Shown: piece by piece, positions 1-64,000 of the stretch
Layout: each line of letters opens with the position of its first letter
Position numbering within the stretch: position 1 is the first letter of the stretch
From: Parapedobacter defluvii
GTDB lineage: Bacteria; Bacteroidota; Bacteroidia; Sphingobacteriales; Sphingobacteriaceae
Direction of reading: 5' to 3'
NCBI RefSeq assembly: GCF_014642075.1
Contig: NZ_BMIK01000018.1
Location: 1 to 64,000, forward strand
DNA: 64,000 nt
Made by a program: the position numbers and the translations under genes
The notes under the pieces: model-generated
Told to the model about the DNA's origin: nothing
Seen by the model: the letters and a program-made list of their open reading frames with translations, nothing else
The model's database searches: none

Positions 1-47
1 TAAACTTTCTTCTTGATTTCTTCATTCTCAACTGCTAATTTAAACAT
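1..47 (-). CDS. Start of a gene leaving the left edge (partial)
   Basis: The minus strand opens a reading frame directly after the stop of the preceding small gene (TAAATG, no gap). It reads MFKLAVENEEIKKKV before the window ends. The zero spacing suggests a third gene in the operon that begins with the XRE regulator at 459. Only 15 residues are visible, so no function can be given. Confidence 0.4.
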   Translation of the reverse strand, partial: MFKLAVENEEIKKKV

Positions 48-278
48 TTATGCAGTTGTCCAGTATTTGGGGAGTATCACATAAATCTCAGGGAAAAATA
101 CGCCATTAAAACCAGATTCAATATAATCGTATTCATCGATCGCAAGACAACCGGACTCGCCTATGTAATTTCTTTCACAATAATAATCAAAGACCCAAAA
201 GTTAAAATCTGAGTATTCTTTCGAAATCTGGCTTCCTTTTAGCACTTGCTCCATATTCACAATAGTCACGTCACTCAA
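48..278 (-). CDS. Hypothetical protein, 76 aa
   Basis: A small acidic protein rich in Tyr, Phe and Glu, with no signal peptide or membrane segment. I do not recognise the family. Its start overlaps the stop of the upstream XRE regulator by 8 bases, so the two are translationally coupled. A third frame starts immediately after its stop. A small partner gene behind a compact XRE repressor resembles toxin-antitoxin or phage-regulator arrangements, but nothing in the protein itself proves such a role. Confidence 0.55.
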   Translation of the reverse strand: MSDVTIVNMEQVLKGSQISKEYSDFNFWVFDYYCERNYIGESGCLAIDEYDYIESGFNGVFFPEIYVILPKYWTTA

Positions 279-459
279 CTTTCAACAATTCTCTCACATC
301 CACCCCCAAAATCCGCGCAATCTCAAATAGCACCTCCAACCTCGGCTGCTGCCGATTCTGCACATATGCATTCACCATGTTATAACTTTTACCCAATTGA
401 TCCGCCAACCATGTTTGCGTGATACCTTTTTCCTGCAAGACCTCTTTGATTCGGTTCAT
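271..459 (-). CDS. XRE-family helix-turn-helix regulator, 62 aa
   Basis: A compact Cro/CI-type DNA-binding protein. The whole chain is one HTH domain: a first helix around MNRIKEVLQEKGITQ, the turn around WLADQLGKS, a recognition helix around YNMVNAYVQNRQQP, and the conserved closing helix LFEIARILGVDVRELL. It is the first gene of a minus-strand operon with two small downstream genes. Its upstream region carries repeated TGTCTCA/TGAGA inverted repeats (475-530 and 659-684) that look like its own operators. It probably autoregulates the operon. The HTH call is secure; the target genes are inferred. Confidence 0.85.
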   Translation of the reverse strand: MNRIKEVLQEKGITQTWLADQLGKSYNMVNAYVQNRQQPRLEVLFEIARILGVDVRELLKVE

Positions 460-474
460 TGTTCAGCTTATTGA

Positions 475-685
475 AATTGTCTCACAAGATACGCAAAAAT
501 CCGGTTATCATCTCATTTTGTGAGATACAATTAATCTGGCCTATAACGCAGCATAAATAACCGCCACCGCGTCAATCAAAATTAATCAACGAAGCGTATT
601 AGAAAATACGGGAAACCGGAACGGGAATCCATTTAGGATGGTTTATATATTTCGATGAGAGACAATTACAAAACAAATTGTCTCA
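475..685. promoter_or_regulatory. Operator-like inverted repeats between two XRE genes
   Basis: The motif AATTGTCTCA occurs at 475-484 and again at 676-685. The second copy is half of a perfect inverted repeat (GAGACAATT at 659-667, AATTGTCTC at 676-684). A third palindrome, TCTCA-TTTTG-TGAGA, lies at 511-525. All three sit in the 238-base gap between the genes ending at 459 and 698 and share the same core, as expected for sites of one dimeric XRE repressor. Nothing else coding is seen in this gap. Confidence 0.5.
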
Positions 686-697
686 ATAGATATCGCT

Positions 698-1123
698 TTA
701 TTCTTTGTTTGCTGACATCAATCGCTCTAAATAAGCAACCTTTTCCTTTTCAGCTTCAATAAGTCGCTCGTAGAGCTTTTTGTTTTCTTCATAAGCTTCG
801 ACAAGCTTGTCGAGGGGGTTGAATGTACAATTATGGTTGATAGCGTTAAGGGTTGACGTGTCGTGGCTGGTGAAGGTATTGGAAATAATATTTAAAGCAT
901 TCTCTTCATCAAATCGTTGGATAGCCTCTGGGCTTACTTTCAAAATTTTTGCCACCTGCTCCAGTATATCGTCTTCGATTTTTTCCTTGGCTTCCAGTTG
1001 GGATATTTTCTTTTGTGTCCAGTCTGCTCCCAATTCATAAGCAAGGGTTTCCTGCTTCATGCCCAGCATTTCCCTGAACCGCTTGATATTTCGTCCTTCG
1101 TGTACTTGTTGTGTTCTTTCCAT
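698..1123 (-). CDS. XRE-family HTH regulator with C-terminal coiled coil
   Basis: 141 residues. The N-terminal 70 residues form an XRE helix-turn-helix (GRNIKRFREMLGMKQETLA, then a helix around KKISQLEAKEKI and a closing helix ILEQVAKILKVSPEAI). The last 40 residues are rich in Glu and Lys with heptad spacing (LVEAYEENKKLYERLIEAEK, then LERLM) and should form a dimerising coiled coil. This architecture is common in Bacteroidota accessory regions. It is transcribed toward the small XRE operon and divergently from the gene at 1297. It is likely a transcriptional regulator of unknown targets. Confidence 0.8.
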   Translation of the reverse strand: MERTQQVHEGRNIKRFREMLGMKQETLAYELGADWTQKKISQLEAKEKIEDDILEQVAKILKVSPEAIQRFDEENALNIISNTFTSHDTSTLNAINHNCTFNPLDKLVEAYEENKKLYERLIEAEKEKVAYLERLMSANKE

Positions 1124-1296
1124 AATGATAAAAATGATGCGACAAAAGTAGCGGACTAAATGGCTACCACCGCCGAAAATACGGAATATTTCACGAATAA
1201 GATATGCCGTTTGCGGGATAATTTATGCGGTCAATAGGTTTGAATATGCTTTTGTGGTTCTTGACCTTTGAATGTATAACCAAAATACGACAAGGC

Positions 1297-1764
1297 ATGA
1301 AAAAGAAAAAAGCCAAGATTATCACCGTAGACATGTATCACAAGTATGCTGAAATCGATGAAATGTATTCCAGTAAAGTTAGAGAGGTAAAATTGGATAT
1401 TCCATCAAATCTCAGAATGTTGTGTGCCTTACTGGATGTAAAGGTAGAAAAACTGTTAAACGATTTTATGTGGATGTTAAGTTATTCCCATCATAACTCA
1501 GCTACAATTAAGCAACGGAAAACTGCAAAGAAGTTTTTTCTCGCTTGCAAATACGGCCAGCCTCTGTATACTAAAAATCAGATCAAGAAGATGTTTGATG
1601 AACTAAAGGCTGAGCGAAAAATATACGAAACCATAGATGGTATGGATCACGAGGACAAGAAGCTGTTTTGGAAAAATAATCATATGTATATGCAGCATTG
1701 GTTCAAACGTTGGTTTGAAAAAAATAGACGGCCGGGTGATATTTCTGAGCTTGAAAAATATTAA
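1297..1764 (+). CDS. Hypothetical protein, 155 aa
   Basis: A basic, helix-rich soluble protein beginning MKKKKAKIITVDMYHKY. An upstream in-frame ATG at 1225 would add 24 residues, but that stretch is poorly protein-like, so the ATG at 1297 is preferred. The C-terminal half is rich in aromatic and charged residues (NNHMYMQHWFKRWFEKN). I do not recognise a family. It is the first of four plus-strand genes with gaps of 3-11 bases (to 5448), which suggests one operon with the head-GIN and NT/HEPN proteins. Confidence 0.6.
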   Translation: MKKKKAKIITVDMYHKYAEIDEMYSSKVREVKLDIPSNLRMLCALLDVKVEKLLNDFMWMLSYSHHNSATIKQRKTAKKFFLACKYGQPLYTKNQIKKMFDELKAERKIYETIDGMDHEDKKLFWKNNHMYMQHWFKRWFEKNRRPGDISELEKY

Positions 1765-1775
1765 TGTGAGAAACT

Positions 1776-2432
1776 ATGAACAATTTGACTTCTTTTCGTG
1801 CCATCCGCATCCTTACCCGGTGCGAGGTCTCTTTGCTTCAAGGTACTTCGTGTGCCATCTATGTGGATGAGCCGGACGACATCGCCGAGTGGATTGATTA
1901 CCATGTGGATAATGGAGAACTAATCATCCAAACCAAGCCCATGCATTATGGCTTCTTATTGTTAAACGATAGCTACCCCAAAATACGGGTTACATGCACA
2001 GACCTAAACGGCATTCATGTTATCGATAAAGCATACGTTACAACCAAAAACGAATTTCAGGTGGAAAAACTGAGTGCCATTGTTGAAAACGGACAAATCG
2101 TTTTAAACATAAATGCGATCGCAACCGATATTACGGTCATTAAAGGAGGATCGGCAAAAATACGCGGTAATTCGCTCGTGTCCCGTATAATGGTTCACCA
2201 ACATGGCATATACGTTGGCAGCGAACTCAATGCGTCGGAAGTTCACGTCCATTTACACGGTAACAGCCAAGCGACAGTTTGGGCCGAGGAAGAGCTGGAA
2301 GCAAACTTATTCAGCAAAAGCAAATTGCGCTATAAAGGAAATCCGGGAATGCGGTTGCTTCATATTGATGAAGGTTGTTCGATTAAGCCTCTGATCAACC
2401 AAGTTTCAAACGAATCCAGTATTAACCAATAA
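1776..2432 (+). CDS. Head-GIN domain (DUF2807-like) protein
   Basis: 218 residues. The central and C-terminal part shows the repetitive beta pattern of the Bacteroidota head-GIN (DUF2807) family: short strands with alternating hydrophobics and runs such as ITVIKGGSAKIRG, HVHLHGNSQATVWA and LEANLFSKSKLRYKGNP. The usual lipoprotein or secretory signal is not evident, so this member may be cytoplasmic, which is unusual for the family. The start lies 11 bases after the previous stop and the next gene follows after 7 bases, consistent with an operon. The family assignment is from pattern, not alignment. Confidence 0.6.
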   Translation: MNNLTSFRAIRILTRCEVSLLQGTSCAIYVDEPDDIAEWIDYHVDNGELIIQTKPMHYGFLLLNDSYPKIRVTCTDLNGIHVIDKAYVTTKNEFQVEKLSAIVENGQIVLNINAIATDITVIKGGSAKIRGNSLVSRIMVHQHGIYVGSELNASEVHVHLHGNSQATVWAEEELEANLFSKSKLRYKGNPGMRLLHIDEGCSIKPLINQVSNESSINQ

Positions 2433-2439
2433 AAATTGA

Positions 2440-3711
2440 ATGATGGATAACGCATATTTAACAAATCCGGAAGATGAATATGAAACACCTTGGTATCTAT
2501 TGAAAGGTGGGATATTTGAATCCTTTCGGTACGATAGCTTCGAGTCTTTCAATGAAAAATTATGGCAGTTGCTTGTAGCAATCACATCGAAGCGTAAAAA
2601 AGAAGATCATGAAAAACAACGATTGTCAGATACACTGGCAAATATCGTATTGATGGTGAAAGGCAGTCACTACTTTTTGCATCACAAAAAGCGATTGGGA
2701 TATAAGGAAGATTGGATTGACATTAAATGGTTGCCTAACCCATATCGTTGTCTGGAAAAATACCGGCCAAGGGAGGATCAAAAGCTGAATCATCACCTTG
2801 CACATTTTAGGGAGCCGTTCGCAAAACTTACCCGAGAGGAAGCCCAAAACTTTACGATAGCCTTCGAGAATTTCTTTGCCGAAATGGACTTGTCTTCCTG
2901 GCTAAACCTACTGGAGGACTGGAAATCCTGCCTGGAAGGTGACGAAACTTTGTTCGATTGGCAGGTAGACAATGCGCCATTGGAAACGTATGAAAGATTG
3001 CTGGCACTCCATGAGGCCTGTATCATAGGCTACCACTGGGCTGAAATCGACTATCCTCCACCGAACAGGCATTTGTACGAAGATTTTTTCAACACGCCTT
3101 ATGAATCCTATAGGGATGCGAGCCCACTTGAATTAATTGACACCGTCTTATATGAGATAAATTATGATGTTCTGCGGCAGGATATTTTAGAGTTGTATGC
3201 CGGTTGTTCTCATCAACGTAAAGGCCTCACCATGAAGACCGACGATTTGCGATTTCATTTACGTTGGTTGCTACAAACCGGATGGTTGCTATTACAAACG
3301 GACTATTTTCCGGAAGACTGGCTGGATCCGAATAGTTTCAATTTTCTGCGATGTCCAATACCAGAAAAGGACATGGAGTACTGGCGCCCTAAAAGTCTAA
3401 GTTTTAAGGAAAGAGAGAAATTGGCCAAGACCCTGTCAAAATTGTATTACGGCGTGGAGGTGCATGATGAAATGTACTCCGTCGAAAGTAGAATGATTCG
3501 CTATTTGGACGCAAAGGATACAACCTGTTTGGGCGAAGAAAACTTTAAGACCCGGGATCGCCTGCTTAAAACCTTGGATATACTGACCTTAATTGTGTTA
3601 GACCTTTGCAAGCGGCGAACAAAACCGGATGGGATCATCTATCCGGGTGTATCCAGCGAAGAAGAAGTGACAAGCGAGAAGAAAATCGAAAATAGCACTA
3701 AAAATCTTTAA
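2440..3711 (+). CDS. Hypothetical protein, 423 aa, partner of NT/HEPN protein
   Basis: A large, acidic, Trp/Tyr-rich, helix-rich soluble protein without signal peptide or membrane segments. I see no catalytic motif that I can name. It starts MMDNAYLTNPEDEYE, 7 bases after the head-GIN gene, and ends 3 bases before the double NT/HEPN gene, so the two are almost certainly co-transcribed and probably work together. It could be a sensor or an inhibitor/antitoxin for the downstream protein. That role is inferred from position only. Confidence 0.6.
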   Translation: MMDNAYLTNPEDEYETPWYLLKGGIFESFRYDSFESFNEKLWQLLVAITSKRKKEDHEKQRLSDTLANIVLMVKGSHYFLHHKKRLGYKEDWIDIKWLPNPYRCLEKYRPREDQKLNHHLAHFREPFAKLTREEAQNFTIAFENFFAEMDLSSWLNLLEDWKSCLEGDETLFDWQVDNAPLETYERLLALHEACIIGYHWAEIDYPPPNRHLYEDFFNTPYESYRDASPLELIDTVLYEINYDVLRQDILELYAGCSHQRKGLTMKTDDLRFHLRWLLQTGWLLLQTDYFPEDWLDPNSFNFLRCPIPEKDMEYWRPKSLSFKEREKLAKTLSKLYYGVEVHDEMYSVESRMIRYLDAKDTTCLGEENFKTRDRLLKTLDILTLIVLDLCKRRTKPDGIIYPGVSSEEEVTSEKKIENSTKNL

Positions 3712-3714
3712 GTT

Positions 3715-5448
3715 ATGGAAATTATAGACAAAAACGATCAGACTGATTTGGATAAGATTATTTTGATTTTGGCGAGTAAATACCATATCGACCGGATATT
3801 CCTGAATACCTATTATGCTGTTGACGTTCCTTTCTATGAGTTGGTCATTCTGCTGTCGAACAAGGAACACAAATCGGTTGGTGAGCTGGATCCGCAGATT
3901 AAAATGTCCTTGAAGGACTTTCCGAAATTCCATCATGTCACACTGGTTGCTTTTCAGGTCAAAAGTAAGCTAATCGACGGTAACCTGTACTTGCACATGA
4001 CCTGCCATCCAGATAAACTGGTCTATCAAAATCCGGCGTCAACCTTTGACCTGTACCCGGAAGGGCATTCCCAGGAAAGCACGTTGGCGTCGGTCAACGA
4101 ATTGTTTGATCGGGAAAACCATAAGATAAATGAATTTAAAGAGGGATACTACTATTTCAAGGAACGGAATTCGCTGTCGCATGCGGGATTTATGCTGCAT
4201 CAGGTATTTGAATTGAGGTATCGCTGCATGGAGATTATGGTCATGGGAAAGGAACGCGCGACACATTCAATCCGGTCCCACCAACGCTATCTTGTCCGGA
4301 TGGCTCCCTCATTGGCAACAATATTCAAAGAAGGCAAGCCCGAAGATGAAACCCTTCTTCGTTTTTTGGAAGATGTATATCGGGCGGCACGCTACGAAGA
4401 CGATTTTGACGCCGATATGGACACCCTGCTTCAATTGGAAAATAGGATGGAAACCTTTATGGAACTTACGGATACGTTGTTTCAGCAATCCATAACGGAT
4501 TTCAAACACCATTCTTTTACAGACAACTCCCGAGAGACAATGGTGTCGGAAAGTCAAGAAGATTCATTAAATGAGGTTATTGAAGCGGATGCTAACCCAA
4601 CGGATTCTTCCGTTACAGAACATGTTGCTAATGTAAAATTGAAGTATATTACAGATAGCTTAAAGGAGACGCTTGACGACCTTTGTGGAATTTACCTGTT
4701 TGGGCGACGTACAAGATCATTTGTGATGGAAGGGATCAATGAACAGGTAGATGATGGCGTTTGCGATTTCTATTTCGACCTTCTTATTGTCAGTGAAAAC
4801 GACATCCGAGAACAGGTTGGCAATGCTCAAGCATCCATCAATCAAACGGATGGAGTATCTATACTCTTACTTTCGTTTACAAAAGAGCAGATACAAAAGC
4901 AGCTAAATAAAAATAATCCATTCTTTCATCAGGCTTTGCGATATACCGAGCCGCTCTTTTGTAAGGAACATCACACACCGGATTGGAATTTCCATGAGCA
5001 GAACGGCATCCGTACGGAAGAAGAGCAAGATAAAGCGCGGACAAAATGGTTTGTTCGAGAAGATAATGCCAGCGGTTTCTATAACGGAGGTTGTGGAATT
5101 GATAATTCCGATGAAGTAAGTATTAGGGTATTTCTATATAACCAGGCCATCGAACAAGCATGCTTGGGATTATTGGAGTATTTCTACGGCTATAAACCAT
5201 ACAATCACAATCTCAAACATTTATACAGTTTATGTTCCAGTTTCTGGACATTTCCAAATGACATTTTTCCGAGGACCACAAATGAAGACAAAGAACTTTT
5301 TGAGGAATTGACAAAATCGGTAAATAATACGAGGTATCTTGGATGGGCAGCCTTTGATTGGGATGAAGCCCGTCGATATGAATCTAAGTGCCAACGATTT
5401 TTGAAGCATTGTAGTAACTTAGTCCGGGGTGATTGCAACATCTTATGA
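3715..5448 (+). CDS. Tandem nucleotidyltransferase-like/HEPN domain protein
   Basis: 577 residues that appear to be two NT-HEPN units in tandem. Unit one: an NT-like fold (LDKIILILASKYHIDRIFLN, residues 10-30) followed by a helical HEPN-type domain (residues 140-250, with ERNSLSHAGFMLHQVFELRY and VYRAARYEDDF). Unit two: KETLDDLCGIYLFGRRTRS (about residue 320), an acidic CDFYFDLLIV strand, then a second HEPN-type domain from about 440 (FLYNQAIEQACLGLLEYFYG, ending in TRYLGWAAFDWDEARRYE). HEPN domains are common RNases or scaffolds in toxin-antitoxin and defence loci; NT partners can AMPylate them. The canonical Rx4-6H motif is not clear, so activity is uncertain. Confidence 0.65.
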   Translation: MEIIDKNDQTDLDKIILILASKYHIDRIFLNTYYAVDVPFYELVILLSNKEHKSVGELDPQIKMSLKDFPKFHHVTLVAFQVKSKLIDGNLYLHMTCHPDKLVYQNPASTFDLYPEGHSQESTLASVNELFDRENHKINEFKEGYYYFKERNSLSHAGFMLHQVFELRYRCMEIMVMGKERATHSIRSHQRYLVRMAPSLATIFKEGKPEDETLLRFLEDVYRAARYEDDFDADMDTLLQLENRMETFMELTDTLFQQSITDFKHHSFTDNSRETMVSESQEDSLNEVIEADANPTDSSVTEHVANVKLKYITDSLKETLDDLCGIYLFGRRTRSFVMEGINEQVDDGVCDFYFDLLIVSENDIREQVGNAQASINQTDGVSILLLSFTKEQIQKQLNKNNPFFHQALRYTEPLFCKEHHTPDWNFHEQNGIRTEEEQDKARTKWFVREDNASGFYNGGCGIDNSDEVSIRVFLYNQAIEQACLGLLEYFYGYKPYNHNLKHLYSLCSSFWTFPNDIFPRTTNEDKELFEELTKSVNNTRYLGWAAFDWDEARRYESKCQRFLKHCSNLVRGDCNIL

Positions 5449-5465
5449 TAGAGAAAATACGAATG

Positions 5466-6146
5466 TCACTGAATCGATTTTTCTTTTACAGACATTTTGT
5501 GGTGTATTTTGGCTTTCCTTTCCAGATTTAGTAGCACTGGCTGATGCATCAATTGGTAACGGTCATCCAGCACGCTGGCGTTCACGAAAGTGGTATCACC
5601 TTTTGTGTACTGCCCGTAATCCTCATGGATATGCCCAAAAACATGGAGCTTGGGTTTCACTTGATAAACTTTAAGCAATAATTCCTCACAGCCTGTTCGT
5701 TTGCTATAAACGGTCTCATCCAAAATGCCAAAAGGCGGCCCGTGGGTAATGAGGATATCGGTGTCTATGGGTATCAGATCCCAATGCGGTTTAATCTCCG
5801 CTCCCCGCTCCCGGTTGAATGCCCAATTGTTGAACCACGGGGTGATGGGCGACCCCCATAGCTTCAGTCCTTCGATTTCACAACTGGAATCATTTAGATA
5901 AACAACGCCTTTGGGTATCATCTGCTCGATAATCCGTGGGTGCGCCTGCTCGAAAAAGAAATCGTGGTTGCCAGCGATGAATACTTTGAATGTGAATTTC
6001 TGCTTGCTGAACCAATCCAAAAAATCTTCGATCTCAACTGGATGCCCCCGCTTGCTTACGTCACCAGCGTGGATGAGCATATCGCCTTTTGGCAATTTCA
6101 GTGACCGGTGCTGGCCGTGGGTATCGGAAATGATGGTAATCTTCAT
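5466..6146 (-). CDS. Calcineurin-like metallophosphoesterase
   Basis: 226 residues with the ordered metal-binding motifs of the family: ISDTHGQH near the N-terminus, HAGDVS about residue 27, AGNHDFF about residue 58, ITHGPPFG about residue 135 and FGHIHEDYG about residue 170. The protein is soluble and single-domain, at the usual length for Bacteroidota MPE phosphatases. It is convergent with the NT/HEPN gene, with a gap of 17 bases. The substrate (nucleotide, phosphoprotein or other) cannot be read from the sequence. It lies in the accessory region but may be a stand-alone housekeeping enzyme. Confidence 0.85.
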   Translation of the reverse strand: MKITIISDTHGQHRSLKLPKGDMLIHAGDVSKRGHPVEIEDFLDWFSKQKFTFKVFIAGNHDFFFEQAHPRIIEQMIPKGVVYLNDSSCEIEGLKLWGSPITPWFNNWAFNRERGAEIKPHWDLIPIDTDILITHGPPFGILDETVYSKRTGCEELLLKVYQVKPKLHVFGHIHEDYGQYTKGDTTFVNASVLDDRYQLMHQPVLLNLERKAKIHHKMSVKEKSIQ

Positions 6147-6183
6147 TGTTAGGATATGGCAAATATACGCATAAATAGGCTGT

Positions 6184-7008
6184 TTAACGTCCTAATCCCC
6201 GCTTCTTTCGCTTGAGCCGCTCGTCATCTTCATCGGGCGTTATCTCGATAGCCAAGCCATCAAACCAAGTGCTGCCACCAGTGTGAAAAACGGAATCGTG
6301 CTCAGGAAAAATATCGCCATCAAAAGATTTCTCGTTTTCCGTTGTTGTTTGCTGTATTCCGGTATTGCGCGGGTAATCTCCAAAAGTGTCTCCTCCATCT
6401 TCGCCAGCCGCTGATCCACCCCTCCTGAATTTGGAAGTCGCTTGTTGATGACGTTCGCTATGTCGTGCTGAAATCGGTTCAACACCTTTTGATTTTCCAG
6501 TATCCTGGTGAACAGTTCCGCCAATGCCTTGTCGATGGTCAGCGGTTCTTCCCGTTGCTCTTTCTCCGTATTTTGCTTTTGTTCGGCTGTTTGCTTGGTT
6601 AATTGCCTCGCCATGTTGAGCTTGCTCATAGCATATCTCCTTTATTAATGCGCTCCATTTAAATTGTTGCCCCAATGATCGACCTGTTACCATAAATCCG
6701 TCCATAAAATAGGTAATGCCGGAAACCCACCCGGTACGGGCTTGATTGAATAATAAGTCGATGCCATCCGTACGCAGCGTGCCAATAAAATCGTTCATGT
6801 CCTTTGATGATTCGATGGCCGCAGCCACTTTTTCCTGTAACAGCATTTTCATTGAGGCGCTTCCGGTACGGAGTATCATTTCAATTTCGTCCTTCGTCGA
6901 AGCTCTCTGCTTCGATTGTTTGCTATCGATCACTTCCATGAGTCCGTATTTCTTTTCGAGCTCCCTGACGATTTTCTCACTACGCCGATAATTATTGCTG
7001 TCGCTCAC
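6184..7008 (-). pseudogene. 5'-truncated relaxase (mobilization nuclease) remnant
   Basis: The frame begins at a GTG as V-S-D-S-N-N-Y-R-R-S-E-K-I. In intact relaxases, including the one at 43703-45019, the equivalent position follows the HxH nuclease motif directly (there HIHIATVNI and then EEARQEIEEKYKL). An in-frame TAA lies two codons upstream, so the nuclease domain has been cut off. Typical relaxase C-terminal features remain: EKIVRELEKKYGL, a helical segment EKVAAAIESSKDMNDFIGTL, DGFMVTGRSLGQQFKWSALI, and a basic tail DDERLKRKKRGLGR. It lies downstream of mnmE on the same strand. The fragment is probably non-functional and marks an old mobilizable element. Confidence 0.7.
6240..6629 (-). 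CDS. Small membrane protein nested in the relaxase frame
   Basis: 129 residues read in another frame entirely inside the relaxase remnant. It starts MSKLNMARQLTKQTAEQKQN, continues with a charged helical stretch (KALAELFTRILENQKVLNRF) and ends in one clear membrane helix (LLMAIFFLSTIPFFTLVAAL). Such a soluble-helix-plus-C-terminal-anchor protein beside the relaxase is seen in Bacteroidota mobilizable elements. The hydrophobic pattern is far more protein-like than chance. The relaxase frame stays open across the same 390 bases, so this looks like a true overlapping gene pair. The role in transfer is unknown. Confidence 0.55.
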   Translation of the reverse strand: MSKLNMARQLTKQTAEQKQNTEKEQREEPLTIDKALAELFTRILENQKVLNRFQHDIANVINKRLPNSGGVDQRLAKMEETLLEITRAIPEYSKQQRKTRNLLMAIFFLSTIPFFTLVAALGLMAWLSR

Positions 7009-7082
7009 TACTTATATAATAAATTGATTTTTAAAACATTAATCCCTATATCTTATGGATTTCGATTGATGATTATCCGAAC

Positions 7083-7100
7083 CTACTTTCCGATACAGAA
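7083..7100 (-). other. attB-like 3' end of mnmE
   Basis: The last six codons of mnmE (TTC TGT ATC GGA AAG TAG, encoding FCIGK-stop) match the 18-bp attachment site that SGI1-family islands use at the 3' end of trmE/mnmE, apart from wobble-position changes. The relaxase remnant begins within about 75 bases of it. No second copy of this 18-mer is visible between 1 and 7082, so any partner att site lies outside the window or has decayed. Confidence 0.45.
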
Positions 7101-8444
7101 TTTCGAGAAGATATTATCTAACAAGTCATCGGTAGACACCGATCCGGTGATCTCACCAAGGTGGTGCAGTGCCTGGCGGATATCCAGTGCCAGGAAATCA
7201 GACGTAACGGAACCATTAATTCCCTGAAGTACCCGCTGCAATGCATCTTCCGTTTTGCGCAATGCTTCCACATGTCTCACATTGCTTACCAAAACGTCGC
7301 CCGCATCGAGGTTATGCAGATTTACCTTATGCAGCAGTTCCTGCTTCAATTCTTCAACTCCCACATTGTTTTTGGCGGATATAAACAACGGGGCAATGAC
7401 ACGAAGTGCATCTATGTGTTCCGGTTTCAGTAAATCCATCTTGTTCACCACCGTTACGTACGGCACATCCAACTGGGCTACTTCGGCGATCTGGCTCTTT
7501 ATTTCTTCCAGATCATCCTGCTGCGGGTCGGCAAGGTATACGATCAGGCGTGCCTGCCGCATCTTCTCGCGTGTACGTTCCACGCCTTTGGCCTCGATGA
7601 TGTCGAGAGTATCCCGGATACCTGCCGTGTCGATGAAGCGGAATGCAACGCCATGGATATTTATTTCATCTTCAATGGTATCGCGCGTGGTACCTGCGAT
7701 GTCGGAAACGATAGCCCGTTCCTCGTTGAGCAGTGTATTGAGCAGCGTGGATTTACCGACATTGGGCCGGCCGGCTATCACCACGGGAACACCGTTTTTC
7801 AATACATTACCCTGTTCAAACGAGGCGATAAGCTTCCGGATAACACCGTTTATCTCCAAGATGAGTGCTTCAAGCTGAGAACGGTTGGCAAATTCAACAT
7901 CTTCCTCCGAAAAATCGAGTTCAAGCTCGATCAACGATGCAAACTGAATCAGCTGCTCGCGAAGCTGTTTCAGCACATCCGAAAAACCACCGCGCATCTG
8001 CTGCATAGCCACCCGGTGCGATGCAGCCGAAGTGGAAGCGATCAGATCAGCTACTGCCTCTGCTTGGGAAAGGTCCATCTGCCCATTGAGGAACGCCCGT
8101 AGCGTAAACTCACCGGGGCGAGCTGCGCGCGCACCGTTATGGATCAGCAACTCGATGATCCGCTCGATGATATAGCGCGAATTGTGAGTGGAGATTTCTA
8201 CTACGTCCTCTCGGGTGTAGGAATGCGGGGCAATAAATAACGAAACCAATACCTCATCCAACACCTCGTCACCATTCCTTATAGTGCCGAAATGCACTGT
8301 ATGTGAGGCCTGCTCCGCCAAATTCTTTCCCTTGAAAATCCGGTTGACAATGGGTATTGACTCCGGACCGGAAAGACGGATGACAGCAATGGCGCCGCTT
8401 CCGGTAGCGGTAGCCAATGCTACAATGGTATCGTTACTTGCCAT
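7083..8444 (-). CDS. mnmE: tRNA modification GTPase MnmE
   Basis: With MnmG it installs the carboxymethylaminomethyl group on U34 of certain tRNAs. 453 residues, full length. Visible: the N-terminal formyl-THF-binding domain starting NDTIVALATATGSGAIAVIR, then a Ras-like G domain inserted in the helical domain, with G1 GRPNVGKST (about residue 225), G2 TTRDTIE, G3 DTAG and G4 NKMD. The chain ends with the catalytic FCIGK, which carries the essential cysteine. The gene is intact although accessory DNA begins just past its stop. It lies downstream of the glycogen operon on the same strand, separated by 56 bases, and probably has its own expression. Confidence 0.97.
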   Translation of the reverse strand: MASNDTIVALATATGSGAIAVIRLSGPESIPIVNRIFKGKNLAEQASHTVHFGTIRNGDEVLDEVLVSLFIAPHSYTREDVVEISTHNSRYIIERIIELLIHNGARAARPGEFTLRAFLNGQMDLSQAEAVADLIASTSAASHRVAMQQMRGGFSDVLKQLREQLIQFASLIELELDFSEEDVEFANRSQLEALILEINGVIRKLIASFEQGNVLKNGVPVVIAGRPNVGKSTLLNTLLNEERAIVSDIAGTTRDTIEDEINIHGVAFRFIDTAGIRDTLDIIEAKGVERTREKMRQARLIVYLADPQQDDLEEIKSQIAEVAQLDVPYVTVVNKMDLLKPEHIDALRVIAPLFISAKNNVGVEELKQELLHKVNLHNLDAGDVLVSNVRHVEALRKTEDALQRVLQGINGSVTSDFLALDIRQALHHLGEITGSVSTDDLLDNIFSKFCIGK

Positions 8445-8500
8445 GCGGCAAACTTAGATAAATCCGGGGAAATATTCATTCATGTATGCCTCATAAGACA

Positions 8501-9772
8501 TTAACCGATTTCCGTACCCGGCGGTATTATCGCTCGTTTCTTAACAATAATGACTCCGTCATAAATTGAATGCGTCTCGAAATCCCCGTCTTCCAGGTGT
8601 GCACCGCCCTTGATCCGCACATTGTTCCCGATGCTGCAATTTTTGTCTAGGATTGCATTCTCAATGTAGCAGTCTTCCCCTACTCCTACTAATATTCCAC
8701 CCTCCTCCTTGATCTGTGCAATTTCCTCAAGTGTCTGGTAAAAATCGCATCCCATCATATAGGTACTCTTGATGACGGTACCCTGACCGACACGAGAACG
8801 GATACCGATGATGGACCGCTCGATGCGCTCCGCTGCCACGATGCATCCGTCGGCGAGGACGACCTTATCCAATATTGTACCCGAAACCTTTGAGGGGGGC
8901 AACATACGTCCGCGGGTGAAAATGGTATGTTTATCGAAGAGGTTGAACTTGGGGATATCGTCCGTGAGACCGATATTGGCTTCGAAAAACGAATCGATTG
9001 TTCCGATATCGGTCCAATACCCGTGGTACTCATAACTATGCACCTTATACTTACCGATGGAATCGGGAATCAGCTCCTTACCGAAATCCATTCCCTTGTG
9101 CTCTTCGAGCATCTTCGACAACACACCTTTGTTGAATACATAGATCCCCATGGATGCCAAGTATACCCGTCCTTCTGCTTTCATTTCATCGCTCACTTCC
9201 GATTCCCATCCCGCAAGGCGGTCTGAAGACGGTTTTTCAGTAAAGGCGGTGATGTTTGCCTCGTCGTCCGATTTCAGTATGCCGAACGAAGTCGCATCCT
9301 TCGCATTTACAGGAATGGTGGCGATGGATATATCCGCACCGGTAGTAATGTGCTGTTCTATCATTTCCTGAAAATCGATCTGGTAAAGCTGGTCGCCCGA
9401 AAGGATGAGCAGATGGTCGTAGTCGTGGTGTGCCAGGTACCGTTGCATATGCCGTACGGCATCGGCGGTCCCCTGATACCATCTTTCACCTTCTGCGGTT
9501 TGCTCAGCGGCAAGGATATCGACAAAGCCCTTGCTGAACACGCTGAAGTTATAGGTATTCTTGATATGGGAATTCAGGGAAGCGGAATTGTACTGCGTCA
9601 ATACATAGATCCGGTTGTAACCCGAATTGAGACAGTTCGAAATCGGAATATCCACGAGCCGATACTTGCCGGCAATGGGTACTGCCGGTTTAGAACGTTT
9701 GTGTGTCAACGGATAAAGGCGTGTGCCCTTACCCCCTCCTAATACGACCGAAATCACGTTGTGCTTAATCAT
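8501..9772 (-). CDS. glgC: Glucose-1-phosphate adenylyltransferase
   Basis: Makes ADP-glucose from ATP and glucose-1-phosphate, the committed step of bacterial glycogen synthesis. 423 residues, the normal GlgC length. Visible: the nucleotide-binding loop VVLGGGKGTRLYPLT at the N-terminus, the family signature KPAVPIAGKYRLVDIPISN, the FTEKP glucose-1-phosphate motif about residue 190, and a left-handed beta-helix C-terminus with hexapeptide-like repeats (NAILDKNCSIGNNVRIKGG). It is the last gene of the minus-strand glycogen operon, 3 bases after glgA. Confidence 0.96.
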   Translation of the reverse strand: MIKHNVISVVLGGGKGTRLYPLTHKRSKPAVPIAGKYRLVDIPISNCLNSGYNRIYVLTQYNSASLNSHIKNTYNFSVFSKGFVDILAAEQTAEGERWYQGTADAVRHMQRYLAHHDYDHLLILSGDQLYQIDFQEMIEQHITTGADISIATIPVNAKDATSFGILKSDDEANITAFTEKPSSDRLAGWESEVSDEMKAEGRVYLASMGIYVFNKGVLSKMLEEHKGMDFGKELIPDSIGKYKVHSYEYHGYWTDIGTIDSFFEANIGLTDDIPKFNLFDKHTIFTRGRMLPPSKVSGTILDKVVLADGCIVAAERIERSIIGIRSRVGQGTVIKSTYMMGCDFYQTLEEIAQIKEEGGILVGVGEDCYIENAILDKNCSIGNNVRIKGGAHLEDGDFETHSIYDGVIIVKKRAIIPPGTEIG

Positions 9773-9775
9773 AAT

Positions 9776-11209
9776 TTATTGGGTTATATTTTGATAAAGT
9801 TCCATGTATTTGATTGCCGATTTATCCCACGAAAAATCGAGCTTCATGACATGCTTTCGAAGTTGTTGCATCCGTTGTTTATCGTGATACAAGGATAGCG
9901 CACGGTGGACGGCTTCAACCGCATCCGCAACATATGCGTTGAGAAATGTGATGCCGTACCCTTTTTGTTCGGCGATGTCGATCACGGTATCTCTGAGGCC
10001 ACCTGTACTCCGGACAATCGGAATGGTACCGTAACGCATCGAATAAAGCTGATTAAGCCCGCAGGGCTCCACCCTGGATGGCATCAGCAGGAAATCTGCC
10101 GCGGCATAAATGCGATGGGACAATTCCTCTTGGTAGCCGATATAGGCACCCAATTTCCCCGGATACTTTTCGGCAAGATAGGCAATGCTCGCCTGAACCT
10201 GCGGGTCCCCCGAGCCAAGAACCATTATATTTAAATCAACAGTCGCATCGCCCAATAAGTTTTCAATAATATCCGGCAAAAGATCGGCACCTTTCTCACC
10301 GGCAAACCGACCGATGTATGCAAACAATGGCTTTTGGGGGTCTAAGCCATAGGCGTCACACAAAAACTCCTTGTTTTTGCGCTTTCCGGACTGTACGTTG
10401 GACACCCGGTAGTGGTGAGGTAGCATCGTATCCTGGGCAGGATTCCACACCGTTGTGTCAATTCCGTTGACAATGCCCACGCCTTTGGCCCGTTCCATTG
10501 CAAACAGCCGTTCCAAACCGTTAGCCTGTAGGATCAATTCGTCGAGATAACCCGTAGATACTGCTGTAAACCTGGTGCAGCATTTAATCAATGCCCCCAA
10601 CGGATTAATGACCCGGTCCCAGTCCAATAGCCCCCACTTCCATGTATCAAACGGAGGTAATAGGATCGCCTTATTCCAATCCATCCACCCCTGGTATTGC
10701 CCATTGTGTACAGTACCCACCGTTGGCACGTTCTTTAAGCCTGCAAAACGGTCGCAATGATACATCAGAAAGGGAATGAGCCCCGTGTGATGATCGTGGC
10801 AATGTATCACATCAGGTACAATATCCGCTTCGGTGATCCAATGCAGAAACCCGTGCTGGAACGCCATGAATTGTTCACTTTCGTCCGTATACCCATAGGG
10901 TTCCTCGCGATCGACCAATCCCGGTATTTTGACCAGATATAATCCAAATCCCAGGGTATCTTCCTTTTCCCGGTACACTTCCACCTCCAAAGGCCTTGAT
11001 CCCTGATGGAAATTTCCGGCATAAACCCGTTCGAATTCATGCGATTGCACAAAGGGTCTATTGTACCAAGGCATGACCACCCAAGTACGCAAACCTGCTT
11101 GCTGAAGATACTTCGGTAGTGCTCCCAAGACATCGCCAAGCCCTCCCACTTTGGCTACCGGGTAGCATTCTGCGCTTAAATGTATGATATGTTTCGGTTC
11201 ATTCGGCAT
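9776..11209 (-). CDS. glgA: Glycogen synthase (GT5)
   Basis: Transfers glucose from ADP-glucose to the growing alpha-1,4-glucan. 477 residues. The N-terminal ADP-glucose-binding motif appears as KVGGLGDVLGALPK (about residue 20), the second domain has YIGRFAGEKGADLLPDII, and the C-terminal STGGL signature is present as STGGLRDTV. The start overlaps the end of glgB by 11 bases and glgC follows after 3 bases, so translation is coupled along glgB-glgA-glgC. Confidence 0.96.
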   Translation of the reverse strand: MPNEPKHIIHLSAECYPVAKVGGLGDVLGALPKYLQQAGLRTWVVMPWYNRPFVQSHEFERVYAGNFHQGSRPLEVEVYREKEDTLGFGLYLVKIPGLVDREEPYGYTDESEQFMAFQHGFLHWITEADIVPDVIHCHDHHTGLIPFLMYHCDRFAGLKNVPTVGTVHNGQYQGWMDWNKAILLPPFDTWKWGLLDWDRVINPLGALIKCCTRFTAVSTGYLDELILQANGLERLFAMERAKGVGIVNGIDTTVWNPAQDTMLPHHYRVSNVQSGKRKNKEFLCDAYGLDPQKPLFAYIGRFAGEKGADLLPDIIENLLGDATVDLNIMVLGSGDPQVQASIAYLAEKYPGKLGAYIGYQEELSHRIYAAADFLLMPSRVEPCGLNQLYSMRYGTIPIVRSTGGLRDTVIDIAEQKGYGITFLNAYVADAVEAVHRALSLYHDKQRMQQLRKHVMKLDFSWDKSAIKYMELYQNITQ

Positions 11210-13121
11210 TGCGTTTCCTTTTTTTTAACACTAGGCCTGCCAGCGGGGGCAACGTAAATTGAGCCGACCAGTCTTTATTCATCCAGCGGACTGGTTCGGC
11301 CTGTACCGTCTGCTGCTCGACGCCGCTACCAAAATAATCACCATCGTCCGAATTGAGCAAAACCTCCCACTCACCCGGTGAAGGTACTCCGCATCGGTAA
11401 AAATAACGTACTATGGGTGTTAAATTTAAGATAATTAATAGATCATTCCCAGCGTCTATCCCTTTTCTTGCGTAAGCCACCACGGAATTGGAAGCATCTC
11501 CTTCTTCTATCCATTCAAAGCCCTCCGGACTAAAGCTGTGTTCATAAAGCGCCGGTTCGTTCCGGTACAGGTGGTTAAGTGCTTTAATAAACGTAAACAT
11601 TCCGTGGTGTGGTGCGTATTGCATCAGATGCCAGTCCAGCGACTTATTATAGTCCCACTCGGCGGTTTGCCCGAATTCACATCCCATGAATAGCAGTTTC
11701 GTACCGGGATGTGTGTACATATATAAATAGAGCGACCGCAGGTTTGCAAACCGCTGCCATTCGTCACCCGGCATTTTATGAACCATTGATCCCTTTCCGT
11801 GCACCACTTCGTCGTGCGACAGCGGCAACATAAAGTTCTCGTGGAATGCGTACAGCATACTGAATGTAAGCTGCCCATGGTGATGCTGCCGATACAGCGG
11901 ATCACGACTGAAGTATTGTAACGTGTCGTGCATCCATCCCATCATCCATTTCATCCCAAACCCCAGTCCGCCGCTGAACGTCGGGCGGCTCACTCCCGGC
12001 CATGAAGTAGATTCCTCAGCAATGGTTTGCACATCGGGAAAATGACTGTAAACCGCCTCGTTTAATTCCTTAAGGAAGCCAATTGCCTGCAAATTTTCAC
12101 GGCCACCGTATTCGTTCGGTACCCACTCCCCTTCGTTGCGCGAATAATCCAGGTAAAGCATGGAAGCCACAGCATCTACCCGAAGGCCGTCTGCATGATA
12201 TCTCTCCAGCCAAAACAATGCATTGCTGATAAGGAAGGACCGGACCTCATTCCGTCCGTAATTGAAGATGTAGGAACTCCAATCGGGATGATAACCTTGT
12301 CGGGGATCGGCATGTTCATATAGGTGAGTTCCATCAAACCGGAACAGGCCGTGTGCATCCCCCGGAAAGTGCGATGGCACCCAATCCAGCAATACCCCTA
12401 TGCCATTCAGGTGTAATTGTTCGATCAGGTACATCAGATCTTGGGGAGAACCGTAACGCGATGACGCGGCAAAATATCCTGTAATCTGATATCCCCACGA
12501 CGGGTAATAGGGATGCTCCATAATCGGAAGCAGTTCCACATGGGTAAAGCCGGTTTCTTTTATGTATTCAACCAAACGCCCCGCAATATCCCGGTAAGTT
12601 AACAATTGCTGGGGGTTATCCGGATCACGTATCCAGGAGCCTACGTGCATTTCATAAACCGAAAGGGGTTTATTAAGTGCATTGTACTCATGCCGTGCAC
12701 GCATCCATTCGTCGTCGGCCCATTCATACCAGGTCGTGGAGACGATGGAAGCGGTTCTTGGAGCACGTTCCCATTGCAGCGCAAACGGATCGCCTTTTTC
12801 GAGTACTTCGCCCTGATAAGAACGGATGTGGTATTTATAAAGTTCGCCCACGCCCACACCGGCGATATATCCTTCCCATATACCCGATCCATCCCATCGG
12901 ACGTATAAGGTATGGGAGTACGGATTCCAACCGTTGAAATTGCCAACGACTGAAACGGATTCGGCATTAGGAGCCCACACCGCGAAGTAGGTTCCTCCAT
13001 TGCCGTTCCGAAGGAAGGTATGCGATCCAAACTTCTCATATAGTTTGAAATGCCTGCCCGCTTGGAAGAGGCTTACATCAAAATCCGTGAATAACGAATA
13101 GACTTCTACCGAACCCTTCAT
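11199..13121 (-). CDS. glgB: 1,4-alpha-glucan branching enzyme (GH13)
   Basis: Introduces alpha-1,6 branches into glycogen. 640 residues: an N-terminal CBM48 (GGTYFAVWAPNAESVSVVGN), then the GH13 barrel with region I DWVPSHFPGD, region II GLRVDAVASMLYLDY (nucleophile Asp), region III TIAEESTSWP (acid/base Glu) and region IV LSHDEVVHGKGS, then a C-terminal beta domain. Length and motifs match functional bacterial GlgB. It is the second gene of the operon, 50 bases after the GH31 glucosidase, and overlaps glgA. Confidence 0.96.
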   Translation of the reverse strand: MKGSVEVYSLFTDFDVSLFQAGRHFKLYEKFGSHTFLRNGNGGTYFAVWAPNAESVSVVGNFNGWNPYSHTLYVRWDGSGIWEGYIAGVGVGELYKYHIRSYQGEVLEKGDPFALQWERAPRTASIVSTTWYEWADDEWMRARHEYNALNKPLSVYEMHVGSWIRDPDNPQQLLTYRDIAGRLVEYIKETGFTHVELLPIMEHPYYPSWGYQITGYFAASSRYGSPQDLMYLIEQLHLNGIGVLLDWVPSHFPGDAHGLFRFDGTHLYEHADPRQGYHPDWSSYIFNYGRNEVRSFLISNALFWLERYHADGLRVDAVASMLYLDYSRNEGEWVPNEYGGRENLQAIGFLKELNEAVYSHFPDVQTIAEESTSWPGVSRPTFSGGLGFGMKWMMGWMHDTLQYFSRDPLYRQHHHGQLTFSMLYAFHENFMLPLSHDEVVHGKGSMVHKMPGDEWQRFANLRSLYLYMYTHPGTKLLFMGCEFGQTAEWDYNKSLDWHLMQYAPHHGMFTFIKALNHLYRNEPALYEHSFSPEGFEWIEEGDASNSVVAYARKGIDAGNDLLIILNLTPIVRYFYRCGVPSPGEWEVLLNSDDGDYFGSGVEQQTVQAEPVRWMNKDWSAQFTLPPLAGLVLKKRKRNAE

Positions 13122-13171
13122 AACAATTTAATTTATAATTGGTCAACAATGGCATCCACAGATCCGGCCAA

Positions 13172-15628
13172 CTACCCGCTGATCTGTATGTTCCGGAAAT
13201 CCTTTGGTACTTTCAGTATATACCTTCCCTTGGCATCTGATTCAGCGGAAACTGGCGTATCGTCTACTTTTACCTCCTTCACTTTGAAAGGCAGGGCGAC
13301 AAGGTGCAGATCGTACGTATCGTATTTTTCCGAATGCAATCCCTCTTCATACTGATTGATGTTCAAGCCATTGGCAGTTCCTTTTACGACGAATTTCTTC
13401 TCCAGATAGATTTGTTGCTCGTATGCAAAGGTATCACCATGGTCTTCGTAAAGGTAGGAATTAGCTTCCTTTGAGGTGTGATACACCACCAACTTAAGTG
13501 AGTCTATTTTCTTTTCGTTGACGTACTGCATAACGGGGTATTCTGGCAGCACAGTTCCGGCTTTGATAAATATCGGCATTTTATCGATCAGTGTAACCAC
13601 TTCATGTTCTTGTCCTCCCTTCAATAAGCGGTCATCCCAGTAATCATACCACTCCCCCGCAGGCAGGTACACCATTTTGCTTTGCTGTCCGGGATGTAAC
13701 ACCGGCGATACCAGTATTTTATCTCCGAAGCAAAATTCTTCTTCCCGTTGAATATTGCTATCCAAACACTGTTCAACCATGGTTATTGGCCGGAGGATGG
13801 GGAAGCCGTATTTAGTATGTTCCCAAAATACGGAGTAGATGTAAGGCAACAGCTTATATCGTAGCTCGATGAATTTGCGATTGAGTGCTTCATATTCTTT
13901 CCCAAAGCTCCACGGTTCGCGTTCGGCGGTATCGCCTGCGGAGTGCGCGCGCATAAAGGGAGAAAATACGCCAAACTGGATCCAGCGGGTGAATAATTCA
14001 GCATCCGGCTCGCCGCTGAAGCCTCCGATATCCGTACCGCAGAAAGGCATGCCAGACATTGATAGCCGCTGGAGCTGCAACGCACCGAGGCGTAGGTGTT
14101 CCCAGGTAGCTACGTTATCGCCCGTCCATACCGATGCATAGCGCTGCGTGCCGGCGTATGCAGCACGGGTAATGGTAAATGGGCGTTTTTTCTGAAACAG
14201 TTTCTTCAATCCTTCATATGTAGCGCGGACCATCTGCATGCCATAGACGTTGTGCGCTTTGCGGTGCGACCCACGGTAACCATCGAAATTGTGGCGCACA
14301 TCGTTGGGGAATGTACCCCTGCCAAATACAGCAGGTTCATTCATGTCATTCCACACCCCCGCGACGCCAGCTTCCACCAACCCTTTGAATAGCCCTCCCC
14401 ACCATTCACGTACCTCTTCGTTCGTGAAATCGGGAAATTGGCAACGACCCGGCCACACATACCCTTCCATAAAATAGTCGTCGCCCCTACGGCAGAAATA
14501 GCGATTTTTCTTCCCCTCCCGGAATACCCAGTAGTTTTCGTCAACTTTTATCCCCGGATCTATAATTACTACGGTACGAAAACCATCGTCTGCCAGCTCC
14601 TTGATCATTTTCTTGGGGTCAGGAAAATACTTTTTATTCCACGTAAAGCACCGGTAACCGTCCATGTAATCAATATCCAGGTAAATGGCATCGCATGGAA
14701 TCTGACGTTCACGGAAGTTCCTTGCCAAGTCTTTCACCTTGCTTTCAGGATAGTAACTCCATCGGCATTGGTGGAATCCCAATGCCCAAAGGGGCGGCAG
14801 GTAATGCGTACCGGTTAAGGTGTGGTAACGCTTCACCACATCCATCATGTGCGGCCCATGTATATAATAGTATTGCAACTCGCCACCTTCCGACCAAAAG
14901 CTGGTTTGATCATGCGCTTCTGCAGCAAAATCAAAATAAGTCTTGAATGTGTTATCAAAGAAAATACCATAGGCATCTCCCCCATGCAAGCCAATATAAA
15001 AAGGGATACTGCGATATAACGGATCCTGATGAAACTGGAAGGAATACGTATCGGAATTCCAATTAACAAACCGCTTTCCACGGAGATTCAGATGAGTAGG
15101 TTTGTCTCCCAACCCGTAAAATGCTTCGTTGGCCATTGCCGACTTGGTGGAATACACGTAATATCCGCCGAAATCGGGATTTTCTTCCCAATGCATGGGC
15201 GCATAGTCTTTACTGTACTCCTTCCCTTCGCGATCGGTAAAGGAAACCAAAAAATCTGCCTTATTAATAACACAGGTAACGGTGTTGGTCTTTACGCGAT
15301 ATGCCTGTTGGTCTTCTTCAAAATTATAGACGGCAACGTGTTGGTCGGATTGGGGCACTGCATAGGAAAAGTCCTCTAAAAATTGCCCCTTAGGCGCCAA
15401 ACGTACCCGTATAATCTCATCGCTGACCACCTTTATCTCCACGCTTGCGCTGCCATCGTTAAAGTAATAGTTATTATTTTCCTGATGGTATCCCGCTACG
15501 GGCCCTAAATAGTTCTTCACGATTTCCGGCAGATCCAATACCGGATTATTGACATGCTGTATACCTTCTTCGAGTACCTGCGTACTGTTATTATCTGCTT
15601 CTTGTTGTTTGGTCAAATCCTTCGCCAT
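13172..15628 (-). CDS. GH31 alpha-glucosidase
   Basis: A retaining alpha-glucosidase acting on alpha-glucans or oligosaccharides. 818 residues from the ATG at 15628 (MAKDLTKQQ). An upstream ATG at 15733 would add 35 residues lying across the promoter, so it is rejected. Catalytic signatures: WNDMNEPAVFGRGT (nucleophile Asp), GTDIGGFSGEPDAELFTRW, and FMRAHSAGDTAEREPW (acid/base Asp). It has an N-terminal beta-sandwich and C-terminal beta domains as usual. No signal peptide is seen, so the enzyme is probably cytoplasmic. As first gene of the glycogen operon it may act in glycogen or maltodextrin turnover. Confidence 0.92.
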   Translation of the reverse strand: MAKDLTKQQEADNNSTQVLEEGIQHVNNPVLDLPEIVKNYLGPVAGYHQENNNYYFNDGSASVEIKVVSDEIIRVRLAPKGQFLEDFSYAVPQSDQHVAVYNFEEDQQAYRVKTNTVTCVINKADFLVSFTDREGKEYSKDYAPMHWEENPDFGGYYVYSTKSAMANEAFYGLGDKPTHLNLRGKRFVNWNSDTYSFQFHQDPLYRSIPFYIGLHGGDAYGIFFDNTFKTYFDFAAEAHDQTSFWSEGGELQYYYIHGPHMMDVVKRYHTLTGTHYLPPLWALGFHQCRWSYYPESKVKDLARNFRERQIPCDAIYLDIDYMDGYRCFTWNKKYFPDPKKMIKELADDGFRTVVIIDPGIKVDENYWVFREGKKNRYFCRRGDDYFMEGYVWPGRCQFPDFTNEEVREWWGGLFKGLVEAGVAGVWNDMNEPAVFGRGTFPNDVRHNFDGYRGSHRKAHNVYGMQMVRATYEGLKKLFQKKRPFTITRAAYAGTQRYASVWTGDNVATWEHLRLGALQLQRLSMSGMPFCGTDIGGFSGEPDAELFTRWIQFGVFSPFMRAHSAGDTAEREPWSFGKEYEALNRKFIELRYKLLPYIYSVFWEHTKYGFPILRPITMVEQCLDSNIQREEEFCFGDKILVSPVLHPGQQSKMVYLPAGEWYDYWDDRLLKGGQEHEVVTLIDKMPIFIKAGTVLPEYPVMQYVNEKKIDSLKLVVYHTSKEANSYLYEDHGDTFAYEQQIYLEKKFVVKGTANGLNINQYEEGLHSEKYDTYDLHLVALPFKVKEVKVDDTPVSAESDAKGRYILKVPKDFRNIQISG

Positions 15629-15656
15629 AAATTGTCTCTTCCTTTTTTGATTTAGC

Positions 15657-15686
15657 CAAAGTACATTTTTTGTTGAATTAATACAA
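15657..15686 (-). promoter_or_regulatory. Promoter of the glycogen operon
   Basis: On the minus strand TTG (15686-15684) is followed after 19 bases by GTACTTTG (15664-15657), close to the Bacteroidota TTG-N19-TAnnTTTG consensus. It lies about 30 bases upstream of the GH31 start codon and back-to-back with the his promoter. Confidence 0.5.
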
Positions 15687-15718
15687 TTTATCAATACATA
15701 AATTAATTTCCAATATTT

Positions 15719-15749
15719 TTTGTTTCCCGGCACTTACCTTTTATATTTG
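15719..15749 (+). promoter_or_regulatory. his operon promoter
   Basis: TTTG at 15719-15722, a 19-base spacer and TATATTTG at 15742-15749 match the Bacteroidota housekeeping promoter exactly. The predicted transcript would start just before the histidine-rich leader peptide at 15765. Confidence 0.65.
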
Positions 15750-15764
15750 CCGAATTATTCCACC

Positions 15765-15839
15765 ATGCGATTATTAATAGTAAACATGAGTGCTTTCTTC
15801 CATCACGTACATTTCCATCATCGCCCCTGCGGCGAATGA
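15765..15839 (+). CDS. hisL: Histidine operon leader peptide
   Basis: A 24-codon frame between the his promoter and hisG. It can also start at the second ATG (15786), giving 17 residues: MSAFFHHVHFHHRPCGE. Five of seven consecutive codons (15801-15821) are histidine. This is the hallmark of attenuation by ribosome stalling at low charged tRNA-His. TCACGTA (15803-15809), within the His codons, can pair with TACGTGA (15855-15861) downstream of the leader stop, so ribosome position would control the fold. A short CGCC/GGCG stem lies at the end of the leader. I cannot assign a canonical poly-T terminator with confidence. Confidence 0.7.
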   Translation: MRLLIVNMSAFFHHVHFHHRPCGE

Positions 15840-15861
15840 TAACCTGTATGTTTCTACGTGA
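15803..15861 (+). promoter_or_regulatory. Putative his attenuator stem
   Basis: TCACGTA (15803-15809) and TACGTGA (15855-15861) are exact complements separated by 45 bases. The 5' arm overlaps the histidine codons of the leader peptide, so a stalled ribosome would mask it. Whether this stem is the terminator-promoting or the antiterminating fold is not resolved by eye. Confidence 0.4.
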
Positions 15862-15911
15862 AGCAAAGAATCCCGAATGTTAGTCTTTATTAATAATTAT
15901 AATTAAACTCC

Positions 15912-16763
15912 TTGAAAAATCTAAAAATAGCCATCCAAAAATCCGGCAGGCTCAATGAAAAGTCGGTACAACTGCTTAAAAACTGCGGACTTAACTTTGA
16001 AAATTATAAAAGCTCGCTAATCACCACCGTATCCAATTTCCCGTTGGAAATCCTTTTCTTACGGGATGACGACATTCCCGAATATGTACAGGATGGAATT
16101 GCCGACTTAGGCATTGTCGGCGAGAACGTAATTGCGGAAACCGAAGCCGAGGTACGCTATTTACAACGGCTTGGGTTTGGCCGATGCAGTCTGAAAATCG
16201 CAGTACCCAGTCGTAGTGACATCCGCGAACTGTCTGATTTGAACGGCAAAGCCATTGCTACTTCCTATCCTACTATTCTTCAGAAATTCCTGACCGAAAA
16301 CAAGATTACTGCTGATATCCGGATGATTTCAGGTTCGGTCGAAATTTCGCCTGCCCTGGAACTGAGCCATGCCATTTTTGACATTGTCTCCACAGGCGGA
16401 ACGCTGCGCAGCAACGGGCTGGTACCCTTTGCCGATGTCATGACATCGGAAGCCATATTAATCAGCAAGAACGGCATTGATAGCAATCCGGTGGTCCGGG
16501 AATTGATGCAGCGCATCCAGTCCGTTCTCCGGGCCGCAGAAACGAAATACGTCGTACTGAACGTCGAACGCGATAACCTGGACGAGATTATTTCGCTGTT
16601 GCCGGGTGTTAAAAGCCCTACCATCGTGCCCCTCGCAGAAGAAAACTGGGTTGCCGTACACACCGTCATATCTGAGCAGGATTTCTGGGAAAAAATCAAT
16701 AAACTGAAGGCTGCGGGTGCCCAAGGGATTGTCGTGATGCCCGTAGAGAAGATTATCATGTAA
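15912..16763 (+). CDS. hisG: ATP phosphoribosyltransferase
   Basis: Catalyses the first step of histidine synthesis, joining ATP and PRPP. 283 residues, the long HisG form with a C-terminal ACT-like regulatory domain. It begins at a TTG codon (M-K-N-L-K-I-A-I-Q-K-S-G-R). The family signature is present as DLGIVGENVIAE about residue 72, the PRPP-binding loop lies near DIVSTGGTLRSNGL (about residue 160), and the C-terminal domain has LLPGVKSPTIVPL. It is the first structural gene after the leader, with hisD 7 bases downstream. Confidence 0.95.
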   Translation: MKNLKIAIQKSGRLNEKSVQLLKNCGLNFENYKSSLITTVSNFPLEILFLRDDDIPEYVQDGIADLGIVGENVIAETEAEVRYLQRLGFGRCSLKIAVPSRSDIRELSDLNGKAIATSYPTILQKFLTENKITADIRMISGSVEISPALELSHAIFDIVSTGGTLRSNGLVPFADVMTSEAILISKNGIDSNPVVRELMQRIQSVLRAAETKYVVLNVERDNLDEIISLLPGVKSPTIVPLAEENWVAVHTVISEQDFWEKINKLKAAGAQGIVVMPVEKIIM

Positions 16764-16770
16764 GGACGCC

Positions 16771-18057
16771 ATGTTACAGACCTACCGCTATTCCACACTG
16801 CAAGAAACCGACTTCGAACGGCTTTTGGCACGCAATACCGACCCGTCACGCGGCATAGAGCAATTGGTGATGGAGATCATCGGAGATGTAAAAACAAATG
16901 GGGATGCCGCACTTAAGAAATATGCAGAAAAATTTGATGGGGTACAGTTGACCCGGCTTTATCTGGAAGCCAACGAAATCGCTTCTTTAGCCTCAACTAT
17001 AGGCAGGGAACAACAGCGTGCCCTGGAAATAGCCTTTGCCAACATCTACCGGTTCCACGAAACCCAATTACGCAAGGAACGCTCCATCGAGACGATGCCC
17101 GGTGTCAAATGCTGGAGAGAGCCCCGTCCAATCGAAAAAGTAGGATTATACATTCCCGGTGGGTCAGCGGTTTTGCCCAGCACGCTGCTTATGCTTGGTG
17201 TACCCGCTCGCATCGCAGGCTGCAAGGAAATTGTGGTTTGTTCGCCCCCGCAGGCGGACGGCAAGATAAACGGCTATATCGCCTATTGCCTGCAACTGCT
17301 AAAGATCGATCGGATTTACCTGGTAGGTGGTGCCCAAGCGGTGGCTGCGATGGCTTACGGTACCGAAAGTGTGCCTAGGGTAGACAAAATTTTCGGGCCC
17401 GGCAACCAATACGTCACCAAAGCCAAAAGCCTGCTACAAGGGTTGACCAATGTGAGTATTGATATGCCTGCGGGCCCTTCGGAAGTGCTAGTCATTGCAG
17501 ACGACTCGGCCAATCCGGAGTATGTGGCCGCTGATCTGCTTGCGCAAGCGGAGCATGGTGCAGATAGCCAAGCGATATTGGTGAGCACAAACGAGCAACT
17601 AATTGACAAGGTACAGGTGACTTTGAAAACACAACTTGCCTTGCTGCCCCGGGCGGCGGTAGCGGAAAAAGCCCTTGCGAACTCATATGCCATACTCTGC
17701 GCGAATCTTGAGGAAGCCATAGCCTTCAGTAATCAGTATGCCCCTGAGCATCTGATTATTGAAACGGACAACTGGGTGCCACTATTGCGGAAGGTCAGCA
17801 ACGCCGGATCGGTATTCGTGGGACATCTGACACCTGAAAGTGTGGGGGATTATGCTTCCGGCACCAACCATACCTTGCCTACCAGCGGCTATGCCCGCTC
17901 GTACTCAGGTGTCTCGGTGGATGCTTTTGTTAAAAAAATCACATTTCAGCACCTCACTGCTGAAGGATTGCGAAATATCGGCCCTACCGTGGAAATTCTA
18001 GCTGAGTTAGAAGGTTTACAAGCGCATAAAAATGCGGTGTCTGTACGATTACATTAA
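16771..18057 (+). CDS. hisD: Histidinol dehydrogenase
   Basis: Catalyses the last two oxidation steps from histidinol to histidine. 428 residues with the expected blocks: [22 protein letters not shown] (given here only as landmark from about residue 126), the [14 protein letters not shown] signature about residue 205, [15 protein letters not shown] about residue 228, the zinc and catalytic region [11 protein letters not shown], and [10 protein letters not shown] (catalytic Glu-His). It is coupled to hisG by a 7-base gap. No hisC or hisB follows. The next element is ssrA, so the rest of the pathway must lie elsewhere. Confidence 0.95.
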
Positions 18058-18070
18058 CAGGCAGCGAATC

Positions 18071-18101
18071 TTGACATGAATGGTAAAATTCCGTATCTTT
18101 G
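18071..18101 (+). promoter_or_regulatory. ssrA promoter
   Basis: TTG at 18071-18073, a 20-base spacer and TATCTTTG at 18094-18101: the Bacteroidota consensus, ending 18 bases before the mature tmRNA 5' end. Confidence 0.65.
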
Positions 18102-18119
18102 TAAGCTATTTCATAACAT

Positions 18120-18483
18120 GGGGTCGACCGGAATTGACAGGATGGAGACGATTATGTAAGCATGCAGCGCGTTGGAAGTATGGCGCTTTAATCTCAACTT
18201 TCAGACTTATAAATGGCGAAAATAACTACGCCTTAGCTGCCTAATTTAGAATTAGCTCAGCTTTTGTCCCGCTCACGCTTGGTTTCGTAGTGTAGCATCC
18301 GGGGCATCGATCACGGAACTGGCTGATCCGGCGTTGCGACGGATCGGCGAGAAACAGCAACTAAGGAAAACGGTATAGGCGAGCGACCGGCCTTCCCTTT
18401 CCCGACAATGAAACGGAAGCTAAGCATGTAGAAAGCGTATATTGTACCATGTCTGGACGAGGGTTCGAATCCCTCCGACTCCA
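18120..18483 (+). ncRNA. ssrA: tmRNA
   Basis: Rescues stalled ribosomes by trans-translation. The 5' end GGGGTCG pairs with CGACTCC at the 3' end (one G-U pair) to make the tRNA-like acceptor stem, followed by the discriminator A; the full CCA is not encoded. The T arm reads GGGTTCGAATCCC. The internal tag frame GGC GAA AAT AAC TAC GCC TTA GCT GCC TAA at 18215-18244 encodes GENNYALAA, the tag known from Bacteroidota tmRNAs. The gene lies alone between hisD and a lipoprotein gene. Confidence 0.95.
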
Positions 18484-18491
18484 CAGTATCA

Positions 18492-18517
18492 GGGCCCCTT
18501 ACAAAGGGCCTTTTTTA
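18492..18517 (+). terminator. ssrA terminator
   Basis: GGCCC and GGGCC arms around a short loop, followed by six T residues, start about 8 bases after the tmRNA 3' end. Confidence 0.75.
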
Positions 18518-18602
18518 TTTTTTAAGGGAGGGACGAGAACCCGATGAGAGGGTTCGAACTATTCTCTGAGGAGCCTTCGTATGTGGCACGAGCGACGCGA
18601 AC

Positions 18603-18617
18603 AATCCCTCCGACTCC
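18603..18617 (+). repeat. Duplicate of the tmRNA 3' end (att-like scar)
   Basis: AATCCCTCCGACTCC occurs in the tmRNA 3' end (18468-18482) and again exactly at 18603-18617. A second GGGTTCGAA lies at 18551-18559 between the copies. The 3' end of ssrA is a classical tyrosine-recombinase target, so the 120-base interval may be the residue of an excised element. A local tandem duplication is the alternative. No gene lies between 18518 and 18712. Confidence 0.5.
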
Positions 18618-18712
18618 TTACAAAAAATACATTTTTTCCGAAACAATCCCCTTAGGCTGTCCGTTCCTTTCTAAGGACAGCAATTGTTAAACTGATAAAG
18701 AGGAGGACGATT

Positions 18713-19408
18713 ATGCGACGGTTGCTTTTTAACACGGTGACCTGTTTGTTGTTTTTTACAGCTTGCGAGAAAGACGAAGGGTCCGATCAATCCATGACCC
18801 TATACTCGGACTTTTCGGACGGTAAAGACGGTTGGCAAGCCGGATTTTCCGAATACAGCGGCGAAAATGCGGAAAGCTACGAATTAGCGGAAGGAATCGC
18901 ACCGTTGCCACCCCCATTGGATGAAACCAAGATGGCTTACCGGATTTCGGGCATGAACCGCAGTGACGACCTTTTCATGTACCTCACCAAACGGGTACAG
19001 GGTCTTGAACCCAACGTCACTTATAAAGGGAAATTCACACTTCAGATCGCGTCTGATGCCAAGAGCGGCGGTGTAGGAGCCGGCGGAGCTCCTGGCGAGT
19101 CGGTAGGTTTAGGTATAGGCCTTACCGTTGATCAGCCCCTATCCGCTCCGGACGAGGATAATTTCTATCGGATGAATATTGATAAAATCCAACAGTGCTG
19201 CACCGATGGAACTGACATGAAAGTAATTGGAGATGTTTCCAACGGCACGGATGACTATGTATATACGCTTATTGAGCGAACCGGCGAATTTTCAGCGACC
19301 ACCGACCACCAAGGTGTTCTATGGATTATCATCGGTACAGATTCCGGTTATGAGGGCAAAACCACATTATATTACTCCGATATCGAAATAATTCTCGAAA
19401 AAACATAG
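18713..19408 (+). CDS. Hypothetical lipoprotein
   Basis: 231 residues. A signal peptide with lipobox is visible (MRRLLFNTVTCLLFFTAC, Cys at about residue 18), so the mature protein should be lipid-anchored in the outer or inner membrane. The rest is acidic and beta-rich, with a DFSDGKDGWQAGFSEY motif typical of secreted jelly-roll-like domains and a glycine-rich loop (GGVGAGGAPGESVGLGIGL). I do not recognise a named family. It is a single gene between ssrA and the str operon. An AGGAGG-like purine run lies just upstream of its start (GAGGAGGACG), which is unusual in this genome. Confidence 0.75.
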   Translation: MRRLLFNTVTCLLFFTACEKDEGSDQSMTLYSDFSDGKDGWQAGFSEYSGENAESYELAEGIAPLPPPLDETKMAYRISGMNRSDDLFMYLTKRVQGLEPNVTYKGKFTLQIASDAKSGGVGAGGAPGESVGLGIGLTVDQPLSAPDEDNFYRMNIDKIQQCCTDGTDMKVIGDVSNGTDDYVYTLIERTGEFSATTDHQGVLWIIIGTDSGYEGKTTLYYSDIEIILEKT

Positions 19409-19427
19409 GAAAGATCTAGCAAACCCC

Positions 19428-19458
19428 TTGATAATCAAAAATAATATCTCTACCTTTG
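19428..19458 (+). promoter_or_regulatory. str operon promoter
   Basis: TTG at 19428-19430, a 20-base spacer and TACCTTTG at 19451-19458, 48 bases before the rpsL start codon: a full consensus match. Confidence 0.65.
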
Positions 19459-19505
19459 CCGTCCTTAAAATACATTTAGGACAAAAGTAAAATTTAAAAT
19501 TGTAA

Positions 19506-19913
19506 ATGCCTACTATTCAACAATTAGTTAGAAAAGGTAGAGTAGCTCTGGAGGATAAGAGTAAGTCCCCAGCGTTGGACAGCTGTCCACAGCGAAGAGG
19601 CGTGTGCACACGCGTGTACACCACTACCCCTAAAAAACCAAACTCAGCAATGCGTAAAGTGGCCCGTGTGCGCCTTACCAACGGAAAAGAGGTGAACGCA
19701 TACATCCCTGGCGAAGGCCACAATTTGCAAGAACACTCCATTGTATTAATCCGCGGTGGTCGGGTAAAAGACCTTCCCGGTGTGCGTTACCACATCATTC
19801 GTGGTGCGTTGGATACGTCGGGTGTTGCCGGACGTAACCAACGCCGTTCTAAATACGGAACCAAACGTCCGAAACCCGGACAGCCGGCTGCTCCGACAAA
19901 AGGCAAAAAATAA
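19506..19913 (+). CDS. rpsL: 30S ribosomal protein S12
   Basis: A decoding-centre protein of the small subunit. 135 residues with the invariant block [20 protein letters not shown] and the loop [20 protein letters not shown]. The lysines targeted by streptomycin-resistance mutations are in the wild-type form (TPKKPN). It is the first gene of the str operon; rpsG follows after 19 bases. The C-terminus is extended by a Lys/Pro-rich tail. Confidence 0.98.
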
Positions 19914-19932
19914 TTAAACGGAGGATAATAAG

Positions 19933-20400
19933 ATGAGAAAGTCAAAACCAAAGAAAAGAATCATTTTACCTGATCCGAAGTTTAATGATGTTCAGGTAAC
20001 GCGTTTTGTCAATAACATGATGATTGACGGCAAGAAATCACTTGCTTATACCATATTCTACAAATCGATGGACCTGGTCGAAAAACGGACCAGCGAAAAT
20101 GGTTTGGATACCTGGAAGAAAGCACTCAACAATGTGATGCCTTCTGTCGAAGTAAAATCCCGTCGTGTAGGGGGAGCCAACTTCCAAGTACCTACGGAAG
20201 TCCGCCCCGAGCGTAAGGTTTCGCTGGGCATGAAATGGCTGATCAGCTTTGCGCGCAAACGTGGTGAAAAAACCATGTATGAGAAGCTGGCTGCTGAAAT
20301 CATTTCCGCTTCCAAAGGCGAAGGTGCAGCTGTAAAGAAGAAAGAAGATACGCACCGCATGGCGGAGGCCAACAAGGCATTCTCGCATTTCAGGTTCTAA
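19933..20400 (+). CDS. rpsG: 30S ribosomal protein S7
   Basis: A primary 16S rRNA-binding protein that organises the head of the 30S subunit. 155 residues with [19 protein letters not shown] near the N-terminus, [20 protein letters not shown] in the centre and [14 protein letters not shown] at the C-terminus, all typical of S7. It follows rpsL closely. A strong hairpin with a T-tract lies in the gap to fusA. Confidence 0.98.
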
Positions 20401-20425
20401 ATTTCGCAAGATAACCCAATGAAAC

Positions 20426-20478
20426 CACACCGATTTGAAGGACGACGTAACTACCTCCTAAAATCGGTGTGTTTTTTT
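20426..20478 (+). terminator. Intra-operon hairpin between rpsG and fusA
   Basis: CACACCGATTT (20426-20436) pairs perfectly, apart from extended ends, with AAATCGGTGTG (20461-20471), followed by seven T residues. It has the form of an intrinsic terminator inside the str operon, so it may reduce read-through into fusA or be regulated. The fusA start is 24 bases downstream. Confidence 0.6.
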
Positions 20479-20501
20479 AGCGAATCAACAGCTTTAGCAA
20501 C

Positions 20502-22616
20502 ATGTCAAGAGATTTAAAATACACAAGAAACATTGGTATTGCCGCTCACATCGATGCAGGCAAGACCACAACCACCGAGCGCATCCTTTTTTATGCCGGT
20601 GTAAATCACAAACTCGGTGAAACACACGAGGGTTCTGCAACGACAGACTGGATGGCGCAGGAACAAGAACGCGGCATCACGATCACGTCAGCAGCAGTCA
20701 CGGTATTCTGGAATTACCGCGGCAACAAGTACAATGTTAACATCATCGATACACCGGGACACGTGGATTTCACCGTTGAGGTAAACCGTTCTCTCCGGGT
20801 ATTGGATGGATTGGTTTTCCTGTTCTCAGCCGTTGACGGTGTAGAACCCCAATCTGAAACAAACTGGCGACTGGCGGATAACTATAAGGTACCCCGTATC
20901 GGATTCGTCAACAAAATGGACCGTTCAGGTGCTGATTTTCTTAACGTCGTAAAACAAGTTAAGGAAATGCTTGGTTCGGAAGCAGTTCCCTTGCAGTTAC
21001 CGATCGGATCCGAAGATAACTTCAAAGGTGTAGTGGACTTGATCAACAACCGGGGCATTGTATGGAATGAAGAAGATAAGGGAATGACCTTTACGGAAGT
21101 CCCCATCCCTGACGATATGGTGGACGAAGTAGCCCAGTGGCGCGAAAAATTGCTCGAATCTGTAGCTAGCTACGATGAGTCATTGATGGAGAAATTCTTC
21201 GATGATCCAAATTCCATTACCGAACGGGAAGTGTTGGACGCTTTGCGTAAGGCCGTTCTTGACAACTCCATTGTTCCCATGGTTTGCGGTTCTTCTTTCA
21301 AGAACAAAGGTGTACAGACCATGCTGGATTTTGTGATGGAATTGCTTCCCTCCCCTGTGGATCAAGAAGCTGTTGGAGGTACGGATCCTAGAACCGGCAA
21401 TGAAATTATCAGGAAACCGGACGAAAAAGAACCGTTTGCAGCCTTGGCATTTAAGATTGCTACCGATCCTTTTGTTGGCCGCTTATGCTTCATCCGTGTA
21501 TATTCAGGCAATCTGGAGGCAGGTTCTTATGTATATAACAGCCGGTCGGACAACAAGGAACGGATTTCCCGTATTTTCCAAATGCATGCCAATAAGCAGA
21601 ATCCCATTCCGAACATCGGTGCGGGAGATATCGGTGCGGTGGTAGGCTTTAAGGATATTAAAACCGGTGATACCCTTTGCGACGAGAAAAATCCGATCGT
21701 GTTGGAATCCATGGTATTTCCTGAGCCGGTTATCGGTTTGGCCATTGAGCCTAAAACGCAAGCGGATGTTGATAAATTAGGGGTTGCTCTTGGCAAATTG
21801 GCTGAGGAAGATCCTACTTTCCGTGTTCAGTCTGATGAGGAAACCGGTCAAACTGTCATTTCCGGAATGGGTGAATTGCACCTTGATATCCTGATTGACC
21901 GTTTGAGACGTGAATTCAAGGTAGAAGTAAACCAAGGAGCACCGCAGGTGGCCTACAAGGAATCCATCACGGGCACTACGCAACACAGGGAGGTATACAA
22001 GAAGCAAACCGGTGGACGCGGTAAATTTGCCGATATCCAAGTGGTTGTCTCACCGGTTGATCCGGATTGGGATGTCGTTAAGTCTCCGCTGCAATTTGTG
22101 AATGAAATCGTAGGTGGAGCTATTCCCAAAGAATACATCCCATCGGTACAAAAGGGTTTTGAAGCTTCGATGGTCAACGGCGTACTAGCCGGATATCCGT
22201 TATCAAGCATGAAAGTACGTCTGATCGACGGTTCATTCCACGCAGTTGACTCCGATTCCTTATCATTCGAAATCGCAGCGCGTACCGCATTCCGTGAAGC
22301 GCTTCCGAAATGCCGTCCTGTATTGATGGAGCCTATCATGAAGATCGAAGTACTTACCCCTGAAGAAAACATGGGAGATGTAATGGGTGACTTGAACCGT
22401 CGCCGCGGTCAGTTGCAAGGTATCGATACACGTGCGGGATCACAGGTGATTAAGGCCCTCGTACCGCTTTCCGAAATGTTTGGCTACGTTACGCAATTGC
22501 GTACCATTACTTCCGGACGTGCTACCTCTACGATGGAATTTGACCATTATGCTGAAGCACCGAAGAACATTCAGGATGAGGTGATTGCCAAGGCAAAAGG
22601 CAAAGTAAACGTTTAA
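20502..22616 (+). CDS. fusA: Elongation factor G
   Basis: The GTPase that drives ribosomal translocation. 704 residues. G1 [15 protein letters not shown] (about residue 17), the switch region [12 protein letters not shown]3 [12 protein letters not shown] and G4 NKMDRSGAD are all intact. Domain IV and V landmarks include [11 protein letters not shown] and [15 protein letters not shown]. It is in its standard place after rpsG, with rpsJ next. Confidence 0.98.
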
Positions 22617-22632
22617 CACGAATAATAAACAC

Positions 22633-22667
22633 GACTGCCCGTTGTAAATAGCTCTAACGGGCCAGTC
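22633..22667 (+). promoter_or_regulatory. Intercistronic hairpin between fusA and rpsJ
   Basis: GACTG-CCCGTT and AACGGG-CCAGTC form a nearly continuous stem around a short loop in the 71-base gap between fusA and rpsJ. There is no long T-tract, so it is more likely an RNA-processing, protein-binding or stability element than a terminator. Confidence 0.4.
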
Positions 22668-22687
22668 TTAACTTTCAAACAAATAGC

Positions 22688-22993
22688 ATGAGCCAACGAA
22701 TCAGAATCAAATTGAAATCGTACGATTACAACTTGGTAGACAAATCTGCCGAGAAAATCGTTAAAACTGTAAAACCTACAGGTGCCGTGGTAAGCGGTCC
22801 CATTCCCTTGCCTACTGAGAAGAAAGTGTACACTGTTTTGCGTTCACCGCACGTGAACAAAAAAGCCCGTGAGCAGTTCCAACTCTGTGCCTATAAAAGG
22901 TTGTTGGACATTTACAGTTCCAATTCAAAAACAGTAGATGCTTTGATGAAGCTTGAATTACCAAGCGGTGTAGAAGTAGAAATCAAAGTGTGA
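22688..22993 (+). CDS. rpsJ: 30S ribosomal protein S10
   Basis: A small-subunit head protein that also serves in transcription antitermination as NusE. 101 residues with the S10 core [20 protein letters not shown], then [20 protein letters not shown] and the C-terminal [16 protein letters not shown]. It ends the str operon here and is followed by a bidirectional terminator. The S10-operon genes that often follow are not in the window. Confidence 0.98.
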
Positions 22994-23003
22994 TGATTTC
23001 ATG

Positions 23004-23051
23004 TTAAAACAGAAATGGCTCGCCGGATCCGGCGAGCCATTTCTGTTTTAA
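23004..23051. terminator. Bidirectional terminator, 48-base perfect palindrome
   Basis: A perfect inverted repeat centred at 23027/23028 (GGATCC core), with A-rich and T-rich ends on both sides. It lies between the convergent rpsJ and the outer-membrane protein gene and can terminate both. Confidence 0.85.
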
Positions 23052-23067
23052 AAAAGGTTTATCTCAC

Positions 23068-23697
23068 TTATAAAGCAAATCCCAAACCTACAGTCCATAC
23101 GCGATTGGTTTGTTTCGCATCGCCTCCACCATCGGGAGTCAAATCGGTAAGACCTAAGCCGTACCCACCATGAATCATCAGACCGTTGGTCAATTGGAAA
23201 CCGCCTATGAAATTCAAGCCAAAATCTGTACCTTTTAAGGTACCGTCTTTGCCGAAGTCAAATTCAGTCTGCGCGGATCCCCAATTGGAATCGTATTTAT
23301 TCTTTCCGGAAATACCAAAAGCCACATACGGTCCGGCACCGATAAAGAAACTACCTGCATTTTGAACCGGAAATTTGGCAACCGCATTCACAGGAACCTC
23401 AATCCACATCGTATTCTGCGTCCATTCCAAATTATCATTGTCTACAAACTTAGCACCTTTTCCCTGCAACGACACACCGGGTTGAATATAGAACCAATCG
23501 GTTGCAATGGGTGCATCCAAAAAAGCAGTAACGTGAAAATTTGTAGATGATTTGGTTTCAAACGAACTGTTATCGCCGGAAAAATTGTACTTGGGAAAAT
23601 TCACCCCCGCCTTAATCCCAAATCCCATCGGTTGTCCCTGAGCGAAGGCACCTACTGAAATTCCCACTGCCATTATTGCTAATACTAACTTTTTCAT
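23068..23697 (-). CDS. Outer-membrane beta-barrel protein (PorT-like)
   Basis: 209 residues from the ATG at 23697. A signal peptide is visible (MKKLVLAIMAVGISVGAFAQ, cleavage after AFAQ). The mature part is a small beta-barrel: MGFGIKAGVNFPKYNF, LDAPIATDWFYIQPGVSLQ, FFIGAGPYVAFGISG, and the final strand RVWTVGLGFAL ending in Leu with alternating hydrophobics. This matches the Bacteroidota outer-membrane beta-barrel (PorT-type) families. An upstream ATG at 23739 would place residues before the signal peptide and is rejected. Its role (structural or adhesion) cannot be told. It is a single gene. Confidence 0.8.
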   Translation of the reverse strand: MKKLVLAIMAVGISVGAFAQGQPMGFGIKAGVNFPKYNFSGDNSSFETKSSTNFHVTAFLDAPIATDWFYIQPGVSLQGKGAKFVDNDNLEWTQNTMWIEVPVNAVAKFPVQNAGSFFIGAGPYVAFGISGKNKYDSNWGSAQTEFDFGKDGTLKGTDFGLNFIGGFQLTNGLMIHGGYGLGLTDLTPDGGGDAKQTNRVWTVGLGFAL

Positions 23698-23961
23698 AGT
23701 AATTCTCCTCATTTTTAAACTCAATTTAATAGTATCCAAAAAACAATAATCAGATTACAAGATATGCGCCACAGCTTCAAAAATAGCATCAAATAGTTAA
23801 TTATCAATGAATTAATATAAAAATTTCCACAGAGGAAAAGTGTATGCATTATTATACACTTACCCTAAAGTATACAATGTTTTACACCGATATGCAAATA
23901 GGCATTCTTCTTCTTCCGATTGTCAATAATTTATCTTAGCTTTGCAGACCTTTGTAAAAAG

Positions 23962-24032
23962 GGTCGGGTGGCCGAGTGGCTAGGCAGAGGTCTGCAAAAC
24001 CTTTTACAGCGGTTCGAATCCGCTTCCGACCT
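23962..24032 (+). tRNA. tRNA-Cys (GCA)
   Basis: The acceptor stem GGTCGGG pairs with TCCGACC, the anticodon arm is GAGGT-CTGCAAA-ACCTT with anticodon GCA, and the T arm contains GGTTCGAATCC. The discriminator is T, the identity base of tRNA-Cys. CCA is not encoded. Confidence 0.93.
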
Positions 24033-24060
24033 CGTTTAAAAAACAATAAAGATAAAGAAA

Positions 24061-24243
24061 ATGGGAGTTACACGCTTAAAAAGAAAAGACAGAAGGAATA
24101 AGGTTGTTGCAAAAAACCAAGTTCAGTTTTTGAAGCTTGGCCGCAATCTCGAAACGGGCAGCCGTTCAAAAATGCCTGCCGGAAGCCAAATTGTCAAGAA
24201 CAACGAAGTATTGGCTAAGCTGGAAGCCGAATCCAACAAATAA
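24061..24243 (+). CDS. Small conserved basic protein, 60 aa
   Basis: A strongly basic protein (MGVTRLKRKDRRNKVVAKNQ, then VQFLKLGRNLETGSRSKMPA) without membrane segments. The composition suggests nucleic-acid or ribosome binding, and similar short proteins occur widely in Sphingobacteria, but I know no assigned function. It starts 28 bases after tRNA-Cys, so it could share the tRNA transcript, and is closed by a terminator at 24285. Confidence 0.75.
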   Translation: MGVTRLKRKDRRNKVVAKNQVQFLKLGRNLETGSRSKMPAGSQIVKNNEVLAKLEAESNK

Positions 24244-24266
24244 CCCTCTGTCGACCGACGGAAGTT

Positions 24267-25001
24267 TCATAGATTTTTTAATATATCCGCCAAATGGCGG
24301 ATTTTTTCTTTTGAGGCTTCCCATGCCTCATTGCCCATTCCACTTACTGCTTCATTTACATAGCTCATACCACTGTGTCGAACAACTTTGGCTGATGCAT
24401 GGAAACTGGTTGCACCCGTTGTGTGCACCATTACCATTATGTTATCGGCATTGATACCCGATCCAGGCATAATTTCAATCCGTCCGCCTGCACGTTCAAC
24501 CAATTGTTTGATCAATTGAGCCCCTTCCTGCGCTGTATTTCTCATGCCTGAGGTAAGCAGCCGTCTACAGCCGCACGCAATAATGGATTCCAACGCTTCA
24601 AATGGTTCTCTGCAAACATCGAAGGCTCGGTGAAACGTTACATACATAGGATGAGCCATTGCAGCTAATTCGGTGGTCCTCTCTTTATCTATACGGCCAT
24701 CCGCATGCAATAAGCCTATTACCACACCATCACATCCTACCTCCTTACAAAACAGGACATCCGCTTTCATCTCTTCAAACTCGGTATCGGAATACAAAAA
24801 ATCGCCCGCTCTTGGCCGGATCAGCACGTGCATACCGATGGTCAGTTGCTGGCGTGCGAGCCGGATCTGCCCGGGTGACGGTGTCGTCCCTCCCATTTCT
24901 AGGTTTTGACAGAATTCGACACGATGAGCTCCTCCGTCCTGCGCAGCTAAGGCCGACGTAACGGAATTAGCACAAATCTCCAATTGATAAACGTTATGCA
25001 T
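24267..25001 (-). CDS. cutC: CutC family protein
   Basis: A TIM-barrel protein historically linked to copper homeostasis; its enzymatic role is not settled. 244 residues, the usual length. Motifs: YQLEICANSVTSALAAQDGGAHRVEFC at the N-terminus (the VE(F/L)C block), IRPRAGDFLYSDTEFEEM, and the middle block VGCDGVVIGLLHADGRID followed by VTFHRAFDV. It is a single gene, convergent with the small basic protein, whose terminator lies within the cutC 3' end. Confidence 0.93.
   Translation of the reverse strand: MHNVYQLEICANSVTSALAAQDGGAHRVEFCQNLEMGGTTPSPGQIRLARQQLTIGMHVLIRPRAGDFLYSDTEFEEMKADVLFCKEVGCDGVVIGLLHADGRIDKERTTELAAMAHPMYVTFHRAFDVCREPFEALESIIACGCRRLLTSGMRNTAQEGAQLIKQLVERAGGRIEIMPGSGINADNIMVMVHTTGATSFHASAKVVRHSGMSYVNEAVSGMGNEAWEASKEKIRHLADILKNL
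24285..24307 (+). terminator. Terminator after the 60-aa protein
   Basis: ATCCGCC and GGCGGAT arms around AAAT, followed by TTTTT. It lies inside the last codons of the convergent cutC gene. Confidence 0.7.
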
Positions 25002-25066
25002 TATCCGGATTATGTATGTAAGTGGTCAAAGGTAACAAAAGAGATAGACAAAAAAACGAGATATTA

Positions 25067-25098
25067 TTTGTAATTGGTCTTAATAACACATAGTTTTG
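25067..25098 (+). promoter_or_regulatory. Heme-uptake operon promoter
   Basis: TTTG (25067-25070), a 20-base spacer and TAGTTTTG (25091-25098) match the Bacteroidota consensus, 27 bases before the TonB-receptor start. I did not find a clear Fur palindrome, so iron control is expected from the gene content but not shown. Confidence 0.55.
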
Positions 25099-25125
25099 TC
25101 ATCTATTTATAATAAGGCTAAATAA

Positions 25126-27177
25126 ATGGTTCGCTTGTCCGCCATACTCACAGGCATGTTATTCATGACCTTTACGCTGAAAGCGCAAGAAGATGTCCAT
25201 CCTAAGAGTACAGATTCGTTAAACTACGGAATGCTTGATGAAGTCGTCGTAACGGGCCAATTTGGTCCTAGGTCGGTCAAAAACTCAGTTTACCGCGTAC
25301 GAACCATTTCTCAACAGCAGATCCAGTTACGAGCTTCCACCACGGTAGAAAATATCCTGAACACACAACTGGGTATCCGGTTTACAAACGATATGGCGCT
25401 CGCGGAAACAGATATCAAATTGATGAATATGAGCGGCCAGAATATCAAAGTTCTGGTAGATGGTATTCCGATGCTCGACCGCGGCAGTATCCGCCAAAGC
25501 CTCAGCCAAATTGATGTTAACACCATTGAACGCATCGAGATTGTGGAAGGCCCAATGTCTGTGACTTATGGCAGTGACGCACTGGCGGGTGTTATCAATA
25601 TTATCACCAAATCGGGTGGTCAGCAGAATCTACAAGTATCTGCGAGAATACAGGAAGAAACAGCAGGAGATGAGTACAGTTTCATGCAAAAGAGGGGAAC
25701 GCATAACGGAAATGCTGCGATCACCTGGCAAAACCAGCATTGGCGCGCAACAGCGAGCGGCACGCAGAATAATTTCGGTGGTTTCCAAGGAACCGGAGAA
25801 GGCCGTGCCAAAGAATGGGCACCAAAAGATCAGCTGTTGTTGTCTGGTGCGCTGGGATATCGAAACACCAAAGCCGGCACAAATTACCGGCTTAGCTATC
25901 TTGACGAAGACATTGCTAAACGAGGCCCGTTGAATACTTCAAACTATAAGGCGCTTGATCAAAATTATATCACCAAACGATATAACCACAGCCTGCAATC
26001 GGATTGGCAGTTTTCAGATCAACTGAATCTATCTGCATCAGCATCCTACCAAGACTATAGGCGTCGAACCCGATCTATCCTCCGCGATTTCCGCAACGGA
26101 ACATCCGAATTAGCCGATGGAGCGGGGCAACAGGATCTTGTCAAATTCAATTCCGTATTTTTCAGAGGCACCGTTCAGTATCAGTTTTCGGATAAATTGC
26201 AATTTCAACCCGGTATCGAAATTAACAGTCAACAGGGTAATGGACAACGCATCTCAGGCGAGCCGCGTATTTCCGATTATGCATTCTTCGTTTCGTCAGA
26301 ATGGAATCCGTTGTTATGGCTGCATTTACGGCCGGGGTTGCGGTTCACTAAAAATTCAGTATATAACGCCCCTCCGGTAATTCCTTCATTGAATGCAAAG
26401 ATCAACTTCAGTAATAACTGGGCTATACGTGCGGCTTATGCACGCGGTTTCCGGGCACCTGCACTACGCGAATTATATTTCACATTCTTTGATTCGAATC
26501 ATTCCATCGAAGGCAATACAGACCTAAAGGCTGAATACTCACACAGCTTTAACGCCTATCTATCATGGGAACCACTTACTGGCCATAGCATCTTGGTCAA
26601 CAGTACACTAGGCGGTTTTTTTAACCGTTTTGAAAACCTAATTACCATTTCGGGGAAACCGGATGACCCTTCGATCAATACCTACGCCAATATTGATCAT
26701 TTTAAAACTGCCGGCATCACATGGGAAAATAAGTTGGTTTGGAAAGACCTGGATGCTACTTTCGGTTTCTCTTACATATCGCGGGAAGATGATCTATCCA
26801 ATACGTTGAGTGACGTACCATCCCTTGTATGGCAACCAGAGGTAAATGCAAATATCTTCTATCAGATTCCAAAATGGGGTTTAGGCATTAACGCGTTTTA
26901 TAAACTAAACGGAAAGCTATACGACTATATCATTGACGGAAACAATCAATTATTCAAGGCCGCAACGGAGGCCTACCATACGATGGACTTAAGCGTCAAC
27001 AAGGTATTAATTAAACACTTGACGTTGGTGGGTGGAGTACGAAACCTCTTCGACGTGACACGCATACGAAATACGTCCCCCGGAACCGGTGATGCACATG
27101 GCGGAGCTCCCGGTGCAACAGCTATCAGTTACGGACGTTCTTTCTTCCTGGGCATCAACGTACAATGGTCCAAATAA
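25126..27177 (+). CDS. hmuR: TonB-dependent heme receptor (HmuR-like)
   Basis: An outer-membrane receptor that takes up heme with TonB energy. 683 residues. A signal peptide ending LKAQ is followed by a plug domain (MLDEVVVTGQFGP, and IKVLVDGIPMLDRGSIRQSL around residue 105, then GPMSVTYGSDALAGVINIIT). A 22-strand barrel follows, with the landmark FRAPALRELYF and the final residues FFLGINVQWSK. The next gene encodes HmuY, and hmuTUV and hemS follow, which argues for heme rather than siderophore as substrate. The stop overlaps the region just before hmuY. Confidence 0.85.
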   Translation: MVRLSAILTGMLFMTFTLKAQEDVHPKSTDSLNYGMLDEVVVTGQFGPRSVKNSVYRVRTISQQQIQLRASTTVENILNTQLGIRFTNDMALAETDIKLMNMSGQNIKVLVDGIPMLDRGSIRQSLSQIDVNTIERIEIVEGPMSVTYGSDALAGVINIITKSGGQQNLQVSARIQEETAGDEYSFMQKRGTHNGNAAITWQNQHWRATASGTQNNFGGFQGTGEGRAKEWAPKDQLLLSGALGYRNTKAGTNYRLSYLDEDIAKRGPLNTSNYKALDQNYITKRYNHSLQSDWQFSDQLNLSASASYQDYRRRTRSILRDFRNGTSELADGAGQQDLVKFNSVFFRGTVQYQFSDKLQFQPGIEINSQQGNGQRISGEPRISDYAFFVSSEWNPLLWLHLRPGLRFTKNSVYNAPPVIPSLNAKINFSNNWAIRAAYARGFRAPALRELYFTFFDSNHSIEGNTDLKAEYSHSFNAYLSWEPLTGHSILVNSTLGGFFNRFENLITISGKPDDPSINTYANIDHFKTAGITWENKLVWKDLDATFGFSYISREDDLSNTLSDVPSLVWQPEVNANIFYQIPKWGLGINAFYKLNGKLYDYIIDGNNQLFKAATEAYHTMDLSVNKVLIKHLTLVGGVRNLFDVTRIRNTSPGTGDAHGGAPGATAISYGRSFFLGINVQWSK

Positions 27178-27218
27178 GTTATGTCAGCAATTTTGTATCT
27201 CAAATAAATAACAAAAAC

Positions 27219-28295
27219 ATGAAAACAAAAACACATCTTTTCAAATACCTGGCCTTTGCAATCGGTGCAGCAGTCTTTTTTACGTCATGCTCGGACGACG
27301 AGGAGACAATTCCTGACATTCCACCATCTGAAGGCACCGAACTTACGCTCAACGGTGGCGTAGGCGGAAGCGCAGCCCAAAACATCGTTTTTGTGGATCT
27401 CAGCGCAGCTAAGCAAGATTCTGCTAAGCGGGAATCGTGGGATCTTGGCTTTTATTGCGGAAACGATTTTCGGGTAATTCTGAATAGTTCGAAAGGTGCA
27501 ATTACTGCCCTAAATACACAGGAAACCGACATTAATGCGGTGACACCTGCCAAAGTAGATGTCAATGAACTCGCGCTGGGATTAAATTACGAAACGTATG
27601 AATTTATCGGATCATTTGATTTGATTGACGACACCACCGGAAACCTCAACAATACGGCAATTGATGCGATCTCGACTGGAGAGAATCCGGTGTACATCGT
27701 AAACACCGTAGGTGGTGCTACGGTTGACCCTGCAAATGTCTGGAAAGTAAAAATCAGCCAATCCACGAATGGATATTCAGTGCAGTATGCGAAATTGGAT
27801 GCAACCAACGTCCAAACCATTGAAATACAGAAAGACAGTGAATACAACTTTAAACACTTCTCGTTTACCGGGGGCATTGTCAATGTAGAACCGCCAAAAA
27901 CGGAATGGGATTTCTCCTGGGGATATACCATATATTTCACCATGTTGGGCACGGACCCCGTGCCATATAATAATTCAGATTTTATCAAACTTAACACGTT
28001 AAATGGTGTACAAGGTGCCATGGTAAAGGAAACAGACATCGCTTATGCAAGTTTCAGCGAAGCCAACATCTCTTCCATATCCTTTTCGGGCAACCAGAAT
28101 GTAATTGGTGCAAATTGGCGTACCGTTCCTTCACCGACACCAGGTGTTGAAGCCGGCACAAAAAAAGACCGCTACTATGTAATTAAAGATGTAGCCGGAA
28201 ATATTTATAAGTTGAAATTCAATAGTTTTACAGCGGAAGATGCCGGCAAGCGCGGATATCCCGAATTGGAATATCAACTGGTAAAACGTGGATAG
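27219..28295 (+). CDS. hmuY: HmuY family heme-binding lipoprotein
   Basis: An outer-membrane-anchored hemophore that passes heme to the TonB receptor. 358 residues from the ATG at 27219; an earlier in-frame ATG at 27165 overlaps hmuR and lacks a signal peptide. The signal and lipobox are visible (FAIGAAVFFTSC, Cys about residue 23). HmuY features: RESWDLGFYCGNDFRVILNS near residue 75, and a C-terminal beta block DRYYVIKDVAGNIYKLKFNS. It is longer than the Porphyromonas protein (about 215 residues), as is common for HmuY relatives in this phylum. Heme ligands cannot be assigned without alignment. Confidence 0.8.
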   Translation: MKTKTHLFKYLAFAIGAAVFFTSCSDDEETIPDIPPSEGTELTLNGGVGGSAAQNIVFVDLSAAKQDSAKRESWDLGFYCGNDFRVILNSSKGAITALNTQETDINAVTPAKVDVNELALGLNYETYEFIGSFDLIDDTTGNLNNTAIDAISTGENPVYIVNTVGGATVDPANVWKVKISQSTNGYSVQYAKLDATNVQTIEIQKDSEYNFKHFSFTGGIVNVEPPKTEWDFSWGYTIYFTMLGTDPVPYNNSDFIKLNTLNGVQGAMVKETDIAYASFSEANISSISFSGNQNVIGANWRTVPSPTPGVEAGTKKDRYYVIKDVAGNIYKLKFNSFTAEDAGKRGYPELEYQLVKRG

Positions 28296-28330
28296 TTTTC
28301 ACCGATCCGTATATATATTTATTCCATTCA

Positions 28331-28358
28331 AATGCAGCCCGGATACGGTAGCTGCATT
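28331..28358 (+). promoter_or_regulatory. Intercistronic hairpin between hmuY and hmuT
   Basis: AATGCAGC (28331-28338) and GCTGCATT (28351-28358) form an 8-bp stem in the gap after hmuY, just before the hmuT start. It may stabilise the hmuRY message or lower expression of the transporter genes. Confidence 0.45.
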
Positions 28359-28378
28359 TGATGCATATCGACACTTAC

Positions 28379-29242
28379 ATGAATACTAACGTCCTTATTG
28401 CGGGAGTCATATTTTTTGCGGTTGCCTTTATGGCCTGCAACATCTCCCATACAACGGAATCCGGTCTGTCGGATTCTACAAAAATTGTCTCCACGAATGG
28501 AACACTTTCCGAAATCCTCGTTGGCTTGGGGTTTGAAGATAACATTGTCGGGGTAGATGTAGCGAGCACTTACCCTGCCCGCCTTCAACAAAAACCCAAA
28601 ATCGGACACAACCGGGATATTTCTGCCGAAGGTGTGTTGGCATTGGATCCGGACCTGGTTGTTGGCATTTCTGATGTTGTAAAACCCCAGGTAGCCGAAC
28701 AAATCCAGGCTACTGGCACCAAATTTTTACTCTTTGAGCATGAATATTCTAAGGAAGGCGCCAAACGGCTAATCCGGACAGTAGCCGATAGCCTTGGGCA
28801 AGCGGCAAAAGGCGATTCGCTTCTTCGGGAATTGGAAGCCGATCTTGCACATGTGGATTCCCTGACTGCTAACGCACAAGGCAAGCCCAAAGTCCTGTTT
28901 ATTTACGCCCGTGGAACGGGCACTATGATGGTAGCCGGTCAACGGACACAGCTGGATGAAATAATTCAATTAGCGGGCGGGATCAATGCTGTACAGGGAT
29001 TTGAGGATTTCAAACCATTAACGTCCGAAGCAGTTATTGCCGCAAATCCGGACGTGATCTTACTGTTTGACAGCGGATTGTCCAGCTTGGGTGGCATTGA
29101 TGGACTGCTGCAGGTACAAGGCATTAGTGAGACGAATGCCGGAAAAAACAGGAAAGTGGTTGAAATGGATGGTCAATTCCTTACCGGTTTCGGCCCGCGT
29201 TTGGGCAAGGCAGTTATCGAGTTAGCAGAGAAAATACATTGA
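28379..29242 (+). CDS. hmuT: Heme ABC transporter substrate-binding protein
   Basis: A periplasmic heme-binding component. 287 residues from ATG 28379. A lipoprotein signal is visible (GVIFFAVAFMACN, Cys about residue 20). The periplasmic-binding fold landmarks are KIVSTNGTLSEILVGLGFED, IVGVDVASTYPARLQQKPKI, GHNRDISAEGVLALDPDLVV and a C-terminal FLTGFGPRLGKAVIELAEKI, as in HmuT/HutB. The upstream ATG at 28358 lies within a hairpin and is less likely. The gene overlaps hmuU by 4 bases. Confidence 0.9.
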   Translation: MNTNVLIAGVIFFAVAFMACNISHTTESGLSDSTKIVSTNGTLSEILVGLGFEDNIVGVDVASTYPARLQQKPKIGHNRDISAEGVLALDPDLVVGISDVVKPQVAEQIQATGTKFLLFEHEYSKEGAKRLIRTVADSLGQAAKGDSLLRELEADLAHVDSLTANAQGKPKVLFIYARGTGTMMVAGQRTQLDEIIQLAGGINAVQGFEDFKPLTSEAVIAANPDVILLFDSGLSSLGGIDGLLQVQGISETNAGKNRKVVEMDGQFLTGFGPRLGKAVIELAEKIH

Positions 29243-30288
29243 AAAACTACGGTCTTATACTTGTTTTACTCCTACTATTACTGTTCGGGGCATGCGTGTT
29301 ATCCGTATGCATAGGTGCTGTTAAAATAAGTGCTTCGGAACTGTGGTCCATTATTGCACACCATAGCGGATTAAGTACATCCGGCAATTTTACCCGTCAG
29401 CAGGAAGCCGTATTACTCAACATCCGTCTGCCACGTGTCCTTTTGGGAGCAGTTGTAGGTGGTGTGTTAGCCATCGCGGGCTCCGCCTTGCAAGGCTTGT
29501 TCCGTAACCCACTGGCAGAGCCCGGGCTGATTGGAATTTCCTCCGGAGCTTCCCTATTCGCCGTAATGATGATCGTTTTGGAACATCGGTACTTCAGTTT
29601 CATGACCGCTGCATTGGGTTATCACGCACTAGCTATTGCCGCTTTTATTGGTGCCTGCATTACTACATTTGCCGTATACCGCTTAGCAGTTGGCAACGGA
29701 AAGGCAGACATCACCACATTGCTGCTGGCAGGCATTGCTATTAACGCGTTGGCGGGGTCGTTCACCGGGTTGCTGACTTATATGGCTACGGATGACCAGT
29801 TGCGTAACATTACCTTTTGGACATTGGGAAGTCTAGGGGGAGCCAGCTGGCAGACTCTCACCGGTGTCCTGCCGTTTGCAACGGTTTCGCTGGTTGTGTT
29901 ACCTTTTTTTAGCAAGTCGCTGAATGCACTTGCATTGGGCGAATCACAGGCTGGACATATGGGCATCAACGTAACGGTATTAAAAAGACTGATCATCGTG
30001 ATGGCAACATTGGGGGTCGGTGCATCAGTAGCCATATCCGGTATGATTGGCTTTGTTGGCCTGGTAATTCCACATATCCTACGGATGGCATTTTCGGCAG
30101 ACCACCGGCTGGTCGTACCTGGATCCGCTTTGTTGGGAGCTTCTGTACTGGTCTTGGCCGACCTGGTTGCGCGCACCCTATTCGCTCCAGCCGAATTACC
30201 GATTGGCATACTGACCGCCATTATAGGGGCCCCGGTATTTATTTACATCATCTTAATCGAACGAAGAAAACGTGGAGGTATTTATTGA
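29239..30288 (+). CDS. hmuU: Heme ABC transporter permease (FecCD family)
   Basis: A membrane permease moving heme into the cytoplasm. 349 residues with about 9-10 hydrophobic helices. Typical FecCD landmarks: NIRLPRVLLGAVVGGVLAIA, GSALQGLFRNPLAEPGLIGI with SSGASLFAV, the coupling loop around WTLGSLGGASW, and GFVGLVIPHILRM. It begins at a TTG/ATG-like start overlapping the end of hmuT. A gap of 58 bases separates it from the ATPase gene. Confidence 0.92.
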   Translation: MKNYGLILVLLLLLLFGACVLSVCIGAVKISASELWSIIAHHSGLSTSGNFTRQQEAVLLNIRLPRVLLGAVVGGVLAIAGSALQGLFRNPLAEPGLIGISSGASLFAVMMIVLEHRYFSFMTAALGYHALAIAAFIGACITTFAVYRLAVGNGKADITTLLLAGIAINALAGSFTGLLTYMATDDQLRNITFWTLGSLGGASWQTLTGVLPFATVSLVVLPFFSKSLNALALGESQAGHMGINVTVLKRLIIVMATLGVGASVAISGMIGFVGLVIPHILRMAFSADHRLVVPGSALLGASVLVLADLVARTLFAPAELPIGILTAIIGAPVFIYIILIERRKRGGIY

Positions 30289-30346
30289 TTTAGTATCGTT
30301 AAAAATAACTAACTTTATCTCCTGCATATTCGTTATTTGAATATAA

Positions 30347-31147
30347 ATGATCGAAGTCAGAAACATACATTATGCTGTTGGTGCTGCAAAACTAGTTGAG
30401 AATATAAGTTTCGATGTGCAGCCGGGCGAAATGTTGGCTGTCATCGGTGCCAACGGGGCCGGAAAAAGTACCCTGCTCAAACTCTTGTGTAAGGAGATTT
30501 CCCCCACTAAAGGAGACATCTATATCCGTAAACGGTCCATTGAAACATACAAATTAGATGCACTCGCCAAATTTCGGGCGGTTTTGGCACAGATCAATAC
30601 GCTTTCCATTTCTTTCAAAGTGCATGAACTGGTCATGATGGGTCGATATCCGCATTTCGTCCACAAACCCACGGAAGATGACCTCCGGATCGTCAAAACC
30701 GCAATGGAAGAGACTGGCATAACCGAGTTTGCCAACCGTGACTATAACACCCTTTCGGGGGGCGAGCAGCAACGGGTTCAGCTAGCCCGTGTCATCGCCC
30801 AGATCTATGACCAGCCCAAGGGCTTGCTTTTCCTGGACGAACCTACCAATGGGCTGGACTTGCTCTATCAACAGCAGATTCTTTCCTTAGCCCGAGGCCT
30901 TGCCAACCGTGGCTATTGCGTAATCAGCATCCTGCATGACATTAATTTTGCATCGCGTTACGCAGATAAGATAATGATCTTGAAAAAGGGAAAGCGCGTC
31001 GCCTTTGGAAAACCACAGGAGGTTATTACCTGCGAAAATATCCACGAAGCATTTAACATTCAGGTACGGCTGTTTCACGACGATGAATTTAAGTGCCCAC
31101 TGGTAATTCCGTCAATGACTTTATCTGAACAGACAATAAGTAAATAA
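30347..31147 (+). CDS. hmuV: Heme ABC transporter ATP-binding protein
   Basis: The ATPase subunit for HmuTU. 266 residues. Walker A GANGAGKSTLLKLL (about residue 36), Q-loop region VLAQIN, signature LSGGEQQRVQLARVIAQ (about residue 140), Walker B LLFLDEPTNGLDL and the switch histidine in SILHDINFA. It is part of the heme operon, with hemS 7 bases downstream. Confidence 0.93.
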   Translation: MIEVRNIHYAVGAAKLVENISFDVQPGEMLAVIGANGAGKSTLLKLLCKEISPTKGDIYIRKRSIETYKLDALAKFRAVLAQINTLSISFKVHELVMMGRYPHFVHKPTEDDLRIVKTAMEETGITEFANRDYNTLSGGEQQRVQLARVIAQIYDQPKGLLFLDEPTNGLDLLYQQQILSLARGLANRGYCVISILHDINFASRYADKIMILKKGKRVAFGKPQEVITCENIHEAFNIQVRLFHDDEFKCPLVIPSMTLSEQTISK

Positions 31148-31154
31148 CATTAAC

Positions 31155-32180
31155 ATGGAAAATACAACGATATCGCTCAAGGAGCAATACCAACAATTCA
31201 AAAACGAAAATCCAAAAGTACGTATCCGCGATGCTGCTAAACAATTAGGTGTTTCTGAGGCAGATTTAGTAGCCATAGGCGATTCCAACATAAGGTTAAG
31301 ACCTGAGTTTAAAGAAATACTTAACGAGATCAGCACATTGGGGCATGTTATGGCCCTTACGCGTAATGACTATGCCGTTCATGAACGGCAAGGCACTTAT
31401 ACCAAGGCCTCTTTCAATGGTCACGTCGGTTTGGTGGCCAATCCCGATATCGATCTCCGATTGTTTATGAACGCTTGGCACTTTGGCTTTTCGGTACAAG
31501 AAGGTGACCGTCGCAGTTTCCAGTTCTTTGACAAAGATGGCAAAGCTGTGCACAAAATTTATCTTACCGAACAAAGTGATGTTCAGGCTTATGAGACACT
31601 GATTGCAACCTACAGGGCCCCCGAACAAGATGTGCCGCTGCAAACCGAAGAGATAGACAAATCCATTTCCGAAAGTCCGGACAGCGAGATTAATGTCGCC
31701 GGTTTCCAGCAGGCATGGATGGATCTAAAAGATACCCATCATTTCTTCGGCATGTTACGCGAATTTGGAGTCTCTCGACTTCAAGCTATGCGATTGGCCC
31801 CAAAAGAGTATGCCGTACAGATTTCCGTTCCTTCACTAAAGCGAATACTCGAAGGAGTATCGGAACGTGATCTGGAAATCATGGTATTTATTGGTAGCCG
31901 CGGTTGCATTCAGATTCATACCGGAAAAGCGAAGAAATTACTACAAACAGGCCCCTGGTTCAATATCCTAGATCCTGAATTCAACATGCACCTCCGCGAA
32001 GACGCTATTGAAAGTGTTTGGTTGGTTAAAAAACCAACGAAAGATGGTATTGTAACCAGTCTTGAAGCATTCGATGCTGACGGTAATATCATCGCACAAT
32101 TCTTTGGCAAACGTAAGCCAGGGATTCCAGAACGTGAAGACTGGCGTCAGGTAGTAGCAGATTATACTATAAACGTATAG
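31155..32180 (+). CDS. hmuS: Hemin-degrading factor (HemS/HmuS family)
   Basis: A cytoplasmic heme-binding or heme-degrading protein that receives heme from HmuTUV. 341 residues with the two homologous halves of the HemS/ChuS family: half one has RIRDAAKQLGVSEADLVAIG, EILNEISTLGHVMALTRND and YTKASFNGHVGLV, and half two has WMDLKDTHHFFGMLREFGVS with IMVFIGSRGCIQIHTGKAK and NMHLREDAIESVWLVKKPT. It closes the operon. A candidate small RNA and terminator follow. Confidence 0.92.
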   Translation: MENTTISLKEQYQQFKNENPKVRIRDAAKQLGVSEADLVAIGDSNIRLRPEFKEILNEISTLGHVMALTRNDYAVHERQGTYTKASFNGHVGLVANPDIDLRLFMNAWHFGFSVQEGDRRSFQFFDKDGKAVHKIYLTEQSDVQAYETLIATYRAPEQDVPLQTEEIDKSISESPDSEINVAGFQQAWMDLKDTHHFFGMLREFGVSRLQAMRLAPKEYAVQISVPSLKRILEGVSERDLEIMVFIGSRGCIQIHTGKAKKLLQTGPWFNILDPEFNMHLREDAIESVWLVKKPTKDGIVTSLEAFDADGNIIAQFFGKRKPGIPEREDWRQVVADYTINV

Positions 32181-32252
32181 AAAAAAACACATTGATAATC
32201 AACAAATTAATTCATTGATTGAATTTTATTTATAATCTTTCTAAATAATTTA

Positions 32253-32374
32253 TATCTTTGAAGCGTCAGGAAAGAAATGTGTCCTCGAATCAAAGGTCTA
32301 TATATGGTTTGTTTTATATAGTTGTTTAGTTTAGTTAGTAGAAACCCCGCTGATGTGAATCACCGGGGTTTTAT
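32253..32374 (+). ncRNA. Candidate small RNA with intrinsic terminator
   Basis: TATCTTTG at 32253-32260 matches the -7 box. About 80 bases of non-coding sequence follow. They contain an inverted repeat CTATATA/TATATAG (32298-32304 and 32315-32321) and end in a terminator hairpin AACCCCG/CGGGGTT (32343-32349 and 32364-32370) with a T-rich tail. The upstream -33 element is weak. It could be an independent sRNA or the 3' UTR and terminator of the heme operon. The terminator also faces the convergent M23 gene. Confidence 0.4.
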
Positions 32375-32389
32375 TAATGTGTTTTAGTT

Positions 32390-33751
32390 TTAAAGTATCT
32401 GCGCTGAAAAACCTTCCAAGATACGATTCTCATCTGGTTCTGACTCAAAAAGGTTCTCGATGCGAAATGCTAAGGCACCATAGATTTCCAGGCTGCTTTG
32501 CTTTTTATCATCGATCGCAGCTAGCTTCTGCTGACCTTCATTTAAAACCCGTTCAAAAGCCACTTGATATTCTTTTTTAATCGGCTCAGACGGTGGGAAC
32601 ACTTGAGCTAATGCATCTACCTGCCTACCGTTTTTCCAAAAACGGTAGCATACATGGGGTCCCGTTGCCAATCCTGTACTGCCAACATATCCAATTACCT
32701 GCCCCTGAGACACCCGCTGTCCTTTTCTCACCGCCCGTTTGCTCATATGCAGGTATTGGGTAGTATACACATTATCATGTTGAATTTTAACATAATTCCC
32801 ATTACCTCCTCCGTATTGAGACTCAATTACCACACCCGCCGCGGTTGCCACAATCGGCGTACCATGAGGTGCAGCGAAATCTGTTCCAAGATGAGCCTTC
32901 CATCGACGTTGGACCGGATGAAACCTCCGCATGGTAAAGCGGGACGATATACGGCTATACTTCAAGGGTGCCTTCAGGAATGTCCGTCGGAGGCTCTTCC
33001 CGTTTTCATCGTAATATGCGCCCGGTTGCCCATCATTCGGCTCAAAATAAAATGCACGGTATTCTTTTCCGCCGTGGCCAAATACCGCTGATTGAATTCT
33101 GCCCGGACCTATTGGATTACCTTCAACGTACTTCCGTTCGTATACCAGCTTAAACCAATCACCCCGATTGATTCGATAAAAGTTAACGGCCCATCCGTAT
33201 ATCTCTGCTAATTGAACCGCCAAATCAGGACTAGCACCATTTGCTTCCAGTGTCTCATATAAGGAACTTTGAATGGCACCTGACACTGTTTCAATTTTAG
33301 TGTCCACAGCCTTCTGAGCTTTCCGGACAGAAATACTATCCCTTAAATCATATACCACATAGTCGATTGGATTGGGTTGATATACAAAATATGCGGCTTT
33401 ACCTGTAGCATCTGTAAAAACTGTATAATCGTGTCCTGCCCCAATCTTACGTACGTCATATATTGACTTGGACTTATCTGCTAGGATTGAAATGGTTGGA
33501 AGGTCCACATGATACCGTTGGAGAATGTCTGACAAGAACTCGTTGCGCTTTACGGCGCTAGTTTCAATGGTATATCCTGTTATGGGTAAACCGTACAGTA
33601 AGCTAGCACTTACTTCGTGCTCAGCAATGTGGGGTGCCGTGGGCGATAGGTCTTCGGATTTAGTATCAAAAGACGAAAGAAAAATGAAACTGGCACCCAA
33701 TACAATCACAACCAGCACAACCAGTGCAAGTACATTCTTTTTAAAAATCAT
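32390..33751 (-). CDS. M23 family peptidoglycan endopeptidase
   Basis: A cell-wall hydrolase that cuts peptide cross-links, anchored in the inner membrane and facing the periplasm. 453 residues. An N-terminal membrane helix (VLALVVLVVIVLGASFIFL) is followed by a long linker and OapA-like region. The LytM/M23 core has AHLGTDFAAPHGTPIVATAA (the HxxxD motif), GGGNGNYVKIQHDNVYTTQY, the LHMSKRAV block and VGSTGLATGPHVCYRF (the catalytic HxH equivalent with GPHVCY). The ends of the chain extend past the core by about 70 residues. It is a single gene, convergent with the heme operon. Confidence 0.9.
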   Translation of the reverse strand: MIFKKNVLALVVLVVIVLGASFIFLSSFDTKSEDLSPTAPHIAEHEVSASLLYGLPITGYTIETSAVKRNEFLSDILQRYHVDLPTISILADKSKSIYDVRKIGAGHDYTVFTDATGKAAYFVYQPNPIDYVVYDLRDSISVRKAQKAVDTKIETVSGAIQSSLYETLEANGASPDLAVQLAEIYGWAVNFYRINRGDWFKLVYERKYVEGNPIGPGRIQSAVFGHGGKEYRAFYFEPNDGQPGAYYDENGKSLRRTFLKAPLKYSRISSRFTMRRFHPVQRRWKAHLGTDFAAPHGTPIVATAAGVVIESQYGGGNGNYVKIQHDNVYTTQYLHMSKRAVRKGQRVSQGQVIGYVGSTGLATGPHVCYRFWKNGRQVDALAQVFPPSEPIKKEYQVAFERVLNEGQQKLAAIDDKKQSSLEIYGALAFRIENLFESEPDENRILEGFSAQIL

Positions 33752-34089
33752 TTCTTACTATAGGTAGTTCGCGTACTCAAAAGTTGATCCCGTGACTAAT
33801 TTGAATTGGTTGACGGCTCGATTCCTACCGCCAGCACTTCTCATACATAATTAGTAATTGTGCAAATAAAGCAATTTATTTGAATACCTTACTTTTTTTA
33901 ACATTTTTTTACACTTCGAACCCGTCTTATAGACCGATAAAATCTTATTTGTTTAGTGTAAATTAACAGTATATATAAATTCAATAATTATTTGGTTAAT
34001 AATAAAATATAAAATTTAATTAAAGTTAGCATAGCAACTTTATACAAATCATACAACCTATTGTGAATCAACTGATAAATCTATACTTG

Positions 34090-34436
34090 CAGAAAATTAT
34101 CTTCTGGTCAGCAACTTGTTAAGTACGGGCAATTTTAGCTATTCAAAAAAGATGACGCTAATTGTCTTTTCGTAACAATCCATCACCTGCTTGTTATCCA
34201 CGGAATGGGAAGTGAACCCCTACTTCCCTACAGTTTTACTGATAGACGAAAATAGAAAAATATAGATCCTGATGAATACTTCCGCCGGTTGAATGCTCTC
34301 GGGGATACGCTTGGATGGCGGAGGAGTAATCCCCTGTCAGCTGCTGCTTCCTCTAACGGTTGGGAGTTTAAGTCAACACTAAATCGCTGCGACAAGCACA
34401 AGATAGAAACGAAAGAAAAGAAGAAATTAGGCATAA
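34090..34436 (+). ncRNA. Candidate structured RNA in a 735-base gene-free gap
   Basis: No convincing gene lies between 33752 and 34486. A promoter-like pair (TTG 34061-34063 and TATACTTG 34082-34089) precedes about 350 bases with strong hairpins: GGGAAGT/ACTTCCC near 34208-34228, and TTCCGCC/GGCGGAG near 34280-34325. The stretch ends at a strong terminator (34437-34465). I could not match it to RNase P, 6S or SRP RNA. A 68-residue minus-strand frame inside is not protein-like. It may be a non-coding RNA of unknown type. Confidence 0.3.
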
Positions 34437-34465
34437 AAAAAGCCGCCTATTGAAGGCGGCTTTTT
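34437..34465. terminator. Bidirectional terminator before rplS
   Basis: AAAAAGCCGCC and GGCGGCTTTTT arms around a 7-base loop. It serves rplS on the minus strand and any plus-strand transcript from the preceding gap. Confidence 0.85.
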
Positions 34466-34486
34466 ATCGTAAGCTAAAGAGGATTA

Positions 34487-34834
34487 TTAAAATCTTTTCG
34501 ATTTAATACGTGCCGCTTTGCCGGTAAGTCCACGTAAGTAATATAATTTTGAACGACGTACTTTTCCGTAGCTGTTTATTTCAATCTTCTCGATATTAGG
34601 TGAGTTAATTGGGAAAATACGCTCCACGCCTACACCGTTGGAAATTTTACGCACCGTGAAGGTTTGGTTGACTCCCACACTATTACGCTGAATGACAACA
34701 CCTTGATAAATCTGAATACGCTCTTTATTCCCTTCGCGAATTTTATAGTGAACGCTAACGGTATCCCCAGCCTTAAATGCGGGAACCTCATTTTTCGTTA
34801 CCGCTTGCTCTTCTACAAATTTTACTAAATCCAT
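34487..34834 (-). CDS. rplS: 50S ribosomal protein L19
   Basis: A large-subunit protein at the interface with the 30S subunit. 115 residues with the L19 blocks [60 protein letters not shown] and the C-terminal [20 protein letters not shown]. It is a single gene ending 22 bases before the terminator. Confidence 0.98.
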
Positions 34835-34944
34835 GATTTTGAGTAATTAATGACGATTATTATCCCGTAAAAATCGAGCTGCAATATTAGTGATTATTTT
34901 TTGAATACGGAAGTTGTTTTTAAAAAAAGAATTTGAAAGGTTTT

Positions 34945-34973
34945 TTGGAATTTAGATTTAATTTTTACCTTTG
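34945..34973 (+). promoter_or_regulatory. tRNA promoter
   Basis: TTG at 34945-34947, an 18-base spacer and TACCTTTG at 34966-34973. It would drive the tRNA-like copy and the functional tRNA-Pro. Confidence 0.55.
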
Positions 34974-34990
34974 CAAACCCTTACGGGAAC

Positions 34991-35061
34991 AGGGGGTGTA
35001 GCGTAGCCCGGTATCGCGTCCCGACTATGAGTCGGGAAGGTCGAAAGTCCGAGGCCTCCTT
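34991..35061 (+). pseudogene. Degenerate tRNA-Pro-like copy, anticodon ATG
   Basis: The D-arm region (GGGTGTAGCGTAGCCCGGTA and the next bases) is identical to the functional tRNA-Pro 93 bases downstream. The acceptor stem still pairs (AGGGGGT with GCCTCCT). The anticodon arm is a perfect stem (CCCGA-CTATGAG-TCGGG) but gives ATG in the anticodon position. The T arm lacks the TTCGAAT loop and has TCGAAAG instead. It is probably a decayed tandem copy rather than a working tRNA. Confidence 0.55.
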
Positions 35062-35083
35062 TAAACCGGCAAAAAATAAAGTT

Positions 35084-35157
35084 CGGGGTGTAGCGTAGCC
35101 CGGTATCGCGCCTGCTTTGGGAGCAGGAGGTCGTAGGTTCGAATCCTGCCACCCCGA
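35084..35157 (+). tRNA. tRNA-Pro (TGG)
   Basis: The acceptor stem CGGGGTG pairs with CACCCCG, the anticodon arm is CCTGC-TTTGGGA-GCAGG with anticodon TGG, the T arm is GTAGG-TTCGAAT-CCTGC and the discriminator is A. No CCA is encoded. The mobile element with its integrase begins about 200 bases downstream. Confidence 0.94.
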
Positions 35158-35180
35158 CAACATGGGTGTCAAAAGACACC

Positions 35181-35216
35181 AAAAATCCTCTAAATGAATC
35201 ATTTAGGGGATTTTTT
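35181..35216 (+). terminator. tRNA-Pro terminator
   Basis: AATCCTCTAAAT and ATTTAGGGGATT arms (one G-T pair) around GAATC, with A and T runs at the ends. A smaller GGTGTC/GACACC hairpin precedes it. Confidence 0.7.
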
Positions 35217-35357
35217 ATTTTTACCCTGTATCAGTCTGGGGCAAAGGATAGCAAGGTGTTTTTACCCTATTCTTAACCCCGTTTCAAATACGTAGCTTTA
35301 ACTTTTTTTGGGTATAAATAACTGTTTTTCAGTTGTTTAAATTTATTTTGATGCCTT

Positions 35358-36745
35358 TTGGTGCGTTTTGGTTTTGCCCGTCAATTCCAGCGACCGGGGG
35401 GCAGGGAAAAAAGAAAGGTAAAAGCTATGGTTACCCAAAACACTTTCGGAGTGTCCTTTTTCATCAAAAAGGACAAAGAGAGCAACGGCACAGCGCCGCT
35501 TTTCGCTCGAATCACGGTCAACAGTCTATCCACGCAGTTGTCGCTCAAAAGGCGCGTCGCAATTTCGGCTTGGCACCAGAAAGAGCAGCGGCTTGACGGC
35601 AATGAACAGGAGGACGTGGACACAAGGGAAAAGATGCGCCAGGTGCGCAACGGCCTCAACTCGGCCTACGACGACCTCGTTTACCGCTACAAGGCGGCAA
35701 CGGCAGAGGAAGTAAAGGCCAAATACGAGGGGGGCGACGAGGAAGCCCATACGCTCCTATGGCTCATTAACTACCACGAAACGGAAATCGGCCCGACGCT
35801 CGAAGAGGGTACGATGAAAAACTACCGCTCAACCAAGAAATTCGTCAAGGAGTTCCTGCAAAAGAAAATGAAACGAGAAGATATCTCATTGGCGCGGCTT
35901 ACGCCAAGGTTCATTGCCGAGTTCGACCTTTACCTGCGTCTAAAGAAACCCGAAAAAGGGCAGAAGAAATGTACGCACAACACGGTGATGAAGCACATGG
36001 AGCGGCTCAGGAAGATAATAACCATCGCACTGAAAAACGGATGGATGCCAGCCAACCCCTACGAGGGTTACGAGTACTACATCATCCCAAAGGACAGGGA
36101 TTGCCTCGACGCGAACGAATTGGAACGTTTCAGGAATGTCAGGGCTGAACAGCCAAGCCATGTCATCGTCAGGGATATGTTCGTGTTCAGTTGCTACACG
36201 GGACTTGCCTATGCCGAAATCACCGCTTTGACCAGAGCGGATATTAAAAAGGACAAAGACGGAGAATGGTGGATAACGATGGTGCGCAAAAAGACCGTGA
36301 AATCAACGGAAAGGAAATTCCACATCCTGATGCTACCCGAAGCGGTGGAACTGATGGAAAAATACTGGAACCATCCGGCTGCCCTGAACAACGGAACGGT
36401 ATTCCCACGCTACACCAACCAGACGATGAACCGTATTTTGAAAATCCTTGCGAAAGCCGCCAAGATAACCAAAAAGGTCACGTACCATTTAGCAAGGCAT
36501 ACGTTCGCCACCACCGTGACACTCGAAAACGGCGTGCCGATAGAAACGGTAAGTCACATGCTCGGACACGGCAGTATCCGGACAACGCAGATATACGCAA
36601 AAGTAAAGGTCAAAAAAGTGAGCAACGATATGAAAGCACTCAAAGGGAAAATGCACCCGCGAACGTTACAGGCGACGGGGTAACAATAAACGTCCTGCCC
36701 CATTATATTTTTGGGTAGTACCCAAAAGTCACCAAAGCGCACCAA
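35358..36745. repeat. Inverted repeats flanking the integrase gene
   Basis: TTGGTGCGTTTTGG (35358-35371) reappears inverted with one mismatch as CCAAAGCGCACCAA (36732-36745), either side of the integrase gene. GTGCGTTTT recurs at 37056-37064. The positions suggest arm-type recombinase sites or operators for the integrase and excisionase. Confidence 0.4.
35427..36683 (+). CDS. Tyrosine recombinase (integrase)
   Basis: Site-specific recombinase expected to integrate and excise the element. 418 residues from ATG 35427 (MVTQNTFGVSFFIKKDKESN); a frame opening at 35358 adds residues over the inverted repeat and is less likely. Domain order: an arm-type N-terminal domain, a SAM-like core-binding domain (EEGTMKNYRSTKKFVKEFLQ), then the catalytic domain with Arg in CYTGLAYAEITALTRADIK, the Lys region, HLARHTFATTV (H-x-x-R), GHGSIRTTQIYAKV (H or G plus the nucleophile Tyr). 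This is the family used by Bacteroidota mobilizable and conjugative transposons. It lies close to tRNA-Pro, the probable target. Confidence 0.92.
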   Translation: MVTQNTFGVSFFIKKDKESNGTAPLFARITVNSLSTQLSLKRRVAISAWHQKEQRLDGNEQEDVDTREKMRQVRNGLNSAYDDLVYRYKAATAEEVKAKYEGGDEEAHTLLWLINYHETEIGPTLEEGTMKNYRSTKKFVKEFLQKKMKREDISLARLTPRFIAEFDLYLRLKKPEKGQKKCTHNTVMKHMERLRKIITIALKNGWMPANPYEGYEYYIIPKDRDCLDANELERFRNVRAEQPSHVIVRDMFVFSCYTGLAYAEITALTRADIKKDKDGEWWITMVRKKTVKSTERKFHILMLPEAVELMEKYWNHPAALNNGTVFPRYTNQTMNRILKILAKAAKITKKVTYHLARHTFATTVTLENGVPIETVSHMLGHGSIRTTQIYAKVKVKKVSNDMKALKGKMHPRTLQATG

Positions 36746-36780
36746 TCCGTATCGCCAGTATTGCATGAAAAAGCAATACT

Positions 36781-37053
36781 ATGGCAACGGTAGAATTTGT
36801 AACGAAAGAGGATTTGGAGCAATTCAAGCGGGAATTATTCGCTGAATTGTGTAGGCCGATGTACAGGCCGCAAAAACCAAAAGAACAGAAGGAGTGGCTA
36901 AAAAGCTATGAGGTACGCAAGCTGTTGGGTATATCGCCCGGTACACTCCAAAGTTTAAGACGCAAAGGCACCCTGCGTTTTAGTAAAGTGGGAGGACTGA
37001 TGTTTTACCGATACGAGGATGTGATAGAGATGATGAATCAAAGTAAAAAGTAA
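36781..37053 (+). CDS. Excisionase-like HTH protein
   Basis: 90 residues. After a charged N-terminal helix comes a winged-helix, MerR/Xis-type domain: EWLKSYEVRKLLGISPGTLQ, then LRRKGTLRFSKVGGLMFYRY and EDVIEMM. This type is regularly found right after the integrase in Bacteroidota elements, where it directs excision or regulates it. It lies 97 bases after the integrase gene, across the inverted repeat. Confidence 0.8.
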   Translation: MATVEFVTKEDLEQFKRELFAELCRPMYRPQKPKEQKEWLKSYEVRKLLGISPGTLQSLRRKGTLRFSKVGGLMFYRYEDVIEMMNQSKK

Positions 37054-37157
37054 AAGTGCGTTTTTGCATTATATATTTTGCTTGATAACAAGAAAATTAA
37101 TTTGAGAAATTGGAAAATGTTAACTACCTTTGTTAACACAACAAAATAATTGTGTTT

Positions 37158-37610
37158 ATGATTCCTGATTTTACGCATGGCTCGGGACTAATATGGCCAG
37201 TGTTACCGCCGGGCATTTGGGATGCGAGCATTCTTGATATTGAAAGAAGATTTGCAATAAACGAAAGAAGAATATATTTATTCGATGGACTAAAGGCCGC
37301 ACTCCAAAATTTGTTTGAGGCTGGAAGTCCCCAAGTTTTCTTAGACGGGAGTTATGTGACGGAAAAACCTCTGCCTAATGATTATGAGCTGTGTTGGGAT
37401 ACCGATAACGTAGACCCGAATATTTTGGATCCTGTGTTTTTGACATTCGAGCACGGAAGAAAAGAGCAGAAGGAAAAATATTTTGGCGAATTTTTTCCAA
37501 CGTTAATGATAGAGGGTAATTCGGGGAAGCCCTTTCTTGATTTTTTTCAGATAGATAAGATTTCTGGTATGAGGAAAGGAATAGTAAGGTTGCAAAATTA
37601 CTTAAAATAA
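37158..37610 (+). CDS. Nucleotidyltransferase-like protein (DUF6932 type)
   Basis: 150 residues. The core motif VFLDGSYVTEKPLPNDYELC (about residues 57-76) has the GS and spaced acidic residues of the NTase fold (G-S-x(n)-D-x-E/D), as in DUF6932-type proteins. The rest is LDPVFLTFEHGRKEQKEKYF and FLDFFQIDKISGMRKGIVRL. An alternative GTG start lies two codons upstream. It is the first gene of an AT-rich cargo block, with the XRE-ImmA gene 6 bases downstream, resembling a toxin/antitoxin-like or abortive-infection pair. Whether it transfers nucleotides is not proven. Confidence 0.6.
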   Translation: MIPDFTHGSGLIWPVLPPGIWDASILDIERRFAINERRIYLFDGLKAALQNLFEAGSPQVFLDGSYVTEKPLPNDYELCWDTDNVDPNILDPVFLTFEHGRKEQKEKYFGEFFPTLMIEGNSGKPFLDFFQIDKISGMRKGIVRLQNYLK

Positions 37611-37616
37611 GGGGGA

Positions 37617-38891
37617 ATGATGATTACCAACGACAGACAATATAAGATTTCCAAGTCTCAAATTGAAAATTTTCAGACTGCGCTTGATGCATTTTCCGTT
37701 GCATCTGAAAATGCGGAAAATACCCATCCTAAAATACTTGAAGCGTATAAATCAGCAATCGAGTCACAACTCAATGATTTATTGGAAGAAGTAAGGGAAT
37801 ACGAAGACTTAAAGGCTGGACGTGTGGTTATGGCCGAAATCCATGACCTTTCAGGCTTGCCGTTAGCATTAATAAAATCGAGGATTGCTAATGGCCTTAC
37901 CCAAGCTGAACTTGCGGAGAAACTTGGAGTTAAAATGCAGCAGATTCAAAAGTACGAGGCTGAACGATATAGCTCGGCAAGCCTAAAGACACTGTTGAAG
38001 ATAGCTTCGGCTTTAGGAGTAAAAGTGAGTGCGGATGTACAACTGACGGATATGCCCCAACGGGAGAAATTTGACATAAAGAATTATCCGTTCAAACAGA
38101 TGTATCAACGTAATTGGTTTAGTGGTTTTGTCGGTTCTCTGAATGATGCGACGATACATGCCCAAACTTTGCTGGAGAATCTCTACAAGTCAGCAGATAT
38201 GGAATTTACCCCCCACGCTTTAACAAAGAAATCGGTTAGGACGGACGGAAAATTTAATGATTTTGCGTTAGATGCCTGGTATGCGAGAGTTATATCTAAG
38301 GCTAAAACTCAAAAAGTTTCCAGAAAATATGCAAGTGATATAATAAATGAAGATTGGTTGAGTAAACTCAGAGAATTGAGCAAAGAAGCTAATGGGCCAT
38401 TATTGGCCGCAGAATATTTAAGAGAAAGCGGAATAAGATTTATCATAGAACAATCTCTTGAAGGAACGTATCTCGATGGAGCGGCAATGACCTTTGAAAA
38501 TGATTCGCCGATTATAGCTATGACACTCAGATATGATCGGCTTGATAATTTTTGGTTTGTACTTTTCCACGAAATTGCCCATATATACCTCCATTTAAAT
38601 GATACGGTCAATGTAATCTTTGACGATCTCGATGCCAATGTCGATGGAATAGAAAAAGAGGCTGATGATTATGCGTTGAATGCCCTAATATCAAATGACT
38701 TATGGAAGAAATCGTTAATCCGATTTAACCCTACGGAGAAAGGAATCATTAATTTGGCTAATTCCTTGAATATTAATCCTGCGCTAATCGCTGGTCGGTT
38801 AAGAAAAGAAAGAAATTCATTTTTTATATTCAATGAATTAATAGGACAAGGAAAAGTGAGAAAGTGCTTTATAAACGCGATAAATTATTGA
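37617..38891 (+). CDS. XRE HTH plus ImmA/IrrE metallopeptidase protein
   Basis: 424 residues, a HigA/ImmA-like fusion. An N-terminal helical region (YKSAIESQLNDLLEEVREYE) leads to an XRE domain at about 85-135 (SRIANGLTQAELAEKLGVKM then QQIQKYEAERYSSASLKTLL). A linker follows, then the ImmA/IrrE metalloprotease core at about residue 310 with the zinc motif FHEIAHIYLHL and a downstream acidic residue in EKEADDYALNALIS. Such proteins cleave or sense phage or toxin regulators and are typical of mobile elements and defence loci. It sits between the NTase-like gene and the Beta-family gene, with 4-6-base gaps. Confidence 0.85.
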   Translation: MMITNDRQYKISKSQIENFQTALDAFSVASENAENTHPKILEAYKSAIESQLNDLLEEVREYEDLKAGRVVMAEIHDLSGLPLALIKSRIANGLTQAELAEKLGVKMQQIQKYEAERYSSASLKTLLKIASALGVKVSADVQLTDMPQREKFDIKNYPFKQMYQRNWFSGFVGSLNDATIHAQTLLENLYKSADMEFTPHALTKKSVRTDGKFNDFALDAWYARVISKAKTQKVSRKYASDIINEDWLSKLRELSKEANGPLLAAEYLRESGIRFIIEQSLEGTYLDGAAMTFENDSPIIAMTLRYDRLDNFWFVLFHEIAHIYLHLNDTVNVIFDDLDANVDGIEKEADDYALNALISNDLWKKSLIRFNPTEKGIINLANSLNINPALIAGRLRKERNSFFIFNELIGQGKVRKCFINAINY

Positions 38892-38894
38892 ATT

Positions 38895-40010
38895 ATGAAC
38901 CCTGAATTCTATTTACCAATATTAAAATCAAAAGAGGGGGAATTCACAGCCCTTTTTAAATTGGATAAATTTACCAAAAAGCATATATGTCCTCTTTTCG
39001 AAATTAGTAATTTGGAATACGACAATGAGAGCAAGAAAAATCCCAAAACCCTCGAAGAACACCTTCATGGTTTTTGCCTTAAAAAATTCATAAAAAAATG
39101 GTGTTCAAGTAACTCGTTCGTTGATACTTATCAGTTGAGAGGGCAATTCGTTAATGGAATAACCCCGTTGGAGTATATATATGAACAGATAGCAAAGAAA
39201 CTTCTTATACCGTTGTTTCCGATGCCTATTGCTCATATTAATGACAATGTCCAAACTATGAATGGTCTAATCAGTGTTATTAAGAAGCACGGAATTAAAG
39301 AAATTGGCATAAGGCTTAAAATTGAAGATGCAATGGATATTACATTGGCTAATAAGCTGGATGGGTTATTGAAAAGGTTAGAGTTAAATTGCGAGAGTTG
39401 CCACCTCATTTTTGATTTGGCAAGCTCTGATTCTTCCCAACCTACCGATTTTTCCCAACCTATGGATTTTTCAGCAGGGATTATTGCATTACTTGAAACC
39501 TTTCCCAACTTCCATGCTTGGAAATCCTTCACAATATGTGGGGGAGCTTTCCCTCGTTCTGATTTATTGAAGAAAGGTTTGAATATTGTAACAAGGTTAG
39601 ATTGGGAATTATATAGACACATTGAAGAAGGGCTGCGCCAGACTGACTATGCTCGCAAAATAAATTTTGGTGATTATAGCATCGTTACGCCAGGGCATTT
39701 TGAATTTGATCCGAGGAAGATGAAACGGAGTGCAAACATAAGATATACGACGGGGGGGAATTGGCTTATTATAAAGGGTTCCGCTTTGAGCAAGCCAGAC
39801 GATTTTAAACAGTATATTTCACAGGCTGGAGAAATTTGCACTTCAGAATACTATCTCGGAGAATCATATTCTGAAGGAGATTTATATATCAGAAAATGCT
39901 ACTTAGGCGATGCTAAACCTGGGAATCCGACTGTATGGAACTGGGTTGGCAATAACCATCATTTCACAAAGGTAGTTGCCGATTTATTCTCCACCCCTGT
40001 CTATTCTTGA
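38895..40010 (+). CDS. Beta-protein family member (sce7725-like)
   Basis: 371 residues. The N-terminus FYLPILKSKEGEFTALFKLD with CPLFEIS is characteristic of the Beta protein family, whose members are often next to sce7726-type proteins. Central strands include IKEIGIRLKIEDAMDITLAN and the C-terminus ICTSEYYLGESYSEGD. A repeated segment SSQPTDFSQPMDFS lies about residue 180. It has no signal peptide. It is the last plus-strand gene of the cassette and overlaps by 47 bases the 3' end of the minus-strand sce7726-like gene. Biochemical function is not known to me; the context suggests defence. Confidence 0.65.
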   Translation: MNPEFYLPILKSKEGEFTALFKLDKFTKKHICPLFEISNLEYDNESKKNPKTLEEHLHGFCLKKFIKKWCSSNSFVDTYQLRGQFVNGITPLEYIYEQIAKKLLIPLFPMPIAHINDNVQTMNGLISVIKKHGIKEIGIRLKIEDAMDITLANKLDGLLKRLELNCESCHLIFDLASSDSSQPTDFSQPMDFSAGIIALLETFPNFHAWKSFTICGGAFPRSDLLKKGLNIVTRLDWELYRHIEEGLRQTDYARKINFGDYSIVTPGHFEFDPRKMKRSANIRYTTGGNWLIIKGSALSKPDDFKQYISQAGEICTSEYYLGESYSEGDLYIRKCYLGDAKPGNPTVWNWVGNNHHFTKVVADLFSTPVYS

Positions 40011-40548
40011 GGATACCAAGCGTAATGTTGCCAAGGGTGTTAATATCGCATTTTTCAGCAAGCAGGGTATACAATTTATCCCTTGTCCAACTTTGTTTCG
40101 GTTCACAATCAAAATAGTCTTCCAGTATTTTAATTACTTCCTCTTTCCATAATAATTGAGCCATGCTGTAAGCATTTTTACGATCGTTTACTTCCGATTT
40201 ACGTAAACAGTTGAAGTTATATAATCCCTTGTCTTCCTGTTCTATCAAATAAATTCCCCACCACTTCGGAACCTTTTCCAAGATTTTATTCAGATGCCGC
40301 TTTCCTGTTATAATATATGCCTTGTCAAAAATTTCACTGTAAACACCTACTTGGGGAATCAGACGGCTTAAATTATCTCGATCTGTTTTGATTTCATAGC
40401 CAATAAGGCTTCCGTTGAGAACTGCAATATCCGCGCGAATTGCACCATTTTTTAGTCCAAGTTCATCTATCACAAAAGTATCCTGATCAAGATGAGCCGT
40501 TTTTAAAATGGTGGTATGAAATGCCGTTCTAATAATGCTATCCCTCAT
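39964..40548 (-). CDS. sce7726-like protein with PD-(D/E)XK-type motif
   Basis: 194 residues. The block RADIAVLNGSLIGYEIKTDR (about residues 37-56) has the order Asp-x(n)-Glu-x-Lys expected for a restriction-endonuclease-like fold, preceded by a helical segment RTAFHTTILKTAHLDQDTF. The C-terminal half is helical (QLLWKEEVIKILEDYF). It is convergent with, and 47 bases overlapping, the Beta-family gene; in other genomes the two families are also neighbours. It may be the nuclease effector of a defence module. Catalysis is inferred from the motif only. Confidence 0.65.
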   Translation of the reverse strand: MRDSIIRTAFHTTILKTAHLDQDTFVIDELGLKNGAIRADIAVLNGSLIGYEIKTDRDNLSRLIPQVGVYSEIFDKAYIITGKRHLNKILEKVPKWWGIYLIEQEDKGLYNFNCLRKSEVNDRKNAYSMAQLLWKEEVIKILEDYFDCEPKQSWTRDKLYTLLAEKCDINTLGNITLGILKNRQGWRINRQLPL

Positions 40549-40721
40549 AATAAGCGAAAGTAATACAAATATACATTATCGCAAACAAAATAATGGGTAA
40601 AAAAGCTAACTATATTAGTTTTTCTTATATTCAACATATACATAGCGACAATTTTATTTATGGTATCATAAATACTATCAAGAAAGTATTTCGCATTTTT
40701 ACCGGACAAAAACTTGAAATA

Positions 40722-41654
40722 ATGGCTGAGCAGACTAACAAAAGTCTTTTGGAATTGATAAAAAGTGTATCTATACCTGAAATAATAAAAAATAATGCAA
40801 TTATTGCTTTGGCCAACGGTCTTGGCAAGATAATTTCCAGTGGTGCAGAAATTCCAGTTGCTTATTTTGAACGTATATCGCAAAACATTAAGGCTAAGGG
40901 GAATGCTGAAGTCAAAATGATTAATGCTGCTGCCGAATCTGCTACTAAGTTATTTCATACGGATAATGACTTAGCTAATGTTGCTTTAGAGCATTTTGGC
41001 CGTAATATAATAAAGCAATATTTAAACCGTCAGCAAGTGGCCCAAAAGACAATCGAGAATCTACAAACCATTAATCCTGATAGCGATTCTACCCGAACAA
41101 TAGATAACGATTGGTTAACCCAATTCTGGAATTTATCGGAAACAAAAACACAGGAAGATGTTCAAGAAATATTATCAAAGATTCTTACAAAGGAAATTGT
41201 AAACCCGGGAAGTATAAGCCCTTATACTCTTCAACTTCTTTCTATTTTAACATCAGATATAGGCAATTCATTTCAGCGACTCTGCAATTTATCAATTGAC
41301 GATGGCAGAAGTTGCTACATTATTCATCCAAACGTTTTTCCATTTCAGAATATCGGGCCATTGGAAGATTATGAAATTTCCTATGATGACTTATTCGATT
41401 TAGATGGCTTGCGACTTATTAGATCTGCTGAAGCATTACGCGTGAATTATGGACAGCTCCCTGATTCAATGGTCGAGATTATAAATTACGCTGGAATTGA
41501 AGCCAAAATAAACTTCTCGGAAAAACAAGTATGCTTAATTCAACTTACAAAAAGTGGTCGAGAACTTCGTAATCTACTGAGTTTAACTGAAAACAAGAAA
41601 TATACGTTGCGTTTACAAGAGCTATTAAAGGACGCATTCGAAGTTGTCGGTTAA
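40722..41654 (+). CDS. DUF2806 family protein
   Basis: 310 residues from the ATG at 40722 (MAEQTNKSLLELIKSV); an in-frame ATG at 40593 adds 43 residues reading into the divergent promoter region. Family features: PEIIKNNAIIALANGLGKII, a basic helical stretch, the characteristic NDWLTQFWNLSETKTQEDVQ, EIVNPGSISPYTLQLLSIL, and a C-terminal LTKSGRELRNLLSL. The family occurs in mobile and defence contexts and has no proven function. It is divergent from the sce7726-like gene and convergent with a protease gene, so it may act with either. Confidence 0.7.
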   Translation: MAEQTNKSLLELIKSVSIPEIIKNNAIIALANGLGKIISSGAEIPVAYFERISQNIKAKGNAEVKMINAAAESATKLFHTDNDLANVALEHFGRNIIKQYLNRQQVAQKTIENLQTINPDSDSTRTIDNDWLTQFWNLSETKTQEDVQEILSKILTKEIVNPGSISPYTLQLLSILTSDIGNSFQRLCNLSIDDGRSCYIIHPNVFPFQNIGPLEDYEISYDDLFDLDGLRLIRSAEALRVNYGQLPDSMVEIINYAGIEAKINFSEKQVCLIQLTKSGRELRNLLSLTENKKYTLRLQELLKDAFEVVG

Positions 41655-41702
41655 CGGTTTCAAATTTTGAATCAAGATGGAGACGATTGACTTGAAACTA
41701 TG

Positions 41703-42755
41703 CTAAAGTAAATTTAAAGCAGATATAGGAATAACACCGTGATTTTCTGTCAACGGAGCATTTTCCATTTTATCTGCACCTGTAACCGCAACACCTATGA
41801 CCTTATTGCCTTCACCAATGATTGGTCCACCACTATTTCCTCCAATAAGAGGAGTATTTACAAGCATACGTCGGATTGAAGATGCCATCCTAAAACCTAC
41901 TATCAGGCCTGGTGAAAAGATTCCAGTGTCGCCATAGTTATGATTTGGAAAGCCCGCCACAGCCATGTGGTCGTTTAACTTAACCTTGTCGCTATCTCCG
42001 ATTTGTAGACCGTCTTCCAAGGCAAGACCATCCGCTTGAATTATTGCTAAGTCAATAACTTCATTTTTTTTAAAGATTTTGACTGGATATTTATTTTTTA
42101 AATCATCAGCTTTAAAAACATAACTATCATCAACGACGGTATGTTCACAAGTAACTAAACCGTAGTTTGCTAAATGAAAACAAGTGCCTTGTATCCCACT
42201 CATAGATTCAATGACATAGATATTATTTAGAATTTTTTGTATGTCATAGTTAGGCGGTGTAGGGATTGCTGCCAATACCCTACTTTGATTTCTACGCCAC
42301 ATTTCTGGATGCACATATCTTCGTAAATAATCTAATATTACATCCTGTATATGATGGAAACTTAGGCTATTGTTAGTAAAACGACTTACATAGGTGAACT
42401 TGTCAAACAGGTACGAATCGCTTCCAAGTGCTTCTACAATTTGCGGAATATCAGGATAGGCGATTTTATCGACCAATTGCCTTGCTTTTGTGACCATATC
42501 ATCGTCGTCCACCTTGCCTACATTAACCGTTCCGCTTGCGTGGTAAGACTCATGTATTATCGCTAAATAACATGATTCGTCGAAGTATACTTGGGCATAC
42601 CACAATTTCTGTACAAATGAGTGTAGGCTAATCCATTCAGATGGTCCTCTCCTAATCAAGCCATCCATGAACTGCATAATTCTAACGGCGGTCATTGCAT
42701 TAACCGGATGCTTACTAAACTCCAAGTCCGGTATATATTCCTCGTAACGCATCAT
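41703..42755 (-). CDS. Trypsin-like serine protease with novel N-terminal domain
   Basis: 350 residues. The C-terminal 170 residues form a chymotrypsin/trypsin-like fold with an apparent catalytic triad: His in GLVTCEHTVVDD, Asp in VIDLAIIQADG and Ser in LIGGNSGGPIIGEG. The N-terminal 180 residues are helical and unlike common protease partners (VRIMQFMDGLIRRGPSEWIS). There is no signal peptide, so it works in the cytoplasm, unlike most trypsin-like proteases. Cytoplasmic proteases of this type are effectors in several anti-phage systems; the link here is inferred from its place in the mobile cargo. Confidence 0.75.
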   Translation of the reverse strand: MMRYEEYIPDLEFSKHPVNAMTAVRIMQFMDGLIRRGPSEWISLHSFVQKLWYAQVYFDESCYLAIIHESYHASGTVNVGKVDDDDMVTKARQLVDKIAYPDIPQIVEALGSDSYLFDKFTYVSRFTNNSLSFHHIQDVILDYLRRYVHPEMWRRNQSRVLAAIPTPPNYDIQKILNNIYVIESMSGIQGTCFHLANYGLVTCEHTVVDDSYVFKADDLKNKYPVKIFKKNEVIDLAIIQADGLALEDGLQIGDSDKVKLNDHMAVAGFPNHNYGDTGIFSPGLIVGFRMASSIRRMLVNTPLIGGNSGGPIIGEGNKVIGVAVTGADKMENAPLTENHGVIPISALNLL

Positions 42756-42950
42756 TTTTCCTATATATTATAGCCACTAATATAACCATAAATATGATTG
42801 ATCTTCTTACTCAAAATAATGACTTAACGAAAACATAGAGGTCTTCCTCTGGCTCCTTGGAATATTCAAACTTTTCACGGTACTCCCCAAAAGTACCCAA
42901 TTTCCCCCATTCCGGCTGCGCAATTTTGACTCAACAAAATTAGGATAGCC

Positions 42951-43130
42951 ATGAACAACCACGCACGTAAACGCAACAGAGGCAACCGCCATCCAGCAAA
43001 CAGTTTCGCACTCAAATTCAGACGAAAGAAAGACACACCACGCCAACGCATCCGGCAGGTACTCCGCGCATCCATACCACTCCCCGATGTGGAAAAGATT
43101 GACCTAACGGACACACCGGAACTGCCATAA
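42951..43130 (+). CDS. Small basic protein, 59 aa, upstream of mob genes
   Basis: A short frame, strongly Arg/Lys-rich: MNNHARKRNRGNRHPANSFA, then KFRRKKDTPRQRIRQVLRAS and an acidic tail DVEKIDLTDTPELP. The basic N-terminus suggests DNA binding. It is the first reading frame of the mobilization block, 180 bases upstream of the mobC start. Minus-strand frames over the same bases are not protein-like. I know of similar short proteins upstream of mob genes in Bacteroidota elements but no assigned role. Confidence 0.5.
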   Translation: MNNHARKRNRGNRHPANSFALKFRRKKDTPRQRIRQVLRASIPLPDVEKIDLTDTPELP

Positions 43131-43189
43131 TACGCAGACCAAAAAGCAATGCACAAACAGCCTGTTCCGGCACTTGCGTTAGGGAGCGG

Positions 43190-43300
43190 TGGCCCCCCGC
43201 GTGGGGGGAGCAAGATGTATTTTTGTCCACAAAAATTCTTGCCGACCCATTGTCGGGACAGTCGCTTCGGAACTCGCAACTGTCCGGAACATCCCCCAAA
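43190..43300 (+). other. Candidate origin of transfer (oriT)
   Basis: The non-coding interval before mobC contains CCCCCC-GCGT-GGGGGG (43193-43208), CCGAC-N5-GTCGG (43242-43256) and an outer TGTCC/GGACA pair. Inverted repeats directly upstream of mobC and relaxase are the usual place of oriT. No nic site can be assigned by eye. Confidence 0.4.
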
Positions 43301-43310
43301 AGGCAATGAC

Positions 43311-43721
43311 ATGGGAAGAAAAAAAGCACATGACCAAGATGGTTTACTGAAACATTTCATCCGTACAAGGGTGGACGGAAAAACCTACCGTCGGCTTGAA
43401 AAACTGGTCAGGGAAAGTGATTGCCAAAGCATCGCCGAAGTGGCAAGGAAGATCCTCTCCAGCGAGCGGATTAATTATTTGCACCGCGACATCTCGCTCA
43501 GTGGCCCCATGGAGGAAATGGCACTGATACGCAAGGAAATCAAGGCCATCGGTATCAACATCAATCAGCAAACCCACCGTTTCCACCTCAGTGAAAACGA
43601 CAGTGAGCGGATTTTCCATCACATCAGGACGACCGACGAATACAAATGCATCGAACCCAAGATAGATAAACTCCTTGCACTCATCTCAAAACTGGCGAAG
43701 CTATGGTTGCAAAAATCATAA
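43311..43721 (+). CDS. Mobilization accessory protein (MobC/relaxosome)
   Basis: 136 residues from ATG 43311 (MGRKKAHDQDGLLKHFIRTR); the longer frame from 43149 reads through the hairpin-rich region and is less likely. The N-terminal part has a ribbon-helix-helix character (IRTRVDGKTYRRLEKLVRES) and the centre IRKEIKAIGININQQTHRFH is the hallmark of Bacteroidota MobC/BmgB-type relaxosome proteins. It binds oriT to help the relaxase. It overlaps the relaxase gene by 19 bases. Confidence 0.85.
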   Translation: MGRKKAHDQDGLLKHFIRTRVDGKTYRRLEKLVRESDCQSIAEVARKILSSERINYLHRDISLSGPMEEMALIRKEIKAIGININQQTHRFHLSENDSERIFHHIRTTDEYKCIEPKIDKLLALISKLAKLWLQKS

Positions 43722-45019
43722 GCGGAAAAGACATCGGTGGTGTGCTGCATTATAACGAGCATAAGGTAGAGGAAGGAGTGGCACGGCTCATCCTCGCAAG
43801 CGGCTTTGCGGGGGAAATAGCGGATATGGACATGCAGCAGAAAAAGCAGCGATTCGAGCATCTCACCATGCTCAACGGCAGGGTAAAAACCAATACGCTG
43901 CATATATCGCTCAATTTCGACCCCGCCGAAAAAATCAACGACGAAAAAATGCAGCAGATAGCCATCGACTACATGGAACGTATCGACTTTGGCGACCAAC
44001 CCTATATCGTCTACCGCCACCACGATGCGGCCCATCCACACATCCATATCGCCACGGTAAACATCCAGCCGAACGGAAAACGCATTGACATCCATAACAT
44101 CGGGCGTACCAAGTCGGAAGAAGCAAGGCAGGAAATCGAAGAAAAATACAAACTCGTCAAAGCGCGGGGGCGAGAGCAAGAGCAAGGTTATGGCATCAAA
44201 CCCGTGGAAATTGAAAAGGCCATTTACGGCAAATCCCAAACCAAGCGGGCCATCACCAATGTTGTGGGTGCCGTGGTGAAAGAATATAGCTTTACCAGCC
44301 TTGCCGAACTCAATGCCGCGCTCAGCCAGTACAACGTCGTGGCACACCGTGGAAATGAAAGCTCTCGCATGTACGAAAGGGGTGGCCTGCAATTCTCACT
44401 TACCGATGAAAACGGCAAACGGATAGGCATTCCCATCAAGGCCAGTGCCCTATACGGGAAACCCACCTTGGCCAATCTTGAAAAGCGATTCGAGCGCAAC
44501 GCTGAAAATCGCAAGCGACACAAAGATAGCCTTAAGCAGCACATCGACAAGGCGATGGAAAGCCACACCCAATTCACCGACCCCACGTTCATCAACGAAT
44601 TGGCAAAACAGGGCATCCATGCGGTCTTCCGGCAAAGCGAACAAGGGCAGCTATACGGCATCACCTATGTGGACAACGTAAACAAAACCATATTCAATGG
44701 CAGTGACCTTGGAAAAGAATACGGTGCCAAATCCATATCCGGCACTTTCGGCCCCAAGGACATCCCCAACGGCACGAAACAGAAACTGATCCCAAAAGCC
44801 AAGACAACATTGCCACGTCCACGCCTGGGGACGTTCCTGCACCATGTAAAAAGCCCAACCAACTATCTGAAAGCCGCACTGGAAATGAGCCGTCCGCAAA
44901 AATATGGAACGGGCGACGGTAAAGACCTACTCGAAACTCTACTTGGCAAAACCACACCCGACTATGCGCCCCGCATCCCCAAAAAGAAGAAGAAAAAGGG
45001 CAGACGAATATCCAGATAA
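43703..45019 (+). CDS. Relaxase (mobilization nuclease)
   Basis: Nicks oriT and leads single-stranded DNA into the recipient. 438 residues. The N-terminal catalytic region has MVAKIISGKDIGGVLHYNEH (candidate catalytic Tyr), HISLNFDPAEKINDEKM and the three-histidine metal site YRHHDAAHPHIHIATVNI. C-terminal helical part: NEKRFERNAENRKRHKD-like region from about residue 255 and a very basic end (PKKKKKKGRRISR). Overlap with mobC and the 18-base gap to the coupling protein indicate an operon. Confidence 0.92.
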   Translation: MVAKIISGKDIGGVLHYNEHKVEEGVARLILASGFAGEIADMDMQQKKQRFEHLTMLNGRVKTNTLHISLNFDPAEKINDEKMQQIAIDYMERIDFGDQPYIVYRHHDAAHPHIHIATVNIQPNGKRIDIHNIGRTKSEEARQEIEEKYKLVKARGREQEQGYGIKPVEIEKAIYGKSQTKRAITNVVGAVVKEYSFTSLAELNAALSQYNVVAHRGNESSRMYERGGLQFSLTDENGKRIGIPIKASALYGKPTLANLEKRFERNAENRKRHKDSLKQHIDKAMESHTQFTDPTFINELAKQGIHAVFRQSEQGQLYGITYVDNVNKTIFNGSDLGKEYGAKSISGTFGPKDIPNGTKQKLIPKAKTTLPRPRLGTFLHHVKSPTNYLKAALEMSRPQKYGTGDGKDLLETLLGKTTPDYAPRIPKKKKKKGRRISR

Positions 45020-45037
45020 CCCAAACCCCATTGAAAC

Positions 45038-47176
45038 ATGCAAACCGGAGAAGACATCCAATCCCTGCGTAAAATCGCAGACCTCAGCAGGTTAATAAGC
45101 ATAGCGGTATTGGGTATCCATACCTACCTTATCTGTTACCCCGTATTCCGGTATTGGGGATTCACAGCGGAAATAGCGGACACCCTTTTGGCAAACCTCC
45201 TCACAACGGGCCTGTTCGACGGTACGACCAAACCCAAGCTCGCAGCACTGGTTTTCCTTGCCATATCCCTATTGGGTATAAAAGGCCGCAAAGATGAAAA
45301 AGTCGGTTGGCGTGGCATCGCCGTCCATATCGCCATTGGCGTGGTGTGCTACTTCGCCAGCGTCCTCACATTGCGCCTACCTTTCCAAGCCGATACCCTT
45401 GCCGTTTGCTATATCGGTACCGTTGCAACGGGCTACCTACTCACGCTCGTGGGCGGCACCCACCTATCCCGTCTTGTCAAATTCGCCCTGCAAAACGACC
45501 CGTTCAATACGGACAATGAAACCTTCCCGCAGGAAGAAAAACTGCTGGAAAACGAATACTCCATAAATCTTCCGGCCAAGTACAGTCTCAAAGGCAAGTT
45601 ACGCGACAGTTGGCTAAATTTTATCAACCCATTTCGCGGCCTTCTCGTGATCGGGACCCCCGGTGCAGGAAAATCATATTTCGTGATACGCCATATCATC
45701 GACCAGCACATACGCAAAGGGTTTACGATGTTCGTCTACGATTTCAAGTATCCAGACCTCACACGCATTACCTATAACAAGCTACTGCAATACCGGAAGA
45801 AATATCACGTAACCCCAAAATTCTACATCGTTAACTTTGACAACCTGAACCAAACACACCGATGCAACCCACTCGACCCACAGAGCATGACAGACATCAC
45901 CGATGCCACCGAAGCCAGCCGGACGATCATGCTCGGCCTCAACAGGTCCTGGTCGACCAAAATCGGGGATTTTTTCGTGGAATCACCAATCAATTTCCTG
46001 ACCGCCATCATCTGGTACCTGCGGAAATACAAGGACGGCATATACTGCACACTGCCGCACGCACTGGAACTGATGCAGGTTGACTACGACCCGCTTTTTG
46101 CGGTACTAAGCCGGCAAGAAGAAATAAAGGCTTTAATCAGTCCCTTTTTGCTGGCCTACCAAAATCAGGCAAAAGAGCAACTTGAGGGGCAGATTGCGTC
46201 GGCCAAAATCGGACTTGGACGTTTGTCCTCACCCCAATTGTATTGGGTATTGAGCGGCAATGATTTCACGCTCGACATCAACAATCCCAAATCCCCCAAA
46301 ATCCTTTGCCTTGGCAACAACCCCCAAAAAATACAGATTTACGGGGCGGTGTTGTCGTTGTATGTTTCCCGCATGTTTAAGCTGGTGAACAGGAAAGACC
46401 AGCAGAAATGTTCCCTATTGTTCGACGAATTTCCCACGATTTACGTGGGCGGCACGTCGGGTTCGGGCATCGACGGACTTCTGGCCACTGCAAGGTCAAA
46501 TTTAGCCGCAATCACCCTGGCAGTCCAGAATCAGGAACAGGTAAAGCGGGATTACGGCAGGGAAACAGCCGATGTCATATTCAGTGTAGTCGGCAACATC
46601 ATCAGTGGCCAAGCCACCGGAGAGACGGCAAAGTCGCTTTCAGAAACGTTCGGCAAAATCGCACAGGAGCGTACCAGCAGTACCCTGAGCAGCAGCGATA
46701 CCACATTCACCAAATCCACGCAGTTGGACTATGCCATCCCCGCATCCAAAATATCGACGCTTTCTTCCGGTACGTTCGTAGGCATGGTGGCCGACAATCC
46801 CGAAGAAAAGATTCCCCAAAAGATATTCCATGCCGAAATACAAAACGACCATGCCGCCATTGCAGCGGAAGAAGCGGCTTACAGACCTATCCCAAAGGTT
46901 GCTTCCATCACGGAAGAAGACGTGCGGGAAAATTACCTCAAAATCAAGCATGACATACAAAGCTTGATGGTAGATGAATTACAAAAAATCGAAGCGGAAA
47001 TGGAAACCGCAGAAAATGGTGAGAAACTTACGCCAGCACCCCAACAGAAAAAAAGAAGGAAACGCAGTGCGAAAACGCCAGCCACCGGAAGCGGTAGGCA
47101 ACGCCCGTCGATACCGCGTCAAAGCAAAAAGAACACCGGAAAGCGGAATACAAACAGTCGTCCCACATCCATGTGA
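45038..47176 (+). CDS. Type IV coupling protein (conjugation ATPase)
   Basis: Connects the relaxosome to a type IV secretion channel. 712 residues. The N-terminus has several membrane helices (about residues 10-140), then the ATPase domain with Walker A VIGTPGAGKSYFV (about residue 205), KYPDLTR, and Walker B SLLFDEFPTIYVGG (about residue 470) followed by TraG/TraD-type VQNQEQVKRDYG. The C-terminus is Lys/Arg-rich and disordered. Since no VirB-type transfer genes are present in the window, the element is mobilizable, using the transfer channel of another conjugative element. Confidence 0.9.
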   Translation: MQTGEDIQSLRKIADLSRLISIAVLGIHTYLICYPVFRYWGFTAEIADTLLANLLTTGLFDGTTKPKLAALVFLAISLLGIKGRKDEKVGWRGIAVHIAIGVVCYFASVLTLRLPFQADTLAVCYIGTVATGYLLTLVGGTHLSRLVKFALQNDPFNTDNETFPQEEKLLENEYSINLPAKYSLKGKLRDSWLNFINPFRGLLVIGTPGAGKSYFVIRHIIDQHIRKGFTMFVYDFKYPDLTRITYNKLLQYRKKYHVTPKFYIVNFDNLNQTHRCNPLDPQSMTDITDATEASRTIMLGLNRSWSTKIGDFFVESPINFLTAIIWYLRKYKDGIYCTLPHALELMQVDYDPLFAVLSRQEEIKALISPFLLAYQNQAKEQLEGQIASAKIGLGRLSSPQLYWVLSGNDFTLDINNPKSPKILCLGNNPQKIQIYGAVLSLYVSRMFKLVNRKDQQKCSLLFDEFPTIYVGGTSGSGIDGLLATARSNLAAITLAVQNQEQVKRDYGRETADVIFSVVGNIISGQATGETAKSLSETFGKIAQERTSSTLSSSDTTFTKSTQLDYAIPASKISTLSSGTFVGMVADNPEEKIPQKIFHAEIQNDHAAIAAEEAAYRPIPKVASITEEDVRENYLKIKHDIQSLMVDELQKIEAEMETAENGEKLTPAPQQKKRRKRSAKTPATGSGRQRPSIPRQSKKNTGKRNTNSRPTSM

Positions 47177-47221
47177 AAACAATCAAATTACATGTCGCTA
47201 TTTTTTTAGAGATATTCCGAT

Positions 47222-49162
47222 TTACTTCACCCGTTTCAGCCTGCCCTTTCCGGTCTGATTGGGAACCATCAGCGGTACCCTTTCCACGGTCACAAAACTG
47301 GAATCCAGTCCGAACCCTTTTTCTTCGGAAAGGCTGAAGGTCCGCAACATGCTGTATCCATCGAGTACGATGCGTTCCGGAAAGTTGAATTCCGAGGATC
47401 CGGACAGCACACGCTCCAGTACCACGAACCGGAAATCTCCGTCCAGTTTGTGTCGGCGTAGCGTCTCAAAATTACTCTTAATATCCGCTTCGCCGTTTTC
47501 GACAAGATTCTCCACGACTTCACGGAATAATATACTGATGCGCTGTTCGTCACGGAAACCCAGCCGGAAATCGATCCGGATCACCTTACCCGGAACCAAG
47601 TGGGTCACTTCATATTCACCCGTGTAGGGCGAATCCGTCACATCGACATGTACCAGCCAGTACACATCCGCCCGTTTGGGCTTTTTCCGGATGATGGAAT
47701 AGATGATACTTTCCTCGATCTCTGACTCGAAATTTGCACTGGTGAGGTAGACGAGTTGGGAGGCGTAAAGCGGGATGGAGGTATCCCCGCCGATTTCGGA
47801 GATGATCGGGAGGTATTTCCCGATATCCACGAACCGGGTATGCCGGTTCTTGATCTTCCGTGCCCACCACCAGCACAGCATCACCGTGAACACCACGGCC
47901 GTAATCAGCAGGGTGAGCCAGCCACCGTGTGAGAATTTCGATACATTGCCCACGAAAAAGACAATCTCGATGAGCAGATAGACTACGAGGAAGCCGAAAG
48001 CTAGGACCTTTGACACACGTCGCTGCAGAAGGAAAACCGTCATCATTAAGGTGGTAACAATGAAGCTGATATTGATGGCCAGTCCGTATGCGGCTTCCAT
48101 GCGGGCCGATTCACGGAATACCAGGATGACCAGTACACAGCCCATCAGCAGTATCCAGTTCGCCGACGGTACATACAATTGACCTTTCAGCATGTTGGGA
48201 TGCACAATCCGCACTTTGGGCCAAAGGTTCAGCCGCACGGCCTCGGATACCAGCGTGAACGCGCCGGAAATCATGGCTTGGCTGGCAATGACGGCGGCTA
48301 TGGTGGCGGTGGAAATACCGTAGGGCAAGAACCATGCAGGCATCACCGCATAAAACGGATTGCTGCCGTCAAGTATGCCGCCTTCGTGGCCGAGCAGCCA
48401 GGCACCCTGCCCGAAATAGTTAAGCAGCAGGCAGGCTTTCACGAATATCCAGGAGATACGGATGTTTTTCAGGCCGCAGTGGCCGAGGTCGGAATACAGT
48501 GCTTCAGCGCCGGTGGTGCAGAGAAATACCGCACCGATGATCAGCAGCGCATTGGGATGGGTTGCAATCGTCTGTATGGCATAATGCGGGCTTATTGCCC
48601 TTAATACCGAAAAATCACCCGCGAGATGGGCTAGGCCCAACACGGCCAGCATCGAAAACCAGAGCAACATGATCGGTCCGAACAGCCGGCCGACAATGGC
48701 GGTACCGAAACGCTGCAGGGAAAATAGCGCAAGGACGATAACCAGAACGATGGGCACGGTCTGCAGGTGGGGAAAAAAAATATCCAGCCCCTCAATGGCC
48801 GAGGATATCGTGATCGCTGGTGTAATCATTCCGTCAGCCAATAGGGCAGCACCCCCGAGCATAGCCGGGAAAACGACCCAAAGCCCCCGTTTCCGTACCA
48901 ACGAGAACAGCGAAAGAATGCCCCCTTCACCCTTGTTATCGGCACGGAGGGTAATGATAACATATTTGATGGTGGTCTGCAATGTCAATGTCCAGAAGAT
49001 ACAGGACAATCCTCCGTATACCAAGTCAGCACTGATCGCTTCCTGCCCGACGATTGCCTTGAAAACGTAAAGCGGTGAGGTACCGATGTCACCATAGATG
49101 ATACCCAGTGCCACAAGCAGCCCTGCTGCCGTGAGTGGGTGGGTGTGTGAATGTTGTCTCAT
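47222..49162 (-). CDS. kup: Potassium transporter Kup
   Basis: A low-affinity potassium/proton symporter in the inner membrane. 646 residues. 12 hydrophobic helices fill the first 430 residues; landmarks are AAGLLVALGIIYGDIGTSPLYVFKAI (quoted in part: GIIYGDIGTSPLYVFKA), YVIITLRADNKGEGGILSLF and LFCTTGAEALYSDLGHCG-like region at about residue 210. A C-terminal cytoplasmic domain of about 200 residues is present. It is transcribed away from kdpDE, toward the mobile element, and forms the left edge of the potassium island. Confidence 0.95.
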   Translation of the reverse strand: MRQHSHTHPLTAAGLLVALGIIYGDIGTSPLYVFKAIVGQEAISADLVYGGLSCIFWTLTLQTTIKYVIITLRADNKGEGGILSLFSLVRKRGLWVVFPAMLGGAALLADGMITPAITISSAIEGLDIFFPHLQTVPIVLVIVLALFSLQRFGTAIVGRLFGPIMLLWFSMLAVLGLAHLAGDFSVLRAISPHYAIQTIATHPNALLIIGAVFLCTTGAEALYSDLGHCGLKNIRISWIFVKACLLLNYFGQGAWLLGHEGGILDGSNPFYAVMPAWFLPYGISTATIAAVIASQAMISGAFTLVSEAVRLNLWPKVRIVHPNMLKGQLYVPSANWILLMGCVLVILVFRESARMEAAYGLAINISFIVTTLMMTVFLLQRRVSKVLAFGFLVVYLLIEIVFFVGNVSKFSHGGWLTLLITAVVFTVMLCWWWARKIKNRHTRFVDIGKYLPIISEIGGDTSIPLYASQLVYLTSANFESEIEESIIYSIIRKKPKRADVYWLVHVDVTDSPYTGEYEVTHLVPGKVIRIDFRLGFRDEQRISILFREVVENLVENGEADIKSNFETLRRHKLDGDFRFVVLERVLSGSSEFNFPERIVLDGYSMLRTFSLSEEKGFGLDSSFVTVERVPLMVPNQTGKGRLKRVK

Positions 49163-49189
49163 GATGCCTGATAAGAATCCCTATGTGGT

Positions 49190-49867
49190 TTATTGAAAGC
49201 GATAACCGACGCCGCTTTCGGTAATGATATGGGCCGGGCGGTTCGGGTCATCTTCGATCTTCTTCCTGATCTGGGCGATGAATACCCGTAAATATTGGGT
49301 TTCCGATTGGAAACTGACGCCCCATACCTCTTTCAGCAGGAACTGGTGCGTGAGCACCCGCCCCTCGTTGCGGGCGAGCAGCGCCAGCAGGTTGTATTCC
49401 GTCGATGTAAGTTTCAGGATTTCATCCCCCCGCCTGACGACCCTTGCCATGAGGTCAATTTCCAGGTTTCCCGTCTCGACGGTCTGGACCACGACGCTTG
49501 AATCGCTGTGACGGATGGCGGAGCGCAGCCTGGCCAGCAGCTCCCCCACACGGAATGGTTTCGTCAGGTAGTCGTTTGCCCCGTTTTCCAGTGCGCTGAC
49601 GATATCGTTTTCACTGTTCTGTACGGATAGGATCACAATGGCCTTGTTATACCATTCACGGAGCTGCCGTAGTACCTCATGGCCGCTCATGTCCGGCAAT
49701 CCGAGATCCAGCACGATCGCATCCGGAAAGTGGCTGGAAGCCAGCAGTAATCCTTCTTTTCCGGATTCGGCGTGCCTGACGGTATATCCCTTGCTGGAAA
49801 GGTTGATTTCCAGTAGCTTCCGTATCTGGGGTTCATCGTCGATGATCAGTACCGTCGGTTTGTTCAT
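49190..49867 (-). CDS. kdpE: Response regulator KdpE
   Basis: OmpR-family regulator of the kdp genes. 225 residues from ATG 49867 (MNKPTVLIIDDEPQIRKLL); the upstream in-frame codons to 50011 are part of the preceding kinase gene and are rejected. Receiver: DDEP at 10-13, the phosphorylated Asp in DAIVLDLGLPDMSG, Thr/Lys in VILSVQ...LTKPF. C-terminal winged helix: VVRRGDEILKLTSTEYNLLA and LKEVWG, with VGYRFQ at the end. It is 4 bases after the kinase gene and with it forms the split KdpDE pair. Confidence 0.93.
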   Translation of the reverse strand: MNKPTVLIIDDEPQIRKLLEINLSSKGYTVRHAESGKEGLLLASSHFPDAIVLDLGLPDMSGHEVLRQLREWYNKAIVILSVQNSENDIVSALENGANDYLTKPFRVGELLARLRSAIRHSDSSVVVQTVETGNLEIDLMARVVRRGDEILKLTSTEYNLLALLARNEGRVLTHQFLLKEVWGVSFQSETQYLRVFIAQIRKKIEDDPNRPAHIITESGVGYRFQ

Positions 49868-49871
49868 GGGC

Positions 49872-50933
49872 TTATATCTGTAATCTGGAGACCTCGGCCG
49901 GAAGGATAATACGGAACAATGCACCGCCTTGGGCCTGATTGGCCACACAAACAGTGCCGCCGTGGGCTTCCACGAAACCTTTGGCGATGGATAGCCCCAA
50001 TCCGGAACCACCCGTTCCGGAATTGGGAAGCCGGTAAAACTTCTCGAATACGTGGCTTATTTCCGGTTCGGGGATGCCCCGCCCGCTATCCAGCACATCG
50101 ATCAACAGGTTATTTTCTTTATTATAAGTGGTCACTATTTCAATTGGCGTCTGTTTCGGGGTGTATCGGGTAGCATTGTGCACCAATGCATACACGGCCG
50201 TTTCAATTAATCCCCCGTCCAGCTTCACCAACGGCAGGGATTCATCCGGTTCAAAACGGATACGGATGGTATCTGTGGCAGGAAGTTTCTGGATGACCAT
50301 AAAGATCAGTTCATTGACATCGCACCAATCCCGCTTCAGTTTCAGCGTGCCCGTTTCCAGCCTGCTCATGTTCATCAGGTTTTCCACTTGGTTATTGAGC
50401 CGGTTACCCGCGATTTCCATTTCAGCCAGAATTTCCATCCGCTGTTGGGAGCCGATTTCCGGATCGATTTCCTTCAGGGTGTCGACGCTTCCGATAATCG
50501 TTGCGATGGGAGTTTTCAGTTCGTGGGAAAGCGAGTTGAGCAGCGTATTATAGAGTTTGATGGTCTTTTCCTTTTCTTCCCGGTCGCGTATTTTTTTTTC
50601 CTGTTTCCGCAGCCGGTTCGTGAGTACGGCATTGACCAGCGCGATAAACAGGTAAATGAAAAACAGGAGTACGCTTTCCGTATCCCGGATTTTATAATCC
50701 GGAACAGGCTCGATGAAAAAGATATTGAGTAGTAGAGCACTCAACAGCGCAGCAGCAAGTACAGGCAGGATATCAAACAGTACAGCCAATACGGACACCG
50801 CGGCGAGGAGGATCAGCGCCACCGCCCATTGATCGATGGAATCGCCGAGCATGTAACAACCCAGCGCCAGAAAGGCAATCGATGCCGTGCCGATCAAAAA
50901 TTGCCAAAAGGGATGGATTTTCACCGTGGTCAA
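49872..50933 (-). CDS. kdpD: Histidine kinase: C-terminal half of KdpD
   Basis: 353 residues. Four membrane helices in the first 110 residues (IGTASIAFLALGCYML, ALILLAAVSVLAVLFDILPV, ALLSALLLNIFF, LLFFIYLFIALVNAVL) make the KdpD-type (DUF4118) membrane domain, followed by HisKA with SLSHELKTPIATIIGSVDTL and HATPase motifs (HNATRY, DSGRGIPE, GTGGSGLGLSIAKGF). The N-terminal KdpD sensor domain, normally fused in front, is missing; a separate protein of that kind begins at 63509. So KdpD is split in two genes, as often seen in Bacteroidota. Confidence 0.9.
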   Translation of the reverse strand: MTTVKIHPFWQFLIGTASIAFLALGCYMLGDSIDQWAVALILLAAVSVLAVLFDILPVLAAALLSALLLNIFFIEPVPDYKIRDTESVLLFFIYLFIALVNAVLTNRLRKQEKKIRDREEKEKTIKLYNTLLNSLSHELKTPIATIIGSVDTLKEIDPEIGSQQRMEILAEMEIAGNRLNNQVENLMNMSRLETGTLKLKRDWCDVNELIFMVIQKLPATDTIRIRFEPDESLPLVKLDGGLIETAVYALVHNATRYTPKQTPIEIVTTYNKENNLLIDVLDSGRGIPEPEISHVFEKFYRLPNSGTGGSGLGLSIAKGFVEAHGGTVCVANQAQGGALFRIILPAEVSRLQI

Positions 50934-51037
50934 ATCAGGGGTTATGTTGCCGCAAAGTTAGGAACTCAGGTATAAAGATTTTATAAAGAAATCAGCGAAA
51001 TCCTGCTTTTGCCTGTTCGATTCGGTAATTTAGCCCC

Positions 51038-52237
51038 ATGAACCCGATCATCAATTTACGTCCATTCCGTGAATTCCTCAAATCCGGCTCCGCCGGGGGA
51101 ATCATCCTTCTGTGCTGCGTCATTGTTTCGTTGGTGGTGGCCAATTCGCCTTTGGGTGTACATTTTGAACGTTTCCTGACGGGTGAATGGGGTATTCATA
51201 CCGAACAGCTCCACCTACGATATTCCGTGTTGCTATGGATCAACGACGGGCTGATGGCCATTTTTTTCCTGATGGTAGGCCTGGAAATCAAGCGGGAATT
51301 GGTAGAGGGTGAACTGTCCTCGCCCAAAAAGGCGGCACTGCCCATTCTGGCAGCGATCGGTGGTGTCCTGGTTCCCGCCACGATCTATACACTTTTCAAT
51401 TCCGGCACACCGACAGCGGCCGGCTGGGGCATACCGATGGCGACGGATATCGCATTTGCTTTGGCGATCATCACCATGCTCGGAAAGAAAGTACCGGCTT
51501 CCCTGAAGATTTTTCTGGCCGCATTGGCGATCGTGGATGACCTGGTGGCAATACTGGTCATCGCGGTTTTCTATACCTCCGAATTGCATTTCACCTACCT
51601 GCTCTATGCCGTGGGCTTATTCGCACTGTTACTGCTATTCAACCGGCTCGGCGTGAAACGCATCTATCTATACCTGATACCGGGCCTTTTTATCTGGTAC
51701 TTCGTACACCATTCCGGCATACATGCCACGATAGCGGGCGTGCTGGTCGCGATGACGCTCCCTACAACCCCAGATGCTAAGGAGTCGCCCCTTGAAAAGC
51801 TGGAACACCTGCTGGTCAAGCCGGTGAATTTCGTCATCATGCCCATTTTTGCCCTTGCAAACACCAATATCAGGTTTCAGGAAGAAATGTTCCATGGGCT
51901 GTTTACGCCACTTGGGCTGGGCATCATACTGGGCCTCGCCATCGGTAAACCCGTGGGCATAACCGTTATTTCCTGGCTTGCGGTCAAACTGCGGCTATGT
52001 ACCATGCCCGAAAAAGCAACATGGTCACATATTATCGGCGTCGGGTTTTTGGCGGGTATAGGCTTCACAATGTCCATCTTCATCGCGCTCCTTTCTTTTA
52101 CCGGGCAGGAATTGCTGATGGCTGAGGCAAAATTTTCTGTGTTGGTAGCCTCATTCTTATCGGGAATTCTAGGCGCCTTATTGTTATCGCGCATTGCAAG
52201 AAAACACCGGATAAGCTCGAATGAACCACTTAGCTAG
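51038..52237 (+). CDS. nhaA: Na+/H+ antiporter NhaA
   Basis: Exports sodium in exchange for protons and helps with salt and pH homeostasis. 399 residues, 12 membrane helices. Signature: the paired aspartates in LAIVDDLVAILVIAVFYT (about residue 165), GLEIKRELVEGELSSPKKAA, and the assembly-helix region ATDIAFALAIITMLGKKVPA. It is divergent from kdpDE across 100 bases. The next gene overlaps its end by 17 bases, suggesting co-expression of nhaA, hydrolase and universal stress protein. Confidence 0.96.
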   Translation: MNPIINLRPFREFLKSGSAGGIILLCCVIVSLVVANSPLGVHFERFLTGEWGIHTEQLHLRYSVLLWINDGLMAIFFLMVGLEIKRELVEGELSSPKKAALPILAAIGGVLVPATIYTLFNSGTPTAAGWGIPMATDIAFALAIITMLGKKVPASLKIFLAALAIVDDLVAILVIAVFYTSELHFTYLLYAVGLFALLLLFNRLGVKRIYLYLIPGLFIWYFVHHSGIHATIAGVLVAMTLPTTPDAKESPLEKLEHLLVKPVNFVIMPIFALANTNIRFQEEMFHGLFTPLGLGIILGLAIGKPVGITVISWLAVKLRLCTMPEKATWSHIIGVGFLAGIGFTMSIFIALLSFTGQELLMAEAKFSVLVASFLSGILGALLLSRIARKHRISSNEPLS

Positions 52238-53063
52238 GCAATACTTCGAAACGGATAAAGGAACCGTTGAATACACGCGCTATGGAAGCGGCCAGCCTGT
52301 ACTGTTTTTTCATGGCGGGCATTCCAACGCGATAGACCGGCTGTATCACCTGGGCTTTGATCCCAGTAAATATGAATTAATTACACCATCCCGGCCGGGC
52401 TATGGCAAAACCTCCCTTCAACACAATGAATCCGCTGCGGCAACGGCGACATTGATGGCGGCGCTGCTAGACGGGTTGAGCATCCACCGAGTCATCTTGT
52501 ATGCGGCTTCCGCCGGAGGGCCTTCAGCGATCGCTTTTGCCGCAAAAAATAATGACCGCGTGCAGAAACTGATTCTTGCTTCCTCGGTAACCACAACCTG
52601 GCTTGGGCAGAAAGACAGGAAATATCGGCTGGCTAAGCGCCTCTTCCGTCCGCCTATCCAATCAGTTGCGTGGCTATTCGTACGCTTCATGGCAAGTGAC
52701 GCGCCCATGCTACTTGGTAGATTGTTTTTCAGGGAGTTTTCAACCCAATCGAGGCATCTTATCAGCCGGCCGGAGGCTTTCCGGTTGGCTGCCGCACTCA
52801 GTGTCTACGATTCCGGCCGAGGTTTTCTCAACGATCTTAAACAGGAAGTGGACCAGGAATCACTAACCCGGGTGGATTGCCCGACACTAATCCTGCATAG
52901 CAAGTACGACGCAAGTGTTGCCGTCCAGCATGCCCGACATGCAAAAGAATATATACCGCATGCTCAGCTTGTCCTACTTGAAAATCCTTGGGGACACATG
53001 ATCTGGATTGATGATTGCCGAATTGAAGTTGAAAAGCAAATACAGAAGTTTTTAATAAATTAA
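52221..53063 (+). CDS. Alpha/beta hydrolase
   Basis: 280 residues, a single alpha/beta-hydrolase fold. Landmarks: oxyanion-hole HGGHSN (about residue 32), the nucleophile elbow YAASAGGPSAI with Ser about residue 98, the Asp in the later strand ILHSKYDASV, and the catalytic His in ENPWGHMIWIDD near the C-terminus. It has no signal peptide. The substrate (ester, peroxide or other) is not predictable. It overlaps nhaA by 17 bases and is followed by a universal stress gene after one base, so it belongs to the same ion-stress operon. Confidence 0.85.
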   Translation: MNHLARQYFETDKGTVEYTRYGSGQPVLFFHGGHSNAIDRLYHLGFDPSKYELITPSRPGYGKTSLQHNESAAATATLMAALLDGLSIHRVILYAASAGGPSAIAFAAKNNDRVQKLILASSVTTTWLGQKDRKYRLAKRLFRPPIQSVAWLFVRFMASDAPMLLGRLFFREFSTQSRHLISRPEAFRLAAALSVYDSGRGFLNDLKQEVDQESLTRVDCPTLILHSKYDASVAVQHARHAKEYIPHAQLVLLENPWGHMIWIDDCRIEVEKQIQKFLIN

Positions 53064-53064
53064 A

Positions 53065-53922
53065 ATGCGCAGCATGGAAAAAGTAATATTGGTACCAACC
53101 GATTTCTCACCTAATGCAGTGAAAGCAGCCCAATACGCACTGAAATTAAGCGAAACCATGGTTTGCAAAGTGTATCTTTTGCACGCCTATATGGCATTTC
53201 ATTCGGCCTTTCAAAGCGAACTGGCCAACCGGACAGATGAACAGCGGGCAGAAGCGGGCGCGCAAAAAGGCATGAGCGGTTTCCTTGAAGCGCTCGGATT
53301 GGATAAAGACAGCCCCCAGATTTCTACAGGCATAGTGAAAGCAGACCTCACCGATGCCGTTGAACGCTTCATCGCTGAGAACAAGAACGTATTGATTATC
53401 ATGGGTACACATGGTGCATCCGGCGTGAAAATGGGTTTGCTTGGGAGCAATACCTACGATGTGGCGAAAGTGGCCAGTGTACCGATACTGATTATGCCTT
53501 TGAATGCGGTTGACATCAAACCGGAAAAAGTCACCTTCTTTACGGATTACCAGGAAGCGGACAATGAAACCCTTAAGTGGCTGGTAACATTGTTTGGTGA
53601 TCTGATATGGAAATGCACCCTCGTGCACATCCATGAGGAAAGTACGCCGCCGACAGAAGAGGACAGACAAAAACTGGAAGCCTGGAAAGAGCGATTGGGA
53701 AGCATGGCTTCTCCGGTTCAATTGGACAGTGAACTAGTTCACGGCCGAGAAAGCATAGCACTGGTGGATGAGATACTTGGCAGACACAACGCCTCGTTGA
53801 CGGTACTTACCCTGGTCGGAGGCCGCAGTTTCTTCGAAAAGCTAATGCACAAAAGCCTGGCAAAAGCAATCATCCACCAACCGAAGACACCGGTGTTGCT
53901 ATTGAGGGACGAAATCCGGTAA
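53065..53922 (+). CDS. Universal stress protein, tandem UspA
   Basis: 285 residues made of two UspA domains. Domain one: KVILVPTDFSPNAVKAAQYA at the start and the ATP-binding GTHGASGVKMGLLGSNTYDV about residue 115 (G-x2-G-x9-G-S/N). Domain two from about 150: the start KVTFFTDYQEADNETLKWLV and a degenerate nucleotide loop LVGGRSFFEKLMHKSLAKAI. A second start at 53074 would drop three residues. It lies between hydrolase and response regulator and is probably involved in salt or potassium stress. Confidence 0.88.
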   Translation: MRSMEKVILVPTDFSPNAVKAAQYALKLSETMVCKVYLLHAYMAFHSAFQSELANRTDEQRAEAGAQKGMSGFLEALGLDKDSPQISTGIVKADLTDAVERFIAENKNVLIIMGTHGASGVKMGLLGSNTYDVAKVASVPILIMPLNAVDIKPEKVTFFTDYQEADNETLKWLVTLFGDLIWKCTLVHIHEESTPPTEEDRQKLEAWKERLGSMASPVQLDSELVHGRESIALVDEILGRHNASLTVLTLVGGRSFFEKLMHKSLAKAIIHQPKTPVLLLRDEIR

Positions 53923-53952
53923 TGGAGAAAATTACGTTACCTTTGTAAAAGT

Positions 53953-55311
53953 ATGAAACGGCTTTTATTGATCGACGACGAGGAAAAACTCCGGAATCTG
54001 CTGGCCAGAATTATTGGTGTGCAGGGTGAGGGATTCCAGGTTGAACAGGCAGGCACATTAAAGATTGCCCGACAGAAGCTTGCCAAAACGCAATACGAAG
54101 TGGTCTTATGCGACGTCAAGCTATCCGATGGAAACGGCGTGGAGTTTATCAGCGAGGTAAAGCAGATCCAACCGCTTACGGAGATTATCCTGCTTACCGC
54201 TTACGGTAACATTCCGGATGGGGTGCAGGCCATCAAAGATGGTGCATTCGATTACATTACCAAAGGGAACGACAATAACCGGATTATCCCGCTGATCAAT
54301 CGGGCTTACGAAAAAGTACTGCTCGCCAAACGCGTGCAACAATTGGAACGACGGGTCGGGCAGCGATACTCCTTTGACAACATCATCGGTAGCTCGAGAC
54401 AGATACTGGAAGCAATCGACCTCGGGAAAAAAGTGGCCCAAACGGATACCACCGTGCTGTTGCTCGGCGAAACCGGAACCGGGAAAGAGGTGTTTGCGCA
54501 GGCGATCCATCACGCAGGAAATCGAAGCAGACAGCCATTTGTCGCTGTTAATTGTTCGGCATTCAGCCGAGAACTGCTGGAAAGCGAGCTGTTCGGCCAC
54601 CGTGAGGGCGCTTTTACCGGAGCATCGAAAGATAAGAAAGGGTTGTTCTCGGAAGCGGATGGAGGGACGATTTTTCTGGATGAAATCGGCGAGATGTCCT
54701 ATGATTTGCAGGCGAAGTTGCTGCGTGTACTGGAAACAGGGGAGTTCCTGATGGTGGGGGATACCGTCCCCACGCGGGTAGATGTGCGCATAGTTGCGGC
54801 AACGAACAGAAACCTTGAAACGGAAATCGATCAGGGCCACTTCAGAAGCGACCTCTATTACCGACTGTCTATTTTTACGATTAACTTGCCCCCTTTGCGG
54901 GAACGCCCCCAAGACATCGTTATGCTGGCCGAGTATTTTGTCGGCGTGTTTACCGCAAAATTGAATAAGCGAGAAACAGTCCTTTCTGATGGTTATTTGC
55001 AAGCGTTGAAAGCGCATCCATGGAAAGGGAATATCCGCGAATTAAAGAACGTGATCGAACGTAGCATCATCCTGAGCGACGGCAATATCCTTCATGCCGA
55101 TAGCTTGCCGTACGAGTTTATCCAATCCGAGGCCTCGCCGTTAAAACCATCCCTATCCGCATTCTCGCTGGCCGGGGCAGAAAAACTGCAGATCCAGAAA
55201 GTCCTTAATCACACCGCGGGCAACAAGGCAGAAGCCGCCCGTTTGCTGGAAGTCAGCATCGCAACGCTTTACCGCAAAATAGAGGAATACGCCATTTCTA
55301 TTCCCCGGTAG
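53953..55311 (+). CDS. Sigma-54-dependent response regulator
   Basis: 452 residues, NtrC/AtoC class. Order: a receiver domain with LIDDEEKLRNLL and the phosphorylated Asp in VVLCDVKLSDGNGVEFI (about residue 55); an AAA+ domain with Walker A GETGTGKEVFAQAI, the sigma-54 contact loop ELFGHREGAFTGA (GAFTGA intact) and Walker B GGTIFLDEIGEM; an effector region EYFVGVF; and a Fis-type HTH at the C-terminus (AEAARLLEVSIATLYRKI). It acts with sigma-54. It is alone, 30 bases after the stress gene and upstream of the kdp block, so the kdp operon is the likely target. No cognate kinase is adjacent. Confidence 0.93.
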   Translation: MKRLLLIDDEEKLRNLLARIIGVQGEGFQVEQAGTLKIARQKLAKTQYEVVLCDVKLSDGNGVEFISEVKQIQPLTEIILLTAYGNIPDGVQAIKDGAFDYITKGNDNNRIIPLINRAYEKVLLAKRVQQLERRVGQRYSFDNIIGSSRQILEAIDLGKKVAQTDTTVLLLGETGTGKEVFAQAIHHAGNRSRQPFVAVNCSAFSRELLESELFGHREGAFTGASKDKKGLFSEADGGTIFLDEIGEMSYDLQAKLLRVLETGEFLMVGDTVPTRVDVRIVAATNRNLETEIDQGHFRSDLYYRLSIFTINLPPLRERPQDIVMLAEYFVGVFTAKLNKRETVLSDGYLQALKAHPWKGNIRELKNVIERSIILSDGNILHADSLPYEFIQSEASPLKPSLSAFSLAGAEKLQIQKVLNHTAGNKAEAARLLEVSIATLYRKIEEYAISIPR

Positions 55312-55346
55312 CGTTATCCACGCAACATCTTATTATCCTGATAAAC

Positions 55347-55372
55347 ACCCTATCATTTTGATAGGGTTTTTT
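55347..55372 (+). terminator. Terminator after the sigma-54 regulator
   Basis: ACCCTATC and GATAGGGT arms around ATTTT, followed by TTTTTT. It ends the nhaA-to-regulator transcript and insulates the kdp block. Confidence 0.85.
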
Positions 55373-55481
55373 ATTGGTTGATTTTGGTTCCGAAAATATT
55401 TCTCGCTGATTGATAGCTTGTTGTAAGATGCTTGTCACCATTGGTGTGCAATTGGTATAAGGGACTGCAAAATTAAAAGAT

Positions 55482-55856
55482 ATGGAAACTATCAATAAGA
55501 AAGAATTCTCGTTTATTGTGGCGAGTGAGCTGCCGGACATCCGGGATGAAATCAGCCACATCCGTTCAAAAGAGAACGTGGCCGGGGTGATGCAGGCGGT
55601 GGTTAACTACATGCGTGACATGGTGAGGGACAAGCAGCTCGATAAAGTCCTGCGCTGCATGAACCTGGTCGGCTGGATGTACGGCCGCGGGGATGGCGCA
55701 ATACGGGAAACCATCGCCAATGTGTTTGTGCGTTCTTTCAATGGCCTGCGCAATCAATGCACAAACTGGGATTGGGAGCGAATACGAGAACATATGCCCG
55801 CCAACCTGTATTCGGTATTTACCGTGCAGAACCGGGTATTGAACGAACGGATGTAA
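55482..55856 (+). CDS. DUF7674-like protein, first copy
   Basis: 124 residues, helical, without membrane segments (METINKKEFSFIVASELPDI). The region LRCMNLVGWMYGRGDGAIRE and the C-terminal VRSFNGLRNQCTNWDWERIR align by eye with the protein at 56094 (VNLLYTGGCLHDRNAIENEF), so the two are paralogues. I assign them tentatively to the DUF7674 type. It is the first gene of the kdp block. Its stop overlaps the next start (TAATG). A CACCATTGGTG inverted repeat (55436-55446) lies upstream and could be a regulator site. Confidence 0.6.
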   Translation: METINKKEFSFIVASELPDIRDEISHIRSKENVAGVMQAVVNYMRDMVRDKQLDKVLRCMNLVGWMYGRGDGAIRETIANVFVRSFNGLRNQCTNWDWERIREHMPANLYSVFTVQNRVLNERM

Positions 55857-56089
55857 TGGAAAGGAAGAAGACTGTTGCGGAACTCAGGAAGACGGTCAAG
55901 GCATACCAGAAGATCAGACCATTTGACTGCCTCATGTACTTCTTCCTTGTATTCATCGCGGTCGGAGTTACTATTAGAGTCATCAGCAATTATTCAATAA
56001 GCATTATGTTAACAGTATTACTGGTGGTAGCCGGGCTCGCATGTTTTGCGCTGTTCTTCAAGGCTATCGATTTTTTCAAAAACATCTGA
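55856..56089 (+). CDS. Two-helix membrane protein, 77 aa
   Basis: From ATG 55856, overlapping the previous stop by one base (TAATG). A basic N-terminus (MERKKTVAELRKTVKAYQ) is followed by two membrane helices: YFFLVFIAVGVTIRVI and MLTVLLVVAGLACFALFF. It is the second gene of the kdp block; the DUF7674-like paralogue follows after 4 bases. Longer upstream codons in the same frame lie over the preceding gene and are rejected. No family is known to me. Confidence 0.6.
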   Translation: MERKKTVAELRKTVKAYQKIRPFDCLMYFFLVFIAVGVTIRVISNYSISIMLTVLLVVAGLACFALFFKAIDFFKNI

Positions 56090-56093
56090 ACTC

Positions 56094-56450
56094 ATGGATT
56101 GCGAAACAAAGATCATTAGAACGCTGCGGGAATGGATACCCGCAGCGTTGACCGGCACCGACCCGGTTGACGATTATAAAGCGCTTCGCGAAGCCGCGGA
56201 TCTATTTCTGCGGAAAATCGTGGGTGACGCTACCGAACGCGCGGATGCGCTGGAGGCATTAAAAGTCGTGAATTTACTTTACACAGGAGGTTGCCTGCAC
56301 GACCGAAATGCTATCGAAAACGAATTCCTGTCTGTCCTGGCGTCCCAGGAATCACCTGGCTCACTAAAGGCACACATGGCCCTTTTTCCAAAGGAACTCA
56401 GGCAGGCCTACCTAAAAACAATACTGGAAAATTGGAATGGGCAAAAATGA
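56094..56450 (+). CDS. DUF7674-like protein, second copy
   Basis: 118 residues from ATG 56094 (MDCETKIIRTLREWI); the upstream ATG at 56046 is within the preceding gene. It is a helical soluble protein with LVNLLYTGGCLHDRNAIENE-like core (VVNLLYTGGCLHDRN) and a C-terminal LFPKELRQAYLKTILEN. It resembles the first copy at 55482. Two copies flanking a small membrane protein in the kdp block suggest a regulatory or scaffold role at the membrane, which is inference. Confidence 0.6.
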   Translation: MDCETKIIRTLREWIPAALTGTDPVDDYKALREAADLFLRKIVGDATERADALEALKVVNLLYTGGCLHDRNAIENEFLSVLASQESPGSLKAHMALFPKELRQAYLKTILENWNGQK

Positions 56451-56562
56451 ACAGGAGCATTGGACGAAACGGGAAATCGTTGTTACGGCGGTGGCAAAGA
56501 TCATTGCGGCAGTGCTTTTCCTAACGCTGAGTCTTCTAATGCTGTTGGTAAAAATTAATTAA
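56437..56562 (+). CDS. Small single-helix membrane protein, 41 aa
   Basis: Starts inside the previous gene (14-base overlap): MGKNEQEHWTKREIVVTAVA, then one hydrophobic helix AVLFLTLSLLMLLVKIN. No family is known. Translational coupling with the upstream gene and position before kdpF point to a role with the Kdp complex. Confidence 0.5.
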   Translation: MGKNEQEHWTKREIVVTAVAKIIAAVLFLTLSLLMLLVKIN

Positions 56563-56573
56563 AAATAAGAACC

Positions 56574-56651
56574 ATGATTCTTTTATTTCTACTGGCGATA
56601 GCGGTTTTCACATACATCCTGTATGTTCTGTTGAGACCCGAGAAATTTTGA
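56574..56651 (+). CDS. kdpF: KdpF, small Kdp subunit
   Basis: 25 residues: MILLFLLAIAVFTYILYVLL then RPEKF. This single membrane helix with a short charged C-terminal tail matches KdpF, which stabilises the KdpABC complex. The stop overlaps the next start (TGATG). It lies upstream of kdpA, separated only by another tiny membrane protein. Confidence 0.75.
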   Translation: MILLFLLAIAVFTYILYVLLRPEKF

Positions 56652-56761
56652 TGGCCATGAACAAAGCTAAACAAGAACGTTGGCTGGCAGCAATTGCAAT
56701 TATCCTTTTTGCGGTTGCCCTGCTTCTTTTGGCCTATTACAAAGTAACATATGCACATTAA
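56651..56761 (+). CDS. Small membrane protein, 36 aa
   Basis: Starts at the ATG of TGATG overlapping kdpF: MAMNKAKQERWLAAIAIILF, then AVALLLLAYYKVTYAH. One membrane helix with a basic N-terminus. Not known to me. Placed between kdpF and kdpA, it could be an extra small subunit or a stability factor of the Kdp pump. Confidence 0.5.
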   Translation: MAMNKAKQERWLAAIAIILFAVALLLLAYYKVTYAH

Positions 56762-56795
56762 ATTAAAAATTAAGAAAATTAAAAATTAAGAGAAA

Positions 56796-58481
56796 ATGAA
56801 TACCGAATTAATAGGGGTTGTCGTGATGTTCATTGCCGCAATCGTTCTCGCGATTCCTTTTGGAAAATACATCGCGAAAGTATACGGCGGGGAAAGAACA
56901 GGACTCGACCCGATCTTCAATCCCATTGAAAAACTATTTTATAGGACCAGTCGTATAGACCCGCGCTTACCGATGGATTGGAAGCAGCACATGGTGGCGA
57001 TGCTGACCATCAATATGGTGTGGTTCCTGTTGGGGATGCTGATACTCATGACACAGGGTAGTTTGTCGCTGAACCCCGACCGGAACCCAAGCATGTCTGC
57101 AGATTTGGCATTCAATACAGTCATATCGTTTGTGGTAAACTGCAACCTGCAACACTATTCTGGCGAGACCGGTCTGAGTTACCTGGGCCAGTTCTGGCTG
57201 ATGTTCCTGCAATTTGTCAGTGCCGGCACCGGGATGGCCGCCGCTGCCGTCGTATTCAGGGCATTCAGGGAGAAGACCTCATCCAGTCTGGGTAATTTTT
57301 ACGATTTCTTCGTGAAGTCGTGCACGCGCATACTGCTGCCGGTTTCCTTTGTGATTGCCGTCATTCTGGCGTTTGATGGAACACCGATGACCTTTGAGGG
57401 AAAAGACACCATTGTCAGCCTGGAGGGCAACACTGTGGAAGTATCACGGGGGCCCGCAGCCGCTTTCGTTCCGATCAAGCATGTTGGCACGAACGGCGGC
57501 GGGTTTTTTGGCGTCAACTCGGCCCATCCGTTTGAAAACCCCTCTTATTTGTCAAACATGGTAGAAATGATTGGCCAGTTGATCATCCCTTTAGCGATGG
57601 TGTTTGCATTTGGCTATTTCATTCGACGGAAGCGGCTGTCCTGGATGATCTTCGGCGTGATGACCGTCGGTTTCCTGATGCTTGCCATCCCGAATATCCT
57701 GATGGAAATGAACGGCAACCCCGCCATCGAAAAAATGGGGATCGATAATACGCTCGGCGCGATGGAGGGAAAAGAAGTGCGTTTGGGGGCAGCAGCCTCC
57801 GGATTCTGGAGTATAGTGACAACGGTCATATCAACCGGTTCCGTCAATTCCATGCACGATAGCTCCATGGCACTTTCCGGAATGAACGAGTTGCTTGCCA
57901 TGATGATCAACTGCTTTTACGGCGGTGTTGGAGTAGGGATACTCAATTTCTTTATCTTTATTATCCTCGCCGTGTTTGTAAGCGGCCTGATGGTAGGCCG
58001 TACCCCGGAATTCCTAGGAAAGAAAGTAGAAGCCCGCGAAATGAAGATTGCCATGATCGTCGCGCTGATCCATCCGTTCATGATTTTGGTCGGAGCCGGT
58101 TTGGCCACCGCATTCCCGGAGCTTGGGGCTTCCACGCTGAATAACCCCGGCTTCCACGGCTTCAGTGAGATCCTCTATGAATACACCTCCGCATCGGCAA
58201 ACAATGGCAGTGGTTTCGAGGGATTGGGGGACAATACGCTGTGGTGGAACATCAGTACCGGATTCGTATTGATCTTATCGCGTTTCCTTCCGATCGTAGG
58301 GCCGGTAGCCATTGCAGGCCTGTTGGCCGAGAAACGTTTCATACCGGAGGGTGAAGGTACACTCAAAACAGATACCTCCACCTTTGGCCTGATGGTTTTC
58401 GCCGTTATTTTCATTGTGGCGGCCCTGGCATTCTTTCCAGCCCTGGCACTAGGTCCTATTGCCGAGTTTTTTTCCATGTAA
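56796..58481 (+). CDS. kdpA: Potassium-transporting ATPase subunit A
   Basis: The potassium channel-like subunit of the high-affinity KdpFABC pump. 561 residues with 10 membrane helices. Four pore loops with the filter type motifs: HYSGETGLSYLGQF, GTNGGGFFGVNSAHPFENPS (GGG), the region NSMHDSSMALSG and ANNGSGFEGLGDNTL. N-terminus MNTELIGVVVMFIAAIVLAI. kdpB follows after 24 bases. Confidence 0.96.
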   Translation: MNTELIGVVVMFIAAIVLAIPFGKYIAKVYGGERTGLDPIFNPIEKLFYRTSRIDPRLPMDWKQHMVAMLTINMVWFLLGMLILMTQGSLSLNPDRNPSMSADLAFNTVISFVVNCNLQHYSGETGLSYLGQFWLMFLQFVSAGTGMAAAAVVFRAFREKTSSSLGNFYDFFVKSCTRILLPVSFVIAVILAFDGTPMTFEGKDTIVSLEGNTVEVSRGPAAAFVPIKHVGTNGGGFFGVNSAHPFENPSYLSNMVEMIGQLIIPLAMVFAFGYFIRRKRLSWMIFGVMTVGFLMLAIPNILMEMNGNPAIEKMGIDNTLGAMEGKEVRLGAAASGFWSIVTTVISTGSVNSMHDSSMALSGMNELLAMMINCFYGGVGVGILNFFIFIILAVFVSGLMVGRTPEFLGKKVEAREMKIAMIVALIHPFMILVGAGLATAFPELGASTLNNPGFHGFSEILYEYTSASANNGSGFEGLGDNTLWWNISTGFVLILSRFLPIVGPVAIAGLLAEKRFIPEGEGTLKTDTSTFGLMVFAVIFIVAALAFFPALALGPIAEFFSM

Positions 58482-58505
58482 TCTTTGAGTAAGGAGAAGT
58501 ATATT

Positions 58506-60515
58506 ATGAACAATAACCAATCGTTGTTTCAGAAAGGCGTCGTTCTGGATGCCCTGAAACAATCATTTATAAAACTTAATCCGAAACTGATGTTCCGGAA
58601 TCCGGTGATGTTCACCGTCGAGATCGGAACCGCCGTAATGCTTGTCGTCACGTGCTGGACGCTTTTCGGAGAAACATCACAGGGAAGTCCGGCCTACAAC
58701 TTTTTTGTTTTCGTTGTCCTGTTACTGACGCTGCTATTCGCTAATTTCGCCGAAGCCATTGCCGAGGCACGTGGTAAGGCACAGGCAGAAAGCCTACGCC
58801 GCACCCGTGAGGAAACCGCTGCCTATCTGGTAGACGGGCGGGTGGTTTCTTCATCTTACCTAAGAAAGGGAGACGTCTTCATCTGCAAGGCGGGCGACAT
58901 CATCCCGGCAGACGGCGAAATCGTGGAGGGGTTGGCTACGATTGACGAAAGTGCGATCACCGGTGAGTCTGCCCCGGTCATACGCGAAGCAGGAGGTGAC
59001 AAAAGTTCGGTGACGGGCGGCACGAAAGTTCTTTCGGATCGGATCAAGGTTCGCGTTACGGCCCAACCGGGTGAAAGTTTCCTCGACAAGATGATTGCGT
59101 TGGTGGAGGGGGCGAGCCGGCAGAAAACTCCAAATGAAATAGCATTGACGATTTTGCTCGCCGGTTTCACACTGGTCTTCATCATCGTATGCGTGACACT
59201 GAAACCATTTGCAGATTACGCCAATGCGCCGATTACGATCGCCGCATTCATCTCGCTGTTCGTATGCCTGATTCCCACGACCATTGGCGGACTGCTTTCC
59301 GCGATCGGGATTGCCGGGATGGACCGGGCACTGCGGGCCAATGTGATTACCAAATCGGGCAAGGCTGTGGAAACCGCCGGTGACATTGATGTGCTGCTGC
59401 TCGATAAGACAGGAACCATTACCATCGGTAACCGGAAAGCCACGGCTTTTCACCCCGCACCCGGGATCGCGAAAGAAGTCCTCGTGCGTGCCGCAGTGTT
59501 GGCCTCCATGGCCGACGAGACACCCGAGGGTAAATCGGTCATCGAACTGGCAGGCGTAAATCCAGAGGCTTATAACGTGGCCAACCCGCGTTTCATCCCA
59601 TTCACGGCGGAAACCCGCAGTTCAGGGATCGACGCCGACGGTATCCGCATCCGCAAAGGCGCAACCGACGCGATCCGGCAACTGGTTGAAAAGGCCGGAA
59701 ACGAGTTTCCGCAGCAAACCAAGGAAACCGTCCGGGTTATTTCCAGCAACGGCGGAACACCGCTTGTCGTCGCAGAGGACGATAAAGCCATCGGTGTAAT
59801 CGAATTGCAGGACATCATCAAGCCCGGCATTCAGGAGCGCTTCGAGCGCCTCCGCAAAATGGGCATCAAAACGGTGATGGTAACCGGAGACAACCCATTG
59901 ACCGCCAAGTACATTGCAGAAAAAGCAGGTGTGGACGATTTCATCGCCGAGGCGAAGCCTGAAGACAAGATGAACTACATCAAGAAAGAGCAGGCGTCGG
60001 GAAGACTGGTAGCCATGATGGGTGACGGCACGAATGATGCCCCGGCACTGGCGCAGGCAGACGTGGGCGTAGCCATGAACAGCGGCACGCAAGCTGCCAA
60101 GGAAGCGGGCAATATGGTAGATCTGGACAACGACCCCACGAAGCTGATCGAGGTGGTCGAAATCGGCAAGCAATTGCTGATGACACGCGGTACACTGACC
60201 ACGTTTTCCATTGCCAATGACGTGGCCAAATACTTTGCGATCATCCCGGCGCTGTTCATCGGCGCGATTCCAGCTCTTCAGGGCTTGAACATCATGGGCT
60301 TGGGCAGTCCGGAAAGCGCCATCCTATCGGCAGTGATCTTCAACGCGATTATCATTCCCTTGCTGATCCCACTGGCATTGAAAGGAGTGGCCTACAAGCC
60401 CATAGGAGCCAGTGCGCTGTTGCGCAGGAACCTGTTTATCTATGGGTTGGGTGGCATCGTGATTCCGTTTATCGGCATCAAGCTCATCGATATCCTGGTT
60501 TCAGTATTCATTTAA
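58506..60515 (+). CDS. kdpB: Potassium-transporting ATPase subunit B
   Basis: The P-type ATPase subunit. 669 residues from ATG 58506, which has AAGGAG upstream (58492-58497), one of the few Shine-Dalgarno-like sites here; an in-frame TTG at 58485 is not preferred. Motifs: TGES in AITGESAPV, the phosphorylated Asp in [14 protein letters not shown] (about residue 303), and [20 protein letters not shown]. Membrane helices match P-type ATPases of the Kdp class. kdpC follows after 17 bases. Confidence 0.96.
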
Positions 60516-60532
60516 TAGTAAACGAATAGTAT

Positions 60533-61093
60533 ATGAAAAAGCATTTAATCCCAGCTGCAGTGCTGACGCTCGTCATGCTGGTGTTTTTTACCGTCATCTA
60601 CCCCGTGGCAGTTTGGGGGATTGCACAATTCTCGCCCAATTCGGGCAAGGGCGAAATCATCGAGCACGAAGGGCGTCACCATTATGCCAATATCGGCCAG
60701 TCGTTCATCCGCGACGATTATTTCTGGTCACGGCCATCCGCCGTTGATTACAACGCCGGCGGATCCGGGGGCAGCAATAAAGGACCGTCAAACGAAGAAT
60801 ATCTGGCCTCGGTCCAAGCGCGCATCGACACATTTCTGTCGCACAACCCGGGTATGGACAAGTCACAGGTTCCTGTTGACCTTATCACTGCCAGTGGCAG
60901 CGGGCTTGATCCGCATATTTCCATACAGGCAGCGGAAGTGCAGGTAGCCCGGGTGGCCCGTAAGCGCAACCTGCCCGAAGATACCGTTTCGGAATTGGTG
61001 GCGTCACAAGCCGAAAAGCCGCTGCTCGGTATTTTTGGCCCGGCGCGTATCAATGTGCTGAAACTCAACCTGGCTTTGGATGAACTTAGATAA
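60533..61093 (+). CDS. kdpC: Potassium-transporting ATPase subunit C
   Basis: Catalytic chaperone subunit of the Kdp complex. 186 residues. One N-terminal membrane helix (LIPAAVLTLVMLVFFTVIYP), then the periplasmic domain with IGQSFIRDDYFWSRPSAVDY, GGSGGSNKGPSNEEYLA, and the C-terminal signature SGLDPHISIQAAEVQVARVA plus FGPARINVLKLNLALD. It closes kdpFABC; a porin follows after 35 bases. Confidence 0.95.
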   Translation: MKKHLIPAAVLTLVMLVFFTVIYPVAVWGIAQFSPNSGKGEIIEHEGRHHYANIGQSFIRDDYFWSRPSAVDYNAGGSGGSNKGPSNEEYLASVQARIDTFLSHNPGMDKSQVPVDLITASGSGLDPHISIQAAEVQVARVARKRNLPEDTVSELVASQAEKPLLGIFGPARINVLKLNLALDELR

Positions 61094-61128
61094 AACTTAG
61101 AAACTTATCAGAATAACGACATATAAAA

Positions 61129-62214
61129 ATGAACAGAACACTATTGGCTACTTGCCTTGGCCTATCGGCAATGACATTCGTAAATGCACAAACCGATGAA
61201 AGCGATCCGCTCACCATCAGCGGATACGTAGAAACCTATTATGTCTATGACTTTGGTAACCCCGGTGACCACAACCGGCCGGGATTCCTGTATTCATTCA
61301 ACAAGCACAACGAGGTGAATCTCAATTTCGGCTTTGTCCAGGCCGCTTACGATAACGGCGCGGTGCGGGGCAAACTTGCGCTCATGGTAGGTACCTATGC
61401 CAATGCCAACCTTGCCGCCGAGCCGGGCGTGCTCAAAAATGTCTACGAAGCCAATGCCGGAGTGAAGATCTCGAAAAGCAAAAACCTGTGGGTCGATGCC
61501 GGCATCTTCGCCTCGCACATTGGTTTCGAAAGCGCTATCGGCGCTAACTGCTGGAACATGACCCGGAGTATCCTGGCAGAGAATTCGCCTTATTTCCTTA
61601 CGGGTGCCAAGATTTCCTACACGAGCGACAACGGCGAGTGGTTCCTCAGCGGGCTGGTCACAAACGGCTGGCAACGCATCCATCGGGTGGACGGGAACAA
61701 TATGCCCGGTTTTGGCCATCAGCTCACCTGGACGCCCGACGAAAAGTTAACCCTGAACAGCAGTTCGTTCATCGGGAGCGACGATCCGGACAGCACACGC
61801 CGGATGCGGTACTTCCACAACCTGTACGGACAATTCCAATTCAACGATCAATGGGGATTGACCGCCGGATTCGATATGGGCATGCAGCAACAGGCAAAAG
61901 GCAGCAGTGATTACGATACCTGGTATTCGCCCGTGCTGATTGCCCGCTATGCACCCACCGGATCGCTTGCTTTCGCGGCACGTGCCGAATATTATATGGA
62001 TAAAAACCAGGTCATCATTGCCACGGACACACCTAACGGCTTCCAGACGTTCGGCTATTCGTTGAACATGGACGTCAAGGTGCTGGACAACGTGCTTTGG
62101 CGGCTGGAAGGCCGGACATTCAACAGCCGCGAGGACCGGATATTTACAAACAGAGATGGCCAGGCGGTAACGGATAATTACTTTCTGGGAACCTCGCTGA
62201 GCATCAGCTTCTGA
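61129..62214 (+). CDS. Outer-membrane porin-like protein (BBP2 type)
   Basis: 361 residues with signal peptide (MNRTLLATCLGLSAMTFVNA, then Q). The mature protein has regular amphipathic strands: NFGFVQAAYDNGAVRGKLAL, EWFLSGLVTNGWQRI, GYSLNMDVKVLDNVLWRLEG and the final aromatic strand FLGTSLSISF. This matches the outer-membrane beta-barrel (BBP2-like) porins common next to kdp and related transporters in Bacteroidota. It is probably the passive outer-membrane entry for potassium in this operon. It ends before a terminator. Confidence 0.8.
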   Translation: MNRTLLATCLGLSAMTFVNAQTDESDPLTISGYVETYYVYDFGNPGDHNRPGFLYSFNKHNEVNLNFGFVQAAYDNGAVRGKLALMVGTYANANLAAEPGVLKNVYEANAGVKISKSKNLWVDAGIFASHIGFESAIGANCWNMTRSILAENSPYFLTGAKISYTSDNGEWFLSGLVTNGWQRIHRVDGNNMPGFGHQLTWTPDEKLTLNSSSFIGSDDPDSTRRMRYFHNLYGQFQFNDQWGLTAGFDMGMQQQAKGSSDYDTWYSPVLIARYAPTGSLAFAARAEYYMDKNQVIIATDTPNGFQTFGYSLNMDVKVLDNVLWRLEGRTFNSREDRIFTNRDGQAVTDNYFLGTSLSISF

Positions 62215-62225
62215 CCTGGGGTCAA

Positions 62226-62256
62226 TCTCCCCCGGCATCGTGCCGGAGGAGATTTT
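62226..62256 (+). terminator. Terminator after the porin
   Basis: TCTCC-C-CCGGC and GCCGG-A-GGAGA arms around a short loop (one mismatch), followed by TTTT. It closes the kdp-porin transcript. Confidence 0.75.
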
Positions 62257-62264
62257 CTTATATC

Positions 62265-62272
62265 TATATTTG
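62265..62272 (+). promoter_or_regulatory. Promoter -7 box before the glycosyltransferase
   Basis: TATATTTG at 62265-62272 is a perfect -7 element, with a weak T-rich -33 region. It argues for translation starting at ATG 62293 rather than at a GTG within the box. Confidence 0.5.
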
Positions 62273-62292
62273 TGTTTAGTAAATCGGAAAAG

Positions 62293-63522
62293 ATGAAAAT
62301 AGCCATTCTGACATTGGGAACACGGGGCGATGTACAACCTTATGCCGTACTTGGCAAGTCCCTGAAAGCACGCGGCCATGAGGTGGTATTGGCCACCGCG
62401 AAGAATTTCAGGTCCCTGATCTTGTCTTACGGACTGGATTTTACTCCCGTTGAAGCCGATTTCCAGGCGCTGCTCGATTCGGAAGAAGGCAGGAAAATCC
62501 GGAAAAATCCCTTTCTTGCCCGCAAACACCTGAAAAGGTTCGTGTATCCGATGTTACGGGATTCGCTGGTCAAGTTTTACGGATTAGCACAGCAATCCGA
62601 CAAAGTATTGTTCCATGTCAAAACGATGGCAGATAATTTTGCCGACCAATTCCCCGGCAAGATGATCCGGGCGGATGTCGTTCCGGCAAGTCAGCCCACC
62701 GCGGCATTTCCCAACCCGGTTTTCAGCGCATTGCCATTAGCCGGTTTTTTGAACAGATTCACGTACAGGCTGACCGACCTAGGTTTAAAAATGTGGGCAA
62801 AGCCCGTCCGGGAGTTCCGGCAACGTGCGGGATTACCGGAGCGGTTCAGCAAACCCGCGCTGCCGGCTATTTACGGAATCAGTGAATACCTGTTGAAGAA
62901 GCCCGTCGATTTTCCGGAGAACAACCATTTTACCGGTTTTTGGATGGATGGTCCCCACTCGGAACTAAGCCAGGAACTCATTGATTTTATTTCCGCCGGT
63001 GAGCCCCCGTTGCTGGTCACTTTCGGAAGCATGCCTTTTGACAGCCGGCTGGACATTGTCGGACTCATCAAGGCACTGCACCTTCGGCTGCGTGTCCGGA
63101 TTGTGGTGGTAAAAGGCTGGGGACTTTCGGATGTATCAGCTCTTGAGGGTGACCCTGGCATAAAGGTGGTCGATTCGGCCCCTTACGATAAATTATTCCC
63201 GTTGGTTAAAGCAGTGGTGCATCACGGCGGTATCGGAACGGTGGCAGCCTGCCTACGCGCCGGAAAACCCTTCTTAACGTGTCCGGTTCTGTATCCGCTC
63301 GGCGACCAGTTCTTCTGGGGCAAGATTGCCTACGAAAAAGGGATAGCCTTATATCCGCTGCCGCTCAAAAAGCTGTCGGCAGATAAGTTCATAAAAAGCA
63401 TCGAAGAACTTGTCGGAAATGAAACACTTTATACCCATGCGGAATTATTCGCCTCACAATTATCGAGCGAGGATGGATTAACCAATGCCGCGGAAATTAT
63501 AGAAAGTGATGGACGAACGTAA
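62293..63522 (+). CDS. Glycosyltransferase (GT1, UGT-like)
   Basis: 409 residues from ATG 62293 (MKIAILTLGTRGDVQPYAVL). GT-B fold: an N-terminal domain with the GTRGDVQP motif typical of sterol- and polyketide-type GT1 enzymes, and a C-terminal domain with VTFGSMPFDSRLD, HHGGIGTVAACLRAGKPFLT (the donor-binding signature with HHGG) and YPLGDQFFWG. The acceptor is not predictable; lipids or hydrophobic small molecules are typical. It overlaps the KdpD-sensor gene by 14 bases. Confidence 0.87.
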   Translation: MKIAILTLGTRGDVQPYAVLGKSLKARGHEVVLATAKNFRSLILSYGLDFTPVEADFQALLDSEEGRKIRKNPFLARKHLKRFVYPMLRDSLVKFYGLAQQSDKVLFHVKTMADNFADQFPGKMIRADVVPASQPTAAFPNPVFSALPLAGFLNRFTYRLTDLGLKMWAKPVREFRQRAGLPERFSKPALPAIYGISEYLLKKPVDFPENNHFTGFWMDGPHSELSQELIDFISAGEPPLLVTFGSMPFDSRLDIVGLIKALHLRLRVRIVVVKGWGLSDVSALEGDPGIKVVDSAPYDKLFPLVKAVVHHGGIGTVAACLRAGKPFLTCPVLYPLGDQFFWGKIAYEKGIALYPLPLKKLSADKFIKSIEELVGNETLYTHAELFASQLSSEDGLTNAAEIIESDGRT

Positions 63523-64000
63523 ATCCGCAGCGCATTTCCTCAACCTCATCAAGAAATCAAGGCAAGGGAAATTCAAGATCTACATCGGTATGAGCGCCGG
63601 CGTGGGCAAGACCTACCGCATGCTGCAGGAAGCTCATACCCTGATGCGTAACGGTATCGATGTAAAAATCGCCTACGTTGAGACGCACAACCGGGCGGAA
63701 ACGTCGGCATTGGTGGAAGGGCTGCCCGTTATTCCGCGGCGCCAGCTGTTTTATAAGGGCCGTCAGTTGGAGGAACTTGATGTCCAGGCAGTCCTTAACC
63801 TCCGTCCGGAGGTGGTTATCGTGGACGAATTGGCCCACACCAACATCGAAGGCAGCAAAAACGAAAAACGCTGGCAGGACGTGGTGGAAATCCTGGAGGC
63901 GGGCATCAATGTCATCAGCGCGGTCAATATCCAGCACATCGAAAGCCTGAATGAAGAAGTGAAAGAGATCACCGGCATCGAAGTCAGGGAACGTGTGCCC
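63509..64000 (+). CDS. kdpD: KdpD N-terminal sensor protein (partial at right edge)
   Basis: Starts at ATG 63509, inside the end of the glycosyltransferase gene, and is still open at the window end (164 codons seen). It is the KdpD sensor domain: FKIYIGMSAGVGKTYRMLQE (Walker A-like, about residues 22-41), the VEVH/VETH-like strand VKIAYVETHNRAETSALVEG, VDELAHTNIEGSKNEKRWQD and NVISAVNIQHIESLNEEV. It should be a separate sensor protein working with the KdpD kinase half at 49872-50933. The C-terminal part, expected to be a universal-stress-like domain, lies outside the window. Confidence 0.9.
   Translation, partial: MDERKSAAHFLNLIKKSRQGKFKIYIGMSAGVGKTYRMLQEAHTLMRNGIDVKIAYVETHNRAETSALVEGLPVIPRRQLFYKGRQLEELDVQAVLNLRPEVVIVDELAHTNIEGSKNEKRWQDVVEILEAGINVISAVNIQHIESLNEEVKEITGIEVRERVP

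Follow-up and report, generated by a model that had tools for sequence, protein, structure and literature searches.

Four adjacent genes of Parapedobacter defluvii (assembly GCF_014642075.1, contig NZ_BMIK01000018.1), here called A to D, form one genetic unit according to the conservation of their neighborhood. At the sequence level, this cassette is a variant that joins PD-lambda-2 to P4 gop-beta-cII and belongs to neither, as B and C match PD-lambda-2 profiles, D matches P4 cII, and A occupies the place of HigB. With a probability of about 0.62, we interpret it as one horizontally moving, self-repressed, toxin–antitoxin-like anti-phage system, the anti-phage activity and the toxin–antitoxin logic of A and B being suggested by homologous systems. 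Features are listed in table 1 by their positions in the window, that is, the whole 64,000-nt stretch of DNA that was analyzed.

Table 1. Genes and sequence features of the cassette (window positions)
Feature	Position	Strand	Basis
Candidate operator AACACAA-N8-TTGTGTT, likely B site	37135..37156		one base before A start codon
Gene A, DUF6932, nucleotidyltransferase-like	37158..37610	+	PF22014, 6.7e-29
Gene B, XRE-HTH fused to putative ImmA/IrrE-type zinc peptidase	37617..38891	+	PADLOC PD-Lambda-2_B, 7e-88
Gene C, Beta family	38895..40010	+	Beta_protein PF14350, 2.9e-59
C/D convergent 3' overlap, 47 bases	39964..40010		ORF coordinates
Gene D, sce7726 / P4 cII homolog	39964..40548	-	NF033832, 2.1e-49

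The four open reading frames lie where a preliminary description of this DNA had placed them, A to C on the plus strand and D convergent, and the overlap of C and D has exactly the length that it gave. Its gaps of 4–6 bases between the first three genes are slightly off, as A and B are separated by 6 bases and B and C by 3. Translation of B possibly starts at 37620, at the conserved MITNDRQ, in which case the gap after A would be 9 bases. The cassette is indeed AT-rich, with a G+C content of 36–37% versus 49% in the integrase and 51% in the mob genes, and it does sit between these two modules. On the integrase side, a tyrosine integrase adjoins tRNA-Pro; on the other, a MobA-type relaxase is found with a YWFCY/TraG coupling ATPase. 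The cargo block extends beyond the four genes to a DUF2806 gene (40593–41654) and a trypsin-like gene (41703–42755). These two were rejected as members of the unit, since neither has a BLAST relative in the flanks of 42 loci carrying all four genes.

These loci come from 80 genome loci anchored on B, the best-scoring 80 of 375 confirmed, which lean to close relatives of B for that reason. Among these 80, 47 carry A, and all four genes are present in 42 of the 47. The 42 loci span 10 phyla, the start of C follows B within 32 bases in every one, and no other protein family is common to more than four of their flanks. Neither check that the preliminary description had set for its own refutation overturned it; as to the first, homologs that co-occur no more than background, the cassette arrangement was found far above chance. 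The coupling of A with D was discarded as a series of independent evolutionary events, because A changes just three times on the tree, which is too few for a test. The same best-scoring 80 loci include 10 with B and C in the absence of A and D, and 21 with B and HigB in the absence of C and D. Genes C and D occur without A and fused B nearby in P4, Rac-SA53, and Gordonia Powerball, and without them within 1.5 kb in four of seven Bacteroidota genomes. That either half is found without the other would fit two independent cassettes, A-B and C-D, lying side by side. Yet both halves stand together in nearly all A loci of the best-scoring set, across 10 phyla, with few shared neighbors and a tight B-to-C spacing, and we consider such a coincidence very improbable.

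The pairing of C with D is recurrent. Among 395 Bacteroidota genomes, sce7726 occurs in 26, and in all seven that encode a Beta protein, the window's own included, the Beta and sce7726 genes are adjacent and convergent. In the B-anchored loci (best 80 of 375), 42 of 43 C/D pairs overlap, by 26–137 bases and always by a length of 2 mod 3; the overlap is exactly 47 bases in 11 pairs. Three phage pairs, measured by hand, overlap by 41, 89, and 107 bases, all again 2 mod 3. A universal phase was rejected, as two of the seven Bacteroidota pairs, also measured by hand, deviate with 49 and 21 bases.

Gene A carries the nucleotidyltransferase (NTase) motif previously read in it, as G64 S65, D75-x-E77, and D128. 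G64, S65, and D75 are found in all 30 aligned A proteins, D or E at position 77 in 30, and D or E at position 128 in 27; the family shows the Pol-beta NTase pattern GS-x9-D-x-[DE] followed by a third acid (30/30, 30/30, and 27/30 rows). Compared with NTase profiles, both being cut around the motif, it gave an hhalign probability of 50% and a score of 27, versus at most 13.6 for 20 column shuffles; uncut profiles gave no match, and a solved-structure sequence search with A gave no hits. In PADLOC, A matches PDC-M63A (8.9e-10), as is the case for 30/30 aligned A proteins. PD-Lambda-2_A was sought up to an E value of 1 and not matched, DUF6932 and PDC-M63A being the only matches. Gop was rejected as a relative (hhalign probability 0.3%, no profile similarity). 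DUF6932 is not restricted to the cassette: it occurs in 31 of the 395 Bacteroidota genomes (24 above cut-off), and only 6 of 30 loci examined in that set have a B-profile match alongside. In MNT/HEPN toxin–antitoxin modules, a small NTase-like protein is encoded beside the likely toxin. The partner of A differs from these in being an HTH-peptidase, in which a Pfam scan detected no HEPN domain.

As to the fusion of an XRE domain to a HEIAH zinc peptidase proposed for B, the protein has a match to HTH_3 (2.9e-13) and an intact HEIAH at residues 318–322 with E346. The Peptidase_M78 match lies below the Pfam threshold (19.6 bits, cut-off 22); H318, E319, H322, and E346 are invariant in nine aligned proteins. 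B also matches capH (2.9e-5), capP (2.8e-5), and RmrA in PADLOC, all weakly. As in CapH/CapP and RmrA, and in the DdrO/IrrE pair, an XRE repressor would be combined with an ImmA/IrrE peptidase, here in a single protein, but in the cassette this pair sits in a four-gene unit with NTase-like and nuclease-like proteins. No relatives of the B sequence were found in viral contigs.

The assignment of C to the Beta family holds (table 1). C further matches PADLOC PD-Lambda-2_C (1.2e-40), its direct match to PADLOC beta being weak (1.2e-4). Its AlphaFold2 model (pLDDT 92, pTM 0.92) retrieved aldolases and triosephosphate isomerases in Foldseek at a TM of about 0.4, and C is predicted to be a (beta-alpha)8 TIM barrel. 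D is sce7726-like, as had been claimed (NF033832, 167.9 bits, cut-off 70), has no Pfam match, and matches PADLOC cll (3.5e-30). Its motif residues are E29, D40, E52-x-K54, Q66, and Y70, a motif without exceptions among 28 aligned proteins; of these residues, E29, D40, E52, and K54 are also shared by every one of the 36 rows of a wider alignment including P4 cII. The model of D (pLDDT 94.6) has an alpha-beta-beta-beta-alpha-beta core with the motif on strands 1–3. For the suspected PD-(D/E)XK nuclease, motif and strand order are present, and the fold comparison is statistically weak: SfsA (best, E 0.019), Can2, McrC, and XPF, which we take to share this fold, appear in Foldseek among unrelated hits, none with E < 0.001. 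Sequence searches of solved structures with C and D returned chance-level hits only.

Immediately upstream of A, we describe a palindrome that was not mentioned before. The window copy, AACACAA-N8-TTGTGTT, is the sole match in the 5.8-Mb genome, and a reversed-pattern control gave 0. The conservation of the site was followed in 51 mutually non-independent loci, made up of the window copy together with 5 from plasmids and 45 from genomes; from a total of 53 A loci, L072, whose contig begins inside A, and L082, whose start codon is mis-assigned, were left out. ACAA-N8-TTGT lies 3–5 bases before A in 43 of the 51, versus a shuffled mean of 0.135. It is found with one mismatch in four further loci, and L051 has a copy about 100 bases further upstream. 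The three loci without it (L037, L102, and L089) are the three in which the QQ[IV]QRYE recognition helix of B is changed, and this coincidence suggests that B is probably an autorepressor acting at the palindrome. The outer base of the palindrome (C:G or T:A) agrees with a residue of the B helix in 47 of 47 loci, a covariation that does not represent many events, since the tree has a single switch plus two separate losses. The residue concerned precedes QQ (M/E vs A/P/Q). Seventeen of the 51 loci carry TTGAC at −37 to −35, a placement from which we infer a transcript start at or beside the start codon. Ahead of D, no operator copy was found in 43 loci. The same palindrome precedes the MIP start of L082, and in L074 beta is split over two ORFs.

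The cassette had been called uncharacterized. This does not stand, as B and C are homologous to components 2 and 3 of PD-lambda-2, and C and D to beta and cII of P4 gop-beta-cII, both of which have been tested. PD-lambda-2 is a three-gene anti-phage system (Vassallo et al. 2022, PMC9519451), and gop-beta-cII of P4 is reported to confer protection from both lambda and P1 (Rousset et al. 2022, PMC9122126). The cassette shares with PD-lambda-2 the B and C homologs in the same order and a small gene in front. However, this first gene is HigB in PD-lambda-2 and a DUF6932 gene with an NTase motif in the cassette, which also adds a fourth, convergent, nuclease-like gene; the palindrome differs as well, many HigB genes being preceded by a TTCCC/GGGAA-type motif, as judged by eye. 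With P4 the cassette has in common the convergent Beta and cII homologs, but gop is replaced by A and B, and beta and cII are 27 bases apart in P4 instead of overlapping. Searching PADLOC with six window proteins gave no gop match; P4 Gop itself scores 4.8e-70. The PADLOC candidate PDC-M63 resembles the cassette through A, whereas B, C, and D match no other component of it.

In our preferred reading as a toxin–antitoxin-like anti-phage system, B would bind the palindrome, which would cover the promoter, and keep the expression of A, B, and C low. An infection cue would work via the peptidase half of B, either relieving repression or freeing B. A would restrain B, or a signal made by B, from the place of HigB, much as the HigB-like A of PD-lambda-2 does. 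C, the predicted TIM barrel, would be a partner needed for defense, and D, a putative PD-(D/E)XK nuclease outside operator control, would cut DNA either jointly with C or downstream of it, with abortive infection as the probable result. The order of the steps during infection is the least certain part. Because C and D occur without A and fused B nearby, in phages and in chromosomes, A-B might alternatively be a mere sensor-regulator, combining a repressor with an activating peptidase as in CapH/CapP, with A tuning B by modification and C-D alone as the effector. Separate HTH and M78 genes, a split form of B, ahead of C/D in L160 and L161, the conserved operator, and the weak similarity of B to capH and capP are all compatible with this. 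In the E. coli PD-lambda-2, however, B is toxic alone and rescued by A, C is required for defense, and protection is by abortive infection (PMC9519451). Together with the best-scoring loci that keep B with C or with HigB alone, this makes a purely regulatory A-B doubtful. An addiction module that stabilizes mobile elements and does not itself act against phages would account for the integrase and relaxase of the window element, the plasmid copies in Rhizobiaceae and Acinetobacter, the toxin–antitoxin-like layout, and the probable autoregulation. It is nevertheless improbable, because homologous systems protected against phage in published tests (PMC9519451, PMC9122126) and a dedicated nuclease with a TIM barrel would exceed the needs of an addiction pair.

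In a small sample of ten nearest flank proteins, taken in even steps from 38, no clear defense-island signal was seen. By raw count, one of the eight submitted to PADLOC matched, weakly (STAND, L059), and two of the ten submitted to Pfam were defense- or toxin–antitoxin-like (NACHT/WD40 in L059, AbiEi in L063). Gabija and Drt6 neighbors were chosen by hand. The literature searched contained no phage or toxicity assay of the four-gene DUF6932 variant.

The cassette connects two anti-phage systems that had been reported apart from each other, and it places sce7726 within them. It offers a concrete control site and specificity residue, and suggests that the toxin-position gene is exchangeable for an NTase-like protein. 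It is conceivable, if somewhat less than an even bet, that PD-lambda-2 and P4 gop-beta-cII are one class with a TIM-barrel/nuclease C-D core, locked by an ancient in-phase overlap, and swappable sensor or toxin modules, an NTase having here taken the position of a ribonuclease-type toxin. The pair would then be an NTase with a repressor-protease toxin–antitoxin partner, for which our searches found no described counterpart. The interchangeable modules of such a class would be Gop, HigB with XRE-ImmA, DUF6932 NTase with XRE-ImmA, and split HTH and ImmA. The HigB proteins of L114 and L097 match PD-Lambda-2_A (8.1e-43 and 6.7e-40). L114 combines a canonical PD-lambda-2 (HigB-B-C) with a convergent D, which suggests that a fourth, nuclease-like gene can belong to the system published with three.

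The four ORFs lie where the preliminary description had placed them, in an AT-rich block between the integrase and mob genes, and ORF reading agreed on their strands and on the 47-base C/D overlap. The gaps, given there as 4–6 bases, measure 6 (or 9) and 3 bases. The host probably belongs to Bacteroidota, the phylum that supplies the closest relatives of the window's B in a quick tree of B proteins. Beyond ABCD (the four genes together), the cargo holds two more genes. The DUF2806 protein encoded next to D shows a weak ZorA-like match (0.0027). The trypsin-like protein carries a Trypsin_2 peptidase domain, and its N-terminal half is unassigned; its C-terminal half matches a retron-associated RT-Protease_XI model (5.7e-33).

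Coordinates and family matches of the cassette and adjoining features
Feature	Position	Strand	Family or domain	E-value
Extended palindrome	37135-37156			
A	37158-37610	+	DUF6932 (PF22014)	6.7e-29
B	37617-38891 (start possibly 37620)	+	XRE-HTH and ImmA-like half	
C	38895-40010	+	Beta_protein	2.9e-59
D	39964-40548	-	sce7726	2.1e-49
DUF2806 protein	40593-41654	+	DUF2806/TIGR03899	
Trypsin-like protein	41703-42755	-	Trypsin_2	7.4e-14

ABCD is a real, conserved four-gene unit. A one-genome-per-species collection was scanned with a B alignment, and the best 80 of at least 375 confirmed places were kept, their gene content being assigned by profiles built in this analysis. The conserved neighbourhood that the preliminary description proposed to look for was found in 42 of these 80 loci, spanning 10 phyla (27/42 in Pseudomonadota). 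The others are HigB-B, in which a HigB-like gene precedes B as in PD-lambda-2 (21), HigB-B-C-D (1), B-C (10), ABC (3, of which L050 is cut off by the end of its contig and L086 carries C only in part), AB (2), and B alone (1). When ORFs of at least 100 aa from the 42 ABCD loci were clustered, the families of B, C, and D covered all 42 loci and that of A covered 39, overlapping ORFs having displaced some of the A ORFs; the next commonest family, recombinase-like by sequence, reached 4/42. A quick tree built from 92 B proteins gathers the 23 HigB-paired rows, without exception, into a single group of 25 with support 100. In the same tree the ABCD state crosses phyla, Nitrospirota and Acidobacteriota rows being nested in mostly proteobacterial groups, as expected from transfer as one unit. 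Plasmid copies from Agrobacterium, Sinorhizobium, and Rhizobium share the window's gene order and an identical 47-base overlap, with B proteins just 39–40% identical to that of the window.

Beta occurs in 7 and sce7726 in 26 of 395 Bacteroidota genomes, a set that contains the genome of the window. Their previously noted association holds for every Beta genome of this sample: they are adjacent and convergent in 7/7 (Beta is fragmented in genome G781). B adjoins them in three (the window's genome, G693, and G781), together with A in the first two. Among the best 80 of at least 375 B-anchored loci, C and D overlap by 26–137 bases in 42/43 pairs, always by a length of 2 mod 3 (13 pairs share 44 bases and 11 pairs share 47); in L074, beta is split and its second part overlaps D by 38. 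Three phage pairs (41, 89, and 107) and 5/7 Bacteroidota pairs have the same phase; the other 2/7 differ from it. A constant phase is expected if the C and D frames never parted in those lines.

PADLOC relates B to PD-Lambda-2_B (7e-88), C to PD-Lambda-2_C (1.2e-40), and D to P4 cII (3.5e-30). Its sole match for A is the candidate family PDC-M63A (8.9e-10), matched by 30/30 aligned A proteins. PD-lambda-2 is reported to join a HigB-like A and an Xre-peptidase B to a C related to a P4 antitoxin; B alone is toxic and is rescued by A, and defence against lambda-vir requires C (PMC9519451). P4 gop-beta-cII is reported to protect against lambda and P1, Gop being toxic in the absence of beta (PMC9122126). 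Beta and cII are convergent in the P4 record, like C and D in the window. In the open-licence literature searched, we found sce7726 named but no mention of DUF6932, and no account of the A-B-C-D combination; the works that came up included the PD-lambda-2 and gop-beta-cII papers, surveys of Asgard and of Pseudomonas syringae toxin-antitoxin systems, and several of genomes and phages. Canonical PD-lambda-2 at L114 (A 8.1e-43, B 5.9e-147, C 8.8e-38) also has a convergent cII-like D (2.8e-14). In Rac-SA53 and the Gordonia phage Powerball, C-D occurs with A-B missing, and at L160 and L161 it is preceded by a split version of B, made up of one HTH gene and one M78-peptidase gene. These arrangements support C-D as a putative common core with exchangeable front ends. 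By DNA match of the pair alone, the Rac-SA53 C-D is present in 93/5,426 E. coli genomes.

Side-by-side comparison of the bases before A start codons revealed a palindrome, ACAA-N8-TTGT, always 16 bases long and ending 3–5 bases before the start codon in 43/51 loci (the window, 5 plasmid, and 45 genome loci, which are not independent). The mean counts expected were 0.135 in shuffled upstream sequences and 0.14 at random places (200 rounds each). Four further loci have one mismatch, and in L051 the palindrome lies about 100 bases further upstream. It is missing in L037, L102, and L089, exactly the 3/51 whose B is without the QQ[IV]QRYE helix; L037 and L102 form a single lineage, and this joint loss thus represents two events. 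The outer base (C or T) matches the residue before QQ (M/E/V or A/P/Q) in 47/47, for which one switch of each suffices on the tree. The extended palindrome is unique in the window's genome, and the motif precedes D in 0/43. Its conservation and its joint loss with the helix make B a well-supported candidate autorepressor of A-B-C. Many upstream stretches of HigB-type loci (e.g., L097–L099, L101, L112, and L116) show by eye, uncounted, a different palindrome of the TTCCC...GGGAA type, suggesting a clade-specific operator of the HigB branch.

Repression by B is the best supported step of the proposed mechanism. From homologues and motifs, infection would act via the B peptidase, A would restrain B, C would be required, and D may cut DNA. 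The NTase motif reported in A is conserved: all 30 aligned rows have G64, S65, and D75 as well as an acidic residue at position 77, and 27/30 have a third acid at 128. Comparison of profiles from 39 DUF6932 stretches and 21 nucleotidyltransferases of related genomes, both cut around the motif, gave a probability of 50% and a score of 27 versus at most 13.6 in 20 column shuffles. In B, HExxH and a distal E are invariant among nine aligned proteins. The AlphaFold2 model of C (pLDDT 92, pTM 0.92) has TIM barrels as top Foldseek matches (class II aldolase, 2.0e-4; triosephosphate isomerase, 7.7e-4), but with TM about 0.4 and a large rmsd; the predicted fold class is clear, without a close relative. 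Its invariant residues E16, D174, R234, D260, H355, and H356, several at strand ends of the model, suggest a putative active site. As for the PD-(D/E)XK fold sought in D, the model (pLDDT 94.6; core alpha-beta-beta-beta-alpha-beta) places E29, D40, and E52-x-K54 on successive strands, but Foldseek returned SfsA, Can2, and McrC amid weak, unrelated matches, none below E 0.001.

The four-gene unit held in the proposed neighbourhood check, but defence islands gave no clear enrichment signal in a small neighbour sample without a control set (1/8 by PADLOC, 2/10 by Pfam). Among neighbours picked by hand, a Drt6-like reverse transcriptase gene (1.7e-155) lies upstream of the ABCD cassette at L033, and a Gabija GajB-like helicase gene (4e-228) adjoins the B-C locus L039. 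After distant DUF6932 genes (L127, L129–L131, L133, L136, L142, L145, and L147), the next gene product is about 300–335 or about 75 aa long; several have, by eye, a helical-looking start resembling the B N-terminus. In the ABCD cassette of L037, on an Acinetobacter pittii plasmid, beta is split: an IS30 transposase and an NDM-1 gene come after its first part, and the remainder is found about 10 kb beyond, together with D. Judging from match positions, beta is likewise split in the cassettes of two more Acinetobacter plasmids.
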